Shown here: piece after piece, positions 1 through 64,000 of the stretch
How the letters are laid out: each line of letters starts with the position of its first letter
Position numbering within the stretch: the stretch's first letter is position 1
From: Candidatus Saccharimonadota bacterium
Lineage (GTDB): Bacteria; Patescibacteriota; Saccharimonadia; Saccharimonadales; Saccharimonadaceae
DNA: 64,000 nt
Reading direction: 5' to 3'
Assembly: GCA_017404935.1 (NCBI GenBank)
Contig: JAFRBI010000009.1
Coordinates: 1-64,000 of the forward strand
Made by a program: the position numbers and the translations under genes
Notes under the pieces: generated by a model
The model's input: the letters and a program-made list of their open reading frames with translations, nothing else
What the model was told of the DNA's origin: nothing
The model's database searches: none

Positions 1-1
1 T

Positions 2-1720
2 ACAGTAGGGACTAATAATGCTACTGGCTATAAAACTATTATGACAAGCAGTAGTGGAAATACTGATCTAGTAGAAACTACAGACAATACTCTAACCATC
101 CCAACCCTAGCTTCTGGAAGTTATTCTTCACCATCAGACTTTCCAGCTAATCATTGGGGTTATAAGAAGGATTCAGGAAGCTATATACCATTTGCTATTA
201 ATACTACCATTCTAGAAAGTGATACCTATGCTAATGATGATACTACTACACTTTCCTTTGCTACCAAAATAGATTATCTTCAAGCTTCTGGGACATATAA
301 GACTACGCTAGTCTTTACTACTACGGCGAACCCAGGGGTAGATTATATGCAAACATTCACTTATGTTGAAGCGATGGCGATGAGCACTAACGAAACTAAG
401 ACGCTTGTAGATAAGCGCGATAACCAGGCATATACCGTAGCAAAACTTAGTGATGGTAATGTTTGGATGACCAGAAATCTTGCAATTGGTTGCAACGGCT
501 CCGGTTCTAGCTATGGTTCCGGATATTCCGTTAAAAACTTAGTTCCATCTACTTCTAACGTAAATGGTAGTAGCTACACTACTCCGAACACTAGCTTGGT
601 TACTGGAAACTCATATAACGATGCTTATCAAACGTGCGACCCTATGTATGGCGCTTGGTATAATTATGCTGCAGCTTCCGCCGGCGCTATCACCGGTTCA
701 TCTGATATCGCCCCAGCTGTTTCAGATATATGTCCAAAAGGTTGGAGATTGCCAACTTATACGGAAGCAAGTAATCTAATTTCGGCTATAGGCTCATCAC
801 CGAGCAGTTTCAACCCAAATCTCGGAGGCATGTATGTTAGTGGCAGTATTTCTTATGCATCTCAGTATGGCTTTTTCTATACCTCTGATGCTGCCAGCGG
901 TACGCAACGTTATAATTATAGATATGATGGCAGTACTATGATTATGGAACAAAACACCGCTACTAAAGCTGCTGGTTTTTACATTCGCTGTATAAAAGAT
1001 AGTCAGATGGAGCTTCAAAATATTAACACTACTACCCTCGATAGTTATATCCCAAACGCCGGTAATAGTATCGTACTCACAGATAATCGTGATGGTCAAA
1101 AATATACTGTTGCCAAACTTCTAGATGGGAATATTTGGATGGGGGCTTTGAATCTAGGCGCAATACCACTGACCCAAGATCTTACCAGTAGCAATACTAA
1201 TCTTTCTACCACAATTAGTGCGAACGATTTTAACAATTGGGACATCACAAATGTTGGTGGCAGTAATACATATTCAAATGGCGAATTTATGAAACGAACT
1301 GGTGCTGATACCGTTAATTCATCAGCGCCGTATGGAACTATTTATAACTATTGTGCTACCTCGGCTGGCACAATTTGTAGTAATTCTAATACTGCTGATG
1401 CTATATATGATATTTGCCCTGCGGGGTGGCGACTTCCAACTGGAGGCACAAACGGAGAAATGACCAAGCTTAATACCCAATATGGCTATAATTCAATTGC
1501 GAAAATGGTGGGGTCGTTAGTTAGTGGTGGCGCTGGTTTTCCTCAAAGTGTTGGAGTCTTTCAAACCGGTGGCCTACAAAATGGTTGTTCGCATTATTAT
1601 TCAAGCACATATATTAACGCAACGACTGTTTATGGGGTTCGTTTATATGGAGATTGGCAAGCTATAAATTGGAGCTTTGATAGGGGTAACGGAATTGGCA
1701 TACGCTGTATAAAAAAATAA
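2..1720 (+). CDS. FISUMP-domain surface protein, 5' end cut off by window
   Basis: The reading frame is open from base 2, so the true start lies before the window; 572 codons are visible. The first visible residues (TVGTNNATGY) match the middle of the FISUMP protein at 48050, which shows this is a paralogue lacking its signal peptide only because of the window edge. After a beta-rich spacer come two FISUMP units (Fibrobacter succinogenes major paralogous domain), each opening with an NRD/KRD...Y-V-AKL-DGN-W segment (visible residues about 134 and 357) and containing CP-GWRLPT (about 243 and 471) and a closing IRCIK. Cysteines are conserved between units and probably form disulfides. The role is unknown; an exported, cell-surface or adhesion role is inferred. 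The paralogue has one unit, so unit number varies. Confidence 0.85.
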   Translation, partial: TVGTNNATGYKTIMTSSSGNTDLVETTDNTLTIPTLASGSYSSPSDFPANHWGYKKDSGSYIPFAINTTILESDTYANDDTTTLSFATKIDYLQASGTYKTTLVFTTTANPGVDYMQTFTYVEAMAMSTNETKTLVDKRDNQAYTVAKLSDGNVWMTRNLAIGCNGSGSSYGSGYSVKNLVPSTSNVNGSSYTTPNTSLVTGNSYNDAYQTCDPMYGAWYNYAAASAGAITGSSDIAPAVSDICPKGWRLPTYTEASNLISAIGSSPSSFNPNLGGMYVSGSISYASQYGFFYTSDAASGTQRYNYRYDGSTMIMEQNTATKAAGFYIRCIKDSQMELQNINTTTLDSYIPNAGNSIVLTDNRDGQKYTVAKLLDGNIWMGALNLGAIPLTQDLTSSNTNLSTTISANDFNNWDITNVGGSNTYSNGEFMKRTGADTVNSSAPYGTIYNYCATSAGTICSNSNTADAIYDICPAGWRLPTGGTNGEMTKLNTQYGYNSIAKMVGSLVSGGAGFPQSVGVFQTGGLQNGCSHYYSSTYINATTVYGVRLYGDWQAINWSFDRGNGIGIRCIKK

Positions 1721-2070
1721 CCACAACCATAATTCCAAATTTCACAACTTTTTGTAGTTTCCATTCCGCCTAGGCTTACTTTTGCCAGAAGCACTAACCC
1801 CAAAATAACAGAGAGAAAAACACTTATGCCAAAAGTACGAAGGGTGGGGGGGTGCTTTTTGAAATAGAGTGTGATAGAAGATAAGTCGGGTTGGCTTCGC
1901 TGGCTTAGCGTGCTTGTGGGTTCACGAATAGAATTCGCGAGGGTGTGGAGGTACACTAAACGTATTATTTCTAGGGTAGTGCAAAGATGCCTCAGAAGGA
2001 GAGAAAATGAGTATTGTAATAAATCTCATCACTATCAACTTCAGAAGAAGCAAACAAGCGAAGAAAAATA

Positions 2071-2098
2071 AAAGAGACTAGTCTGATCTAGCCTCTTT
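2071..2098 (+). terminator. Hairpin, terminator-like
   Basis: Eleven-base arms AAAGAGACTAG and CTAGCCTCTTT with one mismatch and a 6-base loop. The U-run is short. Confidence 0.55.
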
Positions 2099-2108
2099 AA
2101 CAACCAAT

Positions 2109-2147
2109 GTAGGGGTAGTCATTCTAGATATCTATTCCTACGTTTTT
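2109..2147 (+). terminator. Rho-independent terminator
   Basis: Arms GTAGGGGTAG and CTATTCCTAC pair fully with two G-U wobbles, and are followed by GTTTTT. This is the stronger of the two hairpins in this spacer. Confidence 0.75.
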
Positions 2148-2202
2148 ATTTTACCACAAGCAAAATATAATTTCAAGTATGGAATTTTCGAAATCTATGT
2201 GA

Positions 2203-2208
2203 TATAAT
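2203..2208 (+). promoter_or_regulatory. -10 box of FAD oxidoreductase gene
   Basis: TATAAT preceded by TGTGA, ending 10 bases before the ATG at 2219. The expected transcript would start only a few bases before the ATG, so the message is nearly or fully leaderless. Confidence 0.7.
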
Positions 2209-2218
2209 CGTAAGCAGG

Positions 2219-3805
2219 ATGGGCAAGGTTGCAAAGTATTTGAATCAGCTTACTATTGGCAATGTTTTCGATTCGCCAGATGTTCTTGAAGCATATGCAC
2301 AAGATTTGTCGGCAATTAAAGTTAAGCCAAAAATTGTGGCACTTCCGGAATCTACGGAAGATATTCGCAAGATTATGCGTTTTTGCTACCAACTCGCCGG
2401 CAAAGGTGTTCATATTCCAGTAACTGTGCGTGGTTCGGGGCTTGATGAAATGGGTGCAGACCTTACCAACGGGCTCGTTATTTCTACCGAAAAATTAGAC
2501 CGACTTCTAGAATCTGATAAACGCGAAAGATTAGTACGCGTGCAAGCTGGTATCACTTTGAAGGAATTAAATACCGCGCTTTCAATTCACGCTCTAACTA
2601 TTCCAATTGGTGGGCATGAAAACGAAACTATCGGTGGGTTAATTTCTAACTGTCCGAGTGATAATTACTCTGGCAAATACGGTGGCATTATGAATTACGT
2701 CGAGCGCATCGAAGTAGTACTTCCAAACGGCGATGTACTCCAAACCAATCGCCTTAGTGGACATAACGTTTCGAAAAAGGCTAAGGAAAAAACTTTGGAA
2801 GGAAACGTTTATAAGAAAATTTCCGAGATTATTAATGCCAATGGTGACCTTATTAAAGAAATCTACAAAAACAATAATGGCTCGGCAGGTTACCCAATGG
2901 TAAGCCAAGCCAAAAAGGGTAGTTCAGTTGATTTAACACCGATATTCTTCGGCGCACAAGGAACGCTCGGCGTGATTACAGAAGTAATTTTAAGAGCTGT
3001 GCCGATTAAGTCTCAAGTTAAGCGCGTAGTGGCGACTTTTGAAGATTTTGATGTAGCGCAAAAATTCCTTGATCTTCTCAATGATATGAAGCCAAAAGAA
3101 CTTAACGTTTACGATATTAAAATTACCAAAATAGCCGAAGAATCTGGCAAACGCCTTAGTGAAATTACTCGCAAAATAGACAGTGGCTATGTGGTGTTTG
3201 CAAAGTTTGATAGTCATAACGGTTCTAGACTTAGAAAAATACAGAGCATCAGAAAAGTTTTGCCAAAAAATACGCAACTGATTATTGAATCACCAAAAAC
3301 CGAAGCCAAAATTAACGAATTTGAAAATTCATTGGTGATTTTCTTAAATAGCACCAGGTCTGGCGAAAGAGTACCACTAGTGACAGATTTTTACTTGCCG
3401 TCTTCAAGTTTGGCGAGATTTATAGAAGATTTAAAAATGCTAGAAGATGCCCTCAAATTAGATCTTTCGCTTTATGGTTCATATTCGGCGTCCAATTATC
3501 ATCTTCGGCCAAAGTTTAAGGTGGATGATCCTGATTTTAGCAAAAAAGCTGTGTCATTCCTTCGGACTGGCGCATATATTATTGAACACGAAGGTGGCTC
3601 AATCACTGGTGGCTCGCCAGAGGGTAGAGTAAAAGCAATCGTCACTAACGAAGAAATGAGTGAAAGCGAAAAGAGTCTTTACACTGCAATTAAACAAATC
3701 TTTGATCGCTACGGCATTATGAACCCAGCAGTAAAGCTCGGTGCTGATTCTAGATTTACTATTACTCATTTTAGAACTTCTAGTTCCTCTAAAGTTGTGG
3801 TATAA
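2219..3805 (+). CDS. FAD-binding oxidoreductase (GlcD/FAD_binding_4 type)
   Basis: This 528-residue protein has the PCMH-type FAD-binding fold: a PESTEDI entry segment (about 42), the pyrophosphate-binding turn RGSGLDEMG (about 72), GGHENETIGGLI (about 132) and GAQGTLGVITEV (about 247). The family oxidises 2-hydroxy acids or lactate, or acts on sugar derivatives; the substrate cannot be told from sequence. There is no signal peptide or membrane segment, so it is probably cytoplasmic. It is a single gene with its own -10 box and a nearly leaderless start, although AGGA lies just before the ATG. Its stop codon lies inside the -10 box of the trigger factor gene. Confidence 0.85.
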   Translation: MGKVAKYLNQLTIGNVFDSPDVLEAYAQDLSAIKVKPKIVALPESTEDIRKIMRFCYQLAGKGVHIPVTVRGSGLDEMGADLTNGLVISTEKLDRLLESDKRERLVRVQAGITLKELNTALSIHALTIPIGGHENETIGGLISNCPSDNYSGKYGGIMNYVERIEVVLPNGDVLQTNRLSGHNVSKKAKEKTLEGNVYKKISEIINANGDLIKEIYKNNNGSAGYPMVSQAKKGSSVDLTPIFFGAQGTLGVITEVILRAVPIKSQVKRVVATFEDFDVAQKFLDLLNDMKPKELNVYDIKITKIAEESGKRLSEITRKIDSGYVVFAKFDSHNGSRLRKIQSIRKVLPKNTQLIIESPKTEAKINEFENSLVIFLNSTRSGERVPLVTDFYLPSSSLARFIEDLKMLEDALKLDLSLYGSYSASNYHLRPKFKVDDPDFSKKAVSFLRTGAYIIEHEGGSITGGSPEGRVKAIVTNEEMSESEKSLYTAIKQIFDRYGIMNPAVKLGADSRFTITHFRTSSSSKVVV

Positions 3806-3806
3806 T
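3801..3806 (+). promoter_or_regulatory. -10 box of tig overlapping a stop codon
   Basis: TATAAT preceded by TTGTGG. Its bases 3803-3805 are the TAA stop of the upstream FAD gene. A ribosome site (AGGAG, 3820-3824) follows before the ATG at 3831. Confidence 0.7.
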
Positions 3807-3830
3807 ATATATAATATATAGGAGTTTTTT

Positions 3831-5114
3831 ATGAAAACAAAATTTAAGAAGATTTCTGATACGCGCGTAGAAATCACTGTTACTTTGGACAAAAAAGATT
3901 TGGCCGAGGCTGAGAAAAAAGCCCTAGAAAAGCTCTCTAAAGAAGTAAGGGTAGAGGGTTTTAGGAAGGGTAAAGCCCCGGCAGATGTTGCTAAAAAGTT
4001 TATTCCAGAAAACGATTTAAATGCCGAGGCGATTGATATTGCTATTAGAACTTCGGTAATTCCAGCTTTCCGTGAGCACGAAAAAATGCCACTTGTAATG
4101 CCAAATGTAAACGTCACCAAATATGTTCCAGGTGAAATGGCGGAATACACTGCTGCTGCCGACATTATCCCAGAGGTAAAGCTTGGCGATTACAAAAAAT
4201 TGAAAGTTAGTAGGCCTAAGGTTAATGTTACTGAAGCACAAATTAAAGAAATTCTCGAAAATCTGGCTAATTCTTTTGCTGAGAAAAAAGCAGTTAAGCG
4301 TAAAGCTAAACTCACTGATGAAGTAGTAATTGACTTTGTAGGCAAAAAAGATGGTGAAGCCTTCAAAGGCGGCACCGCCAAAGATTACAAATTGGTGCTT
4401 GGTTCTAAAACTTTTATTCCTGGTTTTGAAGAGGGAATTGTAGGCCACGAACCAGGTGATAAATTTGATCTTAACTTGACTTTTCCTAAAAATTATGGTG
4501 TAAAAGATTTAGCTGGTAAAAAAGTGGTGTTTGAAACCCTCTTAAAGCAGGTTAATGAGGTTTCTAAGCCAGTTGTTGACGATAAAATGGCTCAAAAAAT
4601 CGCACCTGAGTTTAAGACCTTAAAAGATCTTAAAGCCGACATTAAGAAAAACCTAGAAATGCAAGAAGAGCACAAAAACAGTGAGAAATTCAAGGATGAT
4701 TTGATTGCTGAGTTGATTAAAGTTTCTACAATTCCAGCCCCAGATATCTTAATTGAAGACCAAATGCGAATTATCAAAGAAGATATGACTAGAAATGCAA
4801 TGTCTCGTGGCGTTGCTTCTCTAGAAGAATTTGTCAAAATGTCTGGAGAAACGATGGAAAATTGGGAAAAAGAAGCTAAAAAAGTTGCTGAAACTCGCGT
4901 AAAAGCTTCGATGGCACTTCAAAATCTTTCTCTCAAGGAAAAAATTACTGCAACCGATGAAGAAGTAGCAGCTAAAATCGCCGAGCTTAAAGATGTTTAT
5001 AAAAACTCCCCAGAGGCTGTTAAGAGCCTTAAAGATCCAAATGTCAAGATGGACATCAAAAATCGCATAATCATTGAAAAAACGTTAGATTTTCTTGTAA
5101 AAGCTAATTCCTAG
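3831..5114 (+). CDS. tig: Trigger factor, ribosome-bound chaperone
   Basis: This 427-residue protein matches the usual trigger factor length (about 430). The N-terminal ribosome-docking signature GFRKGKAP is at about 43-50. The middle peptidyl-prolyl isomerase domain (about 150-245) includes DEVVIDFVGKKDGE and FIPGFEEGIVGHEPGD, and a charged helical chaperone region fills 250-427. It binds ribosomal protein L23 and shields nascent chains. GGAG lies 6 bases before the start. Confidence 0.95.
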   Translation: MKTKFKKISDTRVEITVTLDKKDLAEAEKKALEKLSKEVRVEGFRKGKAPADVAKKFIPENDLNAEAIDIAIRTSVIPAFREHEKMPLVMPNVNVTKYVPGEMAEYTAAADIIPEVKLGDYKKLKVSRPKVNVTEAQIKEILENLANSFAEKKAVKRKAKLTDEVVIDFVGKKDGEAFKGGTAKDYKLVLGSKTFIPGFEEGIVGHEPGDKFDLNLTFPKNYGVKDLAGKKVVFETLLKQVNEVSKPVVDDKMAQKIAPEFKTLKDLKADIKKNLEMQEEHKNSEKFKDDLIAELIKVSTIPAPDILIEDQMRIIKEDMTRNAMSRGVASLEEFVKMSGETMENWEKEAKKVAETRVKASMALQNLSLKEKITATDEEVAAKIAELKDVYKNSPEAVKSLKDPNVKMDIKNRIIIEKTLDFLVKANS

Positions 5115-5143
5115 TTGATTTTTAAGCATTACTGTGCTATAAT
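5115..5143 (+). promoter_or_regulatory. rpsL-rpsG promoter
   Basis: TTGATT at 5115-5120, a 17-base spacer and TATAAT at 5138-5143 preceded by TGTGC. The -35 box starts immediately after the tig stop codon. The leader is about 75 bases. Confidence 0.75.
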
Positions 5144-5160
5144 AACCTAAAGAGTTTCAT

Positions 5161-5190
5161 CTTGTTTACTATTGCTGTACCGTAAACAAG
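5161..5190 (+). promoter_or_regulatory. Hairpin in rpsL leader
   Basis: A perfect 9-base inverted repeat (CTTGTTTAC and GTAAACAAG) with a 12-base loop lies between the promoter and the rpsL start. There is no U-run, so it is not a simple terminator; it could be a regulatory leader for the S12-S7 message. This role is inferred. Confidence 0.55.
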
Positions 5191-5224
5191 GCAACAATAA
5201 TAATTTTAATGTAAGGAAATTTTA

Positions 5225-5638
5225 ATGCCAACTATTAATCAGTTGATTAGAAAGCCTCGTAAAAAGGCGGCAAAGAAATCTAAATCTCCGGCACTTGGTT
5301 CTATTGTGAACACTCTAAAAACCAAGCGTGTAGAGATGGCAGCTCCACTCAAACGTGGTGTTTGTATTAAAGTTACTACCAAAACTCCAAAGAAACCTAA
5401 CTCCGCTATGCGTAAGGTAGCTCGTGTGCGTCTTACCAATGGCCAAGAAGTTTGGGCTTACATTGGTGGTGAGGGGCACAATTTGCAGGAACACGCAGTA
5501 GTATTGGTACGTGGCGGTCGTGTGCCAGATCTTCCAGGTGTACGTTATCACGTAGTACGTGGCACTTTGGATCTTCAAGGTGTACAAGGTCGCAAACAAG
5601 GCCGTTCTAAATACGGTGCGAAGAAGGAGGATAAGTAA
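5225..5638 (+). CDS. rpsL: 30S ribosomal protein S12
   Basis: This 137-residue S12 has the diagnostic core [20 protein letters not shown] and [26 protein letters not shown], ending in RSKYGAKK. It sits at the decoding centre of the 30S subunit. About 13 residues are inserted between PAL and RGVC (about 25-43) relative to E. coli, as in the 137-residue S12 of some Firmicutes. An AAGGAA ribosome site precedes the ATG. It is the first gene of a two-gene operon with rpsG; the usual partners fusA and tuf lie 38 kb away. Confidence 0.97.
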
Positions 5639-5640
5639 TT

Positions 5641-6117
5641 ATGCCTAGAAAAACTACTAAATCACTTGAGCGAAAAGTTTCTCCTGATCGCAAGTACCAA
5701 TCTATTATGGTACAAAGACTTATCAATAAGTCTATGCTCGATGGCAAAAAACAAGCTGCCGAACGTGCAGTTTATGCTGCTATCGAAGGCGCAGCAAAGA
5801 AGCTAAATTCCGAAAACCCAGTAGAGGTTCTCGAAAAAGCCATTGCTAACGTTTCACCAGATTTTGAAGTTAAATCTCGCCGTGTTGGTGGTGCTAACTA
5901 TCAAATTCCATTCCCAATTTCTGGACACCGTCAGCTTCATTTCGCTTTCTCTTGGCTAGTGCAATCTGCTCGCGCACGCGGTGGTATGCCATATGCTAAG
6001 CGTTTGGAAGCCGAAATTGTTGATGCTGTAAACGAACAAGGTGCAGCCTTCAAGAAGAAAGAAGATTGTCACCGTATGGCAGAAGCAAACCGTGCATTCG
6101 CACACTTTGCGAGATAA
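5641..6117 (+). CDS. rpsG: 30S ribosomal protein S7
   Basis: This 158-residue S7 starts two bases after the rpsL stop, with GGAGG inside the end of rpsL. It contains MVQRLINKSMLDGKK, SRRVGGANYQIPFP and the C-terminal REDxH-like KKEDCHRMAEANRAFAHF. It organises the 16S rRNA 3' domain. The central segment (ISGHRQLHFAFSWLV) is unlike the common ERR-ALAxRWL. The last codons and stop form the left arm of the large palindrome at 6109-6292. Confidence 0.96.
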   Translation: MPRKTTKSLERKVSPDRKYQSIMVQRLINKSMLDGKKQAAERAVYAAIEGAAKKLNSENPVEVLEKAIANVSPDFEVKSRRVGGANYQIPFPISGHRQLHFAFSWLVQSARARGGMPYAKRLEAEIVDAVNEQGAAFKKKEDCHRMAEANRAFAHFAR

Positions 6118-6292
6118 AAAATAAACCCAATTTTTCAGCGGTTGATTTCGCGCCAGGAAGAATTTTAAAATTTTTTAACGAAAATTTTTCATCTTGCGCC
6201 GGATGGGGGCCACGATGATAAAATTTTCTAAAATTTTAAAATTCTTCTTGGGCTTATCGAAATGCTTCAAAATTGGGTTATTTTTTATCTCG
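6109..6292. repeat. Large structured intergenic palindrome, copy 1
   Basis: Outer arms of about 25 bases (6109-6133 and 6270-6292) match except for a one-base indel, and include the rpsG stop codon. Inside lie CGGTTGATTTCGCGCCAGG (from 6139) and CTTCTTGGGCTTATCG (from 6244), which recur almost unchanged in the element at 20562-20737. Parts of these conserved segments do not pair, so sequence as well as fold is conserved. T-runs on both outer sides would let it end transcripts in both directions. Confidence 0.75.
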
Positions 6293-6311
6293 CCAATACC
6301 CAAATCCGTGG

Positions 6312-6317
6312 TATAAT
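6312..6317 (+). promoter_or_regulatory. -10 box of gap operon
   Basis: TATAAT preceded by GTGG, lying just after the large palindrome and 25 bases before the gap start. The ribosome site AGGAGG is at 6334-6339. Confidence 0.7.
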
Positions 6318-6342
6318 TAACGTAAGTATATTAGGAGGTAAA

Positions 6343-7347
6343 ATGATTAAAGTAGCAATTAATGGTTTTGGGCGGATTGGCAGAAATGCTCTCAAAATTT
6401 TAATGGAGAGAGGCGATGCAAACGTAGTTGCAATTAACGATATTACTGATGCCAAAACTTTGGCTCAACTTTTAAAACACGATTCTACCTATGGTATTTA
6501 TAATCACGAAGTGGCTTATACCGATAAAGAAATCATAGTAGACGGCAAAAAGATTAAAATTTTAGCTGAAAAAGAGCCAGAAAACTTACCTTGGAAAGAT
6601 TTAGGTGTAGATGTGGTAATTGAATCTACCGGCTTTTTCACTAAACCAGAAGATGCCAAAAAACACATCAAAGCTGGCGCAAAACGCGTAATTATTTCTG
6701 CACCAGCCAAAGGCGAAGGTGCTAAAACTATTGTAATCGGCGTAAACGACGAAATGGTGGAAGATAGTGACGAAATTCTTTCTAACGCGTCTTGTACTAC
6801 TAACTGTATCGCACCAGTAATGAAAGTATTGGAAGATAACTTTGGCATCGAAAAGGCAATGATGACTACTGTTCACTCTTATACTGGTTCACAAAGAATT
6901 CTTGATGCACCAGCCAAGGATATGCGTGAAGCTAGATCTGCTGCCGAGAATATCGTGCCTACTACTACTGGGGCTTCTAAAGCTGCAGCATTAACCGTTC
7001 CAGCGCTTCAGGGCAAGTTTAACGGGCTTTCAGTGCGCGTTCCGACACCTGTAGTTTCTTTGTCTGATATTACTGCAGTAGTTAAAAAAGATACTACTGT
7101 GGAAGAAATTAACGAAGTATTTAAAAAAGCTGCAAAGAGCAAAGAACTAAAAGGCATTCTTGATGTTACCGACGAAGAATTAGTTTCAAAAGATTTTGTG
7201 GGCAACCCACATTCCTGTATCGTAGATTTACCGCTTACCGACGTAGTTTGTGGTAATATGATCAAAGTAGTCGCTTGGTATGATAACGAGTGGGGCTATT
7301 CTAACCGTTTGGTAGAACTCGCCGTAGATTTTGGAAAGGGAAGATAA
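6343..7347 (+). CDS. gap: Glyceraldehyde-3-phosphate dehydrogenase
   Basis: This 334-residue type I GAPDH oxidises and phosphorylates glyceraldehyde-3-phosphate with NAD+. The NAD-binding INGFGRIGR is at residues 5-13, and the catalytic cysteine is in SNASCTTNC (about 150). The ATG at 6343 is chosen over an in-frame ATG at 6262 because AGGAGG sits 4 bases before it, the -10 box lies between the two and the family begins at IKVAINGFGR. It is the first gene of an operon with rpiB, rpe and a sugar kinase; rpiB starts at the very next base after its stop. Confidence 0.96.
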   Translation: MIKVAINGFGRIGRNALKILMERGDANVVAINDITDAKTLAQLLKHDSTYGIYNHEVAYTDKEIIVDGKKIKILAEKEPENLPWKDLGVDVVIESTGFFTKPEDAKKHIKAGAKRVIISAPAKGEGAKTIVIGVNDEMVEDSDEILSNASCTTNCIAPVMKVLEDNFGIEKAMMTTVHSYTGSQRILDAPAKDMREARSAAENIVPTTTGASKAAALTVPALQGKFNGLSVRVPTPVVSLSDITAVVKKDTTVEEINEVFKKAAKSKELKGILDVTDEELVSKDFVGNPHSCIVDLPLTDVVCGNMIKVVAWYDNEWGYSNRLVELAVDFGKGR

Positions 7348-7797
7348 ATGCAAGTTTTTGTGGGCGCAGATTATCGCGGACTAGAAAGGAAAAATCAGCT
7401 AATTCCATTTTTGATAGATTCTGGGCACCAAGTAGAGGATCTTGGCGACTATGAATATAATGAAGGCGATGATTTTAACGACCCAGCTATTAAAGTAGCT
7501 CTAAAGGTCCGCGAAAACCCAGGTTCTTTTGGAATTTTAATTTGTGATTCAGCGCACGGCGTTACAATGCAAGCTAACCGTTTTAAAGGTATTCGTGCGG
7601 CAAACTGCGCATTTTCAGAATCAGCCAAACTTGCAAGAGAACACGACGATGCTAACGTGCTCACAATGTCTGCACATTTTGTAGATGAAAATTTGATGAA
7701 AGAAATTGTCAAAACATTTCTTGACACTAAATTTGAAAATCTAGAACGCCGAGTAAGGCGCATAAATCGTTTAGACGAAAGGGAGGACTATGATTAG
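7348..7797 (+). CDS. rpiB: Ribose-5-phosphate isomerase B family protein
   Basis: The 149-residue protein has the RpiB/LacAB fold: an N-terminal GADYRGLERKNQL, then ILICDSAHGVTMQANRFKGIRAANC and the REHDDANVL segment. It would interconvert ribose-5-phosphate and ribulose-5-phosphate. The usual CGTG loop after the catalytic cysteine reads CDSA here, so activity or substrate may differ. It starts directly after the gap stop and overlaps the epimerase gene by 8 bases, so the genes are translationally coupled. Confidence 0.8.
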   Translation: MQVFVGADYRGLERKNQLIPFLIDSGHQVEDLGDYEYNEGDDFNDPAIKVALKVRENPGSFGILICDSAHGVTMQANRFKGIRAANCAFSESAKLAREHDDANVLTMSAHFVDENLMKEIVKTFLDTKFENLERRVRRINRLDEREDYD

Positions 7798-8446
7798 GAC
7801 CGTTACGGTAGTGCCAGCGGTGCTCGCAGAAAACAAACTAGAATACAGAAAACAAATTGAGCGCATCAATAATTTTGCAAGACGCGTTCATATTGATATT
7901 TCGGACGGAGCTTTTGCGCCAGCTACGACGATTGATATTTCTAACGTGTGGTGGCCAAAAGAATGGAAAGCTGATATGCATTTGATGGCAGCCAAGCCTT
8001 CCGAGCAATTAGATATTATTCTCAAACTCAAGCCATCACTCGTAATTTTACATGCAGAAGCTTCCGAAGATTTGCTACCGATTTTTGCAACGCTAAGACA
8101 AAACGAAATTAGAACTGGCGTGGCAATTTTGCCATCAACTTACCCAGGTTTAGTAAAACATTATATTGATGCCGTAGACCACGTTTTGATCTTTGCAGGG
8201 CAACTTGGTGTTCAGGGAAGCCCGGCTGATATGATGCAAATGGAAAAAATTCCAATTGTAAGAAGTATGAAGCCAGAAGTAGAAATCGGTTGGGATGGTG
8301 GCGCAAATATGGCGACGATGCGGGCGCTCGCTCACGCTGATTTGGACGTAATTAATGTAGGTTCGGCACTTTCCAAAGTAGAAAACCCAGCCGAAGTTTA
8401 TCACGAATTAGTTTCCGAAATTGATAAAAACGGAGTTTTGATTTAG
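7790..8446 (+). CDS. rpe: Ribulose-phosphate 3-epimerase family protein
   Basis: This 218-residue TIM-barrel protein resembles Rpe, which makes xylulose-5-phosphate from ribulose-5-phosphate. Visible landmarks are VHIDISDG (catalytic Asp and metal His, about 35), DMHLMAAKP (metal His, about 63) and the second catalytic Asp in GWDGG (about 165). The NPGFGGQ loop of typical Rpe is replaced by AGQLGVQGS, so substrate recognition may be altered. It overlaps rpiB by 8 bases; GGGAGG inside rpiB is its ribosome site. Confidence 0.78.
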   Translation: MIRTVTVVPAVLAENKLEYRKQIERINNFARRVHIDISDGAFAPATTIDISNVWWPKEWKADMHLMAAKPSEQLDIILKLKPSLVILHAEASEDLLPIFATLRQNEIRTGVAILPSTYPGLVKHYIDAVDHVLIFAGQLGVQGSPADMMQMEKIPIVRSMKPEVEIGWDGGANMATMRALAHADLDVINVGSALSKVENPAEVYHELVSEIDKNGVLI

Positions 8447-9409
8447 ATGGCGCGGATTTTATCGCTCGGTTCAGCACTCCAAGATATTTATCTGATTGAC
8501 CACGATGATTTGGAGCCTACTGCGATTGGAGAAGAATCGATTTTTGGGAAAATCCTAGTTGGTTCCAAAGTTGATATTGATAAATTAAGTTACGAAGTAG
8601 GTGGTGGCGGGGTTAATTCTGCTATTTCATTTGCTCGGCACGGTCACGAGGCAATTTTAATGAGCAACATTTCTAATGATGTGGCGGGTAATGCAATTTT
8701 AGAAACTCTCGACACGGAAGGCGTTGATACTAGCTATATTAAATATACTACTTCTAAATCTACGGGTAGCTCGGTAATTTTGCTTGATTCCAAAAAAGGT
8801 GAGCGCACAATTCTGACTTATCGTGGGGCTAGCACTAAGTTTGATGATTTTGATGCTTCAGATTTAGATGCAATTCGGCCAGATTATATTTACATAACTA
8901 CACTTCGGGGCGATATTAAAACTTTAACCCGATTTTTAGAAAAAGCTCACGAGCTAAATGCTAAAGTAATGTTTAACCCAGGCGTAAAAGAGTTAGAAAG
9001 TCCTTCGGAAATTTTGAAACTTTTGAAATTTGTAAACATTCTTCTCGTTAATAAACAAGAAGCTGCTGAATTAGTGCCAGGAAAAACTTTGGAAGAACTT
9101 TTGTATCATCTCAAAAACTACTGCGAAACTGTTATTATTACAGACGGTCCGATGGGTGGAATTGCAAAAAGTGGGGAAGAAGTCTATCGCTTTGGCATTT
9201 ATGAAGATGTAAAAATGAAAGATGCGACGGGGGCTGGCGATGCGTTTGGTTCTGGTTTCCTTGCTGCGACTGCCTCGAATAAAAGTTTTCGTCGTTCGCT
9301 CGTTTTTGCTTCGGCAAATTCTACGTCTGTGGTTACTAAAATTGGTGCAAATAGTGGTGTTCTCAATGGGAAAGAAGATTTACACCCAATGCCAATTCAA
9401 AAATTATAG
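8447..9409 (+). CDS. PfkB-family carbohydrate kinase
   Basis: This 320-residue ribokinase/adenosine kinase-fold protein starts at the base after the rpe stop. It has the substrate-side GGGGVNSAISFARHG (about 48) and the ATP-binding, catalytic-base motif DATGAGDAFGSGF (about 258). PfkB kinases phosphorylate sugars or nucleosides; ribose is plausible next to rpiB and rpe, but the substrate is not proven. It ends the gap-rpiB-rpe operon. Confidence 0.85.
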   Translation: MARILSLGSALQDIYLIDHDDLEPTAIGEESIFGKILVGSKVDIDKLSYEVGGGGVNSAISFARHGHEAILMSNISNDVAGNAILETLDTEGVDTSYIKYTTSKSTGSSVILLDSKKGERTILTYRGASTKFDDFDASDLDAIRPDYIYITTLRGDIKTLTRFLEKAHELNAKVMFNPGVKELESPSEILKLLKFVNILLVNKQEAAELVPGKTLEELLYHLKNYCETVIITDGPMGGIAKSGEEVYRFGIYEDVKMKDATGAGDAFGSGFLAATASNKSFRRSLVFASANSTSVVTKIGANSGVLNGKEDLHPMPIQKL

Positions 9410-9415
9410 TATAAT
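9410..9415 (+). promoter_or_regulatory. -10 box of LOG gene
   Basis: TATAAT immediately after the kinase stop codon, 29 bases before the ATG at 9445, with GGAGA as ribosome site. Confidence 0.6.
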
Positions 9416-9444
9416 AATGTATATATAATATATATGGAGATAAT

Positions 9445-10188
9445 ATGCTGCCAACTGAAGAAGATTTAATCAAAAAAATGTCAATTGAAGATTTGGAAAG
9501 AATCAACGCTTATTCCAAAGATTTAGCTGCTGGGCTCAAAATGGTTCGTTCATTCCCGCAGGGTGTAACCATTTTTGGTTCTGCTAGACTGCCGCAAGAC
9601 AATAAATACTGTGAAATGGCTGCAAATCTTGGCGCCGAGCTTGCCAAAAATGGACACGCCGTAATTACCGGTGGTGGCCCTGGTATTATGGAAGCTGCCT
9701 CTCGTGGCTGTTTTGAAATTGGTGGGCGCTCGGTTGGTTTTAACATTACTCTCGCGCACGAGCAATTCCCAAACCCATATCTTTCTGAATGTTATACTTT
9801 TGAGTATTTCTTTGCTCGCAAAGTTTCACTCGCTATGTCTGCCAAAGTTTTTGTATTTTTCCCAGGTGGTTTTGGCACAATGGACGAACTTTCCGAAATT
9901 TTATGTTTGATGCAAGAAAACAAAATGCCAAAAATGCCGGTATTTTTGATTGGGGCAGATTATTGGTCCGCGTTTGACTCAGTAATCCAAAAAATGATTG
10001 AGTTAAAATTAGTAGCGGAACCGGATGCCAGGATTTTTGAAATTACCGACGATATCCAAAAAGTCGTAGATGCTGCTAACAAAATTGGACATCCAAAAAT
10101 TTCCGAAAACTTCTATGATGGGTTTAAGGAAGCGCGCGCAATCGCCGAAGCAGACGAAACTAAAACGGACGCGCCAGCTTCAGCTTAG
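9445..10188 (+). CDS. LOG family (TIGR00730-type) Rossmann protein
   Basis: The 247-residue protein carries both family signatures: [13 protein letters not shown] (about 76) and [12 protein letters not shown] (about 139). LOG enzymes release the base from nucleoside 5'-monophosphates; some make cytokinins. The bacterial role is often unclear. Its last 29 bases overlap the 3' end of the enolase gene on the other strand, and the Ala/Thr-rich tail (about 235-247) is encoded in that overlap. It has its own -10 box. Confidence 0.85.
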
Positions 10189-11467
10189 AATTTGTGTCAG
10201 AAATACGAATCAGCTCGTTGTATTTGGCAATTCTATCAGTTCTAGAAAGGGAACCAGTTTTGATCTGATCAGTGCCAAGACCAACTGCAAGATGTGCAAT
10301 AGTAACATCTTCGGTTTCGCCAGAACGGTGCGACATAATAGTTTTGAATCCGGCTTTTTTAGCCATTTTGACGGCATTGATTGTTTCGGTTAGAGTGCCG
10401 ATTTGATTTGGTTTAATCAAAATAGCGTTTCCGGCATTTTCTTCAATACCACGTTTTAATAATTTGGTGTTAGTAACAAATAAATCGTCGCCCACAAGTT
10501 GAATCTTAGAACCTAAGCGCTTAGTTAAAATTTGCCAATTGGCCCAGTCGCTTTCTGAAAGACCATCTTCAATAGAAACTACAGCGTAATTATTCACCAA
10601 ATATTCATACCAGTTAATCATATCGTCAGCGGTTTTCCAATCGCCGTTGGTTTTTAGAACGTAGCGACCATTTTCGTATGGGTAGTCTGCTGGCTCATCA
10701 GTATAAAATTCGCTTGCAGCAATATCCATTGCGACTAAAATATCTTTGCCAAATTTATAATTAGATTTTTCGACGGCTTCTTTAATTAAATCTAGTGGTT
10801 CGTTGTCGCCTTCTCTTACTTTTGGTGCAAAGCCACCTTCATCACCAACTGTGGTAGGGTAACCTTTTTCTTTTAAAACGTCTTTTAGAATGTGAAAAAT
10901 CTCGGCACCCATTCTAACGGCTTCTTCAATGGTGCCAGCCGAGGCTGGAATAATCATATATTCTTGAAAATCGGTAGACCAAGCAGCGTGCTCACCACCA
11001 TTCATCACGTTCATCATTGGCATTGGAATAGACATTTTGGTGGAAGTGCCTGCCAACTTTGCAATGTGTTGATACAAAGGAATTTTTAGAGCATCCGCGT
11101 TAGCCTTGGCGTTTGCAAGCGATACAGCCAAAATTGCGTTAGCGCCAAGAGTAGATTTATTTTCGGTGCCATCTAATTCTAACATCATCTCGTCTACTTG
11201 TTTTTGGTCGGAAGAATTGTCTTTTAGCACATCTTTGATTTTGTGATTAACATTCCAAACGGCTTTTTCGACACCTTTGCCGTTAAAATATTTTTCGTCA
11301 CCATCACGAAGTTCCAAAGCCTCGGAAACGCCGGTAGATGCACCAGAAGGCACAGCAGCACGCCCAAAACCACCATTTTTTAAATAAACTTCGGCTTCGA
11401 CCGTAGGATTTCCACGGGAATCCAAAATCTGCCGAGCTTTGATATCAGAAATTACAAATTTATCCAT
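10160..11467 (-). CDS. eno: Enolase
   Basis: This 435-residue enolase converts 2-phosphoglycerate to phosphoenolpyruvate. It has [22 protein letters not shown], the metal-site GDDLFVTN, the catalytic-lysine segment ILIKPNQIG and SHRSGETED. The start is placed at 11467 (MDKFVISD) because TATAAT (11474-11479) lies exactly 6 bases upstream; an ATG at 11473 directly follows the -10 box and would fall outside the transcript. The message is therefore predicted leaderless. The 3' end overlaps the LOG gene tail by 29 bases. Confidence 0.97.
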
Positions 11468-11473
11468 AAGCAT

Positions 11474-11479
11474 ATTATA
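11474..11479 (-). promoter_or_regulatory. -10 box of eno, leaderless start
   Basis: On the minus strand TATAAT preceded by TTGA ends 6 bases before the chosen ATG. It decides the enolase start. Confidence 0.75.
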
Positions 11480-11547
11480 TCAAACTATGGCAAATTTAAA
11501 AAACTTATGCTAAAATTAAATTAATAACATTAAAGGAGGTTTTTTAA

Positions 11548-13131
11548 ATGAACGAAAACCCTGAAGGGACGCCGAATCCACTGAATCCGGCGGCGGGCAC
11601 AGGGCTAGACTTTGTGGAAACGGAACAAACATCAGAAGTGATGGCAGGTCCGGAAGTTTCGAGTGTGCCAGAAACACCAGCTGAGCCAGAAGCACCAGCT
11701 GAGCCAGAAGCTCCAGCTGAACCAGAAGTTCCGGCTGAACCAGAAGTTCCAGCTGAGCCAGAAGTTCCAGCTGAACTTGGCGAAGTTAAAGAAGCACCGG
11801 TCAAAATCGGGCCAGCTTCATTTACCGAAGCAGCAACTAGTATAACTGTAGAAAGTGTACCGGAAACACCAGCTGAGCCAGAAGCTCCAGCTGAACCAGA
11901 AGCTCCAAAAGAGCCAATCGACCCGGTAATGCAACCAGTAGCACCTAATAATTTCGATACGCTCGGAATGAATGATACTACGACGGAAGAAACTTTTACC
12001 AGGACAGAAACCCCGATTGCTCCAGCACCGATTTCTAGTGCGCCAATTGAAGAAACGCCAGATCTCGTGGCCAAAGATTCTATCGTGGAACCAGCCAAAG
12101 GTGGCAGCAAGAAAAAAATCTTAATCATCGGCACAATTGTGCTCCTCATCATTGCAATAATCTGTGGCGCTGCGGCTGCTGCAATTATGTTGGTAGGAAA
12201 TAACACTGGTGATCGCGTAAATAAAGCCATTGAAAAATTGGTCAACGGCGAAATGCCAAGTATCATTTCGGCGCAAGGTACGATTAATTCATTTTCTAAT
12301 GTAGATGATGCTGATATTAGTTCTTACAGTATCGATTTTAATGGCACTTTTGATACCGCCTACACCACCAATACTGTTTCGGCTAAAATCAACGCTGAGA
12401 TGAATTCTGGTGACAAAATTTCTATTGGTGTAGATGAGCTCGAGAATAAAGATGGCGAAATTTTCTTCAAAATTCGCGGGCTAGATACAATAAAGAATAA
12501 TCAGCTAGTTTCAGCATTTTCTGGCGTAATCGAAACTATTGATGACGAATGGATTTTGGTAACGGGTGATTTTGCTGACAATATGGAAAGTTTGGAAATT
12601 TTTGACAATTCTTCCACTTGTCTCATTAACGCGCTCGGAACTTTGCCGAAATATAGCAAAGATATCACCAAAAAATATGAAGCAAATCAGTTCATTAGTT
12701 ATTCCACAGACAAATTAGAAATCTCCAAAAAGAAAAATCCACTTTATAAACTTACTATCGACAACAATAAACTTACAACATTTATTAATAGCTTATCTAA
12801 CAATGGGTTTATTAATGAGCTAAATGCCTGCGCTGGCGCTACTGCTACCAACGAAGATGCGGCGCTGGATATGATTGAGAAGATTTTTGAGAACTTCCCA
12901 ACCATTTATGTAGAGATTGATGACAACTACAATTTCACTCGTGTTTACTTTAAAGTTACCGCGGGTGACGAAACCAGCTCTATGACTACTACGGCAGATC
13001 TCGCGCTGAGCTATCCTGCCAAATTAGAAGTAGCGGCACCAGACGATTATATTGATATGAGTACCCTGGTGAATAATCTAGTTACCGGTGTCTTTGTATC
13101 TGGTGAAACCACCGAGCCATTGACATTTTAG
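11548..13131 (+). CDS. Single-pass membrane protein with Pro/Ala/Glu repeats
   Basis: This 527-residue protein is not recognised as a named family. Residues 38-75 and again about 107-130 are built of PAEPEA/PAEPEV repeats in a long acidic, proline-rich N-terminal part. A basic stretch and one transmembrane helix (about 191-217, ILIIGTIVLLIIAIICGAAA) follow, then about 300 residues of a probably external domain with regular beta-type spacing. The N-terminus is predicted inside. AAAGGAGG is 8 bases before the ATG and a TAAAAT box lies at 11511-11516. The repeats make the DNA locally repetitive. Confidence 0.75.
   Translation: MNENPEGTPNPLNPAAGTGLDFVETEQTSEVMAGPEVSSVPETPAEPEAPAEPEAPAEPEVPAEPEVPAEPEVPAELGEVKEAPVKIGPASFTEAATSITVESVPETPAEPEAPAEPEAPKEPIDPVMQPVAPNNFDTLGMNDTTTEETFTRTETPIAPAPISSAPIEETPDLVAKDSIVEPAKGGSKKKILIIGTIVLLIIAIICGAAAAAIMLVGNNTGDRVNKAIEKLVNGEMPSIISAQGTINSFSNVDDADISSYSIDFNGTFDTAYTTNTVSAKINAEMNSGDKISIGVDELENKDGEIFFKIRGLDTIKNNQLVSAFSGVIETIDDEWILVTGDFADNMESLEIFDNSSTCLINALGTLPKYSKDITKKYEANQFISYSTDKLEISKKKNPLYKLTIDNNKLTTFINSLSNNGFINELNACAGATATNEDAALDMIEKIFENFPTIYVEIDDNYNFTRVYFKVTAGDETSSMTTTADLALSYPAKLEVAAPDDYIDMSTLVNNLVTGVFVSGETTEPLTF
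11675..11780. repeat. Tandem 15-base coding repeats (PAEPE)
   Basis: About seven copies of a roughly 15-base unit encoding PAEPE followed by A or V, with two or three more near 11860-11905. Slippage here could change the protein's length between strains. Confidence 0.7.
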
Positions 13132-13142
13132 CAAAAGTGTGA

Positions 13143-13148
13143 TATAAT
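13143..13148 (+). promoter_or_regulatory. -10 box of uvrC, leaderless start
   Basis: TATAAT preceded by TGTGA ends 6 bases before the ATG at 13155. There is no ribosome site. Confidence 0.75.
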
Positions 13149-13154
13149 GGTATT

Positions 13155-14408
13155 ATGAATGTAGAGCTAAAACAAAAACTAAGTAAGCTCCCGGACTCAC
13201 CGGGGGTTTATTTTCATAAAAACAAGGATGGGGAAGTAATTTATGTGGGTAAAGCCGCCGTTTTAAAAAATCGCGTGAGGCAGTATTTTCAAAATTCTAA
13301 AAAGGACCCAAAAACCGAGGCTTTAGTTTCGGAAATTTTTGATACTGATTGGATTAAAGTAGATACCGAAATGGACGCTCTATTTTTGGAATCGGAAATG
13401 ATTAAAAGATACAAGCCAAAATGGAACATTTTGCTTCGCGATGACAAAACCGTGACTTATATTAAAATCACGATGAATGAGGAAGTGCCGTATCTTTCTT
13501 TTACAAGGACGCCACTTGATGATAAGGCGACTTATATTGGACCGTTTTATGGTAAATTAGCAGTAGAAAAAGCCGTGAGAATACTTAGAAAAATCTTTCC
13601 GTATTATACCAAGCCATACACGGGCCACAAAACTTTGAATACCGACCTTGGTTTGACGCCTGGGATTGAAATTGGTAAATCTACGCCAAAAGAATATAAA
13701 AAGACTTTGAAAAAGTTGATTCGCTATCTTGAAGGCGACCGCGAAAAACTTTTAAAAGATCTAGGGAAGGAGATGAAAAATGCAGCTTCTTCTGGTAATT
13801 TTGAGGAAGCAGCGAAGGCGCGCGACGAGTTGATGGGGCTAAAAGAACTCAAGAAAAAAATTGTCTTTTCTTCGGAAGAATTTTTGGATATTTCTTCGGA
13901 CCAAGCACTAAAAGATCTTCAAAAGATGTTGGGACTTAAAGAGCCACCAAGAAGAATTGAAGGCTACGATATTTCGCATCAATCTGGAACTAATGCCGTA
14001 GGCAGTATGGTGGTGTTTATAAATGGTGCTGCCACTAGGGAAAATTACCGAAAATTTAAAATTAGAGGCTCTGGCTATGATGATCTTAAAAGTATGGTAG
14101 AAGTGATTTCTCGGCGCCTAAAACATACGGAATGGGAACTGCCAGATTTGATTATTTTAGATGGTGGCATTACTCAAGTAAACGCCGTTTTGCCGCTAGT
14201 TTCTGCGCTAAATATTCCGGTAATTGGGCGTGATAAGTCGGGCGACCACTCTAAATCTGCAGAAGTTAAAATTATTTTTAATAATCAATTGATTAGACTA
14301 GATAAAACCTCGCACGTGGCGCGTTTAATCGCGAGAATTGACGAAGAATCGCATCGGTTTGCAATTACTTATCACACTTTGCTAAAAAGAAAATCTATGC
14401 TAAAATAG
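13155..14408 (+). CDS. uvrC: UvrC nuclease subunit, short form lacking the HhH domain
   Basis: The 417-residue protein is UvrC, which cuts the damaged strand on both sides after UvrB loading. It has the GIY-YIG domain (GVYFHKNKDGEVIYVGKAA, about 18-36), a UVR UvrB-binding segment (about 205-240, FEEAAKARDELMGLK) and the RNase H-like 5'-incision domain (GYDISHQSGTNAVGSMV, about 275; LIILDGG, about 334). The family is usually about 600 residues with a C-terminal helix-hairpin-helix pair; this one stops after ITYHTLLKRK, with no remnant downstream. Its partner uvrB is at 29250. Confidence 0.92.
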   Translation: MNVELKQKLSKLPDSPGVYFHKNKDGEVIYVGKAAVLKNRVRQYFQNSKKDPKTEALVSEIFDTDWIKVDTEMDALFLESEMIKRYKPKWNILLRDDKTVTYIKITMNEEVPYLSFTRTPLDDKATYIGPFYGKLAVEKAVRILRKIFPYYTKPYTGHKTLNTDLGLTPGIEIGKSTPKEYKKTLKKLIRYLEGDREKLLKDLGKEMKNAASSGNFEEAAKARDELMGLKELKKKIVFSSEEFLDISSDQALKDLQKMLGLKEPPRRIEGYDISHQSGTNAVGSMVVFINGAATRENYRKFKIRGSGYDDLKSMVEVISRRLKHTEWELPDLIILDGGITQVNAVLPLVSALNIPVIGRDKSGDHSKSAEVKIIFNNQLIRLDKTSHVARLIARIDEESHRFAITYHTLLKRKSMLK

Positions 14409-14425
14409 TTCCATAGGAGTTATTT

Positions 14426-14656
14426 ATGCAAATAGGAAGTTTTCTACAAGCTACAACTTTGATTTCCGCAATTTTAACGGTGCTTTTGATACTTTTGCAA
14501 CAGCGTGGTGCGTCGCTCGGTGCTGGTTTTGGTAGCTCTGGCGAACTTTACACCACTCGTCGTGGTCTAGAAAAATCTCTATTTATCGCGACTATCGTGT
14601 TTGCAGTGATTTTTGTATTATCAATTTTGGGTCTACTTTTAATTCCAACGGAGTAA
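14426..14656 (+). CDS. secG: Preprotein translocase subunit SecG
   Basis: The 76-residue protein has two membrane helices (about 8-27 and 52-73) joined by the typical loop LLQQRGASLGAGFG with RRG. It assists SecYE in protein export. ATAGGAG precedes the ATG, and a TAAAAT box at 14401-14406 overlaps the uvrC end. The next gene starts one base after its stop. Confidence 0.85.
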   Translation: MQIGSFLQATTLISAILTVLLILLQQRGASLGAGFGSSGELYTTRRGLEKSLFIATIVFAVIFVLSILGLLLIPTE

Positions 14657-14657
14657 A

Positions 14658-16397
14658 ATGGCAGATTTTCTAAAAAAGCGTGGGCAAAAGATTGTAAAAA
14701 AGTTCTCTAGAGCTTCTATTAAAGCTAGCGAAGAAGGTAAAGAACATATCAAAGAAAATTTTTTGAAGCGCCTTTCACATATTAAGAAAATTCGGCTTCT
14801 GGTTCTCGAGTGGGTGCTTCTGGTGATTGCTCTAATTTTGCTCGCAGTTTCACAGTCGTTTTGGTTTGGCGAATCTTACGCTACCGATGCCTATATAGAT
14901 GGTGGCACTTACGTTGAAGCCACAGTTGGCCGGGTGAATTCAATGAACCCACTTTTTGCCACTACTACTTCCGAAAAAGTTTTAAGTAAATTAATGTTTG
15001 CAACGCTAACTTATAATGATTTTTCTGGGCACCCAGGGCCTGGGCTAGCTGCTAGTGTTACCTATTCTGATGATGGTAAAGTTTGGAAGATTAAGCTTCG
15101 CGAAGGTCTTTCTTGGTCTGATGGCGAGCCGATCACCAACGAAGACGTTTTATTTACGCTTGATTTGATTCAAAATCCAGCAGTTAGCACTATTTATACT
15201 GCAAACCTGGAAAACGTAAAAATTTCCGAAGATGAAGAAGGTTATATTATATTTAATTTACCGTCGGCTTATGCTGATTTTGTCTCGGCGCTAAATATTC
15301 CAATTGTGCCAAAGCACGTTCTAAAAGATGCCCCTCTTAAAACTTTAGTAGAGGCAGATTTTTCTAAATCACCGGTAACGAGTGGGCCATTTACTTTTAA
15401 TGCCACCCAAGACACCAATACGGGTGATGATGAAAAGACTATTTATCTTACTGCAAACCCAGATTATTACCTTGGAAAACCAATGGTGAGTAGTTTTGCG
15501 GTGCATGTTTATAACGATAAAGATGATATTATTGCTGCTTTAAATAGTGGTTCGGTCACCGCTACAGCCGAGCTTAGTGGCGAAGATTCTGACAAAGTGG
15601 CAGCTACTACCTATTATAGAAGATTTTCTGGTACTAACGCTGGGGCGTTTGCCTTCTTTAATACCACCAAAGGGCCACTTACTAGCGCTGATTTTAGAAG
15701 AGCAATTAGGCAAGGGCTGAATCTTTCAGAAATTCGTTCGGCAGCACCAAATACTACTGCTCTTAATTTTCCAATTTTAAAAACTCAGATTGAACTTGAA
15801 GATTATCCATCGATCCCTACAGATAACCCCGAAGAAGCCAAAACCAGAATTGCCGAGATGCTAAACGGGGAATCACTCACACTTGAAATTGCTACGGTAG
15901 ATAATGGTTATTTGCCAGCAGTGGCCGAAAAACTAGCAGCAAACCTGCGGGAGCTTGGGATTGAAGCTAGAGTTATTCCTTATGCCGAAAGCCAAGAATT
16001 TGTGGCGAACGTAATTTCAAAAAGAAATTATGATATTTTGGTTTATGAAATCGAGCTAGGTGCTGACCCAGACCCGTTGCCATATTATCATTCTACGCAG
16101 GCAAAAACTTCTGGACTAAATTTGTCTAACTATAGAAATTCTCTCGTGGACGATCTTTTGGTGGGTGCTAGAGGCACAATGTCTGAGAGCTTAAGAATGA
16201 AAAAATACGAGAAGTTTTTGGAATATTGGGCAACTGATGTGCCAGCAATTGGGCTTTATCAAGCCAATATGACTTATATATATAATAAAAATGTGCGAAC
16301 TTATGATGAAAATAATATTTTAGTCACTGCGCTAGATAGATTTTTGGACGTAGAAAACTGGGCGGTAAACCAGGGAACAAAAAATCAGACCCCGTAA
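14658..16397 (+). CDS. Family 5 ABC substrate-binding protein, membrane-anchored
   Basis: This 579-residue protein belongs to the SBP_bac_5 (OppA/DppA) peptide- or nickel-binding family: YVEATVGRVNSMNPLFA, LREGLSWSDGEPITNEDVLFTLDLI (about 150) and the C-terminal ADPDPLPYYHS. Instead of a lipoprotein signal it has a basic cytoplasmic segment of about 42 residues and one membrane helix (about 46-68), so it is held by an N-terminal anchor. No permease or ATPase gene is adjacent. It is coupled to secG with one base between. Confidence 0.85.
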   Translation: MADFLKKRGQKIVKKFSRASIKASEEGKEHIKENFLKRLSHIKKIRLLVLEWVLLVIALILLAVSQSFWFGESYATDAYIDGGTYVEATVGRVNSMNPLFATTTSEKVLSKLMFATLTYNDFSGHPGPGLAASVTYSDDGKVWKIKLREGLSWSDGEPITNEDVLFTLDLIQNPAVSTIYTANLENVKISEDEEGYIIFNLPSAYADFVSALNIPIVPKHVLKDAPLKTLVEADFSKSPVTSGPFTFNATQDTNTGDDEKTIYLTANPDYYLGKPMVSSFAVHVYNDKDDIIAALNSGSVTATAELSGEDSDKVAATTYYRRFSGTNAGAFAFFNTTKGPLTSADFRRAIRQGLNLSEIRSAAPNTTALNFPILKTQIELEDYPSIPTDNPEEAKTRIAEMLNGESLTLEIATVDNGYLPAVAEKLAANLRELGIEARVIPYAESQEFVANVISKRNYDILVYEIELGADPDPLPYYHSTQAKTSGLNLSNYRNSLVDDLLVGARGTMSESLRMKKYEKFLEYWATDVPAIGLYQANMTYIYNKNVRTYDENNILVTALDRFLDVENWAVNQGTKNQTP

Positions 16398-16414
16398 GGC
16401 CTGTCTAGAAGCCG

Positions 16415-16505
16415 TGGTGCGCGCGACTGGACTTGAACCAGCACAGCCGTGAATGTGGCCACTACCACCTCAAGGTAGCGTGTCTACCAATTCCACCACG
16501 CGCGC
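16415..16505 (-). tRNA. tRNA-Leu (GAG anticodon)
   Basis: On the minus strand this folds as a class II tRNA: 7-base acceptor stem GCGCGCG/CGCGCGC, D-arm with TGGTAGACACGC, anticodon stem CTACC/GGTAG around loop TTGAGGT (anticodon GAG), a long variable arm, and T-arm GGTTCAAGTCC. CCA is encoded. It reads CUC/CUU leucine codons. Confidence 0.93.
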
Positions 16506-16513
16506 ATGTATAT

Positions 16514-16519
16514 ATTATA
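16514..16519 (-). promoter_or_regulatory. -10 box of tRNA-Leu
   Basis: TATAAT on the minus strand, preceded by TATGC, ends 8 bases before the mature tRNA 5' end, so transcription would begin at about the tRNA itself. Confidence 0.7.
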
Positions 16520-16568
16520 GCATAGTTCTTGTTAAAAATAAACATTTGCAACTATACTTTTCGCGTGC

Positions 16569-16574
16569 TATAAT
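16569..16574 (+). promoter_or_regulatory. -10 box of secreted-protein operon
   Basis: TATAAT preceded by CGTGC, 20 bases before the ATG at 16595; AAGGAGG lies between. Confidence 0.7.
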
Positions 16575-16594
16575 AGTATCAAACAAGGAGGTAG

Positions 16595-17596
16595 ATGAAG
16601 AGTTTAATTTATAAGTTTTCCGTTGCTGTTTTGGCGACATTGATGTGTGCAACTTTTGTCACATCTAATAATGTTTTTTCTGAGGAAGGGGAAACTCAGC
16701 AAATCGCTACAAGCATTAGCATTAGCCCAGTTAGCAAAATTTTGCAACTTTCTGCTAATTCCGTCTATGAAGACACCTTCACAGTAAGCAATAACGGTAC
16801 TTCAGATATGAAATTTGAGACTTACGCCGCGCCATACGCTTACACCTATTCTGAAGCAGACGATTCCTACCAACTTGGTTTCAATAGAGAAAATACCTAC
16901 ACTCAGATTACACGCTGGATTACCTTTAGGCAGACTGATGGCACTTACGCCGAAAAAGCTACTTTTGTGGCAGCCCCAGGCTCTAGCGTAGAGGTGGCTT
17001 ATAAAATTTCTACTCCAGAAAGTATTCCGGCTGGTGGTCAATACGCTGTGCTCTTTGCTCACACTTTAACAGCAGATACTAACACTAGTGGTATCAAAAC
17101 TGAGGCTAGCCCAGGCTTGGTAGTTTATGGTCGTGCCGAAGGCGAAACTAAAGCTTCCTCCGAAATCTCGAGTTCTGAAATTAAAACTACAATGGCCGTA
17201 GAAAATCAAGAAAAAAATATCATCAACGCTTCCGCTAAGGTTAAAAACACTGGCAATGTAGATTTTATGGCCTCTGGCAAACTCAAGGTCACCGGGATTT
17301 TTGGACAAGTTTACTATGAAACCGCTGGAGTTTCTGGCAAATCTCGCGTTTCAATCATTCCAGAAGCTGAACTCCCAGTATCCGATAGTTGGGATGAAAC
17401 ACCATTCTTTGGTTTGTTTAACGTAGAATGGACTGTTACTGGTAGTGGCGGCACTTCTGAGACCATCACTAAATTTGTGGCAATTATTCCACCAGTAATT
17501 ATAATCGTAACCATTTTGCTATTGACAATTATAATCATATGGATTATAATCGTAATAGGTAAGCGCAAAGCACGCCGGTCCAAATTCATGGTTTAG
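16595..17596 (+). CDS. Exported membrane-anchored DUF916-like protein
   Basis: This 333-residue protein has an N-terminal signal segment (about 7-29, ending FSEEG), an extracellular beta-rich part and a C-terminal membrane helix (about 293-320) followed by GKRKARRSKF. The segment ISISPVSKILQLSANSVYEDTFTVSNNG and the later PAGGQYAVLF resemble DUF916/WxL-interacting-type proteins of Gram-positives; this assignment is by eye. A surface role is inferred. It starts with AAGGAGG and is followed after 76 bases by another exported protein. Confidence 0.7.
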   Translation: MKSLIYKFSVAVLATLMCATFVTSNNVFSEEGETQQIATSISISPVSKILQLSANSVYEDTFTVSNNGTSDMKFETYAAPYAYTYSEADDSYQLGFNRENTYTQITRWITFRQTDGTYAEKATFVAAPGSSVEVAYKISTPESIPAGGQYAVLFAHTLTADTNTSGIKTEASPGLVVYGRAEGETKASSEISSSEIKTTMAVENQEKNIINASAKVKNTGNVDFMASGKLKVTGIFGQVYYETAGVSGKSRVSIIPEAELPVSDSWDETPFFGLFNVEWTVTGSGGTSETITKFVAIIPPVIIIVTILLLTIIIIWIIIVIGKRKARRSKFMV

Positions 17597-17672
17597 ACCG
17601 AGCAACCCTAGTGGAGTAGGGACTTTGTAAAACCAAAACAAAAATATCAAAATAAAAAGGAAAGTAGAGTGT

Positions 17673-18620
17673 ATGAAAAAAACACACAAAAAAATACTCG
17701 GCTCCCTTGGGCTTGGTTTGGTAGCCGCGGTTACTACCGCTGCGGTATTGATGCCATCGCCTGAGGCTGCCGCTATACCCTCGTTCACTGATGTGATTCA
17801 AGTGCGTATAGAAAACCAAGAGTCATCATTTGAGCTAACCTCTGGTAGCCCAAGCGTCATTACCACCCCTGGTTATAATTTTAGGGTGGATTATGATAAT
17901 ATTGGCGATATAAATATCACATTAGTAAATAAAGATGATGATGGAAATATAATTTATGGACCAACCACACTTTGGAGTACTAATGTGGGCTGGACCGCTG
18001 GCGATAGAACGTTTAATTTAGATTTGGATAGCTATGGTGGATATGGGAACTTTACAATTACGGGCGTTGGTGAAGGATATGGGAGTGTGCCAATTGAACG
18101 TATTTTGACGGTGAGATATGAAGAGCCAATTCAGGATATTTATACAGATGAAGATGGTGAAGGCTATGGCGATGTAGATGGAATTCCGGCTGGGACTGAA
18201 ATGATTAAAACCGAGGTCTATGATGGTGACGGAAATATTATTAGGACCATCATCACAGGCACCGGAACAGAAGGGAAAACTGATGTATATGATAAAGATG
18301 GGCATTTAGTGATTTCTATACCAGGTGGCTATGATCCAACTGACTATGAAACCTTAATTTATATGAGTGGTTTGCCTGGTGGTGTGTACCCTGGTAGAAT
18401 TAAGTTTATAGATGGGGAAGGGAGCCCAATTGGTAGAGGAATAAAAGTAAGGATTCACTGGGAAGGCGAAGAACCTATAGTGGTACCAGACACTGGTGGT
18501 TTATTCCAAAATCTGAATATTTCTAGAGAAGATTATTTGATTACGGGTGCGGTAGTATTTATGGTTATTGGCGTGGTAGCATTTGGAATAGTAAAGAGAA
18601 ATAGACCAAGCAAAAAATAA
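17673..18620 (+). CDS. Exported protein with PDTG-type tail
   Basis: The 315-residue protein has a signal peptide (about 1-34, ending PEAAA), an acidic Gly/Asp/Tyr-rich outer region, and a tail of VPDTGG (about 271), a 14-residue spacer, a membrane helix (about 290-308) and KRNRPSKK. The layout resembles an LPXTG-like sorting signal (V-P-D-T-G), but the spacer before the helix is longer than usual and no sortase gene is in the window. It has an AAGGAAAG ribosome site and probably shares the operon of the gene before it. Confidence 0.7.
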   Translation: MKKTHKKILGSLGLGLVAAVTTAAVLMPSPEAAAIPSFTDVIQVRIENQESSFELTSGSPSVITTPGYNFRVDYDNIGDINITLVNKDDDGNIIYGPTTLWSTNVGWTAGDRTFNLDLDSYGGYGNFTITGVGEGYGSVPIERILTVRYEEPIQDIYTDEDGEGYGDVDGIPAGTEMIKTEVYDGDGNIIRTIITGTGTEGKTDVYDKDGHLVISIPGGYDPTDYETLIYMSGLPGGVYPGRIKFIDGEGSPIGRGIKVRIHWEGEEPIVVPDTGGLFQNLNISREDYLITGAVVFMVIGVVAFGIVKRNRPSKK

Positions 18621-18650
18621 ATTTTAAGAAGCGGGTTTGTGTAGAAAAAT

Positions 18651-18682
18651 GCTATGTGGGTTAGTGTGTTTGCCCACATAGC
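18651..18682 (-). terminator. Hairpin ending rpmE transcript (second of two)
   Basis: Ten-base perfect arms GCTATGTGGG/CCCACATAGC; on the minus strand they are followed by ATTTTT. Confidence 0.6.
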
Positions 18683-18692
18683 ATAGGAGTGA

Positions 18693-18738
18693 AAAAAAGA
18701 TTCGGTGCTTTAAACTGCGAGAACACCGAATCTTTTTT
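18693..18738. terminator. Bidirectional terminator
   Basis: Fifteen-base perfect arms (AAAAAAGATTCGGTG and its complement) between two convergent genes, with T-runs in both directions. Confidence 0.85.
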
Positions 18739-18742
18739 GAGA

Positions 18743-19084
18743 TTATTTTTCGATAGCTTCTTCTTTTTTGGCTTTCTTCTCGGCTTCTTTGGCAAGCTTT
18801 TTAGCTTTGTTACCAAGAGAATCGCGAAGTTTAGCGGCACGTTCAGCACGAGCTTTAAATCTATCTACGCGACCTTCGGTATCGATAATCTTCTCTTCAC
18901 CAGTGAAGAATGGGTGAGATGCGGAAGAAATCTGAATTTTTACCAAAGGATATTCGTTACCATCTTCCCATTTGATGGTTTCTTCGCTTTTGGCAGTAGA
19001 TTTAGTCAAAAATGAAAAACCGGCAGCTTCGTCAGAAAAGACGACAGCACGATAATCTTTAGGATGTAATTCTTTTTTACTCAT
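18743..19084 (-). CDS. rpmE2: 50S ribosomal protein L31 (type B-like)
   Basis: The first 80 of 113 residues match L31: [42 protein letters not shown]. It lacks the zinc cysteines, as in type B L31. Residues 80-113 are a Lys/Ala/Glu-rich tail not in the core family. It bridges the 30S and 50S subunits. The -10 box (19096-19101 on the minus strand) is only 11 bases before the start, leaving almost no leader and no clear ribosome site. Confidence 0.9.
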
Positions 19085-19145
19085 AACTAGGACTAATTAT
19101 ATCAGAGATTTTGAAAAAAGTAAAGAGGCAAAATTGGGGTTAATC

Positions 19146-19174
19146 TTGATTTTTTCAAGATAGTGTGATATAAT
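19146..19174 (+). promoter_or_regulatory. rpsB-tsf promoter
   Basis: TTGATT (19146-19151), 17 bases, then TATAAT (19169-19174) preceded by TGTGA. It lies back to back with the L31 promoter. Confidence 0.75.
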
Positions 19175-19200
19175 AGAAGTATATATTAATTAATGAAACA

Positions 19201-19237
19201 ACCTTTGGGGGATTTCCTGATGCGAGGTCCCAGAGGT
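19201..19237 (+). promoter_or_regulatory. Hairpin in rpsB leader
   Basis: Arms ACCTTTGGG and CCCAGAGGT (one mismatch) lie in the untranslated leader between promoter and start. No U-run follows. It could be a feedback site for S2; that is inferred. Confidence 0.5.
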
Positions 19238-19258
19238 GAAGAGAAAGGAAATCATATT

Positions 19259-19945
19259 ATGGCAGTAAATGTCGATATGAAAGCTCTGCTCGAGTCTGGC
19301 GCTCATTTTGGGCACAAGACGAGCCGGTGGCATCCAAAGATGGCACCTTATATTCACTCTAAAAAACAGGGTGCACACATTATTAATCTCGAAAAAACGG
19401 TAGAAGCTTTAGATAAAGCTCTTCCTAAGATCACCGAGATTGCTAAAAACGACAAGAAAATCTTGTTTGTAGGCACTAAAAAGCAGATGAAAGACATCGT
19501 AAAAGATGCTGCTTTGTCTGTAGAAATGCCTTATGTAACTGTGCGTTGGGTTGGTGGCACTCTTACTAACGTAGAAACCGTTAATCGCCAAATCAGAAAA
19601 CTAAAAGATTTGGAAAAGAAAATGGCTTCTGGCGAACTTGAAAATCGCTATTCTAAGCTCGAAGTTCAAAGATTCCAAGAAGAAATTGATCTATTAAACG
19701 AACGCTATGGCGGCATCAAAAATATGAGCGAGCAACCAGCTGCGATTATCGTAGTTGATGCAAACGAAGATAGAAACGCCATCAAGGAAGCAAAAAACTT
19801 GAGCATTCCGGTATTTGCAATTGTTGATACCAATGTAGACCCAACCGGAATTGATTACGTAATTCCAGCAAATGATGATGCAATCAAATCTACTAAATTA
19901 ATTTTAGATTATATAACAGCTGCGATCAAAGAAGGTCGTAAATAA
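19259..19945 (+). CDS. rpsB: 30S ribosomal protein S2
   Basis: The 228-residue S2 begins MAVNVDMKALLESGAHFGH and has WHPKMAPYIHS, VDTNVDP and a final DAIKSTKLILDYI. An in-frame ATG at 19193 is rejected because AAAGGAA sits before 19259, the family starts there and the intervening stretch forms the leader hairpin. It belongs to the 30S subunit and is co-transcribed with tsf. Confidence 0.96.
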   Translation: MAVNVDMKALLESGAHFGHKTSRWHPKMAPYIHSKKQGAHIINLEKTVEALDKALPKITEIAKNDKKILFVGTKKQMKDIVKDAALSVEMPYVTVRWVGGTLTNVETVNRQIRKLKDLEKKMASGELENRYSKLEVQRFQEEIDLLNERYGGIKNMSEQPAAIIVVDANEDRNAIKEAKNLSIPVFAIVDTNVDPTGIDYVIPANDDAIKSTKLILDYITAAIKEGRK

Positions 19946-19969
19946 TTAAGGCTATTAAGGAGGCACAAA

Positions 19970-20560
19970 ATGGCTGAAATATCAATTGAACAAATCAAAA
20001 AACTAAAAGAGCTCTCTGGCGCTGGTCTTACTGATGCTAAAAAAGCTTTGGTTGAAGCAAACGGCGATTTTGACAAAGCGCTTGAAGCTATGAGAAAGAA
20101 AGGTCTAACCAAAGCTGAGAAAAGAGGCGACCGCGAAACCCGCGAAGGTCTCGTTGAAGCTTACATCCACGATGGACGTCTTGGTGCTATCGTAGAAGTA
20201 AACTGTGAAACTTCTTTTGTAGCTAAAACCGAAGAATTTAAGACTTTGGCTCACCAAATTGCAATGCAAATTGCATCAATGGCTCCACTTTATGTGTCTG
20301 AAGAAGATATCCCAGAAGCCGACAAAAAAGCTAAGATCAAAGAACTTGAAGAAAACTTTAAAGGCCCAGAAAATATGAAGGAGAAAATTCTCGAAGGTCA
20401 AGTGAAAAAAGCTTTTTCGGACAAAGTTTTGATGAATCAACCGTATATCTTGGATGATACTAAAACTGTAGAACAATTCATTAAAGAAGCTATTGCTAAA
20501 ACTGGCGAAAACATCACCGTGCGCCAATTTAAGAGAATTGAACTTGGGGTGACCGAATAA
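19970..20560 (+). CDS. tsf: Elongation factor Ts
   Basis: The 196-residue EF-Ts is the nucleotide exchange factor for EF-Tu. It has the N-terminal UBA-like domain (IKKLKELSGAGLTDAKKALVEANGDFDKA), the dimerisation/core motif EAYIHDGRLGAIVEVNCETSFVAKTEEF and a single short core. It is at the short end of the family range. AAGGAGG precedes the ATG. Its stop touches the large palindrome at 20562. Confidence 0.95.
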   Translation: MAEISIEQIKKLKELSGAGLTDAKKALVEANGDFDKALEAMRKKGLTKAEKRGDRETREGLVEAYIHDGRLGAIVEVNCETSFVAKTEEFKTLAHQIAMQIASMAPLYVSEEDIPEADKKAKIKELEENFKGPENMKEKILEGQVKKAFSDKVLMNQPYILDDTKTVEQFIKEAIAKTGENITVRQFKRIELGVTE

Positions 20561-20561
20561 A

Positions 20562-20737
20562 AAATAAAATAATAGATTTTTTCGCGGTTGACTTCGCGCC
20601 AGGAAGTTTTTTCGAATTTTTTAACGAAAATTGCTCTTGTCTCACGGCTGTCTTCACGGTTCGCAAGAGATAATTTTCTAAAATTCTCAAAAACTTCTTG
20701 GGCTTGTCAAAATGCTTAAAAATCTATTATTTTATTT
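20562..20737. repeat. Large structured intergenic palindrome, copy 2
   Basis: Outer arms are a perfect 19-base inverted repeat (20562-20580 and 20719-20737), beginning just after the tsf stop and containing the uppS stop. The inner segments CGGTTGACTTCGCGCCAGG (from 20585) and CTTCTTGGGCTTGTC (from 20694) match the copy at 6109-6292, as does AATTTTTTAACGAAAATT. The tip differs. Between two convergent genes it would serve as a two-way terminator. Confidence 0.8.
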
Positions 20738-21403
20738 CCCAAAGCGGCGACTACGCGAATTAAATTCAGCTAAAATCGTGGTAATATCATCGCCGGACAT
20801 TTCGGGGAAGTATTTTTTGATGAACATAAATTCAGCGTAAGAGGAGCGCCAAAGCATAAATCCAGAGATTCTTTCTTCACCAGAAGTTCTTACTACCATA
20901 TCAATGTCTGGGACTTCTGGGTGGTAGAGATGACCTCGGATAGTTTCTGGGGTGATAGTTTCGCCATTTTTAAGAGCCATATTGGCTGCGTCGGCGATCT
21001 CTTTTTCGCCACCGTAATTAAAGCAAAAACAAACGGTAATGCCTGTGCAACCCTTGGTGAGGTCTTCGGCTTTATCAAGAGCAGAAGCTAGTTTTGGCCC
21101 AACGTGATCTTTGGAACCCAAAATCAACATACGAGCGTTTTTCTTAGCTAACTTCTCGGCGTATTTTAGAATGCGAGTTTCGGCGAGTTTCATAATATAG
21201 GAAACTTCGTCGGCGCTTCGACCCCAGTTTTCGGTGCTAAATACATAAAAAGTAATGTACTTAATCTCGGTATCCGCGGCAGCTTCGACCAATTCTTCAA
21301 TTACGTCTAGGCCTTTTTTGTGGCCTTCGATAGAAGGGAGCCCATTGGCTTTGGCCCAACGGCGATTGCCATCTGCGATAATTCCTAGGTGTTTCAATGT
21401 CAT
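20732..21403 (-). CDS. uppS: Undecaprenyl diphosphate synthase family prenyltransferase
   Basis: The 223-residue cis-prenyltransferase makes the C55 lipid carrier for peptidoglycan. It has the DGNRRWAK catalytic motif (about 11), STENWGRSADEV (about 70) and the C-terminal DMVVRTSGEERISGFMLWRSSYAEFMF. The common MDGNGRWA is ADGNRRWA here. It overlaps frr by 4 bases (ATGA), so translation is coupled. Confidence 0.93.
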   Translation of the reverse strand: MTLKHLGIIADGNRRWAKANGLPSIEGHKKGLDVIEELVEAAADTEIKYITFYVFSTENWGRSADEVSYIMKLAETRILKYAEKLAKKNARMLILGSKDHVGPKLASALDKAEDLTKGCTGITVCFCFNYGGEKEIADAANMALKNGETITPETIRGHLYHPEVPDIDMVVRTSGEERISGFMLWRSSYAEFMFIKKYFPEMSGDDITTILAEFNSRSRRFGK

Positions 21404-21945
21404 ATCTTCATAATCTCATCTGATTTAGTTTTAAATTCGGCATCGATTTTGTCGGTAAATTCTTTGGTCAAATCTTCGATGTCTTTTTCGGCGCGTTTTT
21501 TGACATCTTCGCTCATTTCGGTAGCGACTTTGACGGCTTTTCTGGCATCTTCGCGAACATTCCTAAGAGCCACCTTGGCGTTTTCTACTTTTTCGGAAGC
21601 ATTTTTGACGATTTCTTTTCGGCGTTCCTCGGTAAGAGGTGGAATTGGAACCCTGATAATACGGCCATCATCGGCTGGATTAAGACCAAGCGATTGGTCG
21701 GCTCTGATAGCAGCCTCAATAGCAGCGATATTAGCTGGGTCAAAAGGAGTAACCACAAGGAGAGTGGCATCAGCGGCGGTGATATTAGCGGCTTGGTTTA
21801 GTGGCATAAATTGACCATAAACTTCTACCTTAATACCAGATAGCATATCTGGGTGCGCCCGGCCAGTGCGAACTTTTTTCATTTCATCTTTAAACCGCGT
21901 GATGATGTCTTCCATCTTTTTGCGGTCTTCTTTGGTGTCAAACAT
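21400..21945 (-). CDS. frr: Ribosome recycling factor
   Basis: The 181-residue RRF splits post-termination ribosomes with EF-G. It has FKDEMKKVRTGRAHPDML near the N-terminus, DPANIAAIEAAIRADQSLGLNPADDGRIIRVPIPPLTEERRKE and a helical C-terminus. AAGGAG is 7 bases before the start. It is the first gene of a two-gene operon with uppS, as in many bacteria. Confidence 0.96.
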   Translation of the reverse strand: MFDTKEDRKKMEDIITRFKDEMKKVRTGRAHPDMLSGIKVEVYGQFMPLNQAANITAADATLLVVTPFDPANIAAIEAAIRADQSLGLNPADDGRIIRVPIPPLTEERRKEIVKNASEKVENAKVALRNVREDARKAVKVATEMSEDVKKRAEKDIEDLTKEFTDKIDAEFKTKSDEIMKI

Positions 21946-21969
21946 ATAAACTCCTTGTTTATTATTTCA

Positions 21970-21987
21970 ATTATAACATGATATAAT
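21970..21987. promoter_or_regulatory. Back-to-back -10 boxes for frr and rseP
   Basis: A minus-strand TATAAT (21970-21975) serves frr with a 24-base leader. A plus-strand TATAAT (21982-21987), 6 bases away, lies 6 bases before the rseP ATG and gives a leaderless start. The -35 regions must overlap the opposite unit. Confidence 0.7.
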
Positions 21988-21993
21988 AGATTT

Positions 21994-23295
21994 ATGGATA
22001 TTTTTGTAGGGGTAATCGTGGGCTTAATTGTCTTGATGATTCTGGTGGTGGCGCACGAGTTTGGACATTTTATTGCAGCGCGTAGAAATGGCGTGAATGT
22101 GCTAGAATTTGGTATTGGATTTCCGCCAAGAGCAATTGCTTGGGTTAAAGACGAAAAAACTGGTAAATGGCGCAAATTAAAACGTTTAGAATGGGATAAA
22201 ACCGGCATCACTAAGGCAGTCGGTGCGGAAGATAAAAAGGCGCTCAAATCCGCCAAAAACAGAGAAGACGACAAAAAAATCATTCAAAAAGGCTTAATTT
22301 TTAGTATTAATTGGCTACCAATTGGTGGCTTTTGCCAGATGGACGGAGAATCGGCAGAAGATAGTAGAAAAGGCACTTTTGGTAACGCGAATTTTTGGAA
22401 AAAGACCAAGATTTTATTTGCCGGCGTAGCGATGAACTGGTTAGTAGCATTTGTAATTTTGACGATTTTGGCTTGGGCCGGGATGCCAACATTTCTAGAC
22501 AATCAATTTACGATTGAGGCCGACACACGGACGGATTTTACCCCTGTTCAAGTCAAGGCGGTTTCTGATGATTCACCAGCCAAAAAAGCCGGTTTTATGA
22601 CTGGTGACTTTATTTTGGCGGTAGATGGGACCGAGGTTAAAAATGGCAGCGAAATTATTGAGCTGAACAAAGATAAAGCTGGCGAAGTAGTATCTTACAA
22701 AATTCTTCGTAAGGGCGAGGAAGGATGTAATTGTGATGAGAACCTTGATCTTAGCGCCCAGCTAAATCCCGCAAATTCAGAGTATCTCTTGGGGGTGACT
22801 ATGGAATCATCGCAATCGCTTAATCACTCCACCTGGAGTGCGCCGATTGTGGGCGCGGGGCTGACCTTACAGCTGACTGGCGAAACTTTTAAAGGTCTTG
22901 GGCAATTAGTCTGGAACTTGATTTCTGGAGTAGGCCAGCAATTTAGTTTTGACGGAGCAACTAGAGAGAGTGGCAGGGAAGCTATCCAGTCTGTAGGTGA
23001 TTCGGTGACTGGACCGGTGGGGATTATTGGAGTGTTATTCCCATCGTTTACTTCGGCAGGGCCGTCTAATTTGGCATTTCTGGCCGCATTAATTTCTGTA
23101 TCACTGGCTTGTATGAATGTCTTACCAATTCCAGCGCTAGATGGTGGCAGATGGTTTTTGATTGCGCTGTTTAAACTTAGAAAAAAACACCTCACTAAAG
23201 AAATTGAAGAAAAAATCGTAGCAAGAGCTTTTATTGTACTGCTAGCTTTGATTGTAATCGTGACAATTTTAGATATTACGAGGTTTTTTAGATGA
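21994..23295 (+). CDS. rseP: Site-2 protease RseP-like zinc metalloprotease
   Basis: The 433-residue M50 protease has the zinc motif HEFGH in the first membrane helix (about 22-26), a PDZ domain (about 180-250, with SPAKKAGFMTGDFILAVDG) and the second metal motif PALDGGRW (about 380). It cuts transmembrane anchors, often of anti-sigma factors. A charged insertion (about 45-95) follows the first helix. The start is leaderless, 6 bases after TATAAT. It overlaps the next protease gene by 4 bases. Confidence 0.92.
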   Translation: MDIFVGVIVGLIVLMILVVAHEFGHFIAARRNGVNVLEFGIGFPPRAIAWVKDEKTGKWRKLKRLEWDKTGITKAVGAEDKKALKSAKNREDDKKIIQKGLIFSINWLPIGGFCQMDGESAEDSRKGTFGNANFWKKTKILFAGVAMNWLVAFVILTILAWAGMPTFLDNQFTIEADTRTDFTPVQVKAVSDDSPAKKAGFMTGDFILAVDGTEVKNGSEIIELNKDKAGEVVSYKILRKGEEGCNCDENLDLSAQLNPANSEYLLGVTMESSQSLNHSTWSAPIVGAGLTLQLTGETFKGLGQLVWNLISGVGQQFSFDGATRESGREAIQSVGDSVTGPVGIIGVLFPSFTSAGPSNLAFLAALISVSLACMNVLPIPALDGGRWFLIALFKLRKKHLTKEIEEKIVARAFIVLLALIVIVTILDITRFFR

Positions 23296-24011
23296 AAAAA
23301 GATGGGTGGATGAAGTTTTGGCGAGTTTTGGGGCTTCTTGTCTTGGTCTTTTTGTCGGTGATCGGGGCACAGCTTTTGATTGGTTTGCCGCTTGCTTTTT
23401 TGGTGCCAACTGAGGTTTTGGAGTCACCAATTGTCAATACGCTTTATTCTGTGGCTTCTTATATCTTGGTGATAATTCTGGTGATTTATTTGCCACCAAA
23501 AATTTTGAAGAAAAAAATTAGGCCATCATCTCGCGAAAGTCTTGGGCTTTCTGGTCTGCCGACCTGGACGGATATCGGGTTATCAATACCTGGATACATA
23601 GTAAGTATTCTACTCGGAATGGGACTGACATTTCTGTTTACATTTATGCCATGGTTTAATGCCGATGAGGCCCAAGAATTAGGATATACCCCTTATATGG
23701 TAGGCTTTGAGAGGATAATTTCATATTTACTTTTGGCAGTAATCGCACCAATTTGCGAAGAACTGGTTTTTCGAGGATTTCTCTATGGGAAACTCAGAAT
23801 CATGGTGCCAAAATGGCTGGCAATCATCTTGACCTCACTACTTTTTGGAATAATTCACTTGCAATGGAATGTGGGGGTGGTCGTATTCGCGATGTCAATT
23901 ATAACTTGCATTCTAAGAGAAGTCACTGGGACGATTTATGCTGGGATGTTGGTTCATATTATTAATAATTCAATTGCGTTTTATCTAGTTTATGTGATAG
24001 GGATAATGTAG
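23292..24011 (+). CDS. CPBP-family intramembrane metalloprotease
   Basis: This 239-residue protein has about six to eight membrane helices and the CPBP (Abi/CAAX protease) motifs: EELVFRGFLYG (about 155) and FGIIHLQWN (about 190). The family includes prenyl-protein and bacteriocin-immunity proteases; the substrate here is unknown. The ATGA overlap with rseP couples their synthesis and may suggest joint membrane proteolysis. Confidence 0.88.
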   Translation: MKKDGWMKFWRVLGLLVLVFLSVIGAQLLIGLPLAFLVPTEVLESPIVNTLYSVASYILVIILVIYLPPKILKKKIRPSSRESLGLSGLPTWTDIGLSIPGYIVSILLGMGLTFLFTFMPWFNADEAQELGYTPYMVGFERIISYLLLAVIAPICEELVFRGFLYGKLRIMVPKWLAIILTSLLFGIIHLQWNVGVVVFAMSIITCILREVTGTIYAGMLVHIINNSIAFYLVYVIGIM

Positions 24012-24020
24012 CTTGGCATG

Positions 24021-24046
24021 AAAAACCCGCGGCATGAAGCCGCGGG
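24021..24046 (-). terminator. Terminator of GH13 gene
   Basis: Arms CCCGCGGC/GCCGCGGG with a 5-base loop, followed on the minus strand by TTTTT (24025-24021). It also separates the CPBP gene from the convergent GH13 gene. Confidence 0.8.
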
Positions 24047-24062
24047 CCATTGAGGGGGTTTA

Positions 24063-25271
24063 TCAACTTTTGAGGTGTTTCCACCTCTGGACAAAAGCGA
24101 TTGTACGCGACAATGTACTGTCGATATTCGACTCTTGCTTGGCGTACTCGCTTAGGGGAAGCGGAACGCGTGCATTGGCGCATGACTCTCGCTTTAAGGT
24201 CTCATTGGAGATACGGTGTTTCTCGTGCCTAATTTCTTTTCTGGAGTCCAGTTTTAAAATCTCTTGAATCGACAAATCTTTGGGATTTTCAAGCCCCAGT
24301 TCCTGCCCCTGATAGAGGCAAATCGCCTGAGCCGGAGAATCAAACATCGTCTCAAGGATTGTTAAAGCTGGAAGATTAGAACGAGAAGTAAATCTCGGCA
24401 CATCGTGGGATTCCAGATTTAACATAAACCGGTGGTTTTTTGAGAGTGTCGTTATCTTGCGTTTGATTCCGATCGTGGTCTTAGTGTTGGCGATGGCTGT
24501 ACTTCTGAGCATCCGGTTTGTAATAAACTCAATGTCGGTCTCGTGGCTATAAAAGTCGCAAACTTTGCCATCCGGATCTGCATCTAAGCAATCCATTACC
24601 AAAAACGGCGCTTTCACTCCGAGATTGTTGGAAAGTTCATTGATGACCGTTACAGCCTGCCGTCCAAAGAATAACTCGTCGAGCTTGGGCTCTTTTTCGG
24701 TGACGCCATTGATCAGCTGGGCAAATTCCAGCCGAAAACCATCAACCTTGTGAGAAATCCAAAAGCCCATAATCTTTCTGAAGCACTCTACCAAACCGCG
24801 ATTTAAAACTCCTCCGTTAAACCAATTGAGGCTAGCTTGACTCGGATGATTCAAGGCAAGATAAAAGTTATTGCCCGGACTTTTCTGCCACGCCAAACTA
24901 TCACCAAAAAAATTCATCCTGGTAAAACTGGGCATTCTGTCATTTTTAACGACATATCGATGTGATTCTGTCAAAAACCAGTTGTGTTCCACCGAAGTGG
25001 AATCGATCGGCAAGTCCAAAATCACCTTAATTCCCATAGCATGGGCAGATTCGATAAACTCGTCAAAATCTGCCATCGTACCCAATCTTGGCTCTACATT
25101 ATAATAATCAGACACATCGTAGCCACTATTTTTCCAGGGCGACCTGAAAATCGGGCAAAGACATACGTAATCAGCGCCCAACGCTACGATGCGCGGCAAA
25201 AACAGCGTCATCATCCGAATCGACCCCCATGAAATCGGATAAAGTTGATAAACCAAAGTTTTTTCTGCCAT
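24063..25271 (-). CDS. GH13-like (alpha-amylase superfamily) protein with altered active site
   Basis: The 402-residue protein aligns by eye with the TIM barrel of GH13 glucosidases: an LVYQLYPISW start, SPWKNSGYDVSDYYNVEPRLG (about 47), DLPIDSTSVEHNWF (about 84, normally N-H-T-S), VDGFRLEFAQL (about 176, normally GFRxD) and LESHDVPRF (about 285). The nucleophile Asp reads Glu, the usual acid/base region reads VMDCLD (about 228) and the NH pair reads ID. It may be inactive or have another function. The start at 25271 fits GAGGAGG; a GTG upstream lies inside that site. Codon choice (more ATC and CTC) differs from its neighbours. Confidence 0.75.
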   Translation of the reverse strand: MAEKTLVYQLYPISWGSIRMMTLFLPRIVALGADYVCLCPIFRSPWKNSGYDVSDYYNVEPRLGTMADFDEFIESAHAMGIKVILDLPIDSTSVEHNWFLTESHRYVVKNDRMPSFTRMNFFGDSLAWQKSPGNNFYLALNHPSQASLNWFNGGVLNRGLVECFRKIMGFWISHKVDGFRLEFAQLINGVTEKEPKLDELFFGRQAVTVINELSNNLGVKAPFLVMDCLDADPDGKVCDFYSHETDIEFITNRMLRSTAIANTKTTIGIKRKITTLSKNHRFMLNLESHDVPRFTSRSNLPALTILETMFDSPAQAICLYQGQELGLENPKDLSIQEILKLDSRKEIRHEKHRISNETLKRESCANARVPLPLSEYAKQESNIDSTLSRTIAFVQRWKHLKS

Positions 25272-25335
25272 GATAAACACCTCCTCATCTTATGGTTTTG
25301 GCAAAAAAATAAACTAAACTACTATGATTACTTTA

Positions 25336-25377
25336 ATTATACCACAAATGGCTAAATTTTGCAAGTTATGATACAAT
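25336..25377. promoter_or_regulatory. Divergent promoters of GH13 and proS
   Basis: Minus-strand TATAAT (25336-25341) with TTGCAA 17 bases upstream serves the GH13 gene, with a 64-base leader. Plus-strand TACAAT (25372-25377) ends 7 bases before the proS ATG and predicts a leaderless start. Confidence 0.6.
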
Positions 25378-25384
25378 TTTAGGT

Positions 25385-26608
25385 ATGAGACTATCAAAAT
25401 CATTTGTCAAAACTTTAAGAGACGCACCGAAGGACGAAATCGCCAAAAATGGGGTTTTGCTCTCGCGTGCTGGATATATTCACAAAGAAATTGCTGGGGT
25501 GTATGATTATTTACCGCTTGGGCTTCGCGTAATCGAAAATATCAAGGGTATTATCAGAGAAGAACTAAACGCTCTCGGCTGCGAGGAAGTATCGATGACC
25601 GCCCTTCAGAACCCAGAACCTTGGGAAAAAACCGGTAGATTTTCGGATGCTGAAGTAGATATTTGGTTTAAAACTGAGCTTTCCTCTGGTGGAATTTTAG
25701 GTCTTGCTCCGACTCACGAAGAGCCAATCATCGAAATGCTCAAATCATACGTATCTTCTTACAAAGATTTACCTCTGTATGTGTATCAATTCCAGACTAA
25801 ATTTAGAAATGAGCTTCGCGCTAAATCTGGTATTATGCGTGGGCGCGAATTCTTGATGAAAGATTTGTATAGTTTTCATACTTCTGAAGAGGATCTAGAT
25901 AAATTTTACAGCTTGGCTGAAGCTGCTTATGCGCGGATTTTTGATAGATTAGGCCTTGGCGCTGATACTTATGAGACTTTCGCCTCTGGCGGTATCTTTG
26001 CTAAGTTTTCACACGAATATCAGACGCTGCTTGATGTAGGTGAAGATACGATTTATTACAACGCCGATAAATCTTTGGTATTTAATAAAGAAGTGTTTGA
26101 AGACGCAGTATTAGCTGAATTTGGGGCTAAAAAGGAAGATTTTACAGAGGCCAAAGCAGCCGAAGTTGGTAATATCTTTAAACTCAAATTTAAATATACC
26201 GAGCCTTTGGGGCTAAAATACACCGATGCAAACAATGGTATTCAGACGGTTTATATGGGGTGTTATGGTATTGGCGTATCTAGAGTTATGGGGGTAATTG
26301 CCGAGAAATTTGCTGATGATAAGGGGTTAGTCTGGCCAGAGGCAGTAGCGCCATTTAAGTATTATTTGGTAGGAATTGGCGCCGAAGGTACAGCTAGAGC
26401 TGAGGAGCTTTACAAGGGGCGCGAAGATGAAATTTTGTTTGACGATAGAGGAGCTCGCCCAGGGGAGAAATTTGCCGACTCAGAACTTCTTGGTATCCCT
26501 TACAGAGTAGTAATTTCTGATAAAACTCTCGCTGAGGGTAAAGCCGAAGTAACTACTCGCGCTACTGGGGAAACAAAACTGGTTGACTTAAATGAGCTTT
26601 TCGTGTAG
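25385..26608 (+). CDS. proS: Prolyl-tRNA synthetase, short form
   Basis: This 407-residue class II synthetase charges tRNA-Pro. It has GYIHKEIAGVYDYLPLGLRV (motif 1), TKFRNELRAKSGIMRGREFLMKDLYSF (motif 2), MGCYGIGVSRVMG (motif 3) and an anticodon-binding C-terminus (EILFDDRGARPGEKFADSELLGIP). Common bacterial ProRS is about 570 residues with an editing (INS) domain between motifs 2 and 3; only about 70 residues separate the HEYQTLLD segment from motif 3 here, so INS is absent. Mischarged Ala-tRNA-Pro would need another editor. Confidence 0.93.
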   Translation: MRLSKSFVKTLRDAPKDEIAKNGVLLSRAGYIHKEIAGVYDYLPLGLRVIENIKGIIREELNALGCEEVSMTALQNPEPWEKTGRFSDAEVDIWFKTELSSGGILGLAPTHEEPIIEMLKSYVSSYKDLPLYVYQFQTKFRNELRAKSGIMRGREFLMKDLYSFHTSEEDLDKFYSLAEAAYARIFDRLGLGADTYETFASGGIFAKFSHEYQTLLDVGEDTIYYNADKSLVFNKEVFEDAVLAEFGAKKEDFTEAKAAEVGNIFKLKFKYTEPLGLKYTDANNGIQTVYMGCYGIGVSRVMGVIAEKFADDKGLVWPEAVAPFKYYLVGIGAEGTARAEELYKGREDEILFDDRGARPGEKFADSELLGIPYRVVISDKTLAEGKAEVTTRATGETKLVDLNELFV

Positions 26609-26639
26609 AATATACTAGAATATTACGTGGAGTAAAAAA

Positions 26640-27086
26640 ATGAATAAAAAAGAAGTTCATCTGACCGCTGAAGGTAAAAAAGACTTGGAAAAAGAACTTG
26701 CTGATTTGATTGCCAAAAGACCAGAGATTGCCGAAAAAATCGCAACCGCTAGGGCTTTTGGTGATTTATCAGAGAACGAAGAATACAGTTCGGCTCGGGC
26801 AGAGCAAAAAATGACCGAAAATCGTATCTTGGAAATCCAAGATATCTTGAAAAACGCCAAGGTAATTAAGGCCGGCAAAAGAACCACCGTTTCTCTTGGT
26901 ACGGCAGTAAAATTAGACCTTGGTGATAGAAAAATGGAATATACTGTGGTCGGCGCTACTGAAGCAGACCCAACTAAGGGTAAAATTTCCAACGAATCGC
27001 CAATTGGCAAGGTGATTATGGGCCTAAAAGTTGGCGAAAGCGTTGAATTTAATGGTAAAAAGGTTAAAATTATAAGTATAAGCTAA
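26640..27086 (+). CDS. greA: Transcription elongation factor GreA
   Basis: The 148-residue GreA has the N-terminal coiled coil with the acidic tip FGDLSENEEYSSARAEQ (about 40) and a C-terminal FKBP-like domain ending PIGKVIMGLKVGESVEF. It rescues backtracked RNA polymerase by stimulating RNA cleavage. GTGGAG precedes the ATG. Its TAA shares one base with the lysS ATG. Confidence 0.95.
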   Translation: MNKKEVHLTAEGKKDLEKELADLIAKRPEIAEKIATARAFGDLSENEEYSSARAEQKMTENRILEIQDILKNAKVIKAGKRTTVSLGTAVKLDLGDRKMEYTVVGATEADPTKGKISNESPIGKVIMGLKVGESVEFNGKKVKIISIS

Positions 27087-28561
27087 TGTTACTCGAAGAC
27101 TACAGAAATGAACGGTTGAAAAAACTCTCTACTTTAAGAGAGCAAGGTATTGAGCCGTATCCATCAAAATCTCATCGGAATACCAAGATTTCTGATGTGA
27201 TCAATCATTTTGATGAAAAACAGGGGCAGGAAGTTTGTGTAGCAGGTAGAATTGTAGCAATTCGCTCATTTGGTAAATTAGTCTTCTTGAAACTCAGAGA
27301 TGTTACCGGCGAAGTACAGATTTTTATGAAAGTGTCTTCCGAAGCCACCCCTGAAGGAATGTTGGGTGCTCGCGACGTGAAACTGCTTGATACTGGCGAT
27401 TTCGTCGAGGCTACTGGTATCGTTGATAAGTCCCAAACAGGGGAAATTTCCGTATTTTCTGATTTTGTAAGGCTTCTTACTAAGACTCTGAGACCTCTTC
27501 CAGAGAAATTTACCAACAAAGAGGAAAGATATCGCCGTCGCTATGTAGATATGAACGTAAACCCAGAGGTGCGCGAGAGGCTCGTGCGTCGTTCTAAGTT
27601 CTGGCAAGCTACGCGTGATTTTATGAATAAACATGGTTTTATAGAGGTAAATATTCCGGTTCTCGAGCATACTACTGGTGGTGCTGACGCCACCCCATTT
27701 GTAACTCATATGGACGCTCTTGATGAAGATTTTTATCTTCGGATTTCGCACGAACTACCTCTTAAGAGGCTACTTGGTGGTGGTTTTGAAAAGGTTTACG
27801 ATATTGGCCCTCGTTTTAGAAATGAGGGCATTGATGATGAGCATCTTCCTGAACATATTGCATTTGAGGCTTATGCTGCTTACGAAAATTATGAAGATGG
27901 CATGAAGTTTTACGAAGAAATGATTAAGTATGTCTGTAAGGAAACTTGGGGTACTTTGCAGTTTAATGTTGGTGGTTTTGAGATTGATCTTGATTGTGAA
28001 TGGCCGAGAGTTCGCTATGCTGATTTACTCTCTGAGAAATTCGGTGTAGATGTATTTAACCCAGATAGGGAACAGATTATCAAGGTTCTCCTTGAAAATT
28101 GGGATGCCAAAGATTTGTCTCGCGATGATTTTATCAAGAAACTCGAAAATACGACCACGCCACATCTGATTGATGCAGTGTGGAAGTTAATTAGAAAGAC
28201 TTCTCCTGGCCCATATTGGGTAATCGAAGAACCTCTTTCATTGTCGCCTCTTGCTAAAAAATCACCAGAAAACCCTCTAGTAACAGAGAGATTTCACCCA
28301 GTAATTGCTGGCACCGAGATGGGTAATGGCTTCTCAGAATTGAATGACCCGCTAGATCAGTTGGCTCGGTTTGAAGAGCAACAGGCTGCTCGTGACGCCG
28401 GTGACGAAGAAGCTCAGATGCTTGATAGAGACTTTGTAGAAATGCTAGAATACGGGATGCCACCAGCTTGTGGCTGGGGAAACAGTGAACGTAATTTCTG
28501 GTTGCTTGAAGGTGTACCAGGTAGGGAGGCAGTGCCATTTCCTACTATGAAGCAGAACTAG
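27086..28561 (+). CDS. lysS: Lysyl-tRNA synthetase, class II
   Basis: The 491-residue enzyme has the OB-fold anticodon domain (VCVAGRIVAIRSFGKLVFLKLRD, about 51), motif 1 around RSKFWQATRDFMNKHGFIEVNIPVLE, motif 2 with GPRFRNEGIDDEHLPE and the segment FSELNDPLDQLARFEEQ. Motif 3, usually GIGIDRLVM, reads GWGNSERNFWLLEG here, keeping the arginine but with a shift. It charges tRNA-Lys. Coupled to greA by a 1-base overlap; a strong terminator follows. Confidence 0.93.
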   Translation: MLLEDYRNERLKKLSTLREQGIEPYPSKSHRNTKISDVINHFDEKQGQEVCVAGRIVAIRSFGKLVFLKLRDVTGEVQIFMKVSSEATPEGMLGARDVKLLDTGDFVEATGIVDKSQTGEISVFSDFVRLLTKTLRPLPEKFTNKEERYRRRYVDMNVNPEVRERLVRRSKFWQATRDFMNKHGFIEVNIPVLEHTTGGADATPFVTHMDALDEDFYLRISHELPLKRLLGGGFEKVYDIGPRFRNEGIDDEHLPEHIAFEAYAAYENYEDGMKFYEEMIKYVCKETWGTLQFNVGGFEIDLDCEWPRVRYADLLSEKFGVDVFNPDREQIIKVLLENWDAKDLSRDDFIKKLENTTTPHLIDAVWKLIRKTSPGPYWVIEEPLSLSPLAKKSPENPLVTERFHPVIAGTEMGNGFSELNDPLDQLARFEEQQAARDAGDEEAQMLDRDFVEMLEYGMPPACGWGNSERNFWLLEGVPGREAVPFPTMKQN

Positions 28562-28586
28562 ATTGACCACCGTAGGAGGCGAGCAA

Positions 28587-28613
28587 AAATCCCAGATTTA
28601 TCTGGGATTTTTT
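28587..28613 (+). terminator. Terminator of greA-lysS
   Basis: Arms AAATCCCAGAT/ATCTGGGATTT with a very short loop, continuing into a T-run. Confidence 0.85.
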
Positions 28614-28631
28614 GAGCCGACGCCCGGTGGA

Positions 28632-28654
28632 CAAGATTTGCGAAGCAAATCTTG
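28632..28654. repeat. Perfect small palindrome before a promoter
   Basis: CAAGATTTGC and GCAAATCTTG flank three bases. The right arm runs into the TTGACA -35 box at 28652, so a protein bound here could block the promoter, or the hairpin could end read-through. Neither is shown. Confidence 0.6.
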
Positions 28655-28680
28655 ACATTTTATTACGTTTGTGCTATAAT
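28652..28680 (+). promoter_or_regulatory. Perfect consensus promoter of small-protein cassette
   Basis: TTGACA (28652-28657), exactly 17 bases, TATAAT (28675-28680) preceded by TGTGC. Together with tuf and the gene at 55806 it is one of the strongest promoters in the window. Confidence 0.85.
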
Positions 28681-28735
28681 AGTAGTTATTAGCATTATTC
28701 TTATGCTGATCGTAACTTAAGAAGGAGGGTTTGAA

Positions 28736-29041
28736 ATGAAGTTTGGCAAGATGAAGACTGAACACGGAAGAAGAGAAATATACGATCACTATTTAGAGCA
28801 GGCAAGAGAAGAGATAAAGGACAGCGATGTCCCCAAAGATCACGATGGAAGGTTGTATTGGAAATACCGGAATATCTATCTGGGATGTAAAAATAACAAA
28901 TACAATGTGAAAGCTCTTTCTGGCAGCTCTATCGGATCTCTATTTTTTTCTAAACGTGACGGTTTAAGGCTCGCAGCTAGATGTGAAGCGATGTGCGATA
29001 TTCTTCGCACTAGAGAATGCAGGTGCCGTTTGATTGGCTAA
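28736..29041 (+). CDS. Unknown 101-residue protein
   Basis: No family is recognised. The protein is charged and soluble, with no signal or membrane segment, and has a Tyr-rich middle (RLYWKYRNIYLG). Its C-terminal part DGLRLAARCEAMCDILRTRE (75-94) is related to most of the 39-residue protein encoded next. AAGGAGGG precedes the ATG by 7 bases. Codon choice differs from the neighbours (more ATC, GGA, AGG). With a perfect promoter, strong ribosome sites and a strong terminator it forms a stand-alone, probably highly expressed unit. Confidence 0.75.
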   Translation: MKFGKMKTEHGRREIYDHYLEQAREEIKDSDVPKDHDGRLYWKYRNIYLGCKNNKYNVKALSGSSIGSLFFSKRDGLRLAARCEAMCDILRTRECRCRLIG

Positions 29042-29053
29042 GGAGGATTTATT

Positions 29054-29173
29054 ATGGGACGCATATTGGACGATGAACAACCGAATACGGATGAGCTCAG
29101 GCTCGCGGCTGAATCCAGAGTGATCTGTGAAGTTCTAGCTGCAAGAGAAGCAAAGCTCGCCATTGCCATATAA
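29054..29173 (+). CDS. Unknown 39-residue small protein
   Basis: A 39-codon gene with AAGGAGG 7 bases before its ATG, 12 bases after the stop of the preceding gene. Residues 13-32 (DELRLAAESRVICEVLAARE) match residues 75-94 of that protein at 10 of 20 positions, including the cysteine and final RE, with several conservative changes. It looks like a partial tandem duplication that kept only the C-terminal helix. A terminator follows. Function unknown. Confidence 0.7.
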   Translation: MGRILDDEQPNTDELRLAAESRVICEVLAAREAKLAIAI

Positions 29174-29194
29174 TCCCCATTTTCTACCCCTTTT

Positions 29195-29226
29195 GAAGGC
29201 TCAGGTTTAACCCTGGGCCTTTTTTC
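29195..29226 (+). terminator. Terminator of small-protein cassette
   Basis: Arms AAGGCTCAGG/CCTGGGCCTT with a 6-base loop and TTTTTT. Confidence 0.88.
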
Positions 29227-29237
29227 AGGTTTTGTTG

Positions 29238-29243
29238 TATAAT
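29238..29243 (+). promoter_or_regulatory. -10 box of uvrB, leaderless start
   Basis: TATAAT ends 6 bases before the ATG at 29250; no ribosome site is present. Confidence 0.75.
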
Positions 29244-29249
29244 ATTATT

Positions 29250-31214
29250 ATGCCAGCTTTTAAGTTAGTGTCAAAATACCAACCGACGGGTGATCAACCT
29301 GCTGCTATCAGGCAGCTTGTTGATGGGTTAAATAAGGGTGAAAAGGCACAAACTTTACTCGGTGTGACTGGTTCGGGTAAGACTTTTACGATGGCAAATA
29401 TTATCAATGAAGTCCAGCGCCCGACTTTGATTTTGGCGCATAACAAAACTTTGGCGGCACAGCTTTATTCTGAATTTCGGGAATTTTTCCCAGAAAACGA
29501 AGTGCATTATTTTGTATCTTATTTTGACTATTATCAGCCGGAGGCTTATATCGCCTCGACAGATACTTACATCGAAAAAGATTCGGCGATTAATGACGAA
29601 ATTGATCGGTTGCGCCACGGAGCGACAGAAGCCTTACTTACTCGGCGCGATGTAATTGTAATTTCGTCGGTTTCTTGTATTTATGGTATTGGTGCACCAG
29701 AAAATTACCTGGCTATGTCGTTTGAAATTGGGGTAGGTTCTAATATGTCGCAGATGGATTTGATTAAAAAATTGGTGTCGATTCAATATCACCGTAATGA
29801 CTTGGCGTTTGAGCGGGGCAATTTTCGGGTGATAGGTGATACGATTGACCTTTATCCGGCAAACGGTGAAAAGGCCTATCGGTTTGAATTTGGTTTTGAC
29901 CATCTTGAAAGCATCAAAATCGTGGACCCTCTAACTTTTGAAACTAAGCAACAGCCAGAAAAAGTGCACATTTTTCCAAATACGCATTATGCTACTCCGC
30001 GCGAAGATTTGGAAAGGGCGCTAAAATTAATTCGGGCAGAGTTTGATGAAAGGTTAGCCTATTTTAATGAACACGAGAAGTTTTTGGAAGCACAGAGGCT
30101 TTCGCAGCGTACTAAATACGACCTTGAAATGCTCGAACAAACTGGCTTTGTGAAGGGAATTGAAAACTATTCTCGGCACCTAGAGGGCAGAAAACCGGGC
30201 GAGCCGCCACACACTTTGATCGACTTTTTTCCAGACGATTTTCTGTTGATTGTAGATGAATCGCATATGACTTTGCCACAAGTTCGGGGGATGTACAACG
30301 GCGACCACGCCAGAAAACAAAATTTGGTGGATTATGGGTTCCGGCTTCCTTCTGCTCTTGATAACCGGCCTTTGATGTTTGGTGAATTTGAAGAAAAAGT
30401 AAAACAGGCAATTTACGTGTCGGCAACGCCAGGAGATTATGAGCTGGAAAATTCGCCAAAACCAGCTGAACAAGTGATTCGCCCAACTGGGCTTCTCGAC
30501 CCGGAAGTAGAAGTTAGAAAAACCGACGGGCAAATTGACGATTTGATGGAAGAAATTGACCGTCGCATCGCCAAAGGACAGAGGACTTTGATTACGACTC
30601 TTACCAAACGAATGGCCGAAGATTTAACCGACCACCTCAAAGAACGTGGCGTAAAGACCGCCTACATTCATTCCGATATTGATACGTTGGAACGTGGCGA
30701 TATTTTGAAAGACCTGCGCGAAGGGGTGGTAGATGTACTTGTGGGGATTAACCTTCTTCGTGAAGGTTTGGATCTTCCGGAAGTATCGCTCGTGGCAATT
30801 CTTGATGCTGATAAAGAAGGGTTCCTTCGCTCTGAATCGGCTCTCATTCAGACGATCGGGCGGGCAGCTCGTCACGTGGAAGGTAAGGTGATTATGTATG
30901 CTGACTACATTACGGAAAGCATGGAAAGGGCGATTGCTGAGACCAACCGTCGGCGCGAAATTCAGCAGGAATATAATTTTAAACATCACATTGTACCAAC
31001 GTCGATTAAAAAAGAAATTAGTCTTGGCCTTCGCGCCATTATTCCGGAAAAGGAAAAGGAAGATAAATTAGACATCAAACGGATTCCAAAAGACGAGCTG
31101 CCCGCCCTCATCAAGCAGCTTTCATCCGAAATGCAACTAGCTGCCGCCAATCTAGAATTTGAAAAGGCGGCCGCCCTTCGTGATGAGATTGAAAAAATAA
31201 AAGAAATAATATAA
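29250..31214 (+). CDS. uvrB: UvrB excision repair helicase subunit
   Basis: The 654-residue UvrB has the Walker A motif GVTGSGKT (about 38), the DNA-clamping beta-hairpin segment [21 protein letters not shown] (about 90), DESHM (about 337), helicase motif [11 protein letters not shown] and a C-terminal UVR motif ([13 protein letters not shown]). It verifies damage and hands DNA to UvrC. The ATG at 29250 is chosen because of the leaderless spacing and the [17 protein letters not shown] start. Its stop codon lies in the left arm of the palindrome at 31213. Confidence 0.97.
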
Positions 31215-31333
31215 AAAATACAAATTCCGGAAGTTTCGCATCGTGATAATCTTCGATTATATCACGATGCTTCACCTCTGCGCGCACAAAATCAAAGATT
31301 TTGTGCTTGATGTTCCGGAATTTTGTATTTTTT
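31213..31333. repeat. Three-way-junction palindrome after uvrB
   Basis: Outer arms of 20 bases (31213-31232 and 31313-31333) match apart from one base and include the uvrB stop. Two separate inner hairpins follow: 31238-31270 (GCATCGTGATAAT arm) and 31284-31306 (GCACAAAATC/GATTTTGTGC). The outer A- and T-runs would act as a terminator. The layout recalls the palindromes at 6109 and 20562, but the sequence is different. Confidence 0.75.
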
Positions 31334-31360
31334 AGTATTTACATTTTTAAAATGCTCATG

Positions 31361-31366
31361 TATAAT
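31361..31366 (+). promoter_or_regulatory. -10 box of split phosphoketolase, leaderless start
   Basis: TATAAT preceded by CATG ends 7 bases before the ATG at 31374. Confidence 0.7.
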
Positions 31367-31373
31367 TGTATGT

Positions 31374-32306
31374 ATGAGTGGAGTGGGCAACGATAAATTA
31401 GAATATATCAAAAAACGCATCCGCGCATGCGACTATTTGTGCGTGGCGCAGTTATTCCTTTGCGACGATTTCCTTTTGGACCGTCCGCTTGGGTTTGACG
31501 ATGTAAAACCAAGACTTCTTGGGCATTGGGGGACTTGCCATGGTATCAACGTGGCATACGCAAATCTCAAAACCTTCTTTGATGGGAATGAGAATTTTAC
31601 TTTTGTACTTGGGCCTGGGCATGGTTTTCCAGCACTTCAAGCAAATCTTTTCCTGGATGGTGATTTAGAAAAAGTAGATCCAAATGCATCAAGAGATGCT
31701 AGAGGTCTCGCATATGTTTGTAGAAACTTTTCTTGGCCAGATGGTTTTCCATCTCACGCTAGCCCATACACACCGGGCGTAATTGTAGAGGGTGGCGAAC
31801 TTGGCTATGCACTTGCCAATGCTTATGGCGTAGCACTTGGTCATCCAGAAAAAACTTTGGCAGTATTAATCGGCGACGGCGAACTTGAAACCGCTACCGC
31901 ACTTGACTCACTCAATCTTCGTGCACTTCTAAATAGTAGCAAAAATGGTAAGGTACTTCCAATTCTTCACCTTAACGGCTACAAGATTTCCGCTCCATCT
32001 ATTTATGCTCGTCGTTCTGAAAGAGAATTAAACGAAATGATTCGTGGCTTTGGTTTCACCCCAATTACAATTGATGGTGATGACCCAGAAGCTTTCCAAA
32101 CTGCATTGAAGCAAAAGAAAGATGCACCATTTTATATTTTGAAGACCGAAAAAGGTGCTGGTGGTCCTAACAAACATCATGAGGCACATCAAATTCCACT
32201 TAAGAATCCAACTACTGACTCTAATGAATTAAGAGCCTTGGAAGATTGGCTAACGAGTTATCAATTTAATGAACTATTTGATGCGGAGAAAGGATTTACG
32301 CTATGA
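31374..32306 (+). CDS. Phosphoketolase, N-terminal (thiamine diphosphate-binding) subunit
   Basis: The 310-residue protein equals the N-terminal half of D-xylulose-5-phosphate/fructose-6-phosphate phosphoketolase: RPLGFDDVKPRLLGHWGTCHGINVAYA (about 35), GPGHGFPALQAN (about 80), EGGELGYALANAYG (about 140), the TPP motif region IGDGELETATALDS (about 165) and LHLNGYKISAPS. It ends ALEDWLTSYQFNELFD, exactly where the single-chain enzyme enters its linker, and overlaps the second gene by 4 bases. The two proteins should form one enzyme releasing acetyl-phosphate and glyceraldehyde-3-phosphate. The ATG at 31374 fits the leaderless spacing. Confidence 0.9.
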   Translation: MSGVGNDKLEYIKKRIRACDYLCVAQLFLCDDFLLDRPLGFDDVKPRLLGHWGTCHGINVAYANLKTFFDGNENFTFVLGPGHGFPALQANLFLDGDLEKVDPNASRDARGLAYVCRNFSWPDGFPSHASPYTPGVIVEGGELGYALANAYGVALGHPEKTLAVLIGDGELETATALDSLNLRALLNSSKNGKVLPILHLNGYKISAPSIYARRSERELNEMIRGFGFTPITIDGDDPEAFQTALKQKKDAPFYILKTEKGAGGPNKHHEAHQIPLKNPTTDSNELRALEDWLTSYQFNELFDAEKGFTL

Positions 32307-33475
32307 TAGAACACGTAGAAAACCCAGGTGTAGAAAATTTCTCGCCAGCCGAAAAGGTGGGGGAACTTCTAGCCGATCAATTTAAGAAAAATCCATTTTT
32401 CTATTTCTTCTCACCAGATGAAACCACTTCAAATCGTTTTGAAGCTGTGTTTGATACCGAAAAAAGAGCTTGGGGCGATCTCATTAAAGAAGCTTGGGAT
32501 CTTCCAGCTGGCCCTGATGGTCGCATTGTAGAAATGCTTTCAGAAAACGTGCTATTTTCTACTATGACCGGACACCTTATGAATGGTGAACAAGCAATGA
32601 TGGGTAGCTACGAGGCATTTTATCCAATCATTACTTCACAAATTTTGCAACATCTCAAATTTATCAAGCAGGCTAGGGAAGTAGATTGGCGTGAAGAAAT
32701 GCCAGCTGTAAATCTTTTATCTACTTCTACTTGTTGGCGCCAAGACCATAATGGTTTTACGCATCAATCACCAGCTTTGATTTCTACACTTCTCACTATT
32801 CCTACCAATCTTTGTAACTGTTTATTCCCGGTAGATGATGTAGCCTCAGAAGTGGCGTTTGAAAAGATGCTCGCTTCTCGTGATTGTCTCAACCTTATGA
32901 CTTTCAACAAGAACGATATTCCACGCTATATCGATACTAACCACGCTAATTTCCAATACGAAAATGGCGGTGCTTCTGTATTCCAATTTGCATCTGACGA
33001 TAATCCTGATTTCATTCTCACTGCTGCAGGTGATATACAAACCACCGAAGCTCTCGAAGCAATGAAGATTCTTCGTCGTGATCTTCCTGGTATTAGACTA
33101 CGTTTTGTGGGTATTACTGCACTTTCTTATCGTGCAATTGGTACCACCAAAAACAAACTCACTAAGTCGCAGTTTGAAGAAATGTTTACTGCCGATAAGC
33201 CGATCATCGCAAACTTCCACGGTTACCCAGAAACTCTTGCTGCAATCTTTGAAAACTACACTGCAAGAGGCCGCGTAAAAGTACATGGCTTTATCGAAGA
33301 AGGTTCAACTACTACACCATTTGAAATGCTTAGAAAGAATGGTTGCTCACGTTACGATATTGCAGCAGATGTAGCAAAGGTACTAGGTAGAACCAAGCTC
33401 GTAGCGAAGTATTATGATCTTCTTAACGAAAACCACTCAACTGCTGTGAAGTTTGGTGAAGATCTAATAAAGTAA
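32303..33475 (+). CDS. Phosphoketolase, C-terminal subunit
   Basis: The 390-residue protein equals the second half of phosphoketolase: FSPDETTSNRFEAVF (about 37), ENVLFSTMTGHLMNGEQAMMGSYEAF (about 82), STSTCWRQDHNGFTHQSP (about 142) and the C-terminal domain with FHGYPETLAAIFENYTARGRVKVHGFIEEGSTTTPFEML. Its start ATGA overlaps the first subunit's stop. The linker of about 60 residues in one-chain enzymes is missing, so this is an orderly split, not a recent frameshift. All usual landmarks are kept. Confidence 0.9.
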   Translation: MIEHVENPGVENFSPAEKVGELLADQFKKNPFFYFFSPDETTSNRFEAVFDTEKRAWGDLIKEAWDLPAGPDGRIVEMLSENVLFSTMTGHLMNGEQAMMGSYEAFYPIITSQILQHLKFIKQAREVDWREEMPAVNLLSTSTCWRQDHNGFTHQSPALISTLLTIPTNLCNCLFPVDDVASEVAFEKMLASRDCLNLMTFNKNDIPRYIDTNHANFQYENGGASVFQFASDDNPDFILTAAGDIQTTEALEAMKILRRDLPGIRLRFVGITALSYRAIGTTKNKLTKSQFEEMFTADKPIIANFHGYPETLAAIFENYTARGRVKVHGFIEEGSTTTPFEMLRKNGCSRYDIAADVAKVLGRTKLVAKYYDLLNENHSTAVKFGEDLIK

Positions 33476-33490
33476 GGCAAAAATAAAAAA

Positions 33491-33518
33491 AATAACAGCG
33501 TAAGCTGTTATTTTTTTA
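33491..33518. terminator. Bidirectional terminator
   Basis: Arms AATAACAGC/GCTGTTATT with a GTAA tetraloop, T-run downstream and A-run upstream, between convergent phosphoketolase and PIN-TRAM genes. Confidence 0.85.
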
Positions 33519-34191
33519 TTAGCTTCGCGAAGATCATGCGGCCGGCGGAGTTTTCGAAGAATTTCGAAAACTCTACGGTTACTTCTTGGCCGACCTTTGA
33601 GGCGGCGTTTTCTACTACTACCATCGTGCCATTTTTGAGATGGCCGACGCCTTGGCCACGATTAGAACCTTTTTCAGTGATTTTAATTTTAAAACGTTCA
33701 TTTGGGATAAAATCATCACGCACGGCCAAAGACAAGTCATTGATATTTAAGGTTTCAATTTTCTCGGCTTCGGCGACTTTGATTAAATTATAATCAATTG
33801 TCATAATAGCGCCTTTCTCCTCTTTGGCAATCTTTAATAGTTCTTCATCTACTTTTTTAAGCCCACCAGTATCGTCTACAATTTCTGTATTAGCATTAAC
33901 TACTCGCTCTAATTCAGAAGCAGTATTTAAACCTGCCCGACCGAGATTGCGTTTATCTTGGTCTTTGCCATCAGCTAAAAGTTGCAGTTCTAATAGAACA
34001 CTTTTTAAAATTATTAAATCGCCGTCTAAAAACCCAGTTTTTGCAATATCAACAATTCTACCATCAATTAAGACCGAAGTATCTATGTAAATTTTACGAT
34101 GAGAAGATTTAGCAGGTTTAAACTTTTTAAACACCAAAACAGAAGTTTCGGATAAAATTACTAGGGTGATTAAAAGTATTGCGATTTCCAT
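33508..34191 (-). CDS. PIN-TRAM domain protein (YacL-like)
   Basis: The 227-residue protein has an N-terminal membrane helix (about 3-22), a PIN nuclease domain starting KIYIDTSVLIDGRIVDIAKTG (about 34; acidic residues conserved) with MTIDYNLIKVAE (about 130), and a C-terminal TRAM RNA-binding domain (about 165-225, GQGVGHLKNGTMVVVENA). YacL-type proteins are membrane-tethered ribonuclease-like proteins of unclear role. It starts one base after the PBP stop and so is coupled to it. The stop lies within the shared terminator. Confidence 0.88.
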   Translation of the reverse strand: MEIAILLITLVILSETSVLVFKKFKPAKSSHRKIYIDTSVLIDGRIVDIAKTGFLDGDLIILKSVLLELQLLADGKDQDKRNLGRAGLNTASELERVVNANTEIVDDTGGLKKVDEELLKIAKEEKGAIMTIDYNLIKVAEAEKIETLNINDLSLAVRDDFIPNERFKIKITEKGSNRGQGVGHLKNGTMVVVENAASKVGQEVTVEFSKFFENSAGRMIFAKLIKK

Positions 34192-34192
34192 A

Positions 34193-36916
34193 TTAATTTG
34201 AATCTTTGGTGGCTTCGGCTACAACGGTATAACCAGCGGCGTCGGTGACAATTAATTCAGCTTTATTCTCGCTACCATCGTAAGCATAGCCCGTAACATA
34301 ACCGTTGCTATCAATTTTGGCATTTGGTTGTTCTATGCCATTTACCTTAATTACATAACTAGCAATATCGTAAGTGCCTTTCTTGTAGCTAGCAATCAGT
34401 TTATTGCCACCACCAAATGCGATTTGAGCAGTTGGTGGACGATAATCACAAGTATCGCTGACTTCACGATTATATGGCTCTGGCACAGAATAGACGGCTT
34501 CGCCGGTCATTGGGTCGGTAGTCTTGGTAACTTCAATCTGGATCTTGAAATCTTCGGCAGTACATTCGGAAGCAAGTAAGTGGTTGTATTTGTTGAAGGT
34601 GAGAGTTTCCTTGGCAATACCAGAGTTTTTGGAAGCATTAAACCAGCTTGGCCAAATGTCGGTTTGTCCGTTAACGGTAAGACGTTGTATGCCAGCTGGA
34701 CGTGCTGGTTGATCACCAGAATGCCACCTGCCATCTGGCTCGTAAACTTCTTTATGGACGCGTTCCATATAGGTGCCAACCACGGTACGTGGAATGAGGT
34801 TGGAGTTAGATTTGAGACCTGCGCCATCATGATTACCGTTCCATACAAAAGTAGAAACGGCAGTAGAATAACTTTCAATCAAAGAGTCCTTAGTAACTGC
34901 AGAGTTTGATGTAGTAGTAGTACCAGTTTTGGTAGCAGTCCAAACGCCAGGCACAACATAACCAAAGCTTTGTGAGCCACCTGGTGCATAAATACCGAAG
35001 CGAGCTTTGCCATCGGCAAGAATATCCGAAATCATATAGGCAACTTGTTCGTCTACTACGCGAGTGGCTGGAGTATCAGTCCAGGTTTCTACGATGTCGC
35101 CGGAAGAATTTTTGAGTTCCAAAACATAGCTTAGATCTTTGTATGAACCACCACGAGCGATTGAAGCATAGGCGTTGGCGTGTTCTACCATTTTTACACC
35201 ACAACCAGAACCAATAGCAATAGAAAGCCCGTAACCTTCACGATCTTTACAATAAGTTTGATCACCTAGACCGTGAGCAATTTCCAAAGAATTATCAATA
35301 CCATTAATATATAATGCTTTTACAGCGGCAATGTTTAGAGAGTGGCCAAGTGAAAATCTAATAGTCACGTTACCATAGAAGGTGCCCGTGGCGTTGGTAA
35401 GAGAACATCTACCTGTATAACCAGCACAATAAATTTTATCGATATTTTCGTCTTTTAAGATGGAGCCTGGACCATAGTTGATACCTTCACGTTGCATAAA
35501 GAGGGCAGAATAGTCCAAAATCGGCTTAATACTAGAACCTGGCTCGATTAGAGAGTCGGTGGTAGCATTAAGCTCACCATAGGTTGGGTTATTAAAGTCA
35601 ATTGAACCAACCATTGCTATAACTTGGGAAGTTTCTACATCAATAGAAACTAGAGCGATATCATCACTATTGTTTACATATGTATAAGCAGCGCCGGCAG
35701 CCACAGCATCTTCAGCGATTTTTTGTGCGCGATAATCGAGCGTGGTTTTAATGGTCCAACCACCAGCACGCATAGTAGAAATGCCATATTTTTCTTCAAG
35801 TTGTTTTCTAACTTCCAAGACGAAGTGTGGTGCCAAAATGTCGGCATACTGAGTAGATTCTGGCAAGATGCGGTCGAGCACATTTTCGGCTTTGGCAGCT
35901 TCAGCTTCTTCTTTAGTGACCATGCCCATCTCGGCCATAACGTCGAGAGTGTATTGCTGACGTTGAATTAAACCTTCGTGACCATATTCATTATATGGGT
36001 TATAAACAGCAGGGTTATTTGGAATAGCAGCAAGAAGCGCACATTCAGCAAGGTCGAGATCTTTAGCAGATTTGCCAAAATAAGTTCTAGCAGCAGACTC
36101 TACACCATTACGACGCCCGCCGTATGGCGATTGGTTGAGATACATAGTAAGAATCTCGTCTTTGGAATACATACGTTCAAGCTCGATTGCTAAAATCAAC
36201 TCTTTAATTTTACGACCAAGACCACCACGGTCTTCGCTTTGAGCTTCATCAGCAAAATAAACCTGCTTGATCAACTGCTGTGTAAGGGTAGAACCACCTT
36301 GCACACCATGACCACCTAATGTTGAGAAGGCAGCACGAATAAGTGCAAAGAAATCTACGCCAATGTGGTTGTAAAAGTTACGGTCCTCAATTGCGATAGT
36401 GGCGTTACGCATATTTTGTGGAATTTCGTCATCGCTAACCACCAAACGATAGTTGTCTGAACCAGTATCTTTCCAAAGGACCGTTCCGTTGCGATCTAGA
36501 TATGTATTAACGGTGTCGGAAATATCAATTTCATCAAGTCTAAGGCCATCAATATCTTTTTTGTAATAAAGGAAAAGACCGCCAATAAAGATAATAATAA
36601 TAAGTGTAGTAGCAGCGAGAATTTTAAGAATAGTTTTTTGGCCACGCCAAGAAAACCACCATTTAAATACACGTTTTGGATGAAGTCTAGCCCAAAATCT
36701 TTTCCACGGATCTTTTGGAAGTGTTGCTAAATACTCTGCACGACGCCGAGATTTTTCATCTTTTTTAGCTTTGTGCTTAGAAGACAAATTGGAATACAAA
36801 TTCATTCTACGCCGACGGGACAAAGGATTAACCTTTTTCGGCATAGAGTTTTTCACATTTGATTTTTTCAAACTGATTTTTTTCGCAGTTTTTCCCACTA
36901 CTTTCTTTTTAGCCAT
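34193..36916 (-). CDS. Class A penicillin-binding protein
   Basis: The 907-residue protein has a long basic cytoplasmic tail (about 1-85), one membrane helix (about 93-115), a GT51 glycosyltransferase domain (AIEDRNFYNHIGVDFFALIRA, about 172; GGSTLTQQLIKQ; NQSPYGGRRNGVESAA) and a transpeptidase domain with SSIKP (serine nucleophile, about 457), SLN (about 523) and KTGTT (about 663). A further outer domain follows (about 760-907). It polymerises and cross-links peptidoglycan. The ATG at 36916 (MAKKK) is 6 bases after TATAAT; an in-frame ATG at 36964 lies upstream of that promoter and is rejected. Confidence 0.93.
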   Translation of the reverse strand: MAKKKVVGKTAKKISLKKSNVKNSMPKKVNPLSRRRRMNLYSNLSSKHKAKKDEKSRRRAEYLATLPKDPWKRFWARLHPKRVFKWWFSWRGQKTILKILAATTLIIIIFIGGLFLYYKKDIDGLRLDEIDISDTVNTYLDRNGTVLWKDTGSDNYRLVVSDDEIPQNMRNATIAIEDRNFYNHIGVDFFALIRAAFSTLGGHGVQGGSTLTQQLIKQVYFADEAQSEDRGGLGRKIKELILAIELERMYSKDEILTMYLNQSPYGGRRNGVESAARTYFGKSAKDLDLAECALLAAIPNNPAVYNPYNEYGHEGLIQRQQYTLDVMAEMGMVTKEEAEAAKAENVLDRILPESTQYADILAPHFVLEVRKQLEEKYGISTMRAGGWTIKTTLDYRAQKIAEDAVAAGAAYTYVNNSDDIALVSIDVETSQVIAMVGSIDFNNPTYGELNATTDSLIEPGSSIKPILDYSALFMQREGINYGPGSILKDENIDKIYCAGYTGRCSLTNATGTFYGNVTIRFSLGHSLNIAAVKALYINGIDNSLEIAHGLGDQTYCKDREGYGLSIAIGSGCGVKMVEHANAYASIARGGSYKDLSYVLELKNSSGDIVETWTDTPATRVVDEQVAYMISDILADGKARFGIYAPGGSQSFGYVVPGVWTATKTGTTTTSNSAVTKDSLIESYSTAVSTFVWNGNHDGAGLKSNSNLIPRTVVGTYMERVHKEVYEPDGRWHSGDQPARPAGIQRLTVNGQTDIWPSWFNASKNSGIAKETLTFNKYNHLLASECTAEDFKIQIEVTKTTDPMTGEAVYSVPEPYNREVSDTCDYRPPTAQIAFGGGNKLIASYKKGTYDIASYVIKVNGIEQPNAKIDSNGYVTGYAYDGSENKAELIVTDAAGYTVVAEATKDSN

Positions 36917-36922
36917 ACAATT

Positions 36923-36942
36923 ATTATACCACGTGTTATAAT
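36923..36942. promoter_or_regulatory. Divergent leaderless promoters of PBP and murJ
   Basis: Minus-strand TATAAT (36923-36928) and plus-strand TATAAT (36937-36942) are 8 bases apart. The ATGs lie 6 and 7 bases beyond them, leaving only 33 bases between the two start codons. Each -35 region must fall in the other gene's first codons. Confidence 0.8.
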
Positions 36943-36949
36943 TAAATAT

Positions 36950-38590
36950 ATGAAAAAGTTTCATTTTAAGTCCGTAACGCAGCTAGTTAATCTGAAACTT
37001 TCGGTAAAATCAGCTGCGATTGTGTTAGCTTCGTCTAGCTTAATTTCGGCACTTTTGGGACTTTTTCGCGACCGTCTTTTAAACTCATATTATCTTGGCA
37101 CTTACCCTACGGGGATTGATGCTTATACTGCAGCTTTTACGATTCCGGACTTTATGTTTTTTATTTTGACTTCGGGCGCACTGGCAGTTTCGTTTATTCC
37201 AGTATTTAATCAGCGTCTTTCCACAGGGAATAAAAAATCGGCGTGGGAACTTTCTTCGTCACTTTTAAACTTGCTCGCGATTCTGACTTTAATCACGTCG
37301 GTTCTTATTATGATTTTCGCAGATCCTTTGATTCGTTATGTGGTTTCGCCAGGGCTTGATGAATCGGGGACAATTTTAGCTATTAATATGACACGCGTAA
37401 TCGCAGTAAACCCATTCCTATTTTCTATTGCTACGGTGCTTACTTCTATGCAGCAAGCTGTCAGAAGATTCGTGTTTTATGCATTTGCACCTACTATATA
37501 TAATATAGGTATTATTATTGGTATCACCTGTTTTACCGGTGGAATCAATCTCTTTGGCGTGCAAATTTTTGAAGGTGGTATTATGGGTGTAGCGCTTGGC
37601 GTGGTGCTTGGTGCAATTTTGCAGTTAATTGTAGCCTTAATTGGTATGTTTGGGCTTGGTTTTGACTATGAATTTAAAATTAATTGGAAAAACCAAGGGT
37701 TTAGAAAAATCTTGCGTCTTCTACCACCACGTTCTTTAGACCAGGGGATTGACTATGTTAATTCAATTGCTTCTACAAACTTGTCGTCGCGGATGGGCCC
37801 AGGTGCGGTGCGGTCGTTTGACCAAGCCACCACACTTCATACGGTGCCGGTAAGTTTGATTGGCGTAGCAATTTCTACAGCATTCTTCCCGAAACTGACT
37901 GAAGAAATTGGCACAGGAAATAAACGAGATTTTTATAATACATTTAGGCAGGCTCTTCGAACAATTACGTGGATAGCTTTGCCGGTTTCGATTATCGCGT
38001 TCTTTGGGCGAGGTTATGTGGTGTCGTTTATTTCTAACATTGGTAATAACGACAGCAACGGCACGATGGCATCGATTCTTGGGACTTTGTGTATTGCAAT
38101 TTTTGCAAGAAGCGTATTTCATATTGCATCGCGTGGGTTTTATGCTTACCAAGATACGAAAACTCCGTTTATCGTTTCGATTGTGGCAATTGGGTTAACC
38201 GTGGGTTTGTCCGTGGTGGCGTATTTTGCTGGTTGGGGCGTAGATGGGCTCGGTGTAGCACAGTCAGTGGGAGCATTAATAGAAATCGTAATTTTACTTT
38301 CAATTTTACAAAAGCGTTCTGGTGGGGAAATTTTAGATAAAAGTTTTTGGAAAGCGCTAGGCAGAATGCTATTTGCAACCTTAATTTGTGGCTGCGTAGC
38401 ATTTTCTTTAACTAAATTCATTCCTTTGATGGCAACCGATACTTCACTTGTAATCACAATTCCAAAATTCTTATTAATTGCAGTAGTGTCTTTTGCGGCA
38501 TATGTAATTGCCAGCTTTTTCTTAAATCTAAAAGAAGCTGCACCAATTATAAATTATTTTAAAAAGATTCTATTTAAAAACGTAAAATAA
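36950..38590 (+). CDS. murJ: Lipid II flippase MurJ
   Basis: The 546-residue MATE-like protein has about 14 membrane helices, an N-terminal SSLISALLGLFRDRLL segment and typical MurJ stretches such as FIPVFNQRLSTG, MTRVIAVNPFLFSIATVLTSMQQA and FAPTIYNIGIIIG. It moves lipid II across the membrane for the wall polymerases, such as the divergent PBP beside it. The start is leaderless. Confidence 0.93.
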   Translation: MKKFHFKSVTQLVNLKLSVKSAAIVLASSSLISALLGLFRDRLLNSYYLGTYPTGIDAYTAAFTIPDFMFFILTSGALAVSFIPVFNQRLSTGNKKSAWELSSSLLNLLAILTLITSVLIMIFADPLIRYVVSPGLDESGTILAINMTRVIAVNPFLFSIATVLTSMQQAVRRFVFYAFAPTIYNIGIIIGITCFTGGINLFGVQIFEGGIMGVALGVVLGAILQLIVALIGMFGLGFDYEFKINWKNQGFRKILRLLPPRSLDQGIDYVNSIASTNLSSRMGPGAVRSFDQATTLHTVPVSLIGVAISTAFFPKLTEEIGTGNKRDFYNTFRQALRTITWIALPVSIIAFFGRGYVVSFISNIGNNDSNGTMASILGTLCIAIFARSVFHIASRGFYAYQDTKTPFIVSIVAIGLTVGLSVVAYFAGWGVDGLGVAQSVGALIEIVILLSILQKRSGGEILDKSFWKALGRMLFATLICGCVAFSLTKFIPLMATDTSLVITIPKFLLIAVVSFAAYVIASFFLNLKEAAPIINYFKKILFKNVK

Positions 38591-38595
38591 TCTGA

Positions 38596-38601
38596 TATAA
38601 T
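38596..38601 (+). promoter_or_regulatory. -10 box of gatC operon, leaderless start
   Basis: TATAAT preceded by TCTGA, 5 bases after the murJ stop, ends 7 bases before the gatC ATG. Confidence 0.7.
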
Positions 38602-38608
38602 TAACTTT

Positions 38609-38896
38609 ATGGAAATTAACTGCGAAACTGTTGAGCATTTGGCTGATTTGTCAAATTTTTCAGTTTCTGATGCAGAAAATAAATCATTACAAAAAGATCT
38701 TTCAGAGATTTTAAAATATATTTCGCAGCTAGATGAGGTGGATGTTTCCGATATAGAGCCGACTTACCAAGTATTTGAAATGGAAAATGTGTGGCGGGAA
38801 GACGAAATTTTAAAACAAGAAGCTTTGCGTGAAGATTTGTTGGCTCTTTCAAAAGAACAAAGAGATAATCAGATAAAGGTGCCAAAAGTATTATGA
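38609..38896 (+). CDS. gatC: Asp/Glu-tRNA amidotransferase subunit C
   Basis: The 95-residue GatC has VEHLADLSNFSVSDAENKSLQKDLSEILKYISQLDEVDVSDIEPTYQV, the family hallmark. It stabilises the GatA-GatB complex that converts Glu-tRNA-Gln or Asp-tRNA-Asn to the amide form. It overlaps gatA by 4 bases. Confidence 0.92.
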   Translation: MEINCETVEHLADLSNFSVSDAENKSLQKDLSEILKYISQLDEVDVSDIEPTYQVFEMENVWREDEILKQEALREDLLALSKEQRDNQIKVPKVL

Positions 38897-40353
38897 AAAT
38901 TGCAAACTCAAAAGTTAGTGCGGTGCGGCTAGTAGAAGATGCCCTTAAAAAAGCACACGAATTTGAAGATTATAATATTTTTACGTTCTTGAATGATGAG
39001 GGTGCACTTAAAAAGGCTCGTGAAATTGACGAAAAAATCGCGCGTGGCGAAAAAGTAGGGAAGCTCGCTGGCGTGCCATATGCTCTTAAAGATAACTTCC
39101 TTTCACCAGAAGGCGAGACTACAGCTTCGGCGCATATTTTGCAAGGGTTTACCTCGCCAATTACAGCCACAGCTGTAAAGAAATTAGAAGACGAAGGCGC
39201 AATTATGATTGGGCGCACCAACTTGGATGCTTTTGCACACGGTTCTTCTACTGAAAACTCTTATTTTGGCCCGACTTTGAACTCGCACGATAAAGCTAGA
39301 GTTGCTGGTGGTTCTTCTGGAGGTTCGGCAGTGGCGGTGGCTCTTGATATTGTAGAATTTGCAACTGGCACTGATACCGGTGGTTCGATTCGTCAGCCAG
39401 CTTCATTTAATGGCGTATATGGTTTTAAGCCTACCTATGGGTGCATTTCTAGATATGGTGTAGTGGCGATGGCATCTTCTACGGATTGCGTTGGATTCTT
39501 TACCAAAACTCCTGATGATATGGATTTATTAATGAGTATCGCAAATGGTAAAGATAGTAAAGATCTAACTACACTCGACGACTATTACAATTCGCAATCA
39601 GATTTTTCTCGACTCGCGCCTTCGCGCCCGTCGTTACGGGGCTCCGGCGCTCATTCCGCTCCCGTTGTCGCGGACGGTCTCGAAAAGTCTGATTTGCGAA
39701 TTGGGATTATTAAAGAGTTTGACAATGATTCGGTAGATTCGGAAATTAGGAAGGCGCTCAAAGAAAAATGCAAGCTTCTAGAATCTAAAGGTTACGAAAT
39801 TGTGGAGCTTGATATGCCAGCATTAAAATATGCTCTGGCTGCATATTATATTATTGTGCCAGCAGAAATTACTTCAAATCTTTCACGCTATGATGGAGTG
39901 CGTTATGGTTTTCGTTCAGAAAATTCGTCAGACTTGAATGGGCTTTATGCCAACACTCGCGATGAAGGTTTTATGCCAGAAAATAAACGCCGAATTATGA
40001 TTGGAAACTTTGTTTTATCTTCTGGTTTTTATGATGCTTATTTCTTGAAAGCTGCCAAAGTTAGAACTTTGATTGTTAAAGAATATGAAAATGCATTTTC
40101 TAAATGTGATTTTATATTAACGCCAGTTTCGCCAAATCCAGCCTTTAAGTTGGGCGAAAAAGTAGATGACCCGGTGGCGATGTATCTAGAAGATCTGATG
40201 AGTGTGTCTTTAAATCTTGCTGGCGTGCCAGGGCTGGCTATTCCAGCTGGCAAAAATTCTGATGGACTTCCAATTGGGCTTCAAATTGTCGGGCCGAGAA
40301 GAAGTGATAAGAATTTAATTGAATTTGCAAACGAATTAAAGGAGGGCGCATAA
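38893..40353 (+). CDS. gatA: Asp/Glu-tRNA amidotransferase subunit A, with in-frame palindromic insert
   Basis: The 486-residue amidase-signature enzyme releases ammonia from glutamine. The Lys-Ser-Ser catalytic set is visible in ALKDNF (about 66) and AGGSSGGSAVAVALD (about 137), with TGTDTGGSIRQPASFNGVYGFKPTYG after it. Residues about 237-265 (RLAPSRPSLRGSGAHSAP and on) have no counterpart in ordinary GatA and are encoded by a GC-rich palindromic element (39591-39700). The frame is kept, so the protein should still be made with an added surface loop. Confidence 0.95.
   Translation: MKIANSKVSAVRLVEDALKKAHEFEDYNIFTFLNDEGALKKAREIDEKIARGEKVGKLAGVPYALKDNFLSPEGETTASAHILQGFTSPITATAVKKLEDEGAIMIGRTNLDAFAHGSSTENSYFGPTLNSHDKARVAGGSSGGSAVAVALDIVEFATGTDTGGSIRQPASFNGVYGFKPTYGCISRYGVVAMASSTDCVGFFTKTPDDMDLLMSIANGKDSKDLTTLDDYYNSQSDFSRLAPSRPSLRGSGAHSAPVVADGLEKSDLRIGIIKEFDNDSVDSEIRKALKEKCKLLESKGYEIVELDMPALKYALAAYYIIVPAEITSNLSRYDGVRYGFRSENSSDLNGLYANTRDEGFMPENKRRIMIGNFVLSSGFYDAYFLKAAKVRTLIVKEYENAFSKCDFILTPVSPNPAFKLGEKVDDPVAMYLEDLMSVSLNLAGVPGLAIPAGKNSDGLPIGLQIVGPRRSDKNLIEFANELKEGA
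39591..39700. repeat. Protein-coding palindromic element in gatA
   Basis: Arms 39591-39613 and 39677-39700 are near-complementary (TTCGCAATCAGATT and its partner). The core has a strong hairpin 39616-39650 around CCCGTCGTTACGGG and a second one near 39656-39672. GC content is far above the gene around it. The core is related over about 83 bases to that in gatB, in the same reading frame. Confidence 0.8.
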
Positions 40354-40766
40354 TGGGCAATGCTACACCATTTATTATTGCAGTTTTGATTGTGGGTGTA
40401 ATGATTCTTGTTGCGATGTTTTTAACTAAAAAACGCGCCTATCATTTTAATAAAGAAAAGTATCAAACTAAATTTCTTGCTATTGAAAATGGACTAAACA
40501 AAAACAATTCTGCAACTTTTATGAAAACTGTAATTGATGGTGATAAATTACTTGACAGGGCAATGGTGGAAATGGGCATTCCTGGAAAAACTATGGGTGA
40601 TAGGCTAAAGCACTCAAAAGACAAATTTTCTGATATCAATGCGGTGTGGCGCGCGCATAAATTACGTAATGCCCTTGCACACGAAGATCTTGAAATTACT
40701 TATCGTCAGGCTTTTGCCGCGCTTGCAATTTACAAAAAAGCCTTAAAGGAATTAGGAGCAATCTAA
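40353..40766 (+). CDS. Unknown membrane-anchored protein with HEPN-like motif
   Basis: The 137-residue protein has one N-terminal membrane helix (about 6-25) and a helical soluble part. Near its end R105-NALA-H110 fits the R-x4-H motif of HEPN RNases, in a helical context (WRAHKLRNALAHEDLEITYRQA). It overlaps gatA by 1 base and gatB by 1 base, so all are coupled. Whether it has nuclease activity, or touches tRNA or the amidotransferase, is unknown. The HEPN link is by motif only. Confidence 0.65.
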   Translation: MGNATPFIIAVLIVGVMILVAMFLTKKRAYHFNKEKYQTKFLAIENGLNKNNSATFMKTVIDGDKLLDRAMVEMGIPGKTMGDRLKHSKDKFSDINAVWRAHKLRNALAHEDLEITYRQAFAALAIYKKALKELGAI

Positions 40767-42262
40767 TGAAATACGTACCTACAATTGGAATTGAATGTCA
40801 TGTACAGCTTTGCACTAAAACCAAGCTGTTTTCGGAAGTAGATAATGATGCGCGCGGTAAAGAACCAAATTCTTGTGTGTCGCCGGTAGATTATGCGCTT
40901 CCTGGTATGCTTCCTAGATTAAATGGCGCAGCAATTCGCTATGCAATTTTGGCAGGGCGCGCGATGAACTGCGAAATCAATGCATTTTCTCGTTTTGATC
41001 GCAAACATTATTTTTACCCAGATTCGCCAAAAGGTTATCAAATTACTCAGTTTTATCAGCCAATTATTGGGCCGGGTTTCGTGGAGTTACCTTCGGGAAC
41101 TAAAATCAGAATTAACCACGCACATCTAGAAGGTGATGCAGGCAAACTTACACATTTTGATTCGTATTCTTTGGTAGATTTAAACCGCGTAGATACACCA
41201 CTGATTGAAATTGTGTCTGAGCCAGATATTCATTCGGCTCACGATGCGCACGATTATTGTAAAGAACTCTGGCGTTTAATGTGCTATGCTGGGGTAACTT
41301 ATGGCGATCTTTATAATGGCAATATGCGCTTTGACGTAAATGTGTCTTTGGCGCCGGAAGGCTCTTCTGAGCTTGGCACTCGCGCAGAAGTAAAAAATCT
41401 CAACTCTTTCCGTTCGGTAGAACGAGCGGTGGAATACGAAATTTCTCGCCAAAGTAAGATTCTAGATGATGGCAGCAAAGTAATCCAAGAAACTCTGGGT
41501 TGGAATGATGCCACTGGTAAAACTACTGGGCAGAGAAGTAAGGAAGAAGCCAAAGATTATCGCTATATGCCAGAGCCAGATTTGCCACCGATTAATTTAT
41601 CGGCTGAGTTTATCGCAGAAGAATCTGCCAAATTGCCGATGATGCCAAATGATTATCGAGAAAAGTTTGGTGGTGTAATTAAAGACGATATTTTGGAAAT
41701 TTTGCTAGACTACCCAGCATTGATGACAACACTTCAGCAACTAGAACAAAGCCTTTCGGGACACGCGTCGGCTCGGCCCGTCGTCACGGGCGAGCCGCGC
41801 TCATCCTCGGTCGTAACCTCCGGACGGTCCCAAAAGGCTTTGGTTCTAGTTGCTAATCTATTTGCATCGGTACTCTTAGCGGAAGAAAAGTCGGCGGAAT
41901 ATTTGAATGATTTACCAACGGCTGCTCAACTTTCTGACCTCGCGGAGATGAACGAGAAGAAGGAACTTTCTTCTACGGCTACAAAGGAAGTATTCTTAAA
42001 AATGTTTGATCCTGGAATGAGAGGAAAAGACGCCCGCACAATCGCCAAGGAGCTTGGCGTGGTACAAGAAAATGATCTGGGCGCGCTAGAAGCGATTGTA
42101 GATGCGGTGCTAGCTAAGCCAGAAACCCAGAAAGCCCAGGAAGATTTTAGAAATGGGGAAGAGAAGGTAATTGGATTCTTGGTGGGGCAAGTGATGAAAG
42201 AATCTCACGGCAAGGCCAACCCGTCTGCTGTGCAAGAAATTCTTAGGAAAAAATTAAGTTGA
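40766..42262 (+). CDS. gatB: Asp/Glu-tRNA amidotransferase subunit B, with in-frame palindromic insert
   Basis: The 498-residue GatB has PTIGIECHVQLCTKTKLFS, FDRKHYFYPDSPKGYQITQFYQP, the metal-site region and the C-terminal YqeY-like tail (ALEAIVDAVLAKPE...GFLVGQVMKESHGKANP). It binds the mischarged tRNA and phosphorylates its acid. Residues about 328-357 (SGHASARPVVTGEPRSSS and on) are an insert encoded by a palindromic element. The gene overlaps the next by 4 bases. Confidence 0.95.
   Translation: MKYVPTIGIECHVQLCTKTKLFSEVDNDARGKEPNSCVSPVDYALPGMLPRLNGAAIRYAILAGRAMNCEINAFSRFDRKHYFYPDSPKGYQITQFYQPIIGPGFVELPSGTKIRINHAHLEGDAGKLTHFDSYSLVDLNRVDTPLIEIVSEPDIHSAHDAHDYCKELWRLMCYAGVTYGDLYNGNMRFDVNVSLAPEGSSELGTRAEVKNLNSFRSVERAVEYEISRQSKILDDGSKVIQETLGWNDATGKTTGQRSKEEAKDYRYMPEPDLPPINLSAEFIAEESAKLPMMPNDYREKFGGVIKDDILEILLDYPALMTTLQQLEQSLSGHASARPVVTGEPRSSSVVTSGRSQKALVLVANLFASVLLAEEKSAEYLNDLPTAAQLSDLAEMNEKKELSSTATKEVFLKMFDPGMRGKDARTIAKELGVVQENDLGALEAIVDAVLAKPETQKAQEDFRNGEEKVIGFLVGQVMKESHGKANPSAVQEILRKKLS
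41736..41854. repeat. Protein-coding palindromic element in gatB
   Basis: Arms 41736-41762 and 41827-41854 are near-perfect inverted repeats (about 26 of 28 positions, AGCAACTAGAAC...). The core hairpin at 41770-41796 (GGCTCG, CCCGT, loop, ACGGG, CGAGCC) shares CCCGTCGTyACGGG and the flanks GACwCGCG and GGACGGTC with the element in gatA. The arms differ between the two genes. Confidence 0.85.
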
Positions 42263-43524
42263 GCAAAGAAAAAGTAAATAAATTACCAGGCAAAAAGGGA
42301 AACTTCCCGAAGTTTATGTTGCTCTGGGCGGGGGAATTAATTTCTTCAATTGGCGGAGGTTTAACTAGTTTTGGGTTAGGCGTATATGTTTTTCAGCAAA
42401 CCGGCAGCGCGGCTGGGATGGCTTTGGTGACGCTACTTGGGTTTTTGCCAAATCTGCTCCTTAGCGCCCCGGCAGGGGTATTGGCCGATAAATACGATCG
42501 CCGAATTTTGATGATGTTGGGCGATGGTTTGTCTGCTCTTGGGATTATTTATATTTTGGTTTGTATGATGAATGGTGGAGCCGAACTTTGGCAAATTTGT
42601 ATTGGCGTGACAATTAGTTCGATTTTTTCGTCGCTTCTAGAGCCATCATATCGTGCGACTATTACAGATTTGCTAACCAAAGATGAATATTCCAAAGCCA
42701 GTGGTTTGGTGAGTTTGGCTGGAAGTGCAAGATACTTGATCAGCCCGTTCCTCGCTGGAATTTTACTCAATATCAGCGATATTAATTTACTTTTGATTAT
42801 TGATATCAGCACTTTTGTAGTAACCGTAATTGCCACTGCCGTAGTGAAAAAGGGTTTGAAAACTAAAATTGAAGAAGATAAAGAGAGCTTTAAAAATAGC
42901 TTTAAAACCGGATGGAAAGCACTATATAGCCGTAAAGGAGTGTTTAGACTAGTTTTGATTTCGTCGCTTATCACTTTGTTCATGGGGGCATTTCAGATTT
43001 TGGCCGAACCAATGATTTTGTCTTTTGAAAATTCCACCGTGCTTGGAATTGCCGAATCGGTTTGCGCAAGTGGGATGTTGGTAACTAGTATTTATCTAGG
43101 CGCTAAGGGAATTAAAAAGAACTTTACTAAAATTTTGAGTTTGGCGCTAGCGTTTTCGGGCTTAGCGATTGTTGGGTTTGGGATGGTAGAAAATATTTAT
43201 GTGATCACAACGTTTGGATTCTTGTTTTTCGCGGCTTTGCCATTTGCTAATAACTGTCTAGATTATTTGACTAGAACTAATATTCCAGATAAATTACAAG
43301 GACGAGCATGGGGAATGATTGCTTTTATATCGCAGTTGGGCTACGTGGTAGCTTATGGAGTTTCGGGAGTTTTGGCAGATTTAATCAGTAATTTGATGGG
43401 AATTACCGTAGGGAGAGCGGCGGCTATCGTTGTGATGGTTGCTGGTGCAATAATGATACTAATTGCTCTGCCAATTATGAAAAACCGCAAAATCAAAGCC
43501 CTGGAAGAAGGGAAAGAATTATAA
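42259..43524 (+). CDS. Major facilitator superfamily transporter
   Basis: The 421-residue protein has about 12 membrane helices and the MFS loop motif GVLADKYDRR (about 73-82) after helix 2. It resembles drug/solute exporters; the substrate is not evident. The start is a TTG whose last two bases lie in the gatB TGA, a 4-base overlap (TTGA). It is the last gene of the gatCAB operon. Confidence 0.87.
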   Translation: MSKEKVNKLPGKKGNFPKFMLLWAGELISSIGGGLTSFGLGVYVFQQTGSAAGMALVTLLGFLPNLLLSAPAGVLADKYDRRILMMLGDGLSALGIIYILVCMMNGGAELWQICIGVTISSIFSSLLEPSYRATITDLLTKDEYSKASGLVSLAGSARYLISPFLAGILLNISDINLLLIIDISTFVVTVIATAVVKKGLKTKIEEDKESFKNSFKTGWKALYSRKGVFRLVLISSLITLFMGAFQILAEPMILSFENSTVLGIAESVCASGMLVTSIYLGAKGIKKNFTKILSLALAFSGLAIVGFGMVENIYVITTFGFLFFAALPFANNCLDYLTRTNIPDKLQGRAWGMIAFISQLGYVVAYGVSGVLADLISNLMGITVGRAAAIVVMVAGAIMILIALPIMKNRKIKALEEGKEL

Positions 43525-43543
43525 CAATTTTGTTAAAATGTGA

Positions 43544-43549
43544 TATAAT
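43544..43549 (+). promoter_or_regulatory. -10 box of fusA
   Basis: TATAAT preceded by TGTGA; the leader is about 65 bases and AAAGGAG precedes the ATG. Confidence 0.7.
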
Positions 43550-43617
43550 ATATGGCAGTATGTCTTTTTGAGTGTGGAAACTAAAAGGGCAAAAATAATA
43601 AAATAATAAAGGAGCAT

Positions 43618-45711
43618 ATGGCAACTCACGATTTATCAAAACTTCGCAATATTGGCATTATTGCCCATATTGATGCAGGGAAGACCACCACGTCTGAGGC
43701 TATCCTCTATCGTACTGGTCTTAAACATAAAATTGACCTTGTAAAAGGTGGCACTGGTGGTGCTGATACCGACTGGATGGAGCAGGAAAAGGAACGTGGT
43801 ATTACGATTACTTCCGCTGCTGTGACCGTTTATTGGAAAGATCATCAAATTAACATTATCGATACCCCGGGGCACATCGACTTTACCGCTGAGGTGGAGC
43901 GTTCGCTTCGTGTGCTTGATGGCGCAGTAGTGGTATTTGACGGCAAAATGGGTGTAGAAGCTCAGTCCGAAACTGTGTGGCGCCAAGCTACTAAATATGG
44001 CGTGCCACGTATTTGTTTTGTCAATAAAATTAACCAAATTGGTGGTGATTTCTATAAATCGCTTGATTCTATTCATAAGCGTCTTTCCAAAAACGCTGTA
44101 GCGATTCATCTTCCTATTGGTTTTGAAAAAGATATTTGTGGCGTAGTGGATCTGATTGATATGAAGGCTTATACCTACAAAGATTACGCTGACCACGAAT
44201 TAACCGTGGGCGAAATCCCAGCCGATATGGTAGAGAAAGCCAAGAACGCTCGTTCAATGCTCGTAGAAGAAGCAGTACAAGCTGATGAGAAATTGATGGA
44301 TAAATATTTCTCTGAAGGTGAAGATTCTATTACTGTTGACGAGCTCAAATCCGCACTCAGAAAGAGAGTTCTTGATGGTGACTTCTTCCTAGTCACTGGT
44401 GGTGATGGTCGTGGTGTAATTGTAGAAAAAGTCCTTGACCTCATGACCGACTATTTGCCGTCTCCACTTGATCGCGACCAAGGTCAAACCGTTGGTACTG
44501 ATCCAAAGACTGGTGACCAAATCGTACGTAAGGCTGCTGACAACGAGCCACTCACCGCACTCGCATTTAAGATTGCAACTGATCCGTTTGTGGGTAAACT
44601 CATCTTTATCCGCGTTTACGCTGGTAAGCTCAAATCTGGCGACACTATCATGAATGCCACGACTGGCGACAAAGAAAGAATCGGTCGCCTAGTCCGGATG
44701 CACGCGAATGATCGTAAAGACATTAACGAAATCGGTGCTGGCGATATCGCCGCAGTAGTAGGTCTTAAGAACTGTACTACTGGTACCACACTTTGCGATC
44801 CTGCGCATCCAATCCTTCTGGAGTCTATTGAGTTCCCAGACCCTCCAGTATCAATTGCAGTAGAACCAAAGACTAAAGCCGACCAAGAAAAAATGGGTAT
44901 TGGTCTATCTAAGATGGCTGAGGAAGATCCAACCTTCCGCGTTCATACTGATGAAGAAACTGGCCAAACTATTATTTCTGGTATGGGCGAGCTTCATCTT
45001 GAAATTATTATTGATCGTCTCAAACGTGAGCACGGCGTAGAAGCCAACACTGGTGCTCCTCAGGTAGCTTACCGCGAGACTATTCGTGGCACTGCTGAAG
45101 CTCAAGGTAAGCACATCAAGCAGTCTGGTGGTCGTGGCCAATACGGTGATGTATGGATTAAGTTTGAACCAAACGAACCAGGGAAGGGCTTTGAATTTAT
45201 CGACCAAATTAAAGGTGGCGTGGTGCCTCAGGAATATCGTAAACCAGTCCAAAAAGGTGTAGAAGACACATTGGCTGGTGGCGTGATTGCTGGGTATCCA
45301 GTAGTAGATGTGAAAGCTACGCTCTATGATGGTAGCTACCACGATGTAGACTCTTCTGAACTCGCCTTTACCCTCGCTGGTTCTCTTGCTACTAGAGAAG
45401 GTATCGCTAAGGCAAATCCGGTGCTACTTGAGCCTGTGATGAAGATGGAAATTACCACCCCAGAAGAATTCATGGGCGACGTAATTGGCGATATCAACTC
45501 TCGTAGAGGTCGTATTGACGAAATGGAAGATCTTAACGGTGGTGCTAAGTTGATTAGAGCCTTTTGTCCTTTGGCTAACTTGTTTGGCTACACTGGCGAT
45601 CTCCGTGGTATGACACAAGGTCGTGCGGCTTCTTCGATGGAGCTTAACGGCTACGAGGAAGTACCACCAAACGTAGCTCAAGAGATTATCGAGAGCCGTA
45701 ATTCTAAATAA
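43618..45711 (+). CDS. fusA: Elongation factor G
   Basis: The 697-residue GTPase drives translocation. G1 is AHIDAGKTTTSE (about 16), the switch region ERGITITSAAVTVYW, G3 DTPGHID and G4 NKIN (about 138); domain IV has GGRGQYGDVWIKFEP. It stands alone with its own promoter, separated from rpsL-rpsG. The NKxD motif reads NKIN, as seen where Asp is usual. Confidence 0.96.
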   Translation: MATHDLSKLRNIGIIAHIDAGKTTTSEAILYRTGLKHKIDLVKGGTGGADTDWMEQEKERGITITSAAVTVYWKDHQINIIDTPGHIDFTAEVERSLRVLDGAVVVFDGKMGVEAQSETVWRQATKYGVPRICFVNKINQIGGDFYKSLDSIHKRLSKNAVAIHLPIGFEKDICGVVDLIDMKAYTYKDYADHELTVGEIPADMVEKAKNARSMLVEEAVQADEKLMDKYFSEGEDSITVDELKSALRKRVLDGDFFLVTGGDGRGVIVEKVLDLMTDYLPSPLDRDQGQTVGTDPKTGDQIVRKAADNEPLTALAFKIATDPFVGKLIFIRVYAGKLKSGDTIMNATTGDKERIGRLVRMHANDRKDINEIGAGDIAAVVGLKNCTTGTTLCDPAHPILLESIEFPDPPVSIAVEPKTKADQEKMGIGLSKMAEEDPTFRVHTDEETGQTIISGMGELHLEIIIDRLKREHGVEANTGAPQVAYRETIRGTAEAQGKHIKQSGGRGQYGDVWIKFEPNEPGKGFEFIDQIKGGVVPQEYRKPVQKGVEDTLAGGVIAGYPVVDVKATLYDGSYHDVDSSELAFTLAGSLATREGIAKANPVLLEPVMKMEITTPEEFMGDVIGDINSRRGRIDEMEDLNGGAKLIRAFCPLANLFGYTGDLRGMTQGRAASSMELNGYEEVPPNVAQEIIESRNSK

Positions 45712-45722
45712 TCTCTGAAATT

Positions 45723-45776
45723 TTACCCTATATTGACATTTTTTATAAAATATGATATAATGAAGATATAGGGTAA
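45723..45776. repeat. Inverted repeat bracketing the tuf promoter
   Basis: Perfect 11-base arms TTACCCTATAT (45723-45733) and ATATAGGGTAA (45766-45776) enclose the complete promoter. The right arm would be at the transcript start. Confidence 0.75.
45733..45761 (+). promoter_or_regulatory. Perfect consensus tuf promoter
   Basis: TTGACA (45733-45738), 17 bases, TATAAT (45756-45761). A second possible promoter, TTGACC and TAAAAT, lies downstream near 45795-45823. Confidence 0.85.
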
Positions 45777-45837
45777 TTTTTTACCAAAAATCTCTTGACC
45801 AAGTGACAAAAATAAGTTAAAATAGTATGGTAGAGTC

Positions 45838-45865
45838 TTGGAGCTGGTTTTTATTAGCGCTCCAA
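45838..45865 (+). promoter_or_regulatory. Hairpin in tuf leader
   Basis: Seven-base perfect arms TTGGAGC/GCTCCAA with a 14-base loop, 28 bases before the start codon. No U-run; possible leader control. Confidence 0.5.
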
Positions 45866-45892
45866 CCGTAATATAAAATAAAAGGAGAAAGA

Positions 45893-47077
45893 ATGGCAAA
45901 TTTTGACCGTTCCAAGCCGCATATTAATGTCGGCACCATGGGTCACGTCGACCATGGTAAAACCACTTTAACTGCTGCGATTACTAACGTACTCGCAAAA
46001 AGACTTCCTTCTGATGTAAACAAGGCAGTCGCATATGATCAAATCGATAACGCTCCAGAGGAAAAGGCACGTGGTATCACCATTGCTACTTCTCACCAGG
46101 AGTATGAGTCTGAGAAGCGCCACTATGCACACGTAGATATGCCAGGCCACGCAGACTACATTAAGAACATGATTACCGGTGCTGCACAGGTAGATGGTGC
46201 TATTTTGGTAGTTGCTGCCAATGATGGTCCACTTCCTCAGACTCGTGAGCACGTACTTCTTGCTCACCAGGTGAACGTACCAAAAATCATCGTTTTCCTA
46301 AACAAAATGGACCTTGCAGATCCAGAACTCGTAGAGCTCGTAGAAATGGATGTTCGCGACCTTCTTAACAAATATGGTTTCGATGGTGACAACGCTCCTA
46401 TCATCAAAGGTTCTGCTACCAAAGCTCTTGAGGGTGACAAAGAGGCCGAGGATGCCATTATGGAACTCGTCACTGCTATGGACGAATACTTCGATATTCC
46501 AGAACACGATCTCGACAAGCCATTCTTGATGCCAATCGAGGATGTGTTCTCCATCAAAGGCCGTGGTACTGTAGCTACTGGTCGTATCGAACAGGGTGTA
46601 GTTAAACTAAACGACGAAGTCGAAATCGTTGGTCTCCGCGACACTCAAAAATCTGTGGTGACTGGTATCGAAGCCTTCCACAAGACTCTTGACCAAGGTC
46701 AAGCTGGTGACAACGCTGGTCTTCTTCTTCGTGGTATTGAACGTGATCAAATCGAACGTGGTCAGGTAATCGCTAAACCAGGCACCATTACCCCACACAC
46801 CGAATTTGAAGCACAGGTTTACATCCTTAAGAAAGAGGAAGGTGGTCGTCACACTCCATTTTCAAAGGGTTACAAACCACAATTCTACTTCCGTACTACT
46901 GACGTAACCGGTGAAGTAGAGCTTCCAGCCGACAAAGAAATCGTCATGCCTGGCGATCAGGTAACCTTCAAGGTTAAACTTCTCGCACCTGTGGCTATGA
47001 ACGATCAAGACCGTTTCGCTATCCGTGAAGGTGGCAAAACCGTGGGTTCTGGTGTTATTACCAAGGTTATCAAATAA
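45893..47077 (+). CDS. tuf: Elongation factor Tu
   Basis: The 394-residue EF-Tu delivers aminoacyl-tRNA. It has [11 protein letters not shown] (about 18), [18 protein letters not shown] (about 81), NKMD (about 136) and domain 3 [31 protein letters not shown] precedes the ATG. Codon choice is strongly biased (CTT, CTC, GGT, GTA), as expected of the most expressed gene. A clear terminator follows. Confidence 0.97.
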
Positions 47078-47092
47078 TTTGATGACCTAACA

Positions 47093-47123
47093 AAAATAAC
47101 TCCCGAAAGGGAGTTATTTTTTT
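47093..47123 (+). terminator. tuf terminator
   Basis: AATAACTCCC/GGGAGTTATT around GAAA, followed by a long T-run. The same stem sequence recurs at 49396. Confidence 0.92.
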
Positions 47124-47143
47124 GATTTTTGTTGTAGTTATGG

Positions 47144-47149
47144 TATAAT
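47144..47149 (+). promoter_or_regulatory. -10 box of mntA, leaderless start
   Basis: TATAAT preceded by TATGG, 6 bases before the ATG at 47156. Confidence 0.7.
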
Positions 47150-47155
47150 TAAAAT

Positions 47156-47446
47156 ATGTTAACCATTGACACAATAAGAGATATAGTTTCCAAAGTTGGT
47201 AAAAAATACGGCATCAAAAATGCATATCTTTTTGGTTCTTATGCTAAAGGCACGGCGAATGAGAATAGTGACGTAGATTTGGTTATAGATAAAGGTGAAC
47301 TACATACCTACAGGGATTACTTTCATTTTTGTGATGAATTAGAAACTGAACTAGGCACAGATGTGGATATCACTTCTGAAGACGGTATGTTCCCGGGTTT
47401 CTTTGAATTAATAAAAAATGATAGGATATTGCTGTATGGAGCCTGA
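47156..47446 (+). CDS. mntA: MntA-like nucleotidyltransferase antitoxin
   Basis: The 96-residue minimal nucleotidyltransferase has GSYAKGTANENSDVDLVID (about 27-45), matching G-S-x10-D-x-D, and a third Asp in DVDIT. In MntA/HepT pairs this protein adenylylates the HEPN toxin to silence it. The toxin gene follows 12 bases later. The start is leaderless. Confidence 0.88.
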   Translation: MLTIDTIRDIVSKVGKKYGIKNAYLFGSYAKGTANENSDVDLVIDKGELHTYRDYFHFCDELETELGTDVDITSEDGMFPGFFELIKNDRILLYGA

Positions 47447-47458
47447 TTTCTTTTAAAA

Positions 47459-47770
47459 ATGATTGTAAATTATTGCGATAATATCACTGATGCAGTGAAA
47501 GATTTTGATTTAAGTTTAGAAAAAATTACAGAAAATAATGGGTATAGGGCAATGCTCGCTTTCTTTGTTCAACAAATTGGGGAAACGGCAGGGAAATTAA
47601 GCGATGATTTTAAAGAAAATCATCCGGAGATAGAATGGAGAGCCATTATCGGGTTTAGAAACAGAATTGTGCACGCTTATGGTAAAGTTATGCCAGATAT
47701 TTTATGGGATACGGTAAAGAATGATATTCCAGAGCTAAAAGAATATTGCGCTAACCAAATTGATAGTTAG
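47459..47770 (+). CDS. hepT: HepT-like HEPN ribonuclease toxin
   Basis: The 103-residue all-helical DUF86 protein carries the motif R67-NRIV-H72-A-Y74 (R-x4-H-x-Y), the active site and adenylylation target of HepT toxins. It would cleave RNA unless modified by MntA. No good ribosome site precedes the ATG, so it may depend on read-through translation from mntA, keeping toxin lower than antitoxin. Terminator follows at once. Confidence 0.88.
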   Translation: MIVNYCDNITDAVKDFDLSLEKITENNGYRAMLAFFVQQIGETAGKLSDDFKENHPEIEWRAIIGFRNRIVHAYGKVMPDILWDTVKNDIPELKEYCANQIDS

Positions 47771-47778
47771 TTCTTAGA

Positions 47779-47809
47779 AAAATAACTCCCGCGAGGGGGT
47801 TAATTTTTT
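47779..47809 (+). terminator. Terminator of mntA-hepT
   Basis: AATAACTCCC, GCGA loop, GGGGGTTAATT and a T-run; related to the tuf terminator stem. Confidence 0.82.
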
Positions 47810-47849
47810 GTGTTTTTATTTTTTTGGCTTGTGGTTTTTAAAAGTGTGT

Positions 47850-47855
47850 TATAAT
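47850..47855 (+). promoter_or_regulatory. -10 box of structured-RNA candidate
   Basis: TATAAT preceded by GTGT, ending 4 bases before the closing stem at 47860, so a transcript would start at the base of the fold. Confidence 0.65.
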
Positions 47856-47859
47856 TAGA

Positions 47860-48012
47860 GTGCAACAGTTATGTATTTTTACTAATAGCAAGTCTATTTT
47901 ATTATAAATAGGTTGCCATTAGAACATTGAAACGGCATCATGAGGATGTTGTGCTCTAATGGCAACTTGCTAGTAGAATTGCATAACTGTTGCACCTCGT
48001 GGTGCCGTTTTT
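47860..48012 (+). ncRNA. Candidate structured RNA, about 150 nt
   Basis: The ends form a perfect 14-base stem (GTGCAACAGTTATG 47860-47873 with 47982-47995). Inside, TAGCAAGT pairs with ACTTGCTA, a small A/T hairpin bulges on the 5' side (CTATTT/AAATAG), and a 12-base stem GTTGCCATTAGA/TCTAATGGCAAC leads to a terminal hairpin. A terminator (GCACC-TCGT-GGTGC then TTTTT, 47992-48012) shares four bases with the closing stem, so the two exclude each other. It may be a free RNA of 6S-like rod shape, or a switchable leader for the FISUMP gene 38 bases on. No protein frame fits. Confidence 0.6.
47992..48012 (+). terminator. Terminator of structured-RNA candidate
   Basis: GCACC/GGTGC with a TCGT loop and five T; overlaps the 3' strand of the long closing stem by four bases. 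Confidence 0.65.
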
Positions 48013-48049
48013 GTATTCGGCCTCGCGAGTTTAACAAAGTGAGGTACCA

Positions 48050-49384
48050 ATGCGAAAAATCATAACAAGAGATCTAAAAAACATAAAACGCTATTTAACA
48101 GGGGGAGGAAAAATCATAACTCTAGGTTTTAAAATCTTAACCTTAAGTTTTCTTGGTCTTAGTTTTGGCTTGACTACTTCTAATTCCGTCTTTGCCGAGA
48201 CCATGAAAAGCGAAGTTAATATCAAACCATCTATGACTCTAGATGTACCAGTCAGTAGTATTAATTTAAATCTAGATCCGGCTACAAATGCATTTACTTC
48301 TAAAGACATCAATATTACAGTAGGTACTAATAATAAAACCGGTTACTGGATCTCTATGAGTTCAAGTACTGGAGAATCTGATCTAGTAAACATTGATGAT
48401 AATACCAAAACCATTCCTACTATTGCTACAGCTGGAAGTTATACTAGCCTAGACTTTCCAGTCAACCAATGGGGATACAAAATAGATTCTGGAAACTACA
48501 TCCCATTTGTTTCTGGAGCTACCATCAAAAGTTCTAATACTACCGCTAATGGTGAAACCTTCAAGTTAAACATCGCCTCAAAAATAGATTATCTTCAGCC
48601 ATCTGGTACTTATAATATGGCACTTAATATCAAGATGCTGCCAAATATGACGACCAACTATATCCAAAATCTAGATTCTGCATTATGCACAGAAGATCCA
48701 ATGGTGGTGATAGACAATAGGGACGAGCAGTCATATATTGTCCAGAGATTAAAAGATGGCAAATGCTGGATGATGACCAATTTAAATCTTGGGGCGGTGA
48801 AACTGACACAAGATTTAACAAGTGCAAATACAAATATTGCTACTGTGGTTACGGCTGAAGATTTTAATGGGTGGGATAGAGCTATCTCTGGTTATGTTAA
48901 CTCATACAATATCCCCAAATATACTACAATCACAACAACAAATAGCGCAAATAACCTCGTTACGGATTCTGTTTCGAAAATGCCTTATGGAACTCTATAT
49001 AATTACTGTGCTACTACAGCGGGGTATTATTGCGATAACGGCACTACGGTCGTTGATAACAAATATACTATTTGTGCATCAGGCTGGACATTACCAACAT
49101 TGGATGAATTAAGGGTCTTATTAGACAGGTATAGTAGTTTCGAGAAAATGCATGCTCCAATTGAGGATGGTGGAGCTGCATTTACTTTAGCGGGACAATT
49201 TTATGATACGGTTAACAATACAAACCAGGGCAATACGGCTGCATATTGGTCGTTAACACAGGGGGGGAAAGTTGGCACAATGGCTCGTCTATACTTGGAT
49301 AGATATTATTCTACTGCTGCGATTCAATACGATGGCTGGCGAGACGCTGGTCGTTCCGTCCGCTGCCTCCTTAAAGAATCTTAA
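48050..49384 (+). CDS. FISUMP-domain exported surface protein
   Basis: The 444-residue protein has a basic N-terminus and a signal segment (about 22-49, ending NSVFA), a beta-rich region with TVGTNNKTGYWISMSSS (about 90) matching the protein at window start, and one FISUMP domain (about 220-444; DNRDEQSYIVQRLKDGKCWMM and CASGWTLPT, ending RSVRCLL). Four or more cysteines suggest disulfides. Its role is unknown; surface display or host contact is inferred. The start is preceded by GTGAGG, and the structured-RNA candidate lies just upstream. Confidence 0.85.
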   Translation: MRKIITRDLKNIKRYLTGGGKIITLGFKILTLSFLGLSFGLTTSNSVFAETMKSEVNIKPSMTLDVPVSSINLNLDPATNAFTSKDINITVGTNNKTGYWISMSSSTGESDLVNIDDNTKTIPTIATAGSYTSLDFPVNQWGYKIDSGNYIPFVSGATIKSSNTTANGETFKLNIASKIDYLQPSGTYNMALNIKMLPNMTTNYIQNLDSALCTEDPMVVIDNRDEQSYIVQRLKDGKCWMMTNLNLGAVKLTQDLTSANTNIATVVTAEDFNGWDRAISGYVNSYNIPKYTTITTTNSANNLVTDSVSKMPYGTLYNYCATTAGYYCDNGTTVVDNKYTICASGWTLPTLDELRVLLDRYSSFEKMHAPIEDGGAAFTLAGQFYDTVNNTNQGNTAAYWSLTQGGKVGTMARLYLDRYYSTAAIQYDGWRDAGRSVRCLLKES

Positions 49385-49393
49385 AAAATGCAT

Positions 49394-49428
49394 ATAAAAA
49401 TAACTCCCTGAAATGGGAGTTATTTTTT
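49394..49428. terminator. Bidirectional terminator
   Basis: AAAAATAACTCCC and GGGAGTTATTTTTT around a 6-base loop, between the convergent FISUMP and rpsJ genes. The stem repeats that after tuf. Confidence 0.9.
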
Positions 49429-49438
49429 ACTTTGTTTA

Positions 49439-49765
49439 TTACATCTTGATTTCTGCGTCTACGCCAGCAGGGAGGGAGAGGTTTTGAAGGCTCTCAATCG
49501 TCTTTGGAGTGGCATTTAAGATGTCAATTAGACGCTTGTGGACTTTCATTTCGAAAGCTTCGCCGCCGGTCTTGTAGACGTGTGGGGACTTTACTACAGT
49601 GAAAGTGCTTCTCTTGGTAGGTAGTGGAATTGGGCCAGATACTTTAGCGCCAGTTCTGATGGCGGTATCTACAATCTGGCGAGCACTCTGATCAATCACA
49701 CGGTGATCATAGGCTTTTAGTCTAATTCTGATAGTTAGACCTTCTGATTTTTTGGCTTCTGCCAT
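49439..49765 (-). CDS. rpsJ: 30S ribosomal protein S10
   Basis: The 108-residue S10 has [47 protein letters not shown] and [12 protein letters not shown]. It belongs to the 30S head and also acts in antitermination (NusE). AAAGGAAA precedes the ATG. It stands alone here, not at the head of an S10 operon. The promoter (49859-49864 on the minus strand) leaves a leader of about 90 bases. Confidence 0.97.
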
Positions 49766-49858
49766 AGTGTATTTCCTTTCTTCTCTATAACCTTAGGTTC
49801 GCTCTTAGATGGCTGCCGGTAAGTTTTTAGAGGTAGATAATTAGTTTGCTATAACCCC

Positions 49859-49864
49859 ATTATA
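49859..49864 (-). promoter_or_regulatory. -10 box of rpsJ
   Basis: TATAAT on the minus strand preceded by GTGTGG. The leader runs about 90 bases to the start. Confidence 0.65.
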
Positions 49865-49885
49865 CCACACTTTGCACGAAAAATC

Positions 49886-49971
49886 AACTTTTCTAGCGAA
49901 AAGTTGTCCGTTCTGCGTCAGTTCAGAAAGAGAAATGAATTTCTCTTTCACTCACTTCCTTGAACGGTCAA
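49886..49971. repeat. Hairpin cluster between rpsJ and Mur ligase promoters
   Basis: AACTTTTC/GAAAAGTT (49886-49905) is followed by an outer pair TTGTCCGTTC (49904-49913) and GAACGGTCAA (49962-49971) that encloses a perfect 10-base hairpin GAAAGAGAAA/TTTCTCTTTC (49926-49949). It lies between divergent promoters, so a terminator role against antisense read-through or a mobile palindrome are both possible. Confidence 0.6.
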
Positions 49972-49978
49972 GACGTGC

Positions 49979-49984
49979 TATAAT
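49979..49984 (+). promoter_or_regulatory. -10 box of envelope operon, leaderless start
   Basis: TATAAT preceded by CGTGC, 6 bases before the ATG at 49991. Confidence 0.72.
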
Positions 49985-49990
49985 GGAGAC

Positions 49991-51262
49991 ATGAGTTTCG
50001 CGAAGTTCAAGAAGCGATTTTATTTTAAGTTGGCGGGTTATTTTCGGCGTCTCGCGAATAAATCTCTAAAACGGTGGAATCCGCGTATTATTGCAGTGAC
50101 TGGTTCGGCTGGTAAAACCACTATGCTTAATTTGCTAGAACATGAGATAGGTAAAAAGGCCCACTATTCTCACGATGCCAACTCGGCTTTTGGGGTGCCA
50201 TTCGATCTTTTGGGGCTGAAAGGTGTTAAATCTACCAAGTTAAAATGGATTTGGCTGATTATTGCCGCGCCAATTAAATCTCTCTATTACAAGCACAAAG
50301 AGCCATTTTATGTGGTGGAAATTGATGGCGAGCGCCCACACGAGGCAGAATTTCTAGCCCAGTGGCTAAAACCAGAGGTAACCATCTGGGTGTCGGTGGG
50401 GCTTTCGCACGCAGTGCAATTTGAAGGGGTAGTGGAAGAGGGCGAATTTAAAGACCTTAAAACCGCAATTACCTCAGAGTTTGCCAATCTCCCTGAAAAC
50501 ACCCAAAAATTGGTTTATATTGATGCTGAATCTAGGGCGATGGTAAAAGCTACAGAGGGAATTAAGGCTAAAGTTGTGCCAATCAAAAAATCTCTACTCA
50601 AAAAATACGTAGTTTACCCTGACTCGACCGATTTTACCTATGGTGATACGACTTTTCATTTTAACCACCCAGAGGTAAGAGATTTGGCGTTTCATCTGTT
50701 CGTGTTGCAAGATTTGATGAAATATTTAAAGCTGCCATTTAACCCTGATTTTTCAGAGGTGAAACAGATGCCGGGTAGAAGCTCGTACTTTGAGGGAATT
50801 AAGGGAATTAACATCGTAGATAGTAGCTATAATGCTCATATGATTTCAATGGCGTCGGTACTTGATATGGCAAAGAGAATGCATGCCGAGAAGAAGTGGT
50901 TTGTGATTGGTGATATTGTAGATCAGGGGTCACTTGAGGAAGAAGAGCACAAGAAACTAGCTAAACTAATCGCTGATGCCGAACCAGATTTGGTGATTTT
51001 GGTAGGGCGCCGCACCAAAAAATGGACTGCGCCAGAGCTAAAGAAACTAGGCGTATCGGCAGCAGCTACGACCGACCCTAAAAAAGCGCTTGCCTTTATT
51101 GAAAAACACATCAAGGGCAACGAGACATTGATTTTTAAGGGAAGCCAGTACCTTGAATGGATTATCGAAAAACTCCTCAACAACCCGAAAGACGCCAAAA
51201 AACTTTGCCGCAGAGACAGAGGTTCGGTGCAACGTCGCAAAAATTGGGGGCTTGATTCATGA
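49991..51262 (+). CDS. Mur ligase-like protein without N-terminal domain
   Basis: The 423-residue protein has the ATP-binding motif AVTGSAGKTT (about 34-43) of Mur ligases, the EIDGERPHEAEFL segment (about 112), MPGRSSYFEGIKGINIVDSSYNAHMISM (about 257-283), matching the MurF/MurE ADD-Y-N-P stretch, and a C-terminal Rossmann domain (WFVIGDIVDQGS, LVILVGRRTKKW). MurF is nearest. The P-loop comes only 34 residues in, so the UDP-sugar-binding N-terminal domain is absent; the substrate may not be a UDP-muramyl peptide. It heads an operon with a hydrolase, aminotransferase and two FemAB proteins, and overlaps the next gene by 4 bases. Confidence 0.78.
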   Translation: MSFAKFKKRFYFKLAGYFRRLANKSLKRWNPRIIAVTGSAGKTTMLNLLEHEIGKKAHYSHDANSAFGVPFDLLGLKGVKSTKLKWIWLIIAAPIKSLYYKHKEPFYVVEIDGERPHEAEFLAQWLKPEVTIWVSVGLSHAVQFEGVVEEGEFKDLKTAITSEFANLPENTQKLVYIDAESRAMVKATEGIKAKVVPIKKSLLKKYVVYPDSTDFTYGDTTFHFNHPEVRDLAFHLFVLQDLMKYLKLPFNPDFSEVKQMPGRSSYFEGIKGINIVDSSYNAHMISMASVLDMAKRMHAEKKWFVIGDIVDQGSLEEEEHKKLAKLIADAEPDLVILVGRRTKKWTAPELKKLGVSAAATTDPKKALAFIEKHIKGNETLIFKGSQYLEWIIEKLLNNPKDAKKLCRRDRGSVQRRKNWGLDS

Positions 51263-51957
51263 AAGGCCCGTACGATCTCTACATCATTCACGGGTGGACT
51301 TATACAGTAGAGCCTTGGAACCGCACGCTGGCGATTTTGAAAGAACAGGGGTTAAAAATCAAAATGCTCCGTGTGCCAGGTTTAACTGAACCTTCTTCTA
51401 AAGTTTATGAAATTGAAGATTATGTAAAGTGGGCAGATGCCAATATTCCAGATGGAGCGATTGCTTTGGGGCATTCTAACGGGGGTAGAATTTTGCTTAA
51501 TCTCTGTTCAAATAAGCCTGGGAAATTATCTGATTTGATTTTGCTCGATTCGGCGGGCGTTTATGAAGTTTCGGCCAAGAAAAAGGTGGTAGCAGGGCTT
51601 GCTAAAATTGGAAAACCACTCAAGAAAATCCCAGTAGTAGATAAAGCATTTCATAAATTTACAGGGACGACAGATTATTCCAAAGCGCCAGAAAATATGA
51701 AAAAAACCTTGGTAAATATGCTAGATTCTGATAAAAATCTAAATCTTGAGAGCGTGGCGACCCCTACTTTTATTCTCTGGGGCAAAAAAGATACTACCAC
51801 GCCACCTAGACAAGCTACGACAATTTATGAAAAGTTGCCACACGCTGAGCTTAAATTCTACGCTAATTGGACGCACGCACCATATATTTCGGATCCAGAG
51901 GGTCTTGCTCGGGCGCTTTATAATTTGGTCAAAAAATTGCAGGGGGCAAAGAAGTGA
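51259..51957 (+). CDS. Alpha/beta hydrolase
   Basis: The 232-residue protein has the oxyanion HGWT (about 11), the nucleophile elbow GHSNGG (about 72, Ser), the acid in WGKKDTTTP (about 174) and the His in WTHAP (about 198), so the full triad is present. It resembles small carboxylesterases. Its substrate is unknown; the setting suggests an envelope or amide/ester substrate. It overlaps both neighbours by 4 bases. Confidence 0.85.
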   Translation: MKGPYDLYIIHGWTYTVEPWNRTLAILKEQGLKIKMLRVPGLTEPSSKVYEIEDYVKWADANIPDGAIALGHSNGGRILLNLCSNKPGKLSDLILLDSAGVYEVSAKKKVVAGLAKIGKPLKKIPVVDKAFHKFTGTTDYSKAPENMKKTLVNMLDSDKNLNLESVATPTFILWGKKDTTTPPRQATTIYEKLPHAELKFYANWTHAPYISDPEGLARALYNLVKKLQGAKK

Positions 51958-53069
51958 AAAGATACTATCTAGGCTTAAACGCTAATGGACCAAGCATTAA
52001 AGAGGGGTTTTCGCGTGGCAATTCTCGTGATCTTCGCGAACTTTCTGATTTTTTGGCTAAAAAATACGAGGGTACTTGCTATCTTACCAAAAATGGACGT
52101 TCGGCACTCTGTATTGCGCTACAATCTTATTTTGAAAGTGGCGATAAAATCATTGTAAATGCTTTTACTTGCTATGCAGTATATGAGGCAGTAATAGAAG
52201 CTGGACTAGTGCCGGTGTTTGCCGACATTGATGAAAAAACTCTGAATTTTAACGAAAAAACTTTGAATGTGTTTTGGGAAGGAGCAGCGATTCACGCCAA
52301 TAGAATCAAGGGAATTATTGTCCAAAATTCGCTTGGGAACCCCGTGGATATAGAGAAAATTGAGAAGTTTGCCAAAAAGCGTGGGCTCACTATCATTGAA
52401 GATTTAGCGCATTCGGCAGGAATTCGCTACCCGGACGGTAGGGAAGCTGGTACCGTAGGAGTAGCAGCAGCACTTTCGTTTGGTAAAGATAAGTGTATCA
52501 ATTCCATTTCTGGTGGCGCAGTAATATTTAGAGAAACGCCTGTGCATGAGGTTGAGGCGCCTGTTAAACCTCCGAAACTCTCTGATCATCTCAGAGCTCG
52601 GTTTTACCCACTTTTTACAGCGCAGTGTAAAAAGTTGAACGCTATTCATCTTGGTGGGGTGATGATGCAAGTTTTAATTAAGCTACATTTTGTAGAACGT
52701 TCGGCCGACAATAAATTGGATGTCTCTCGCCGACTTTCTGAATTTGAGGCAAAATTGGCACTAAGGCAGCTTAGGAGTTTTCGCCATCGTGGGGAAGGGA
52801 AGCTTCGAGATTTTTATTTTGTAAAAAATCGTGCCGAGGTGCTTTCTAAACTTCGCAAAAATGGCTACTTCTTTGATGCGTTTTGGTATGAAAAACCGGT
52901 TTCGCCAGAAAGATATTACCAAAAAATTAAGTTTCCAGAAAAAACTTGCCCGACGGCTGTAAAAATTACTAAAGAAATTATTAATTTTCCACTTTATTAT
53001 AGTCCGGAAGAATTGGCACCAGCCAAAGAAATTATTAAGCCATATTTAAGTGGGAGGGGTTATGATTAA
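51954..53069 (+). CDS. DegT/DnrJ/EryC1/StrS family aminotransferase
   Basis: The 371-residue PLP protein has the N-terminal glycine/sugar-binding stretch CYLTKNGRSALCIALQSY (about 42), NAFTCYAVYEAVIEAGLVPVFADID (about 68), IIEDLAHSAG (about 145) and the Schiff-base lysine in LSFGKDKCINSISGGAV (about 178). Family members aminate nucleotide-linked keto-sugars, so an amino sugar of the wall or surface glycan is the likely product. It overlaps the first FemAB gene by 8 bases. Confidence 0.85.
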   Translation: MKRYYLGLNANGPSIKEGFSRGNSRDLRELSDFLAKKYEGTCYLTKNGRSALCIALQSYFESGDKIIVNAFTCYAVYEAVIEAGLVPVFADIDEKTLNFNEKTLNVFWEGAAIHANRIKGIIVQNSLGNPVDIEKIEKFAKKRGLTIIEDLAHSAGIRYPDGREAGTVGVAAALSFGKDKCINSISGGAVIFRETPVHEVEAPVKPPKLSDHLRARFYPLFTAQCKKLNAIHLGGVMMQVLIKLHFVERSADNKLDVSRRLSEFEAKLALRQLRSFRHRGEGKLRDFYFVKNRAEVLSKLRKNGYFFDAFWYEKPVSPERYYQKIKFPEKTCPTAVKITKEIINFPLYYSPEELAPAKEIIKPYLSGRGYD

Positions 53070-54036
53070 ATGGGAAGAAATTATTAAAAAATACCCAGAA
53101 GCGAATTTTTTGCAGTCGCCAGAATACGCTAAAATGAACGAGATTTTGGGTTGCAAAGTACAAATTGAAGATTTTGATGGCAAAGCTTGGGCTCTTTTGA
53201 TTATCAGAAACGCTAAACGTGGCCGATATATGGAAATTCCATGTGGACCATTGGTAGACTTTAATGATTCCAAATTGGTAAAAACTGTTTTTGATAAAAT
53301 TATAGAGGTGGCAAAGCAAGAAAAGTGTGTATTTGTGAGGATGCGCCCACAACTTTCTGCGAGTGATAAAAACCTAAAACTTTTGGCTTCTCTTGGGCTT
53401 AAAAAATCGCCGATGCATCTTGCGGCTGAACATACCGTGATGATTGATCTCATTAAGTCTGAAGAAGAACTTTTGGCCGATATGAGAAGGCAAACTAGAT
53501 ACGAGGTGAGGCGTGCTGACAAGGTAGGAATCAAAGTTTCTACTTCTTCTGACGAAAAGATTTTTGAGGAATTTCACAAAGTGCAGGCCGAAACTGCTAA
53601 AAGGCAGAATTTCGTGCCACCAAATCTTAAAACTTTGCTAGCCGAAAAAGAGGCGTTTGGTAAAGATATCGTAATTTACAAGGCGACGCTCGAAAATGAG
53701 CCGGTGGCGTATGGTTTGATTATTAAAAATGGGGGCGAAGCAGACTATTACGAAGCAGCTTCGACACTTCTGAATCGCAAGATGCCGGGCGCTTATGCAC
53801 TGCTTTGGCAGGCAATGAAAGATCTTAAAAAAGAAGGGTATTTGAGATTCAACCTCTGGGGAATCGCGCCAGCTGGGCAGCCAAATCACCGTTATGCTGG
53901 GGTTACTACTTTTAAAACTGGCTTTGGTGGAGAAGTAGTAGAGTTTGTGCCAGCGCACGATTTGGTGCTTTCAAAAATGCGCTATGCGGCAGATTTTGCG
54001 TTTGAAAGTATGCGTAAGAAAAAGAGGCGGTTATGA
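53062..54036 (+). CDS. FemAB-family peptidyltransferase 1
   Basis: The 324-residue GNAT-fold protein resembles FemX/FemAB, which add amino acids from aminoacyl-tRNA to lipid II stem peptides. It has YPEANFLQSPEYAKM near the start, AKRGRYMEIPCGPLVDFND, MRRQTRYEVRRADKVG (about 147) and LRFNLWGIAPAGQPNHRYAGVTTFKTGFGG (about 265). The ATG at 53062 follows GGGAGGGG, giving an 8-base overlap with the aminotransferase gene; an in-frame start at 53050 lies before that site. It overlaps its paralogue by 4 bases. Confidence 0.88.
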   Translation: MIKWEEIIKKYPEANFLQSPEYAKMNEILGCKVQIEDFDGKAWALLIIRNAKRGRYMEIPCGPLVDFNDSKLVKTVFDKIIEVAKQEKCVFVRMRPQLSASDKNLKLLASLGLKKSPMHLAAEHTVMIDLIKSEEELLADMRRQTRYEVRRADKVGIKVSTSSDEKIFEEFHKVQAETAKRQNFVPPNLKTLLAEKEAFGKDIVIYKATLENEPVAYGLIIKNGGEADYYEAASTLLNRKMPGAYALLWQAMKDLKKEGYLRFNLWGIAPAGQPNHRYAGVTTFKTGFGGEVVEFVPAHDLVLSKMRYAADFAFESMRKKKRRL

Positions 54037-55049
54037 ACTTAGTGGGTGCGGAATCTAAAGAGCAGTGGGACGGCTATGTTTCTAAACTTCCGGAAGCGAA
54101 CTTTTTGCAAAGCTGGGACTTTTACGAATTTCACATTTCTCGTGGCAAAAAAGTCGTGCGAAAATTAGTTTTTGATGGCTCCAAAATCGTCGGGGCCTAT
54201 GCTGGCGTGGTAGAAACTGCTAAGCGTGGCACCTATATGGCGATTGCTGGTGGACCTTTGATTGATTGGAATGATCCTAAGATGGTGAAGCTGGTGTTTG
54301 ACGATATTAAGGAAGAAGGCTTGAAGGCTGGGTGTGTATTTGTAAGAGTGCGTCCACAGCTAGAACTTTCTGAAAAGTCTCTAAAAATTATGAAATCTCA
54401 TGGGCTTTCTAAAGCGCCGATGTATCTTTCGGTAGAATACGCTGGAATTTTAGATCTTCATAAAACTGAGGAAGAAATTTTGGCTGGCGCGTCGCAAGGT
54501 TTTCGGCGAAAACTACGTAAAGCTTTGAAAAACGATATTGATATTGAAGTGTCTGATAGCGATGAAGCAATTTCTGATTTTTGCAAACTTGAAAAACTAC
54601 ACGCCGAAAGGCAAAAATACGTGGCGTTTTCTTCTGAATTTCTTAAAAAACAGTTTGAGGCGTTTAGGAACGGTGGGGAAGTTTTGATTTATACCGCCAA
54701 AAAAGATGGCGAGATTTTGGCACAGAATTTTATGATTTTTTACGGGCCGGAAGCGAGTTATCATTATGGAGTTTCGTCTGAGCTTGGCACTAAATATTCG
54801 GCTGCGCCTTTGCTTCATCTAAAGGCGATGGAAGAAGCTAGAAATCGTGGCTGCATTCGCTATAACCTCTGGGGGATTGTAGAAAAAGACGAAACTTCGC
54901 ATCGATTTTATGGAGTTTCGGAATTTAAGCGTTCGTTTGGGTGCGAAGAATATCGCTACACCCCAGCGCACGATATGATTCTAAAACCAGCTGCTTATAA
55001 ATTGACCTTGGCAGTAGAAAAAATTAGAAAAAAAGTGCGCCACGTGTAA
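54033..55049 (+). CDS. FemAB-family peptidyltransferase 2
   Basis: The 338-residue protein is a tandem paralogue of the one before: LPEANFLQSWDFYEF, AKRGTYMAIAGGPLIDWND, FRRKLRKALKN (about 158), and IRYNLWGIVEKDETSHRFYGVSEFKRSFG (about 285). Two such enzymes in a row suggest a cross-bridge of at least two residues added in order, as with FemA and FemB. That is inferred. It is the last gene of the operon. Confidence 0.88.
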   Translation: MNLVGAESKEQWDGYVSKLPEANFLQSWDFYEFHISRGKKVVRKLVFDGSKIVGAYAGVVETAKRGTYMAIAGGPLIDWNDPKMVKLVFDDIKEEGLKAGCVFVRVRPQLELSEKSLKIMKSHGLSKAPMYLSVEYAGILDLHKTEEEILAGASQGFRRKLRKALKNDIDIEVSDSDEAISDFCKLEKLHAERQKYVAFSSEFLKKQFEAFRNGGEVLIYTAKKDGEILAQNFMIFYGPEASYHYGVSSELGTKYSAAPLLHLKAMEEARNRGCIRYNLWGIVEKDETSHRFYGVSEFKRSFGCEEYRYTPAHDMILKPAAYKLTLAVEKIRKKVRHV

Positions 55050-55052
55050 AAT

Positions 55053-55074
55053 TATGGTATAATATAACCATAAG
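55053..55074. promoter_or_regulatory. Dyad over the -10 box of the DUF308 gene
   Basis: TTATGGT (55053-55059) and ACCATAA (55068-55074) flank and overlap TATAAT (55059-55064). This could be an operator; it could also be chance in A/T-rich DNA. Confidence 0.4.
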
Positions 55075-55096
55075 CATTTAAAAAGGGCACAATTTT

Positions 55097-55726
55097 ATGG
55101 CACATATTAATAGAAGATATATCGACAAACATTGGTTTGTATTTATAATTCGCGGGTTGCTCGCGGCGATTTTTGGTTTTTTGGCATTATTTGGCATAAT
55201 GACCGATTTTGAAATCGTAGTTTCGGTGGTTTCAGTATTCCTACTCTTGATGGGTATTGTAGATTCCGTGAGCGCGCTTTATGCATCAGTTAAAAAACAC
55301 GGTTGGGTTAATTCTGTAATCGATGCCCTTGTTGATATCGCTGCTGCTTTGATGCTACTATTCTTTGCCAGAAACAACATCGTGACTAGCCTGATTATCA
55401 TCGCTGTTTACACTATTGTGTCTGGTCTTATTGACGTGTTCCACGGTTTTCTTTCCACGGTGGACCCGACCGATCGTTTCATCAGAGTGCTTACAGGGGT
55501 GCTTGGCTGTGTGATGGGCATCGTTATCTTAAATGCTGGCGAATTTGAAATTATGACCTTTATTCGCTTCTTCGGTGCTTATATGCTAATCGTAGGTGTT
55601 ACTAGCTTGATTTACGGTGTTCATAACCGTTCGCAAGATATTGAAGATACAGTGGCAAGAAGCCAAGCCCTTAAGGGTAAAAAGAAGAAAACCACAAAAA
55701 AGACTGTCAAAAAAGCCAAAAAATAA
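55097..55726 (+). CDS. DUF308 (HdeD-like) membrane protein
   Basis: The 209-residue protein has six membrane helices (about 10-33, 36-60, 70-92, 95-117, 131-150 and 155-178), as in the DUF308/HdeD family, and ends in a Lys/Thr-rich tail (KKKKTTKKTVKKAKK). HdeD is linked to acid stress in enterics; the role here is unknown. It has its own -10 box, and GGG spaced before the ATG serves as a weak ribosome site. Confidence 0.82.
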   Translation: MAHINRRYIDKHWFVFIIRGLLAAIFGFLALFGIMTDFEIVVSVVSVFLLLMGIVDSVSALYASVKKHGWVNSVIDALVDIAAALMLLFFARNNIVTSLIIIAVYTIVSGLIDVFHGFLSTVDPTDRFIRVLTGVLGCVMGIVILNAGEFEIMTFIRFFGAYMLIVGVTSLIYGVHNRSQDIEDTVARSQALKGKKKKTTKKTVKKAKK

Positions 55727-55736
55727 CATAAACTTA

Positions 55737-55765
55737 TTGACAAAAAAACATTAGTGTGATATAAT
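55737..55765 (+). promoter_or_regulatory. Perfect consensus promoter
   Basis: TTGACA (55737-55742), 17 bases, TATAAT (55760-55765) preceded by TGTGA, feeding the unknown gene at 55806. Confidence 0.85.
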
Positions 55766-55805
55766 TAGAAGATAAGTTGATTACTCAAGAGAAAGGGGTG
55801 GCATT

Positions 55806-56171
55806 ATGAGTAGTAGTACTTTTTCAAAAAGGAGGATAGTTTCTGCCAAAGCGGTAGATAAGATCATCAACTGTACGGACATGCCAATGTATGTCTATGG
55901 TACCAGTGGGCTGCTGTTAGAGCTTGCTCCAAGAGTGTTTGATCTTTCGAAGGTCAGGCTCAAGAACAAAGGAGTGCTCTATGTTGTAGATAAATACACA
56001 GAGGAAAAGCTCCTTAGGATCGACCGAAGATTTGCGGACATCATAGTGTATCCGAAATATATCGGAGCTGGCCGTGAAGGCCAAAAAATCTACAAATTTG
56101 CGAGCGATCAGGAGAATGTGGTACCGATATCGGACCGATGTGGAAGACGAGGTGATGTTATCTATAACTAA
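55806..56171 (+). CDS. Unknown 121-residue protein
   Basis: No family is recognised. The protein is basic and soluble, with no signal or membrane segment, and has short beta-type runs (GVLYVVDKYTEEKLLRI, ADIIVYPKYIGAG). AGAAAGGGG precedes the ATG. Codon choice (ATC, GGA, AGG, CTC) is unlike its neighbours and like the cassette at 28736. It too has a perfect promoter and a strong terminator, so it is a stand-alone, probably well expressed unit, perhaps acquired. Confidence 0.72.
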   Translation: MSSSTFSKRRIVSAKAVDKIINCTDMPMYVYGTSGLLLELAPRVFDLSKVRLKNKGVLYVVDKYTEEKLLRIDRRFADIIVYPKYIGAGREGQKIYKFASDQENVVPISDRCGRRGDVIYN

Positions 56172-56187
56172 GTAGCAAACAATCTGC

Positions 56188-56222
56188 TCGGCCCAGAATC
56201 TATGTGTTCTGGGCCTTTTTTT
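56188..56222 (+). terminator. Terminator of unknown gene
   Basis: GGCCCAGAA/TTCTGGGCC with a 7-base loop and TTTTTTT. Confidence 0.9.
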
Positions 56223-56234
56223 ATCTAAATATGC

Positions 56235-56240
56235 TATAAT
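56235..56240 (+). promoter_or_regulatory. -10 box of galU
   Basis: TATAAT preceded by TATGC; AAGGAG lies before the ATG at 56259. Confidence 0.7.
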
Positions 56241-56258
56241 TAGGTTTTAAGGAGAACT

Positions 56259-57155
56259 ATGAAAACTGTCAAAAAAGCGATTATCACTGATGCAGGTTTT
56301 GCTAGTAGATATCTGCCAATTACAAAAACTATTCCAAAAGCAATGGTGCCAATTGGCGCTAAACCAGCAATGCAACTCTGCGTAGAGGAATGTAGAGAAG
56401 CGGGAATTGAAGAAATTATCATCGTAGCCACGCCAAACACTATGGCTAAAGATATTTATGATAATTATTTTCACGATAATGCCGAAAATGTACGAAATTT
56501 ACTAGAAAAACAGGGCAAATCTGAGCGGTTTGAGCCGGTAGAAGAAGTATTGAATTTTCCAAAAATTACTGTGATTGAGCAAGATCCGACGCTTCCTTAT
56601 GGCAATGGTTCGCCAATTGTCTCGGCTAAAGAATTTGTGAAAGACGAAGACGCTTTTGTGGTTTTATATAGCGATGATTTGATTTTTGGAAATAGTGATA
56701 CCAGAACTTTGATTGAAACTTACCTTCAAAACGAAAATGCTAAGGCTGTAATCGCTGCTCAAGAAATGCCAGAAAAAGTTTGGAATAAATACGGTATGAT
56801 CGCGTTAAAAGAAAACGGCACGCTTTCTCATATCGTAGAAAAACCAGAAACGCCAGACAAAAGCCCGAGTAGCCTAGCTAGCTATGGGCGTTATCTTTTG
56901 ACTCCAGAAGTATTTGACTACTTGATTCCTTCTAACACCGGGCTTGATGGCGAACTTTGGACAGTAGATGCTATCACCAAGTTGGCTGAGCACGGCGATG
57001 TAGTAGTGGCAAAAAGTAATGGTAAATGGATGACCACGGGTGATCCAAAAAATTACTTCACTACACTACTTGAATACGTGCTTGAAACTGGCTTAGTCGG
57101 CGCCGATGAAATAACTGAAATATGCTATAATTATAACAAGGAGAAAAATATATGA
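56259..57155 (+). CDS. galU: UTP-glucose-1-phosphate uridylyltransferase family
   Basis: The 298-residue nucleotidyltransferase matches GalU in length and order: the N-terminal ITDAGFASRYLPITKTIPKAMVPIGAKPAMQ (the usual AGLGTRFLPxTK changed to AGFASRYLPITK), VLYSDDLIFG (metal Asp, about 135), IVEKPETPDKSPSSLASYGRYLLTPEVFD and GKWMTTGDPKNYF. It makes UDP-glucose or a related NDP-sugar for surface glycans. An internal -10 box (57126-57131) near its end serves the next gene. Confidence 0.87.
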   Translation: MKTVKKAIITDAGFASRYLPITKTIPKAMVPIGAKPAMQLCVEECREAGIEEIIIVATPNTMAKDIYDNYFHDNAENVRNLLEKQGKSERFEPVEEVLNFPKITVIEQDPTLPYGNGSPIVSAKEFVKDEDAFVVLYSDDLIFGNSDTRTLIETYLQNENAKAVIAAQEMPEKVWNKYGMIALKENGTLSHIVEKPETPDKSPSSLASYGRYLLTPEVFDYLIPSNTGLDGELWTVDAITKLAEHGDVVVAKSNGKWMTTGDPKNYFTTLLEYVLETGLVGADEITEICYNYNKEKNI

Positions 57156-57430
57156 ACGTAGCAGAATGGATATTAGTAGTAATTTTATCATTGACGCTAT
57201 TTATCTTCTTGATAATTGGCATCATCTTGATGGTAAAACTTCTTGGCGTCGCCGACGAGGCAAAACGTGTGGTGATTAAGAGCCAAGATATCGCCGAAAA
57301 CGCCAATGGCGTAGTTTCAAATGTCCGCGGAATGACTTCTATCGGTGGGGTAGTGCAAACTTTTGTAGATAAGTACGTGGAACCAAAATTTAAAGAAAAG
57401 AAATCAACTGCTAAAAAGGAGGAAAAATAA
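57152..57430 (+). CDS. Small membrane protein (unknown)
   Basis: The 92-residue protein has one N-terminal membrane helix (about 5-29), an amphipathic helix with spaced hydrophobics (about 35-70) and a Lys-rich tail. It resembles small DUF948-like proteins in layout only. AAGGAG and a TATAAT inside galU (57126-57131) precede it, and the ATGA overlap couples it to galU. The next gene starts one base after its stop. Confidence 0.65.
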   Translation: MNVAEWILVVILSLTLFIFLIIGIILMVKLLGVADEAKRVVIKSQDIAENANGVVSNVRGMTSIGGVVQTFVDKYVEPKFKEKKSTAKKEEK

Positions 57431-57431
57431 A

Positions 57432-57701
57432 ATGGCAGAGAAAAAATGTGAATGTAAAGAAGAAGAACAGAAAAAAGGTGGCAAAGGAAAGTTTTTCCTA
57501 GGCGCTGCACTTGGCGCAATTGCTGGTGCCGCAGCTGGGCTATTTATTTCTAAAAAGGCTCGTGAAGCTGAAGAGGAAGAAGAAAAAGAAAACGAAGAGC
57601 TTGAAAAAGCCGCCAAAAAAATTGAAAAAGAAATGGAAAAGGCCGAAGAACCAGCAAAAAAGACGGCTAAAAATACTACAAAGAAAACCACCAAAAAATA
57701 A
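57432..57701 (+). CDS. Small YtxH-like protein
   Basis: The 89-residue protein has a glycine-rich membrane segment (about 20-40, FFLGAALGAIAGAAAGLFIS) followed by KKAREAEEEEEKEN and a Lys/Thr-rich tail, the YtxH layout. YtxH is a general stress protein of unclear role in Bacillus. AAAGGAGG at the end of the preceding gene is its ribosome site. Confidence 0.65.
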   Translation: MAEKKCECKEEEQKKGGKGKFFLGAALGAIAGAAAGLFISKKAREAEEEEEKENEELEKAAKKIEKEMEKAEEPAKKTAKNTTKKTTKK

Positions 57702-57741
57702 TCGCAGAGTTAGTTTAGAAAAGGAAGGGTAGAGTTTTAGT

Positions 57742-60700
57742 ATGAAGCTAAAGAGAAGTGATTTTGTGCATTTACATAACCATACACATTATTCACTTCT
57801 TGATGGGCTTACTAAAATACCTGAGCTTGTTAATTTCGTCAAAAATGACGGAATGGAAGCTGTGGCAGTAACCGACCACGGCACGATGAGCGGCTTGGTG
57901 GAACTGTATGAAACTTGTAATGACGCTGGCATTAAGCCAATTTTAGGTCTCGAGGCCTATGTAGCTGCAAGAAAGCGCACCGATAAGGAGCCAGAGCATG
58001 ATAAAAGGCGTTTTCATATTACGCTTATCGCGATGAATAATCAGGGCTTTGAAAATCTTTGCCGAATTATGAGCGATGCCGAAATTAACGGTAAATATTA
58101 TAAACCTAGAACCGACCACGAAATGCTCGAGAAATATAACGAAGGTATTATTTGCCTTTCTGGTTGTATGGGTTCGGAAATTTCTGAGGCGATTCGGGCA
58201 GATGATGATGAGCGCGCACTAAAACTGATTGATTGGTATAGGAAAGTTTTTTCTGATCGGTTTTATTTGGAAATGCAGGACCACGGGCACCCGAAATCTT
58301 CTACTCATTCTTTGGAACAGAAAAAAGTTAATGATTGGTTGATGGCGCACGCCAAAGAACTTAATTTGCCACTAGTGGTAACCTGCGATGCCCACTATTT
58401 AACCCACGAAGACCAAGATGCGCATGAGGTGCTTTTGTGTGTTGGCACCGCTTCAAATCTTTCTGATACTAATCGTATGACTCTAAAAGATTTTGATCTT
58501 CACGTAATTCCGGCAGAGGAAATTATTGAGCATTGGCAAGATACTTGTCCAGAAGCAGTTTTGAATACTAAGAAAATCGCCGACAGATGCAACGTAGATT
58601 TACAACTTGGGCGAATGTTAATTCCAAAGTTTCCGGTGCCAAAAGGCGAAACCGAAGAAAGTTATTTAAATAAATTAGTGTTTCAGGGTTTGGTTTATCG
58701 TTACGCAGACAAACAATTAGACGAAGCTTCAAAATTATCGGTGGCAGAATGTAGAAAAATTCTGGAAAAAATTGATAAAAAACGCGACGAACTACACCAA
58801 ATTTTACCACGCATCGACTACGAGCTTTCGGTGGTAAATAAGATGGGTTATAATGGTTATTTCTTGATTGTGCAAGACTTTATCAACTGGGGGAAGTCGC
58901 AGAGAATTGTTTATGGTCCAGGAAGAGGCAGTGCTGCTGGTTCAATTTTGGCGTATGCTCTTAGAATTACTGATTTAGACCCTCTAAAATACGACCTTCT
59001 CTTTGAGAGATTTTTGAACCCAGATAGAATTTCGATGCCTGATATCGATACAGATATTCAAGATACCCGGCGTGATGAAGTGATTGAGTATTGTACGCGA
59101 AAATACGGTGAGGGAAGAGTCTCGAATATTGCGACTTTTGGTAAAATGATGGCCAAAAACGCCGTGCGCGATGTGGCGAGAGTGCTTGAAGTGCCATATG
59201 CCGAAGCCGATAGGCTCGCCAAAATGGTGCCAGACCCGGTGCAGGGGCATCACGTGCATCTAAAAGACGCCATCAAAGAAGTGCCAGAGTTAAAACAAGA
59301 ATACGAAACTAACCCAACTTCAAAAGAGGTGATTGACTATGCATCGCGGCTTGAGGGAACGATTAGAAACCACGGTGTACATGCTTGTGGTGTGATTATC
59401 GCGCCAGATGATTTGGTAAAGTTTTTGCCTTTGGAAGTTTCGCAAAAAGGTCCAATTGCAGCACAATTTCCAATGACGCAGGTAGAAGAACTCGGGCTTC
59501 TTAAAATGGACTTCTTGGGGCTTTCTAACTTATCGGTGATTAATAATGCGTTAAGAATGATTCGTAAAGTTTATAACGACGATATCGATATGAGCACGTT
59601 GCCGCTTGATGATGAGAAAACTTACAAGCTACTCCAACGCGCCGAAACTACCGGTGTGTTCCAACTAGAATCTGCCGGTATGAAAAGATATTTGAAAGAC
59701 TTGAAGGCATCGTCTTTTGAAGATATTATCGCTATGGTGGCACTGTATCGCCCAGGTCCAATGCAGTTTATCGATTCATTTATTCGTAGAAAACACGGGG
59801 AAGAAGAAATCACTTACCTTCACCCGGGGCTAGAAAATTCGCTTAAAAACACCTACGGAATTATGATTTATCAAGAGCAGTTCATGCAGATTTCCAAGGA
59901 ATGGTGTGGCTTTACTGGTGGCCAGGCAGATACTTTAAGAAAAGCAGTGGGGAAGAAAAAGATTGACCTCATGAAAAAGGTAAAGCCTGAGTTTATTAAG
60001 GGCGCCGTGGAAGTGGGTGGCGCGACCGAAGAAATTGCCGAGAAATTCTGGGGCCAGCTGCTGGAATTTGCTAACTATTGTTTTAACAAGTCCCACGCTG
60101 CGTGTTATGCGCTAGTTGCATACTGGACTGCGTACTTAAAGGCACACTACCCAGACGCATTTATGGCGGCTTTGATGACATCTGATATGCGCTGGACGGA
60201 AAAGCTGGCCCCAGAGATTGCGGAATGTAAACGTATGGGCCTTAAAGTTCTTGGCCCGGACATTAACCAGAGTTATGGTGATTTTGGTATCGTCGGTGGT
60301 AAAAAGACCATTCGGTTTGGACTTTCTGGCGTTAAAAACATTGGAAAAGCTTTGATTGAAGAAATTGTAATTCCAGAAAGAGATAAAAACGGTCCTTTTA
60401 AATCAGTTTTTGATTTTGCTAAACGCGTAGATTCTACCAAGTTTAACAAAAAAGCTTGGGAAGCAGCCATTAAGACCGGTGCGTTTGATAGTTTTGGTAT
60501 TTCGCGCTCTGATCTTTTGTTTAATTTGGAAGCGATTCAAGCTTATGGTTCTAAGATTCAAAAAGATCAAAAAACCGGGCAAATGGACTTATTTGGTATG
60601 ATGGGTAAAGCTGGCGAAATCGCTGAGCCAGAAATTAAACCTGCACCAACTCAGGCCACTGAAAAAGAGCAGCTTTTGTGGGAAAGAGAACTAATGGGGC

Positions 60701-61431
60701 TTTATCTTTCGGCACATCCACTAGATAAATATGATTTGTATTTTGATGAACAAACTCACCCAATGGGCGTGGTTTGCCCAGAAAATCAAGACAAAGTCGC
60801 GGTGGTGGGTGGAATTATCACCAATGTTAGAATTATTCCAACCAAAAAAGGCGATAAAATGGCTTTTGTAAGAATTGAAAATAAAACTCGCGAAGTAGAA
60901 ATTATCGTTTTCCCAAAAATTTTTGCAAGCTGTGGTGCGAAACTTCAAATTGACACTGTAATTAGAGCGCAGGGCAAAATTGACGCCAAAAATAGAGATG
61001 GCACGATGGGCTCTGATGCAAAAATTGTAGCTGATGTAGTAGAAATTGTTTCGGATGAAACTTTAGAAAATTACAAAGCCACCGGCACCAAGCTGGCGAT
61101 GCCGTGGAAAAAAGCTGAAAATGAAGATACCAAGTTTTGGCGGAAAAAACCTGCCACTACAATTGACACACCAAAAGTTTTGAAAAATTTACCAAAAGAC
61201 CCTAGAAAACAAAAGTTGTTTTTGCTCGTAAAAAACCTTGAAGACATAGAAACTTTAACTAAAATCAGAAATCTTAGCGATGAATTTGGCGGGTTTTCGG
61301 AAGTGATTTTGGTGACTTATGAAAATGGTGAGAAAAAGGCCTTAAAAATGCCATTTAGAATGGACCTTTGCGCAGAACTTCTGGATGAACTAGAAGCATT
61401 GCTTGGCAAGGCATCTGTAAAAGTAGTATAA
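57742..61431 (+). CDS. dnaE: DNA polymerase III alpha subunit
   Basis: The 1229-residue replicative polymerase has the PHP domain (HLHNHTHYSLLDG, VTDHGTM, VTCDAHYL), the polymerase core with YGPGRGSAAGSILAYAL (about 394) and the metal-site PDIDTDIQDTRRDEVIEYC (about 433), the tandem HhH/fingers region (RKAVGKKKIDLM, FNKSHAACYALVAYWTAYLK) and a C-terminal OB fold (about 1015-1095). There is no proofreading exonuclease domain. Family length is about 1150-1200. GGAAGGG precedes the ATG weakly. Its TAA stop lies inside the -10 box of smpB. Confidence 0.96.
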   Translation: MKLKRSDFVHLHNHTHYSLLDGLTKIPELVNFVKNDGMEAVAVTDHGTMSGLVELYETCNDAGIKPILGLEAYVAARKRTDKEPEHDKRRFHITLIAMNNQGFENLCRIMSDAEINGKYYKPRTDHEMLEKYNEGIICLSGCMGSEISEAIRADDDERALKLIDWYRKVFSDRFYLEMQDHGHPKSSTHSLEQKKVNDWLMAHAKELNLPLVVTCDAHYLTHEDQDAHEVLLCVGTASNLSDTNRMTLKDFDLHVIPAEEIIEHWQDTCPEAVLNTKKIADRCNVDLQLGRMLIPKFPVPKGETEESYLNKLVFQGLVYRYADKQLDEASKLSVAECRKILEKIDKKRDELHQILPRIDYELSVVNKMGYNGYFLIVQDFINWGKSQRIVYGPGRGSAAGSILAYALRITDLDPLKYDLLFERFLNPDRISMPDIDTDIQDTRRDEVIEYCTRKYGEGRVSNIATFGKMMAKNAVRDVARVLEVPYAEADRLAKMVPDPVQGHHVHLKDAIKEVPELKQEYETNPTSKEVIDYASRLEGTIRNHGVHACGVIIAPDDLVKFLPLEVSQKGPIAAQFPMTQVEELGLLKMDFLGLSNLSVINNALRMIRKVYNDDIDMSTLPLDDEKTYKLLQRAETTGVFQLESAGMKRYLKDLKASSFEDIIAMVALYRPGPMQFIDSFIRRKHGEEEITYLHPGLENSLKNTYGIMIYQEQFMQISKEWCGFTGGQADTLRKAVGKKKIDLMKKVKPEFIKGAVEVGGATEEIAEKFWGQLLEFANYCFNKSHAACYALVAYWTAYLKAHYPDAFMAALMTSDMRWTEKLAPEIAECKRMGLKVLGPDINQSYGDFGIVGGKKTIRFGLSGVKNIGKALIEEIVIPERDKNGPFKSVFDFAKRVDSTKFNKKAWEAAIKTGAFDSFGISRSDLLFNLEAIQAYGSKIQKDQKTGQMDLFGMMGKAGEIAEPEIKPAPTQATEKEQLLWERELMGLYLSAHPLDKYDLYFDEQTHPMGVVCPENQDKVAVVGGIITNVRIIPTKKGDKMAFVRIENKTREVEIIVFPKIFASCGAKLQIDTVIRAQGKIDAKNRDGTMGSDAKIVADVVEIVSDETLENYKATGTKLAMPWKKAENEDTKFWRKKPATTIDTPKVLKNLPKDPRKQKLFLLVKNLEDIETLTKIRNLSDEFGGFSEVILVTYENGEKKALKMPFRMDLCAELLDELEALLGKASVKVV

Positions 61432-61432
61432 T
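61427..61432 (+). promoter_or_regulatory. -10 box of smpB within dnaE stop, leaderless start
   Basis: TATAAT whose bases 61429-61431 are the dnaE stop codon; the smpB ATG begins 6 bases after it. Confidence 0.7.
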
Positions 61433-61438
61433 TAAATT

Positions 61439-61855
61439 ATGAAAAAGAAAAAGGTGATTGGTTCGGTTACAGTTAATCGACGAGCTCACTATGATTATGC
61501 GCTCGGCGAAGAACTAGTTTGTGGTATGAGTTTATCTGGCCCACAGGTGCGTTTAATTCGCGATCACCACGTACAACTCAAAGGTTCTTATGTAACGATT
61601 AAAGATAATGAGCTTTGGCTTTATGGATTAACACTTGGTGCTGAGCAAACTTCTAATATTAAACTTCTTGCTACCAAAAAACAAATTGCTAGCTTAGTTC
61701 GTGCTAAAGTAGATGGCTCTACAATTGTGCCAGTGAAATTACTTGGTGGCGACAGACATATTAAACTTGTAATTGCCGTAGGCAAAGGTAAGAAAAAATA
61801 CGACAAACGCGAGACCATTAAAAAACGCGATATAGAGAGGGGTCGTTATGCTTAA
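61439..61855 (+). CDS. smpB: SsrA-binding protein SmpB
   Basis: The 138-residue protein has NRRAHYDYALGEELVCGMSLSGPQVRLIRDHHVQLKGSYV, near the family's usual E-AGI-L-G-EVKS-R stretch, and the basic C-terminal tail GKKKYDKRETIKKRDIERG. It brings tmRNA to stalled ribosomes. The start is leaderless. It overlaps the exonuclease gene by 8 bases. No tmRNA gene was seen in the window. Confidence 0.93.
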   Translation: MKKKKVIGSVTVNRRAHYDYALGEELVCGMSLSGPQVRLIRDHHVQLKGSYVTIKDNELWLYGLTLGAEQTSNIKLLATKKQIASLVRAKVDGSTIVPVKLLGGDRHIKLVIAVGKGKKKYDKRETIKKRDIERGRYA

Positions 61856-62720
61856 AATCTTTTCTTGGAACGTAAATGGAATTCGGGCGGTTCTTAGAAA
61901 AAAGGCTTTGCAAAATTTTGTCTTTGAATACCAGCCAGATATTTTGTGTCTTCAAGAAACCAAAGCCAAACCGGAACAGGTGGAATTTGATTTTCCTGGA
62001 TATAAAGTATTTTGGAATCCGGCAGATCGCGCGGGATATAGTGGCACAGCAATACTGGTTTCTTCAGCGTTAGACTTGTCCGCTTGGAATGTCATACGCT
62101 GGGACGCCGAGAGAACCGCCCTAACGGGCGAACCTCTCGGGTCCGTCAGGAATATACATCCCAAGCGTCCAAATCTGGATTTTGTTCATGCTTCAGAAAC
62201 CAGCACCGCTGTGCCTGAAGGCAGAGTGCAGATTCTGGAATCCCAAGATTTTTATCTCGTAAATGTTTATACCCCAAATTCTAAACCAGATTTGTCGCGT
62301 CTTGATTTGCGTTATAAAACTTGGGACCCAAAGTTTTTAAACCTTCTAAAAGATTTGGAAATGAAAAAACCAGTAATTACTTGTGGCGATTTTAATGCAG
62401 CACATCAAAATATTGACCTTGCGCGCCCAGACGCAAACCACAAAAATGCTGGTTTTACCGACGAAGAGAGGGAAGGAATTTCTAACATCCTCGCTTCTGG
62501 TTTTATTGATACTTTTAGATTTTTGCATCCAAATTCCGAGCGTTATACTTGGTGGAGTCATTGGGGTAATGCTCGAGCAAACAACGTCGGTTGGCGGATT
62601 GATTATTTCTTTGTTTCGGCAAATCTTCGCAAAAAATTAGTGGGTGCAGAAATTTATGAAAGCGTGTTTGGTTCGGACCATTGTCCGATTTCGATTGAAT
62701 TAAAATTAAAGGAGGAATAA
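61848..62720 (+). CDS. xth: Exonuclease III family AP endonuclease with palindromic insert
   Basis: The 290-residue enzyme cuts DNA at abasic sites. Motifs are FSWNVNGIRAVLRK (start), CLQETKAKPEQVEF (metal Glu, about 36), NVYTPNSKPDL, CGDFNAAHQNIDLARP (about 179), GFTDEERE, WWSHWGNARANNVGWRIDYFF and GSDHCPI (catalytic His). Ordinary family members are about 255-265 residues; the extra lies at about 75-119 (AWNVIRWDAERTALTGEP and on), encoded by a long palindrome. The ribosome site GAGAGGGG is within smpB. Confidence 0.94.
   Translation: MLKIFSWNVNGIRAVLRKKALQNFVFEYQPDILCLQETKAKPEQVEFDFPGYKVFWNPADRAGYSGTAILVSSALDLSAWNVIRWDAERTALTGEPLGSVRNIHPKRPNLDFVHASETSTAVPEGRVQILESQDFYLVNVYTPNSKPDLSRLDLRYKTWDPKFLNLLKDLEMKKPVITCGDFNAAHQNIDLARPDANHKNAGFTDEEREGISNILASGFIDTFRFLHPNSERYTWWSHWGNARANNVGWRIDYFFVSANLRKKLVGAEIYESVFGSDHCPISIELKLKEE
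62057..62201. repeat. Protein-coding palindrome in xth
   Basis: Nested arms: GGTTTCTTCAGC (62057-62068) with 62190-62201 (10 of 12), GTCCGCTTGGAATGT (62078-62092) with 62156-62170 (12 of 15), and a GC-rich tip 62107-62140 (CCGAGAG, CGCCC, loop, GGGCG, CTCTCGG). It stays in frame. The tip sequence differs from the gat elements, so it may be another class. Confidence 0.75.
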
Positions 62721-63502
62721 TGGACTTTCTGCAAAAACTAGACAAAAACCCATATAAAGATCTGTATTGGAACATCCCGTCCGAGCAAAAAAATGGTGTA
62801 GTCTCGGTAATTGGTGGCAATGGTCAAAATTTCAAGACACCAATGAAGACGGCAGAGTTTATGAATCAGGAGTTTCCACTAAAAGAAGTAAAAGTGGCGC
62901 TGCCAGACGTTTTGAAGTCAAAACTGCCGCCACTTGATAATCTAGTTTTTTTGAAAACTACCGATACTGGTTCTTTTTCGGAAGCTGATGAAATCAAAAA
63001 CGTAATCGAAAGTGTGGATTTTTCTTTGATAGTTGGAGACATGTCCAAAAACGCTATTACAGCTAAAATTTTTGAAAAAGCTTTGCTTGATTCTAAAAGG
63101 CCAATAATTCTAACTCGCGACGCAGTAGATCTCGCCGCGGAAGGAAAAATGGAAAGGCTCTTGATGCGAGAAAATCTCACGATTTTTGGCTCAGTCCCGC
63201 AGTGGCAGAAGATTTTTAAAAACGTTCTTTATCCAAAAATTTTGATAGCATCACAATCGATTTTACAAGTAGCGGAGGCATTTCATAAGTTTACTCTCAG
63301 CTACCCAGTGCAAGTAGTGGTTTTTCATGATGGTCAAATTTTAATCTCTAAAAATGGCAAGGTGATACTAATTCCTCTGATTCAGACTAAATATTCGCCA
63401 CTAACGATTTGGAATGGAGATTTGGCTTGCAATATCGTGGCATTAAATCTTTATAATCCAGATAAATTTTTGGAAGCAACCGCAGCAGCGGTGTATCGTT
63501 AG
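62720..63502 (+). CDS. YjeF C-terminal/ribokinase-like protein, divergent
   Basis: The 260-residue protein begins with a segment like NAD(P)H-hydrate dehydratase (NGVVSVIGGNGQNFKTPMKTAEF, about 25) and ends with a degenerate nucleotide-site loop (IWNGDLACNIVALNLY, about 232, where the family has G-x-GD). RDAVDLAAEGKME takes the place of the usual DADAL stretch. It may repair hydrated NAD(P)H or have a new role; the match is weak. It overlaps xth by 1 base, with GGAGG before the ATG. Confidence 0.5.
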   Translation: MDFLQKLDKNPYKDLYWNIPSEQKNGVVSVIGGNGQNFKTPMKTAEFMNQEFPLKEVKVALPDVLKSKLPPLDNLVFLKTTDTGSFSEADEIKNVIESVDFSLIVGDMSKNAITAKIFEKALLDSKRPIILTRDAVDLAAEGKMERLLMRENLTIFGSVPQWQKIFKNVLYPKILIASQSILQVAEAFHKFTLSYPVQVVVFHDGQILISKNGKVILIPLIQTKYSPLTIWNGDLACNIVALNLYNPDKFLEATAAAVYR

Positions 63503-63999
63503 GATTTTTTGGAGAGTTTTTTCTCAATATCCACGGCATCGCGCGAGATATTGTGGCGGCGCTGAGAGAGAAAAATCCAGAAAAAGAGGGAACCAAAAAG
63601 CCCAATGCCCATAATAATGTTTTTGGTAACTAGCGACCATTCCGAAGCATACAAAGTCCAAACTGCCATCGTAAACAAAATTGCAAGATAAACATTGCGA
63701 CGAGCCAAAATAATTTTTTTGGCCAATTTAAAGTTTTTCTTCATCAAACAATTTTCAGTGCAATCGTCTGGGTGGCCTAAAAACTTACCATAGACTACAA
63801 ATTCGATAATTAAGCCAAATACGAGATACGGAAGAAGCATCAAAAGCCCGGCCGTGAGATTAACACGGAAAGAGAAGAATAAGTTCATCGCGACTGCAAT
63901 AGCGCCATCCGCAAACATATCGTACTTGGCAGCGTATTTTCTATATTTTGGAGTTTTATTTTTTGGGAATGGCCATCTAGTTGCGCAAGTGCCATCTAA
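63499..63999 (-). CDS. CDP-alcohol phosphatidyltransferase family protein, partial
   Basis: The frame is open to the window edge, so the N-terminus is missing; 166 codons are visible. LDGTCATRW followed by AAKYDMFADG fits the D-G-x2-A-R...D-x3-D half of the CDP-alcohol phosphotransferase motif, with Ala where Gly is usual. Three or four membrane helices follow. Such enzymes make phosphatidylglycerophosphate or similar lipids. An internal ATG at 63918 is not the real start. Its stop overlaps the convergent gene's stop (TTAG at 63499-63502). Confidence 0.78.
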   Translation of the reverse strand, partial: LDGTCATRWPFPKNKTPKYRKYAAKYDMFADGAIAVAMNLFFSFRVNLTAGLLMLLPYLVFGLIIEFVVYGKFLGHPDDCTENCLMKKNFKLAKKIILARRNVYLAILFTMAVWTLYASEWSLVTKNIIMGIGLFGSLFFWIFLSQRRHNISRDAVDIEKKLSKKS

Positions 64000-64000
64000 G

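Follow-up and report, generated by a model that had tools for sequence, protein, structure and literature searches.

A multicopy structured leader RNA, probably a transcription attenuator, before FISUMP surface-protein genes of a Saccharibacteria genus

The locus and its fold

The window (the whole 64,000-nucleotide stretch of DNA that was analysed) carries at 47860-48012 a structured element with its own promoter, placed before a gene for a FISUMP-domain surface protein (Table 1). The protein encoded at 48050-49384 matches the FISUMP profile TIGR02145 at E 9.5e-10 and 39.4 bits, narrowly missing the cut-off of 41.65, and has no Pfam match. Just upstream, at 47156-47770, lies a gene pair for a nucleotidyltransferase (MNT-like, PF18765/PF01909) and a HepT-like ribonuclease (PF01934), which is probably a HEPN-MNT toxin-antitoxin pair.

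The fold at 47860-48012 is real and beyond chance, with a minimum free energy of -66.3 kcal/mol vs a shuffle mean of -38.3 +/- 3.5 (z -8.1; 0 of 200 shuffles). Most of its parts had been recognized in the initial annotation: the -10 box (TATAAT at 47850-47855, to which an extended TG at 47847-47848 can be added), a closing stem that indeed runs for 14 bp without mismatch, an A/T hairpin that interrupts the rod on its 5' side, and a terminator-like stem-loop that has four bases, GCAC at 47992-47995, in common with the closing stem. U-rich side hairpins are also found in other copies of the element. The local terminator hairpin of the window stops 2 nt short of the U-run, and between this terminator and the FISUMP gene no convincing promoter-like site was found. 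A hairpin over the Shine-Dalgarno sequence may form in read-through RNA; it is present in some copies and absent in others.

What escaped the first reading was a second pairing, together with the existence of further copies in the genome and genus. The apical loop at 47929-47945 (motif 'a') is complementary over 17 nt, by Watson-Crick and G-U pairs, to 47995-48011 (segment 't'), which takes in the terminator's loop, its 3' arm and its U-run. This complementarity was noticed because, when copies were compared, the rods proved unrelated, with tip and terminator kept as a complementary pair.

Table 1. Features of the leader element and the gene behind it, in window coordinates
Feature	Position	Strand	Basis
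Extended -10 promoter element TGTTATAAT	47847..47855	+	sequence
Rod, a long paired RNA hairpin reaching from the likely start of transcription to the closing-stem base	47860..47995	+	folding
Closing stem, 5' strand GTGCAACAGTTATG	47860..47873	+	sequence, fold
A/T-rich side hairpin, 5' side of rod	47894..47911	+	sequence, fold
Apical loop motif 'a' GAAACGGCATCATGAGG, terminator-complementary	47929..47945	+	17 bp with 47995-48011; covariation
Closing stem, 3' strand CATAACTGTTGCAC	47982..47995	+	sequence, fold
Local terminator stem-loop GCACC-TCGT-GGTGC	47992..48005	+	sequence
Segment 't' CCTCGTGGTGCCGTTTT, predicted to pair with local hairpin or loop 'a'	47995..48011	+	fold, covariation
Terminator U-run (U5)	48008..48012	+	sequence
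Possible hairpin CCTCGC/GTGAGG over the Shine-Dalgarno sequence (48039-48044), read-through RNA	48021..48044	+	fold
Putatively controlled gene for a 444-aa FISUMP-domain surface protein whose N-terminus has a hydrophobic segment	48050..49384	+	profile match

Distribution of the leader family

That the same fold might stand before other FISUMP genes had been anticipated, and a BLAST-type search located six or more additional copies in the window's genome, which thereby holds at least seven (C5:48k, C5:86.6k, C1:101k, C3:80.8k, C10:15k, C7:50k and C1:87k); several FISUMP genes of this genome are without such a leader. The FISUMP gene that enters the window at base 2 begins at a contig break, the start of C5. 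It carries on from the leader-bearing gene with which contig C1 ends (L010), and contig C3 opens (L132) with the same FISUMP N-terminal sequence as window base 2 and L010. Since three contig ends share this sequence, the assembly breaks in a repeated or recombining surface gene.

Across the genus, a strict pattern consisting of a loose tip motif and the terminator motif 38-68 nt apart matched 45 of 174 genomes (species), and the reversed control pattern matched 0. As many as 29 pattern matches fall on one strand of a single genome, the highest per-genome number of distinct leader places is about 36 (G174), and genus-wide there are hundreds of leader copies. In an order-wide sample (295 genomes, 143 genera) pattern matches occur in the window's Saccharibacteria genus only, and the named relatives with the pattern are Candidatus Saccharibacteria MAGs, many from the gut of cattle, goat and sheep. 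The genus that carries the leaders comprises tiny episymbiotic gut bacteria. The genomes used include MAG assemblies, and many of their contigs end near copies, often within a few hundred bases.

Pattern scans of named genomes (29 checked non-Saccharibacteria loci) and of viral contigs (17 matches) gave only matches that carry neither a -10 box nor a U-run, and on this count of 0 in 46 outside matches spread by phages or other phyla was rejected. The sole clear copy outside the genus, a single case, is L337 (G427:C32, ~16.57-16.72 kb), which has the layout of promoter, rod, tip, terminator and gene, with a -10 box and a 14-bp stem, and whose loop/terminator motif (GCGGCTATGTAC/GTACATAGTCGC) is unrelated to the genus motif; no second copy of the L337 motif was found in G427. 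Except at L337, a generic loop-terminator detector run on the FISUMP loci of other genera gave matches at the control level, and a folding-energy scan revealed no clear rod besides L337 among the loci scanned.

An Rfam search of the window and eight related loci at the gathering score returned tRNA in the window only, and at E<=10 eukaryotic microRNA-type and similar noise only. With no match at any useful score the leader family is missing from Rfam, as the initial annotation had supposed in naming no family for it, and membership in a known riboswitch or T-box family was not found. Less well supported was its suggestion of a free small RNA reminiscent of 6S. A gene-independent housekeeping RNA related to 6S would have the rod outline and the transcript-like boundaries of the element, but there is no Rfam 6S match even at E<=10, the rod is continuous apart from the side hairpin and shows no central bubble, and the element is present in many copies per genome that are nearly all linked to FISUMP-type genes; such an origin is extremely improbable.

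This linkage holds throughout the family. A same-strand ORF with an N-terminal hydrophobic segment, as in secreted or anchored proteins, lies behind 83 of the 85 copies that have an ORF and enough downstream DNA (6 more have no ORF by the criteria used and 16 too little sequence), and the median distance from terminator motif to downstream ORF is 75 nt. FISUMP (TIGR02145) was detected in 37 of 46 downstream proteins scanned, many of them truncated. Weak similarity to NCBIfam CPR_Pam_pilin_C (best 1e-7) is seen in 7 of these 46, and where its position is shown, in two proteins, the CPR_Pam_pilin_C part precedes the FISUMP part.

Dispersed copies with inverted repeats could also be imagined to be chance palindromes or a MITE-like mobile DNA, and a scattered inverted repeat lacking promoter and terminator was among the findings by which the initial annotation would have considered its proposal refuted. 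No such repeat was found; the dispersed copies carry a promoter and a U-run, and there is no clear copy away from genes and without a promoter. The z-score of the fold, the association with promoter, terminator and gene, the arms that are unrelated between loci though the structure is kept, and the missing context of chance matches elsewhere all speak against this origin, which is hardly credible.

Selection on the RNA and the loop-terminator helix

The arms of the rods were aligned in 107 copies with G-U and A-C mismatches weighted alike, so that G-U was not favoured by the scoring. On the sense strand there are 201 G-U and 54 A-C oppositions (composition-corrected p 2e-14), and G-U exceeds A-C in 82 copies and falls below it in 9. 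Since a DNA palindrome would lack such a strand preference, the rod is selected as sense-strand RNA. The promoter shows the consensus TGnTATAAT (frequencies of 0.75 for the T and 0.80 for the G of the TG, 104 copies), and the rod begins 4-6 nt after the -10 box in most copies, a spacing that places the expected transcription start at the rod base. Within the rod the basal stem is conserved, and change is rapid in the upper stem. The arm sequences of different loci are unrelated while their structure is kept. Among orthologous rods of three related genomes compatible double changes outnumber incompatible ones (21 vs 7); the single-side changes that break a pair exceed those that keep it (79 vs 59), in part because the variable part aligns poorly. 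Rejected as interpretations of the element were an invertible promoter, as the promoter is outside the repeat; an integron attC site and a MITE, by the RNA strand bias; and a leader peptide, as the ATG of the loop motif is not conserved.

The second conserved helix is that of 'a' with 't'. Over 30 distinct tip/terminator pairs 94.7% of the cells are paired, compared to 34-56% in slid controls, and double changes occur at 8 of the 17 pairs vs 3.3 after shuffling (0 of 500 shuffles reach 8), with 36 double-change cells vs 13.9. Because the motif served to collect the copies, part of its internal conservation stems from that selection, and the unbiased covariation is that at the free positions and at positions outside the motif. 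The pair adjoining the U-run, which is outside the search motif, covaries strongly (UA 13, CG 11, AU 2). At motif base 9 the search pattern leaves both sides unconstrained, and the pairs there, transcribed by hand from pattern matches, are Watson-Crick in 41 of 53 vs 22.9 expected upon within-genome permutation (0 of 100,000); the a:t pairing is thus kept locus by locus. Base 9 is mismatched in some copies, e.g. all five in G078, and rare compensated variants are found (GGTACC/GGTACC, AGA/TCT, CAGC/GCTG).

The local terminator stem is likewise kept: 106 of 107 copies have one of 4 bp or more, in some of them in a different register. The a:t duplex has a median energy of about -25 to -26 kcal/mol, and the local hairpin one of -7.5. 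In a nested model, forcing the alternative a:t fold gives up a median of 9.7 kcal/mol out of about -53, and 5.7 kcal/mol in the window (-64.7 to -59.0). Past the U-run the loop motif occurs a third time in many copies of other species; it does so at L015, L017, L018, L019 and L012 and in the majority of G174 copies, and could there keep the terminator segment paired in read-through RNA.

Proposed attenuation and exchange of surface genes

The trp/TRAP system, T-boxes and terminator riboswitches are familiar examples of attenuators. Transcription attenuators are defined by a mutually exclusive terminator and antiterminator (PMC3369936). In the leaders a terminator-like hairpin with a U-run is found between promoter and gene, and a second conserved helix, the covarying a:t, excludes part of the first fold. 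The initial annotation had offered a two-state leader of the FISUMP gene, switching between closing stem and terminator, as its other proposal; the recurrence of promoter, rod and terminator before a gene family upholds the leader, and the switch partner it named was incomplete: among conserved alternatives, the strongest competitor of the rod comprises the long-range apical loop-terminator helix as well as the four-base overlap. On the basis of these sequence features 47860-48012 is probably a cis-acting two-state transcription attenuator of the FISUMP surface-protein gene.

By default, in the polarity that we choose, the rod would zip up during transcription and trap 'a' at its tip, whereupon the local hairpin would halt RNA polymerase, release a short structured RNA and leave the gene off. 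If some factor blocked or undid the rod, 'a' could capture 't' and break the local terminator, and polymerase would enter the gene and turn it on. The helix a:t and the intact rod are likely mutually exclusive on geometric grounds, because 't' abuts the rod base with no linker and 'a' is ~50 bp away; such a rod-blocking factor should be required for a:t in cis, since 't' is transcribed only after the rod can be expected to have formed.

Granted a two-state attenuator, we somewhat favour this polarity, rod off and a:t on, over the reverse. Against it, 'a' pairs with the 3' half of the terminator right up to the U-run, whereas antiterminators usually capture the 5' half, and the a:t helix resembles a terminator stem by itself, so that the polarity could be reversed. 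The a:t helix would then be the real terminator stem and the rod an antiterminator keeping 'a' from 't'. This would suit the 12-13 GC-rich pairs next to the U-run with an A-tract opposite, the covariation of the last pair, the greater stability of the duplex (median -25 vs -7.5 kcal/mol) and the 2-nt gap between hairpin and U-run in the window, but the near-universal preservation of the local hairpin, including other-register copies with a changed 't', would be unexpected if the rod reads through. The reversed polarity is a serious rival, rather unlikely in our judgement.

The preferred attenuator should also yield, as a by-product, the terminated short RNA, which could have effects in trans. 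A trans-acting role might even be the principal one, with the tip 'a' of released rods pairing with 't' of other family transcripts and so coupling or mutually excluding surface genes. No opening of the rod would be needed in trans, the duplex has a median energy of about -26 kcal/mol, and 't' is nearly identical across loci within a genome (e.g. G174); the within-genome covariation locus by locus favours self-pairing instead, and a principally trans-acting RNA appears unlikely.

Like known attenuators, the element is a promoter-proximal leader with an intrinsic-terminator-like hairpin, a second helix on the same segment and a gene behind. It differs in that a long rod presents the alternative partner on its tip, in that this partner pairs with the 3' half and the U-run, in having no ligand-binding core, leader peptide or known factor, and in its multiplicity, with as many as about 36 paralogues whose rods are unrelated in sequence. 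The attenuator layout is unusual: the arms that bear the pairing partner differ at nearly every locus, and the pairing is kept. A likeness of description exists to Rli51 of Listeria, presented in its abstract as the leader of a secreted-protein gene with a predicted terminator/antiterminator that also yields a short RNA; Rli51 is single-locus, and the abstract describes no rod with a terminator-complementary loop (PMC11394854). A literature search found no paper joining Saccharibacteria with FISUMP, a structured RNA leader or a Pam pilus. The control of host-facing surface proteins in Patescibacteria is essentially unknown territory, and a review calls the mechanisms governing their differentiation completely unknown (PMC11665869). 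The leaders offer here a multi-copy RNA element with exact testable parts, before a large cassette-swapping surface family.

Within a genome, terminator, UTR class and N-terminal coding sequence recur near-identically and the rods differ. When genomes are compared, loci whose upstream DNA is 81-99% identical have retained the promoter and a recognizable rod and often have another 5'UTR class and another gene, the gene at paralog-level identity; in seven ortholog-locus pairs UTR identity is <=0.62 and protein identity <=0.40 with the rod still homologous. The exchange boundary appears to lie at or near the terminator, the junctions being resolved less finely than to a base. Such a pattern would fit a surface-antigen repertoire whose expression sites are fixed and whose genes are exchanged.

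Neisseria pil and Mycoplasma vsa/vpma are surface gene families, phase- or antigenically variable, whose 5' regions are conserved. The leader family resembles these in its variable surface genes after a conserved upstream element and in gene exchange, and differs in having its own promoter and RNA leader at every leader locus and in that no recombinase site is shown. The rod and terminator might accordingly serve mainly as the cassette boundary for surface-gene exchange, with RNA regulation secondary, as could be read from the differing gene and UTR types behind homologous rods at orthologous loci and from the contig ends near copies. The sense-strand G-U bias and the promoter/rod register need selection on RNA, however, and the common terminator and N-terminal sequence suffices for ordinary homologous recombination; a primary recombination element is distinctly unlikely. 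A broader and similarly doubtful conjecture is that the leaders could form a genome-wide RNA network, in which each terminated leader would be a stable RNA with a tip that pairs with its own and sister terminators, a few dozen swappable surface genes being checked or made mutually exclusive solely by RNA, with rods specific to each locus and cassettes joined at the terminator.

Poly-G tracts of ~9-11 bases occur at the start of or before some FISUMP genes, at L125 (G000:C1:68000-71500) and at L335 and L336 (G485), and suggest that slipped-strand phase variation may act on some of these genes as well.
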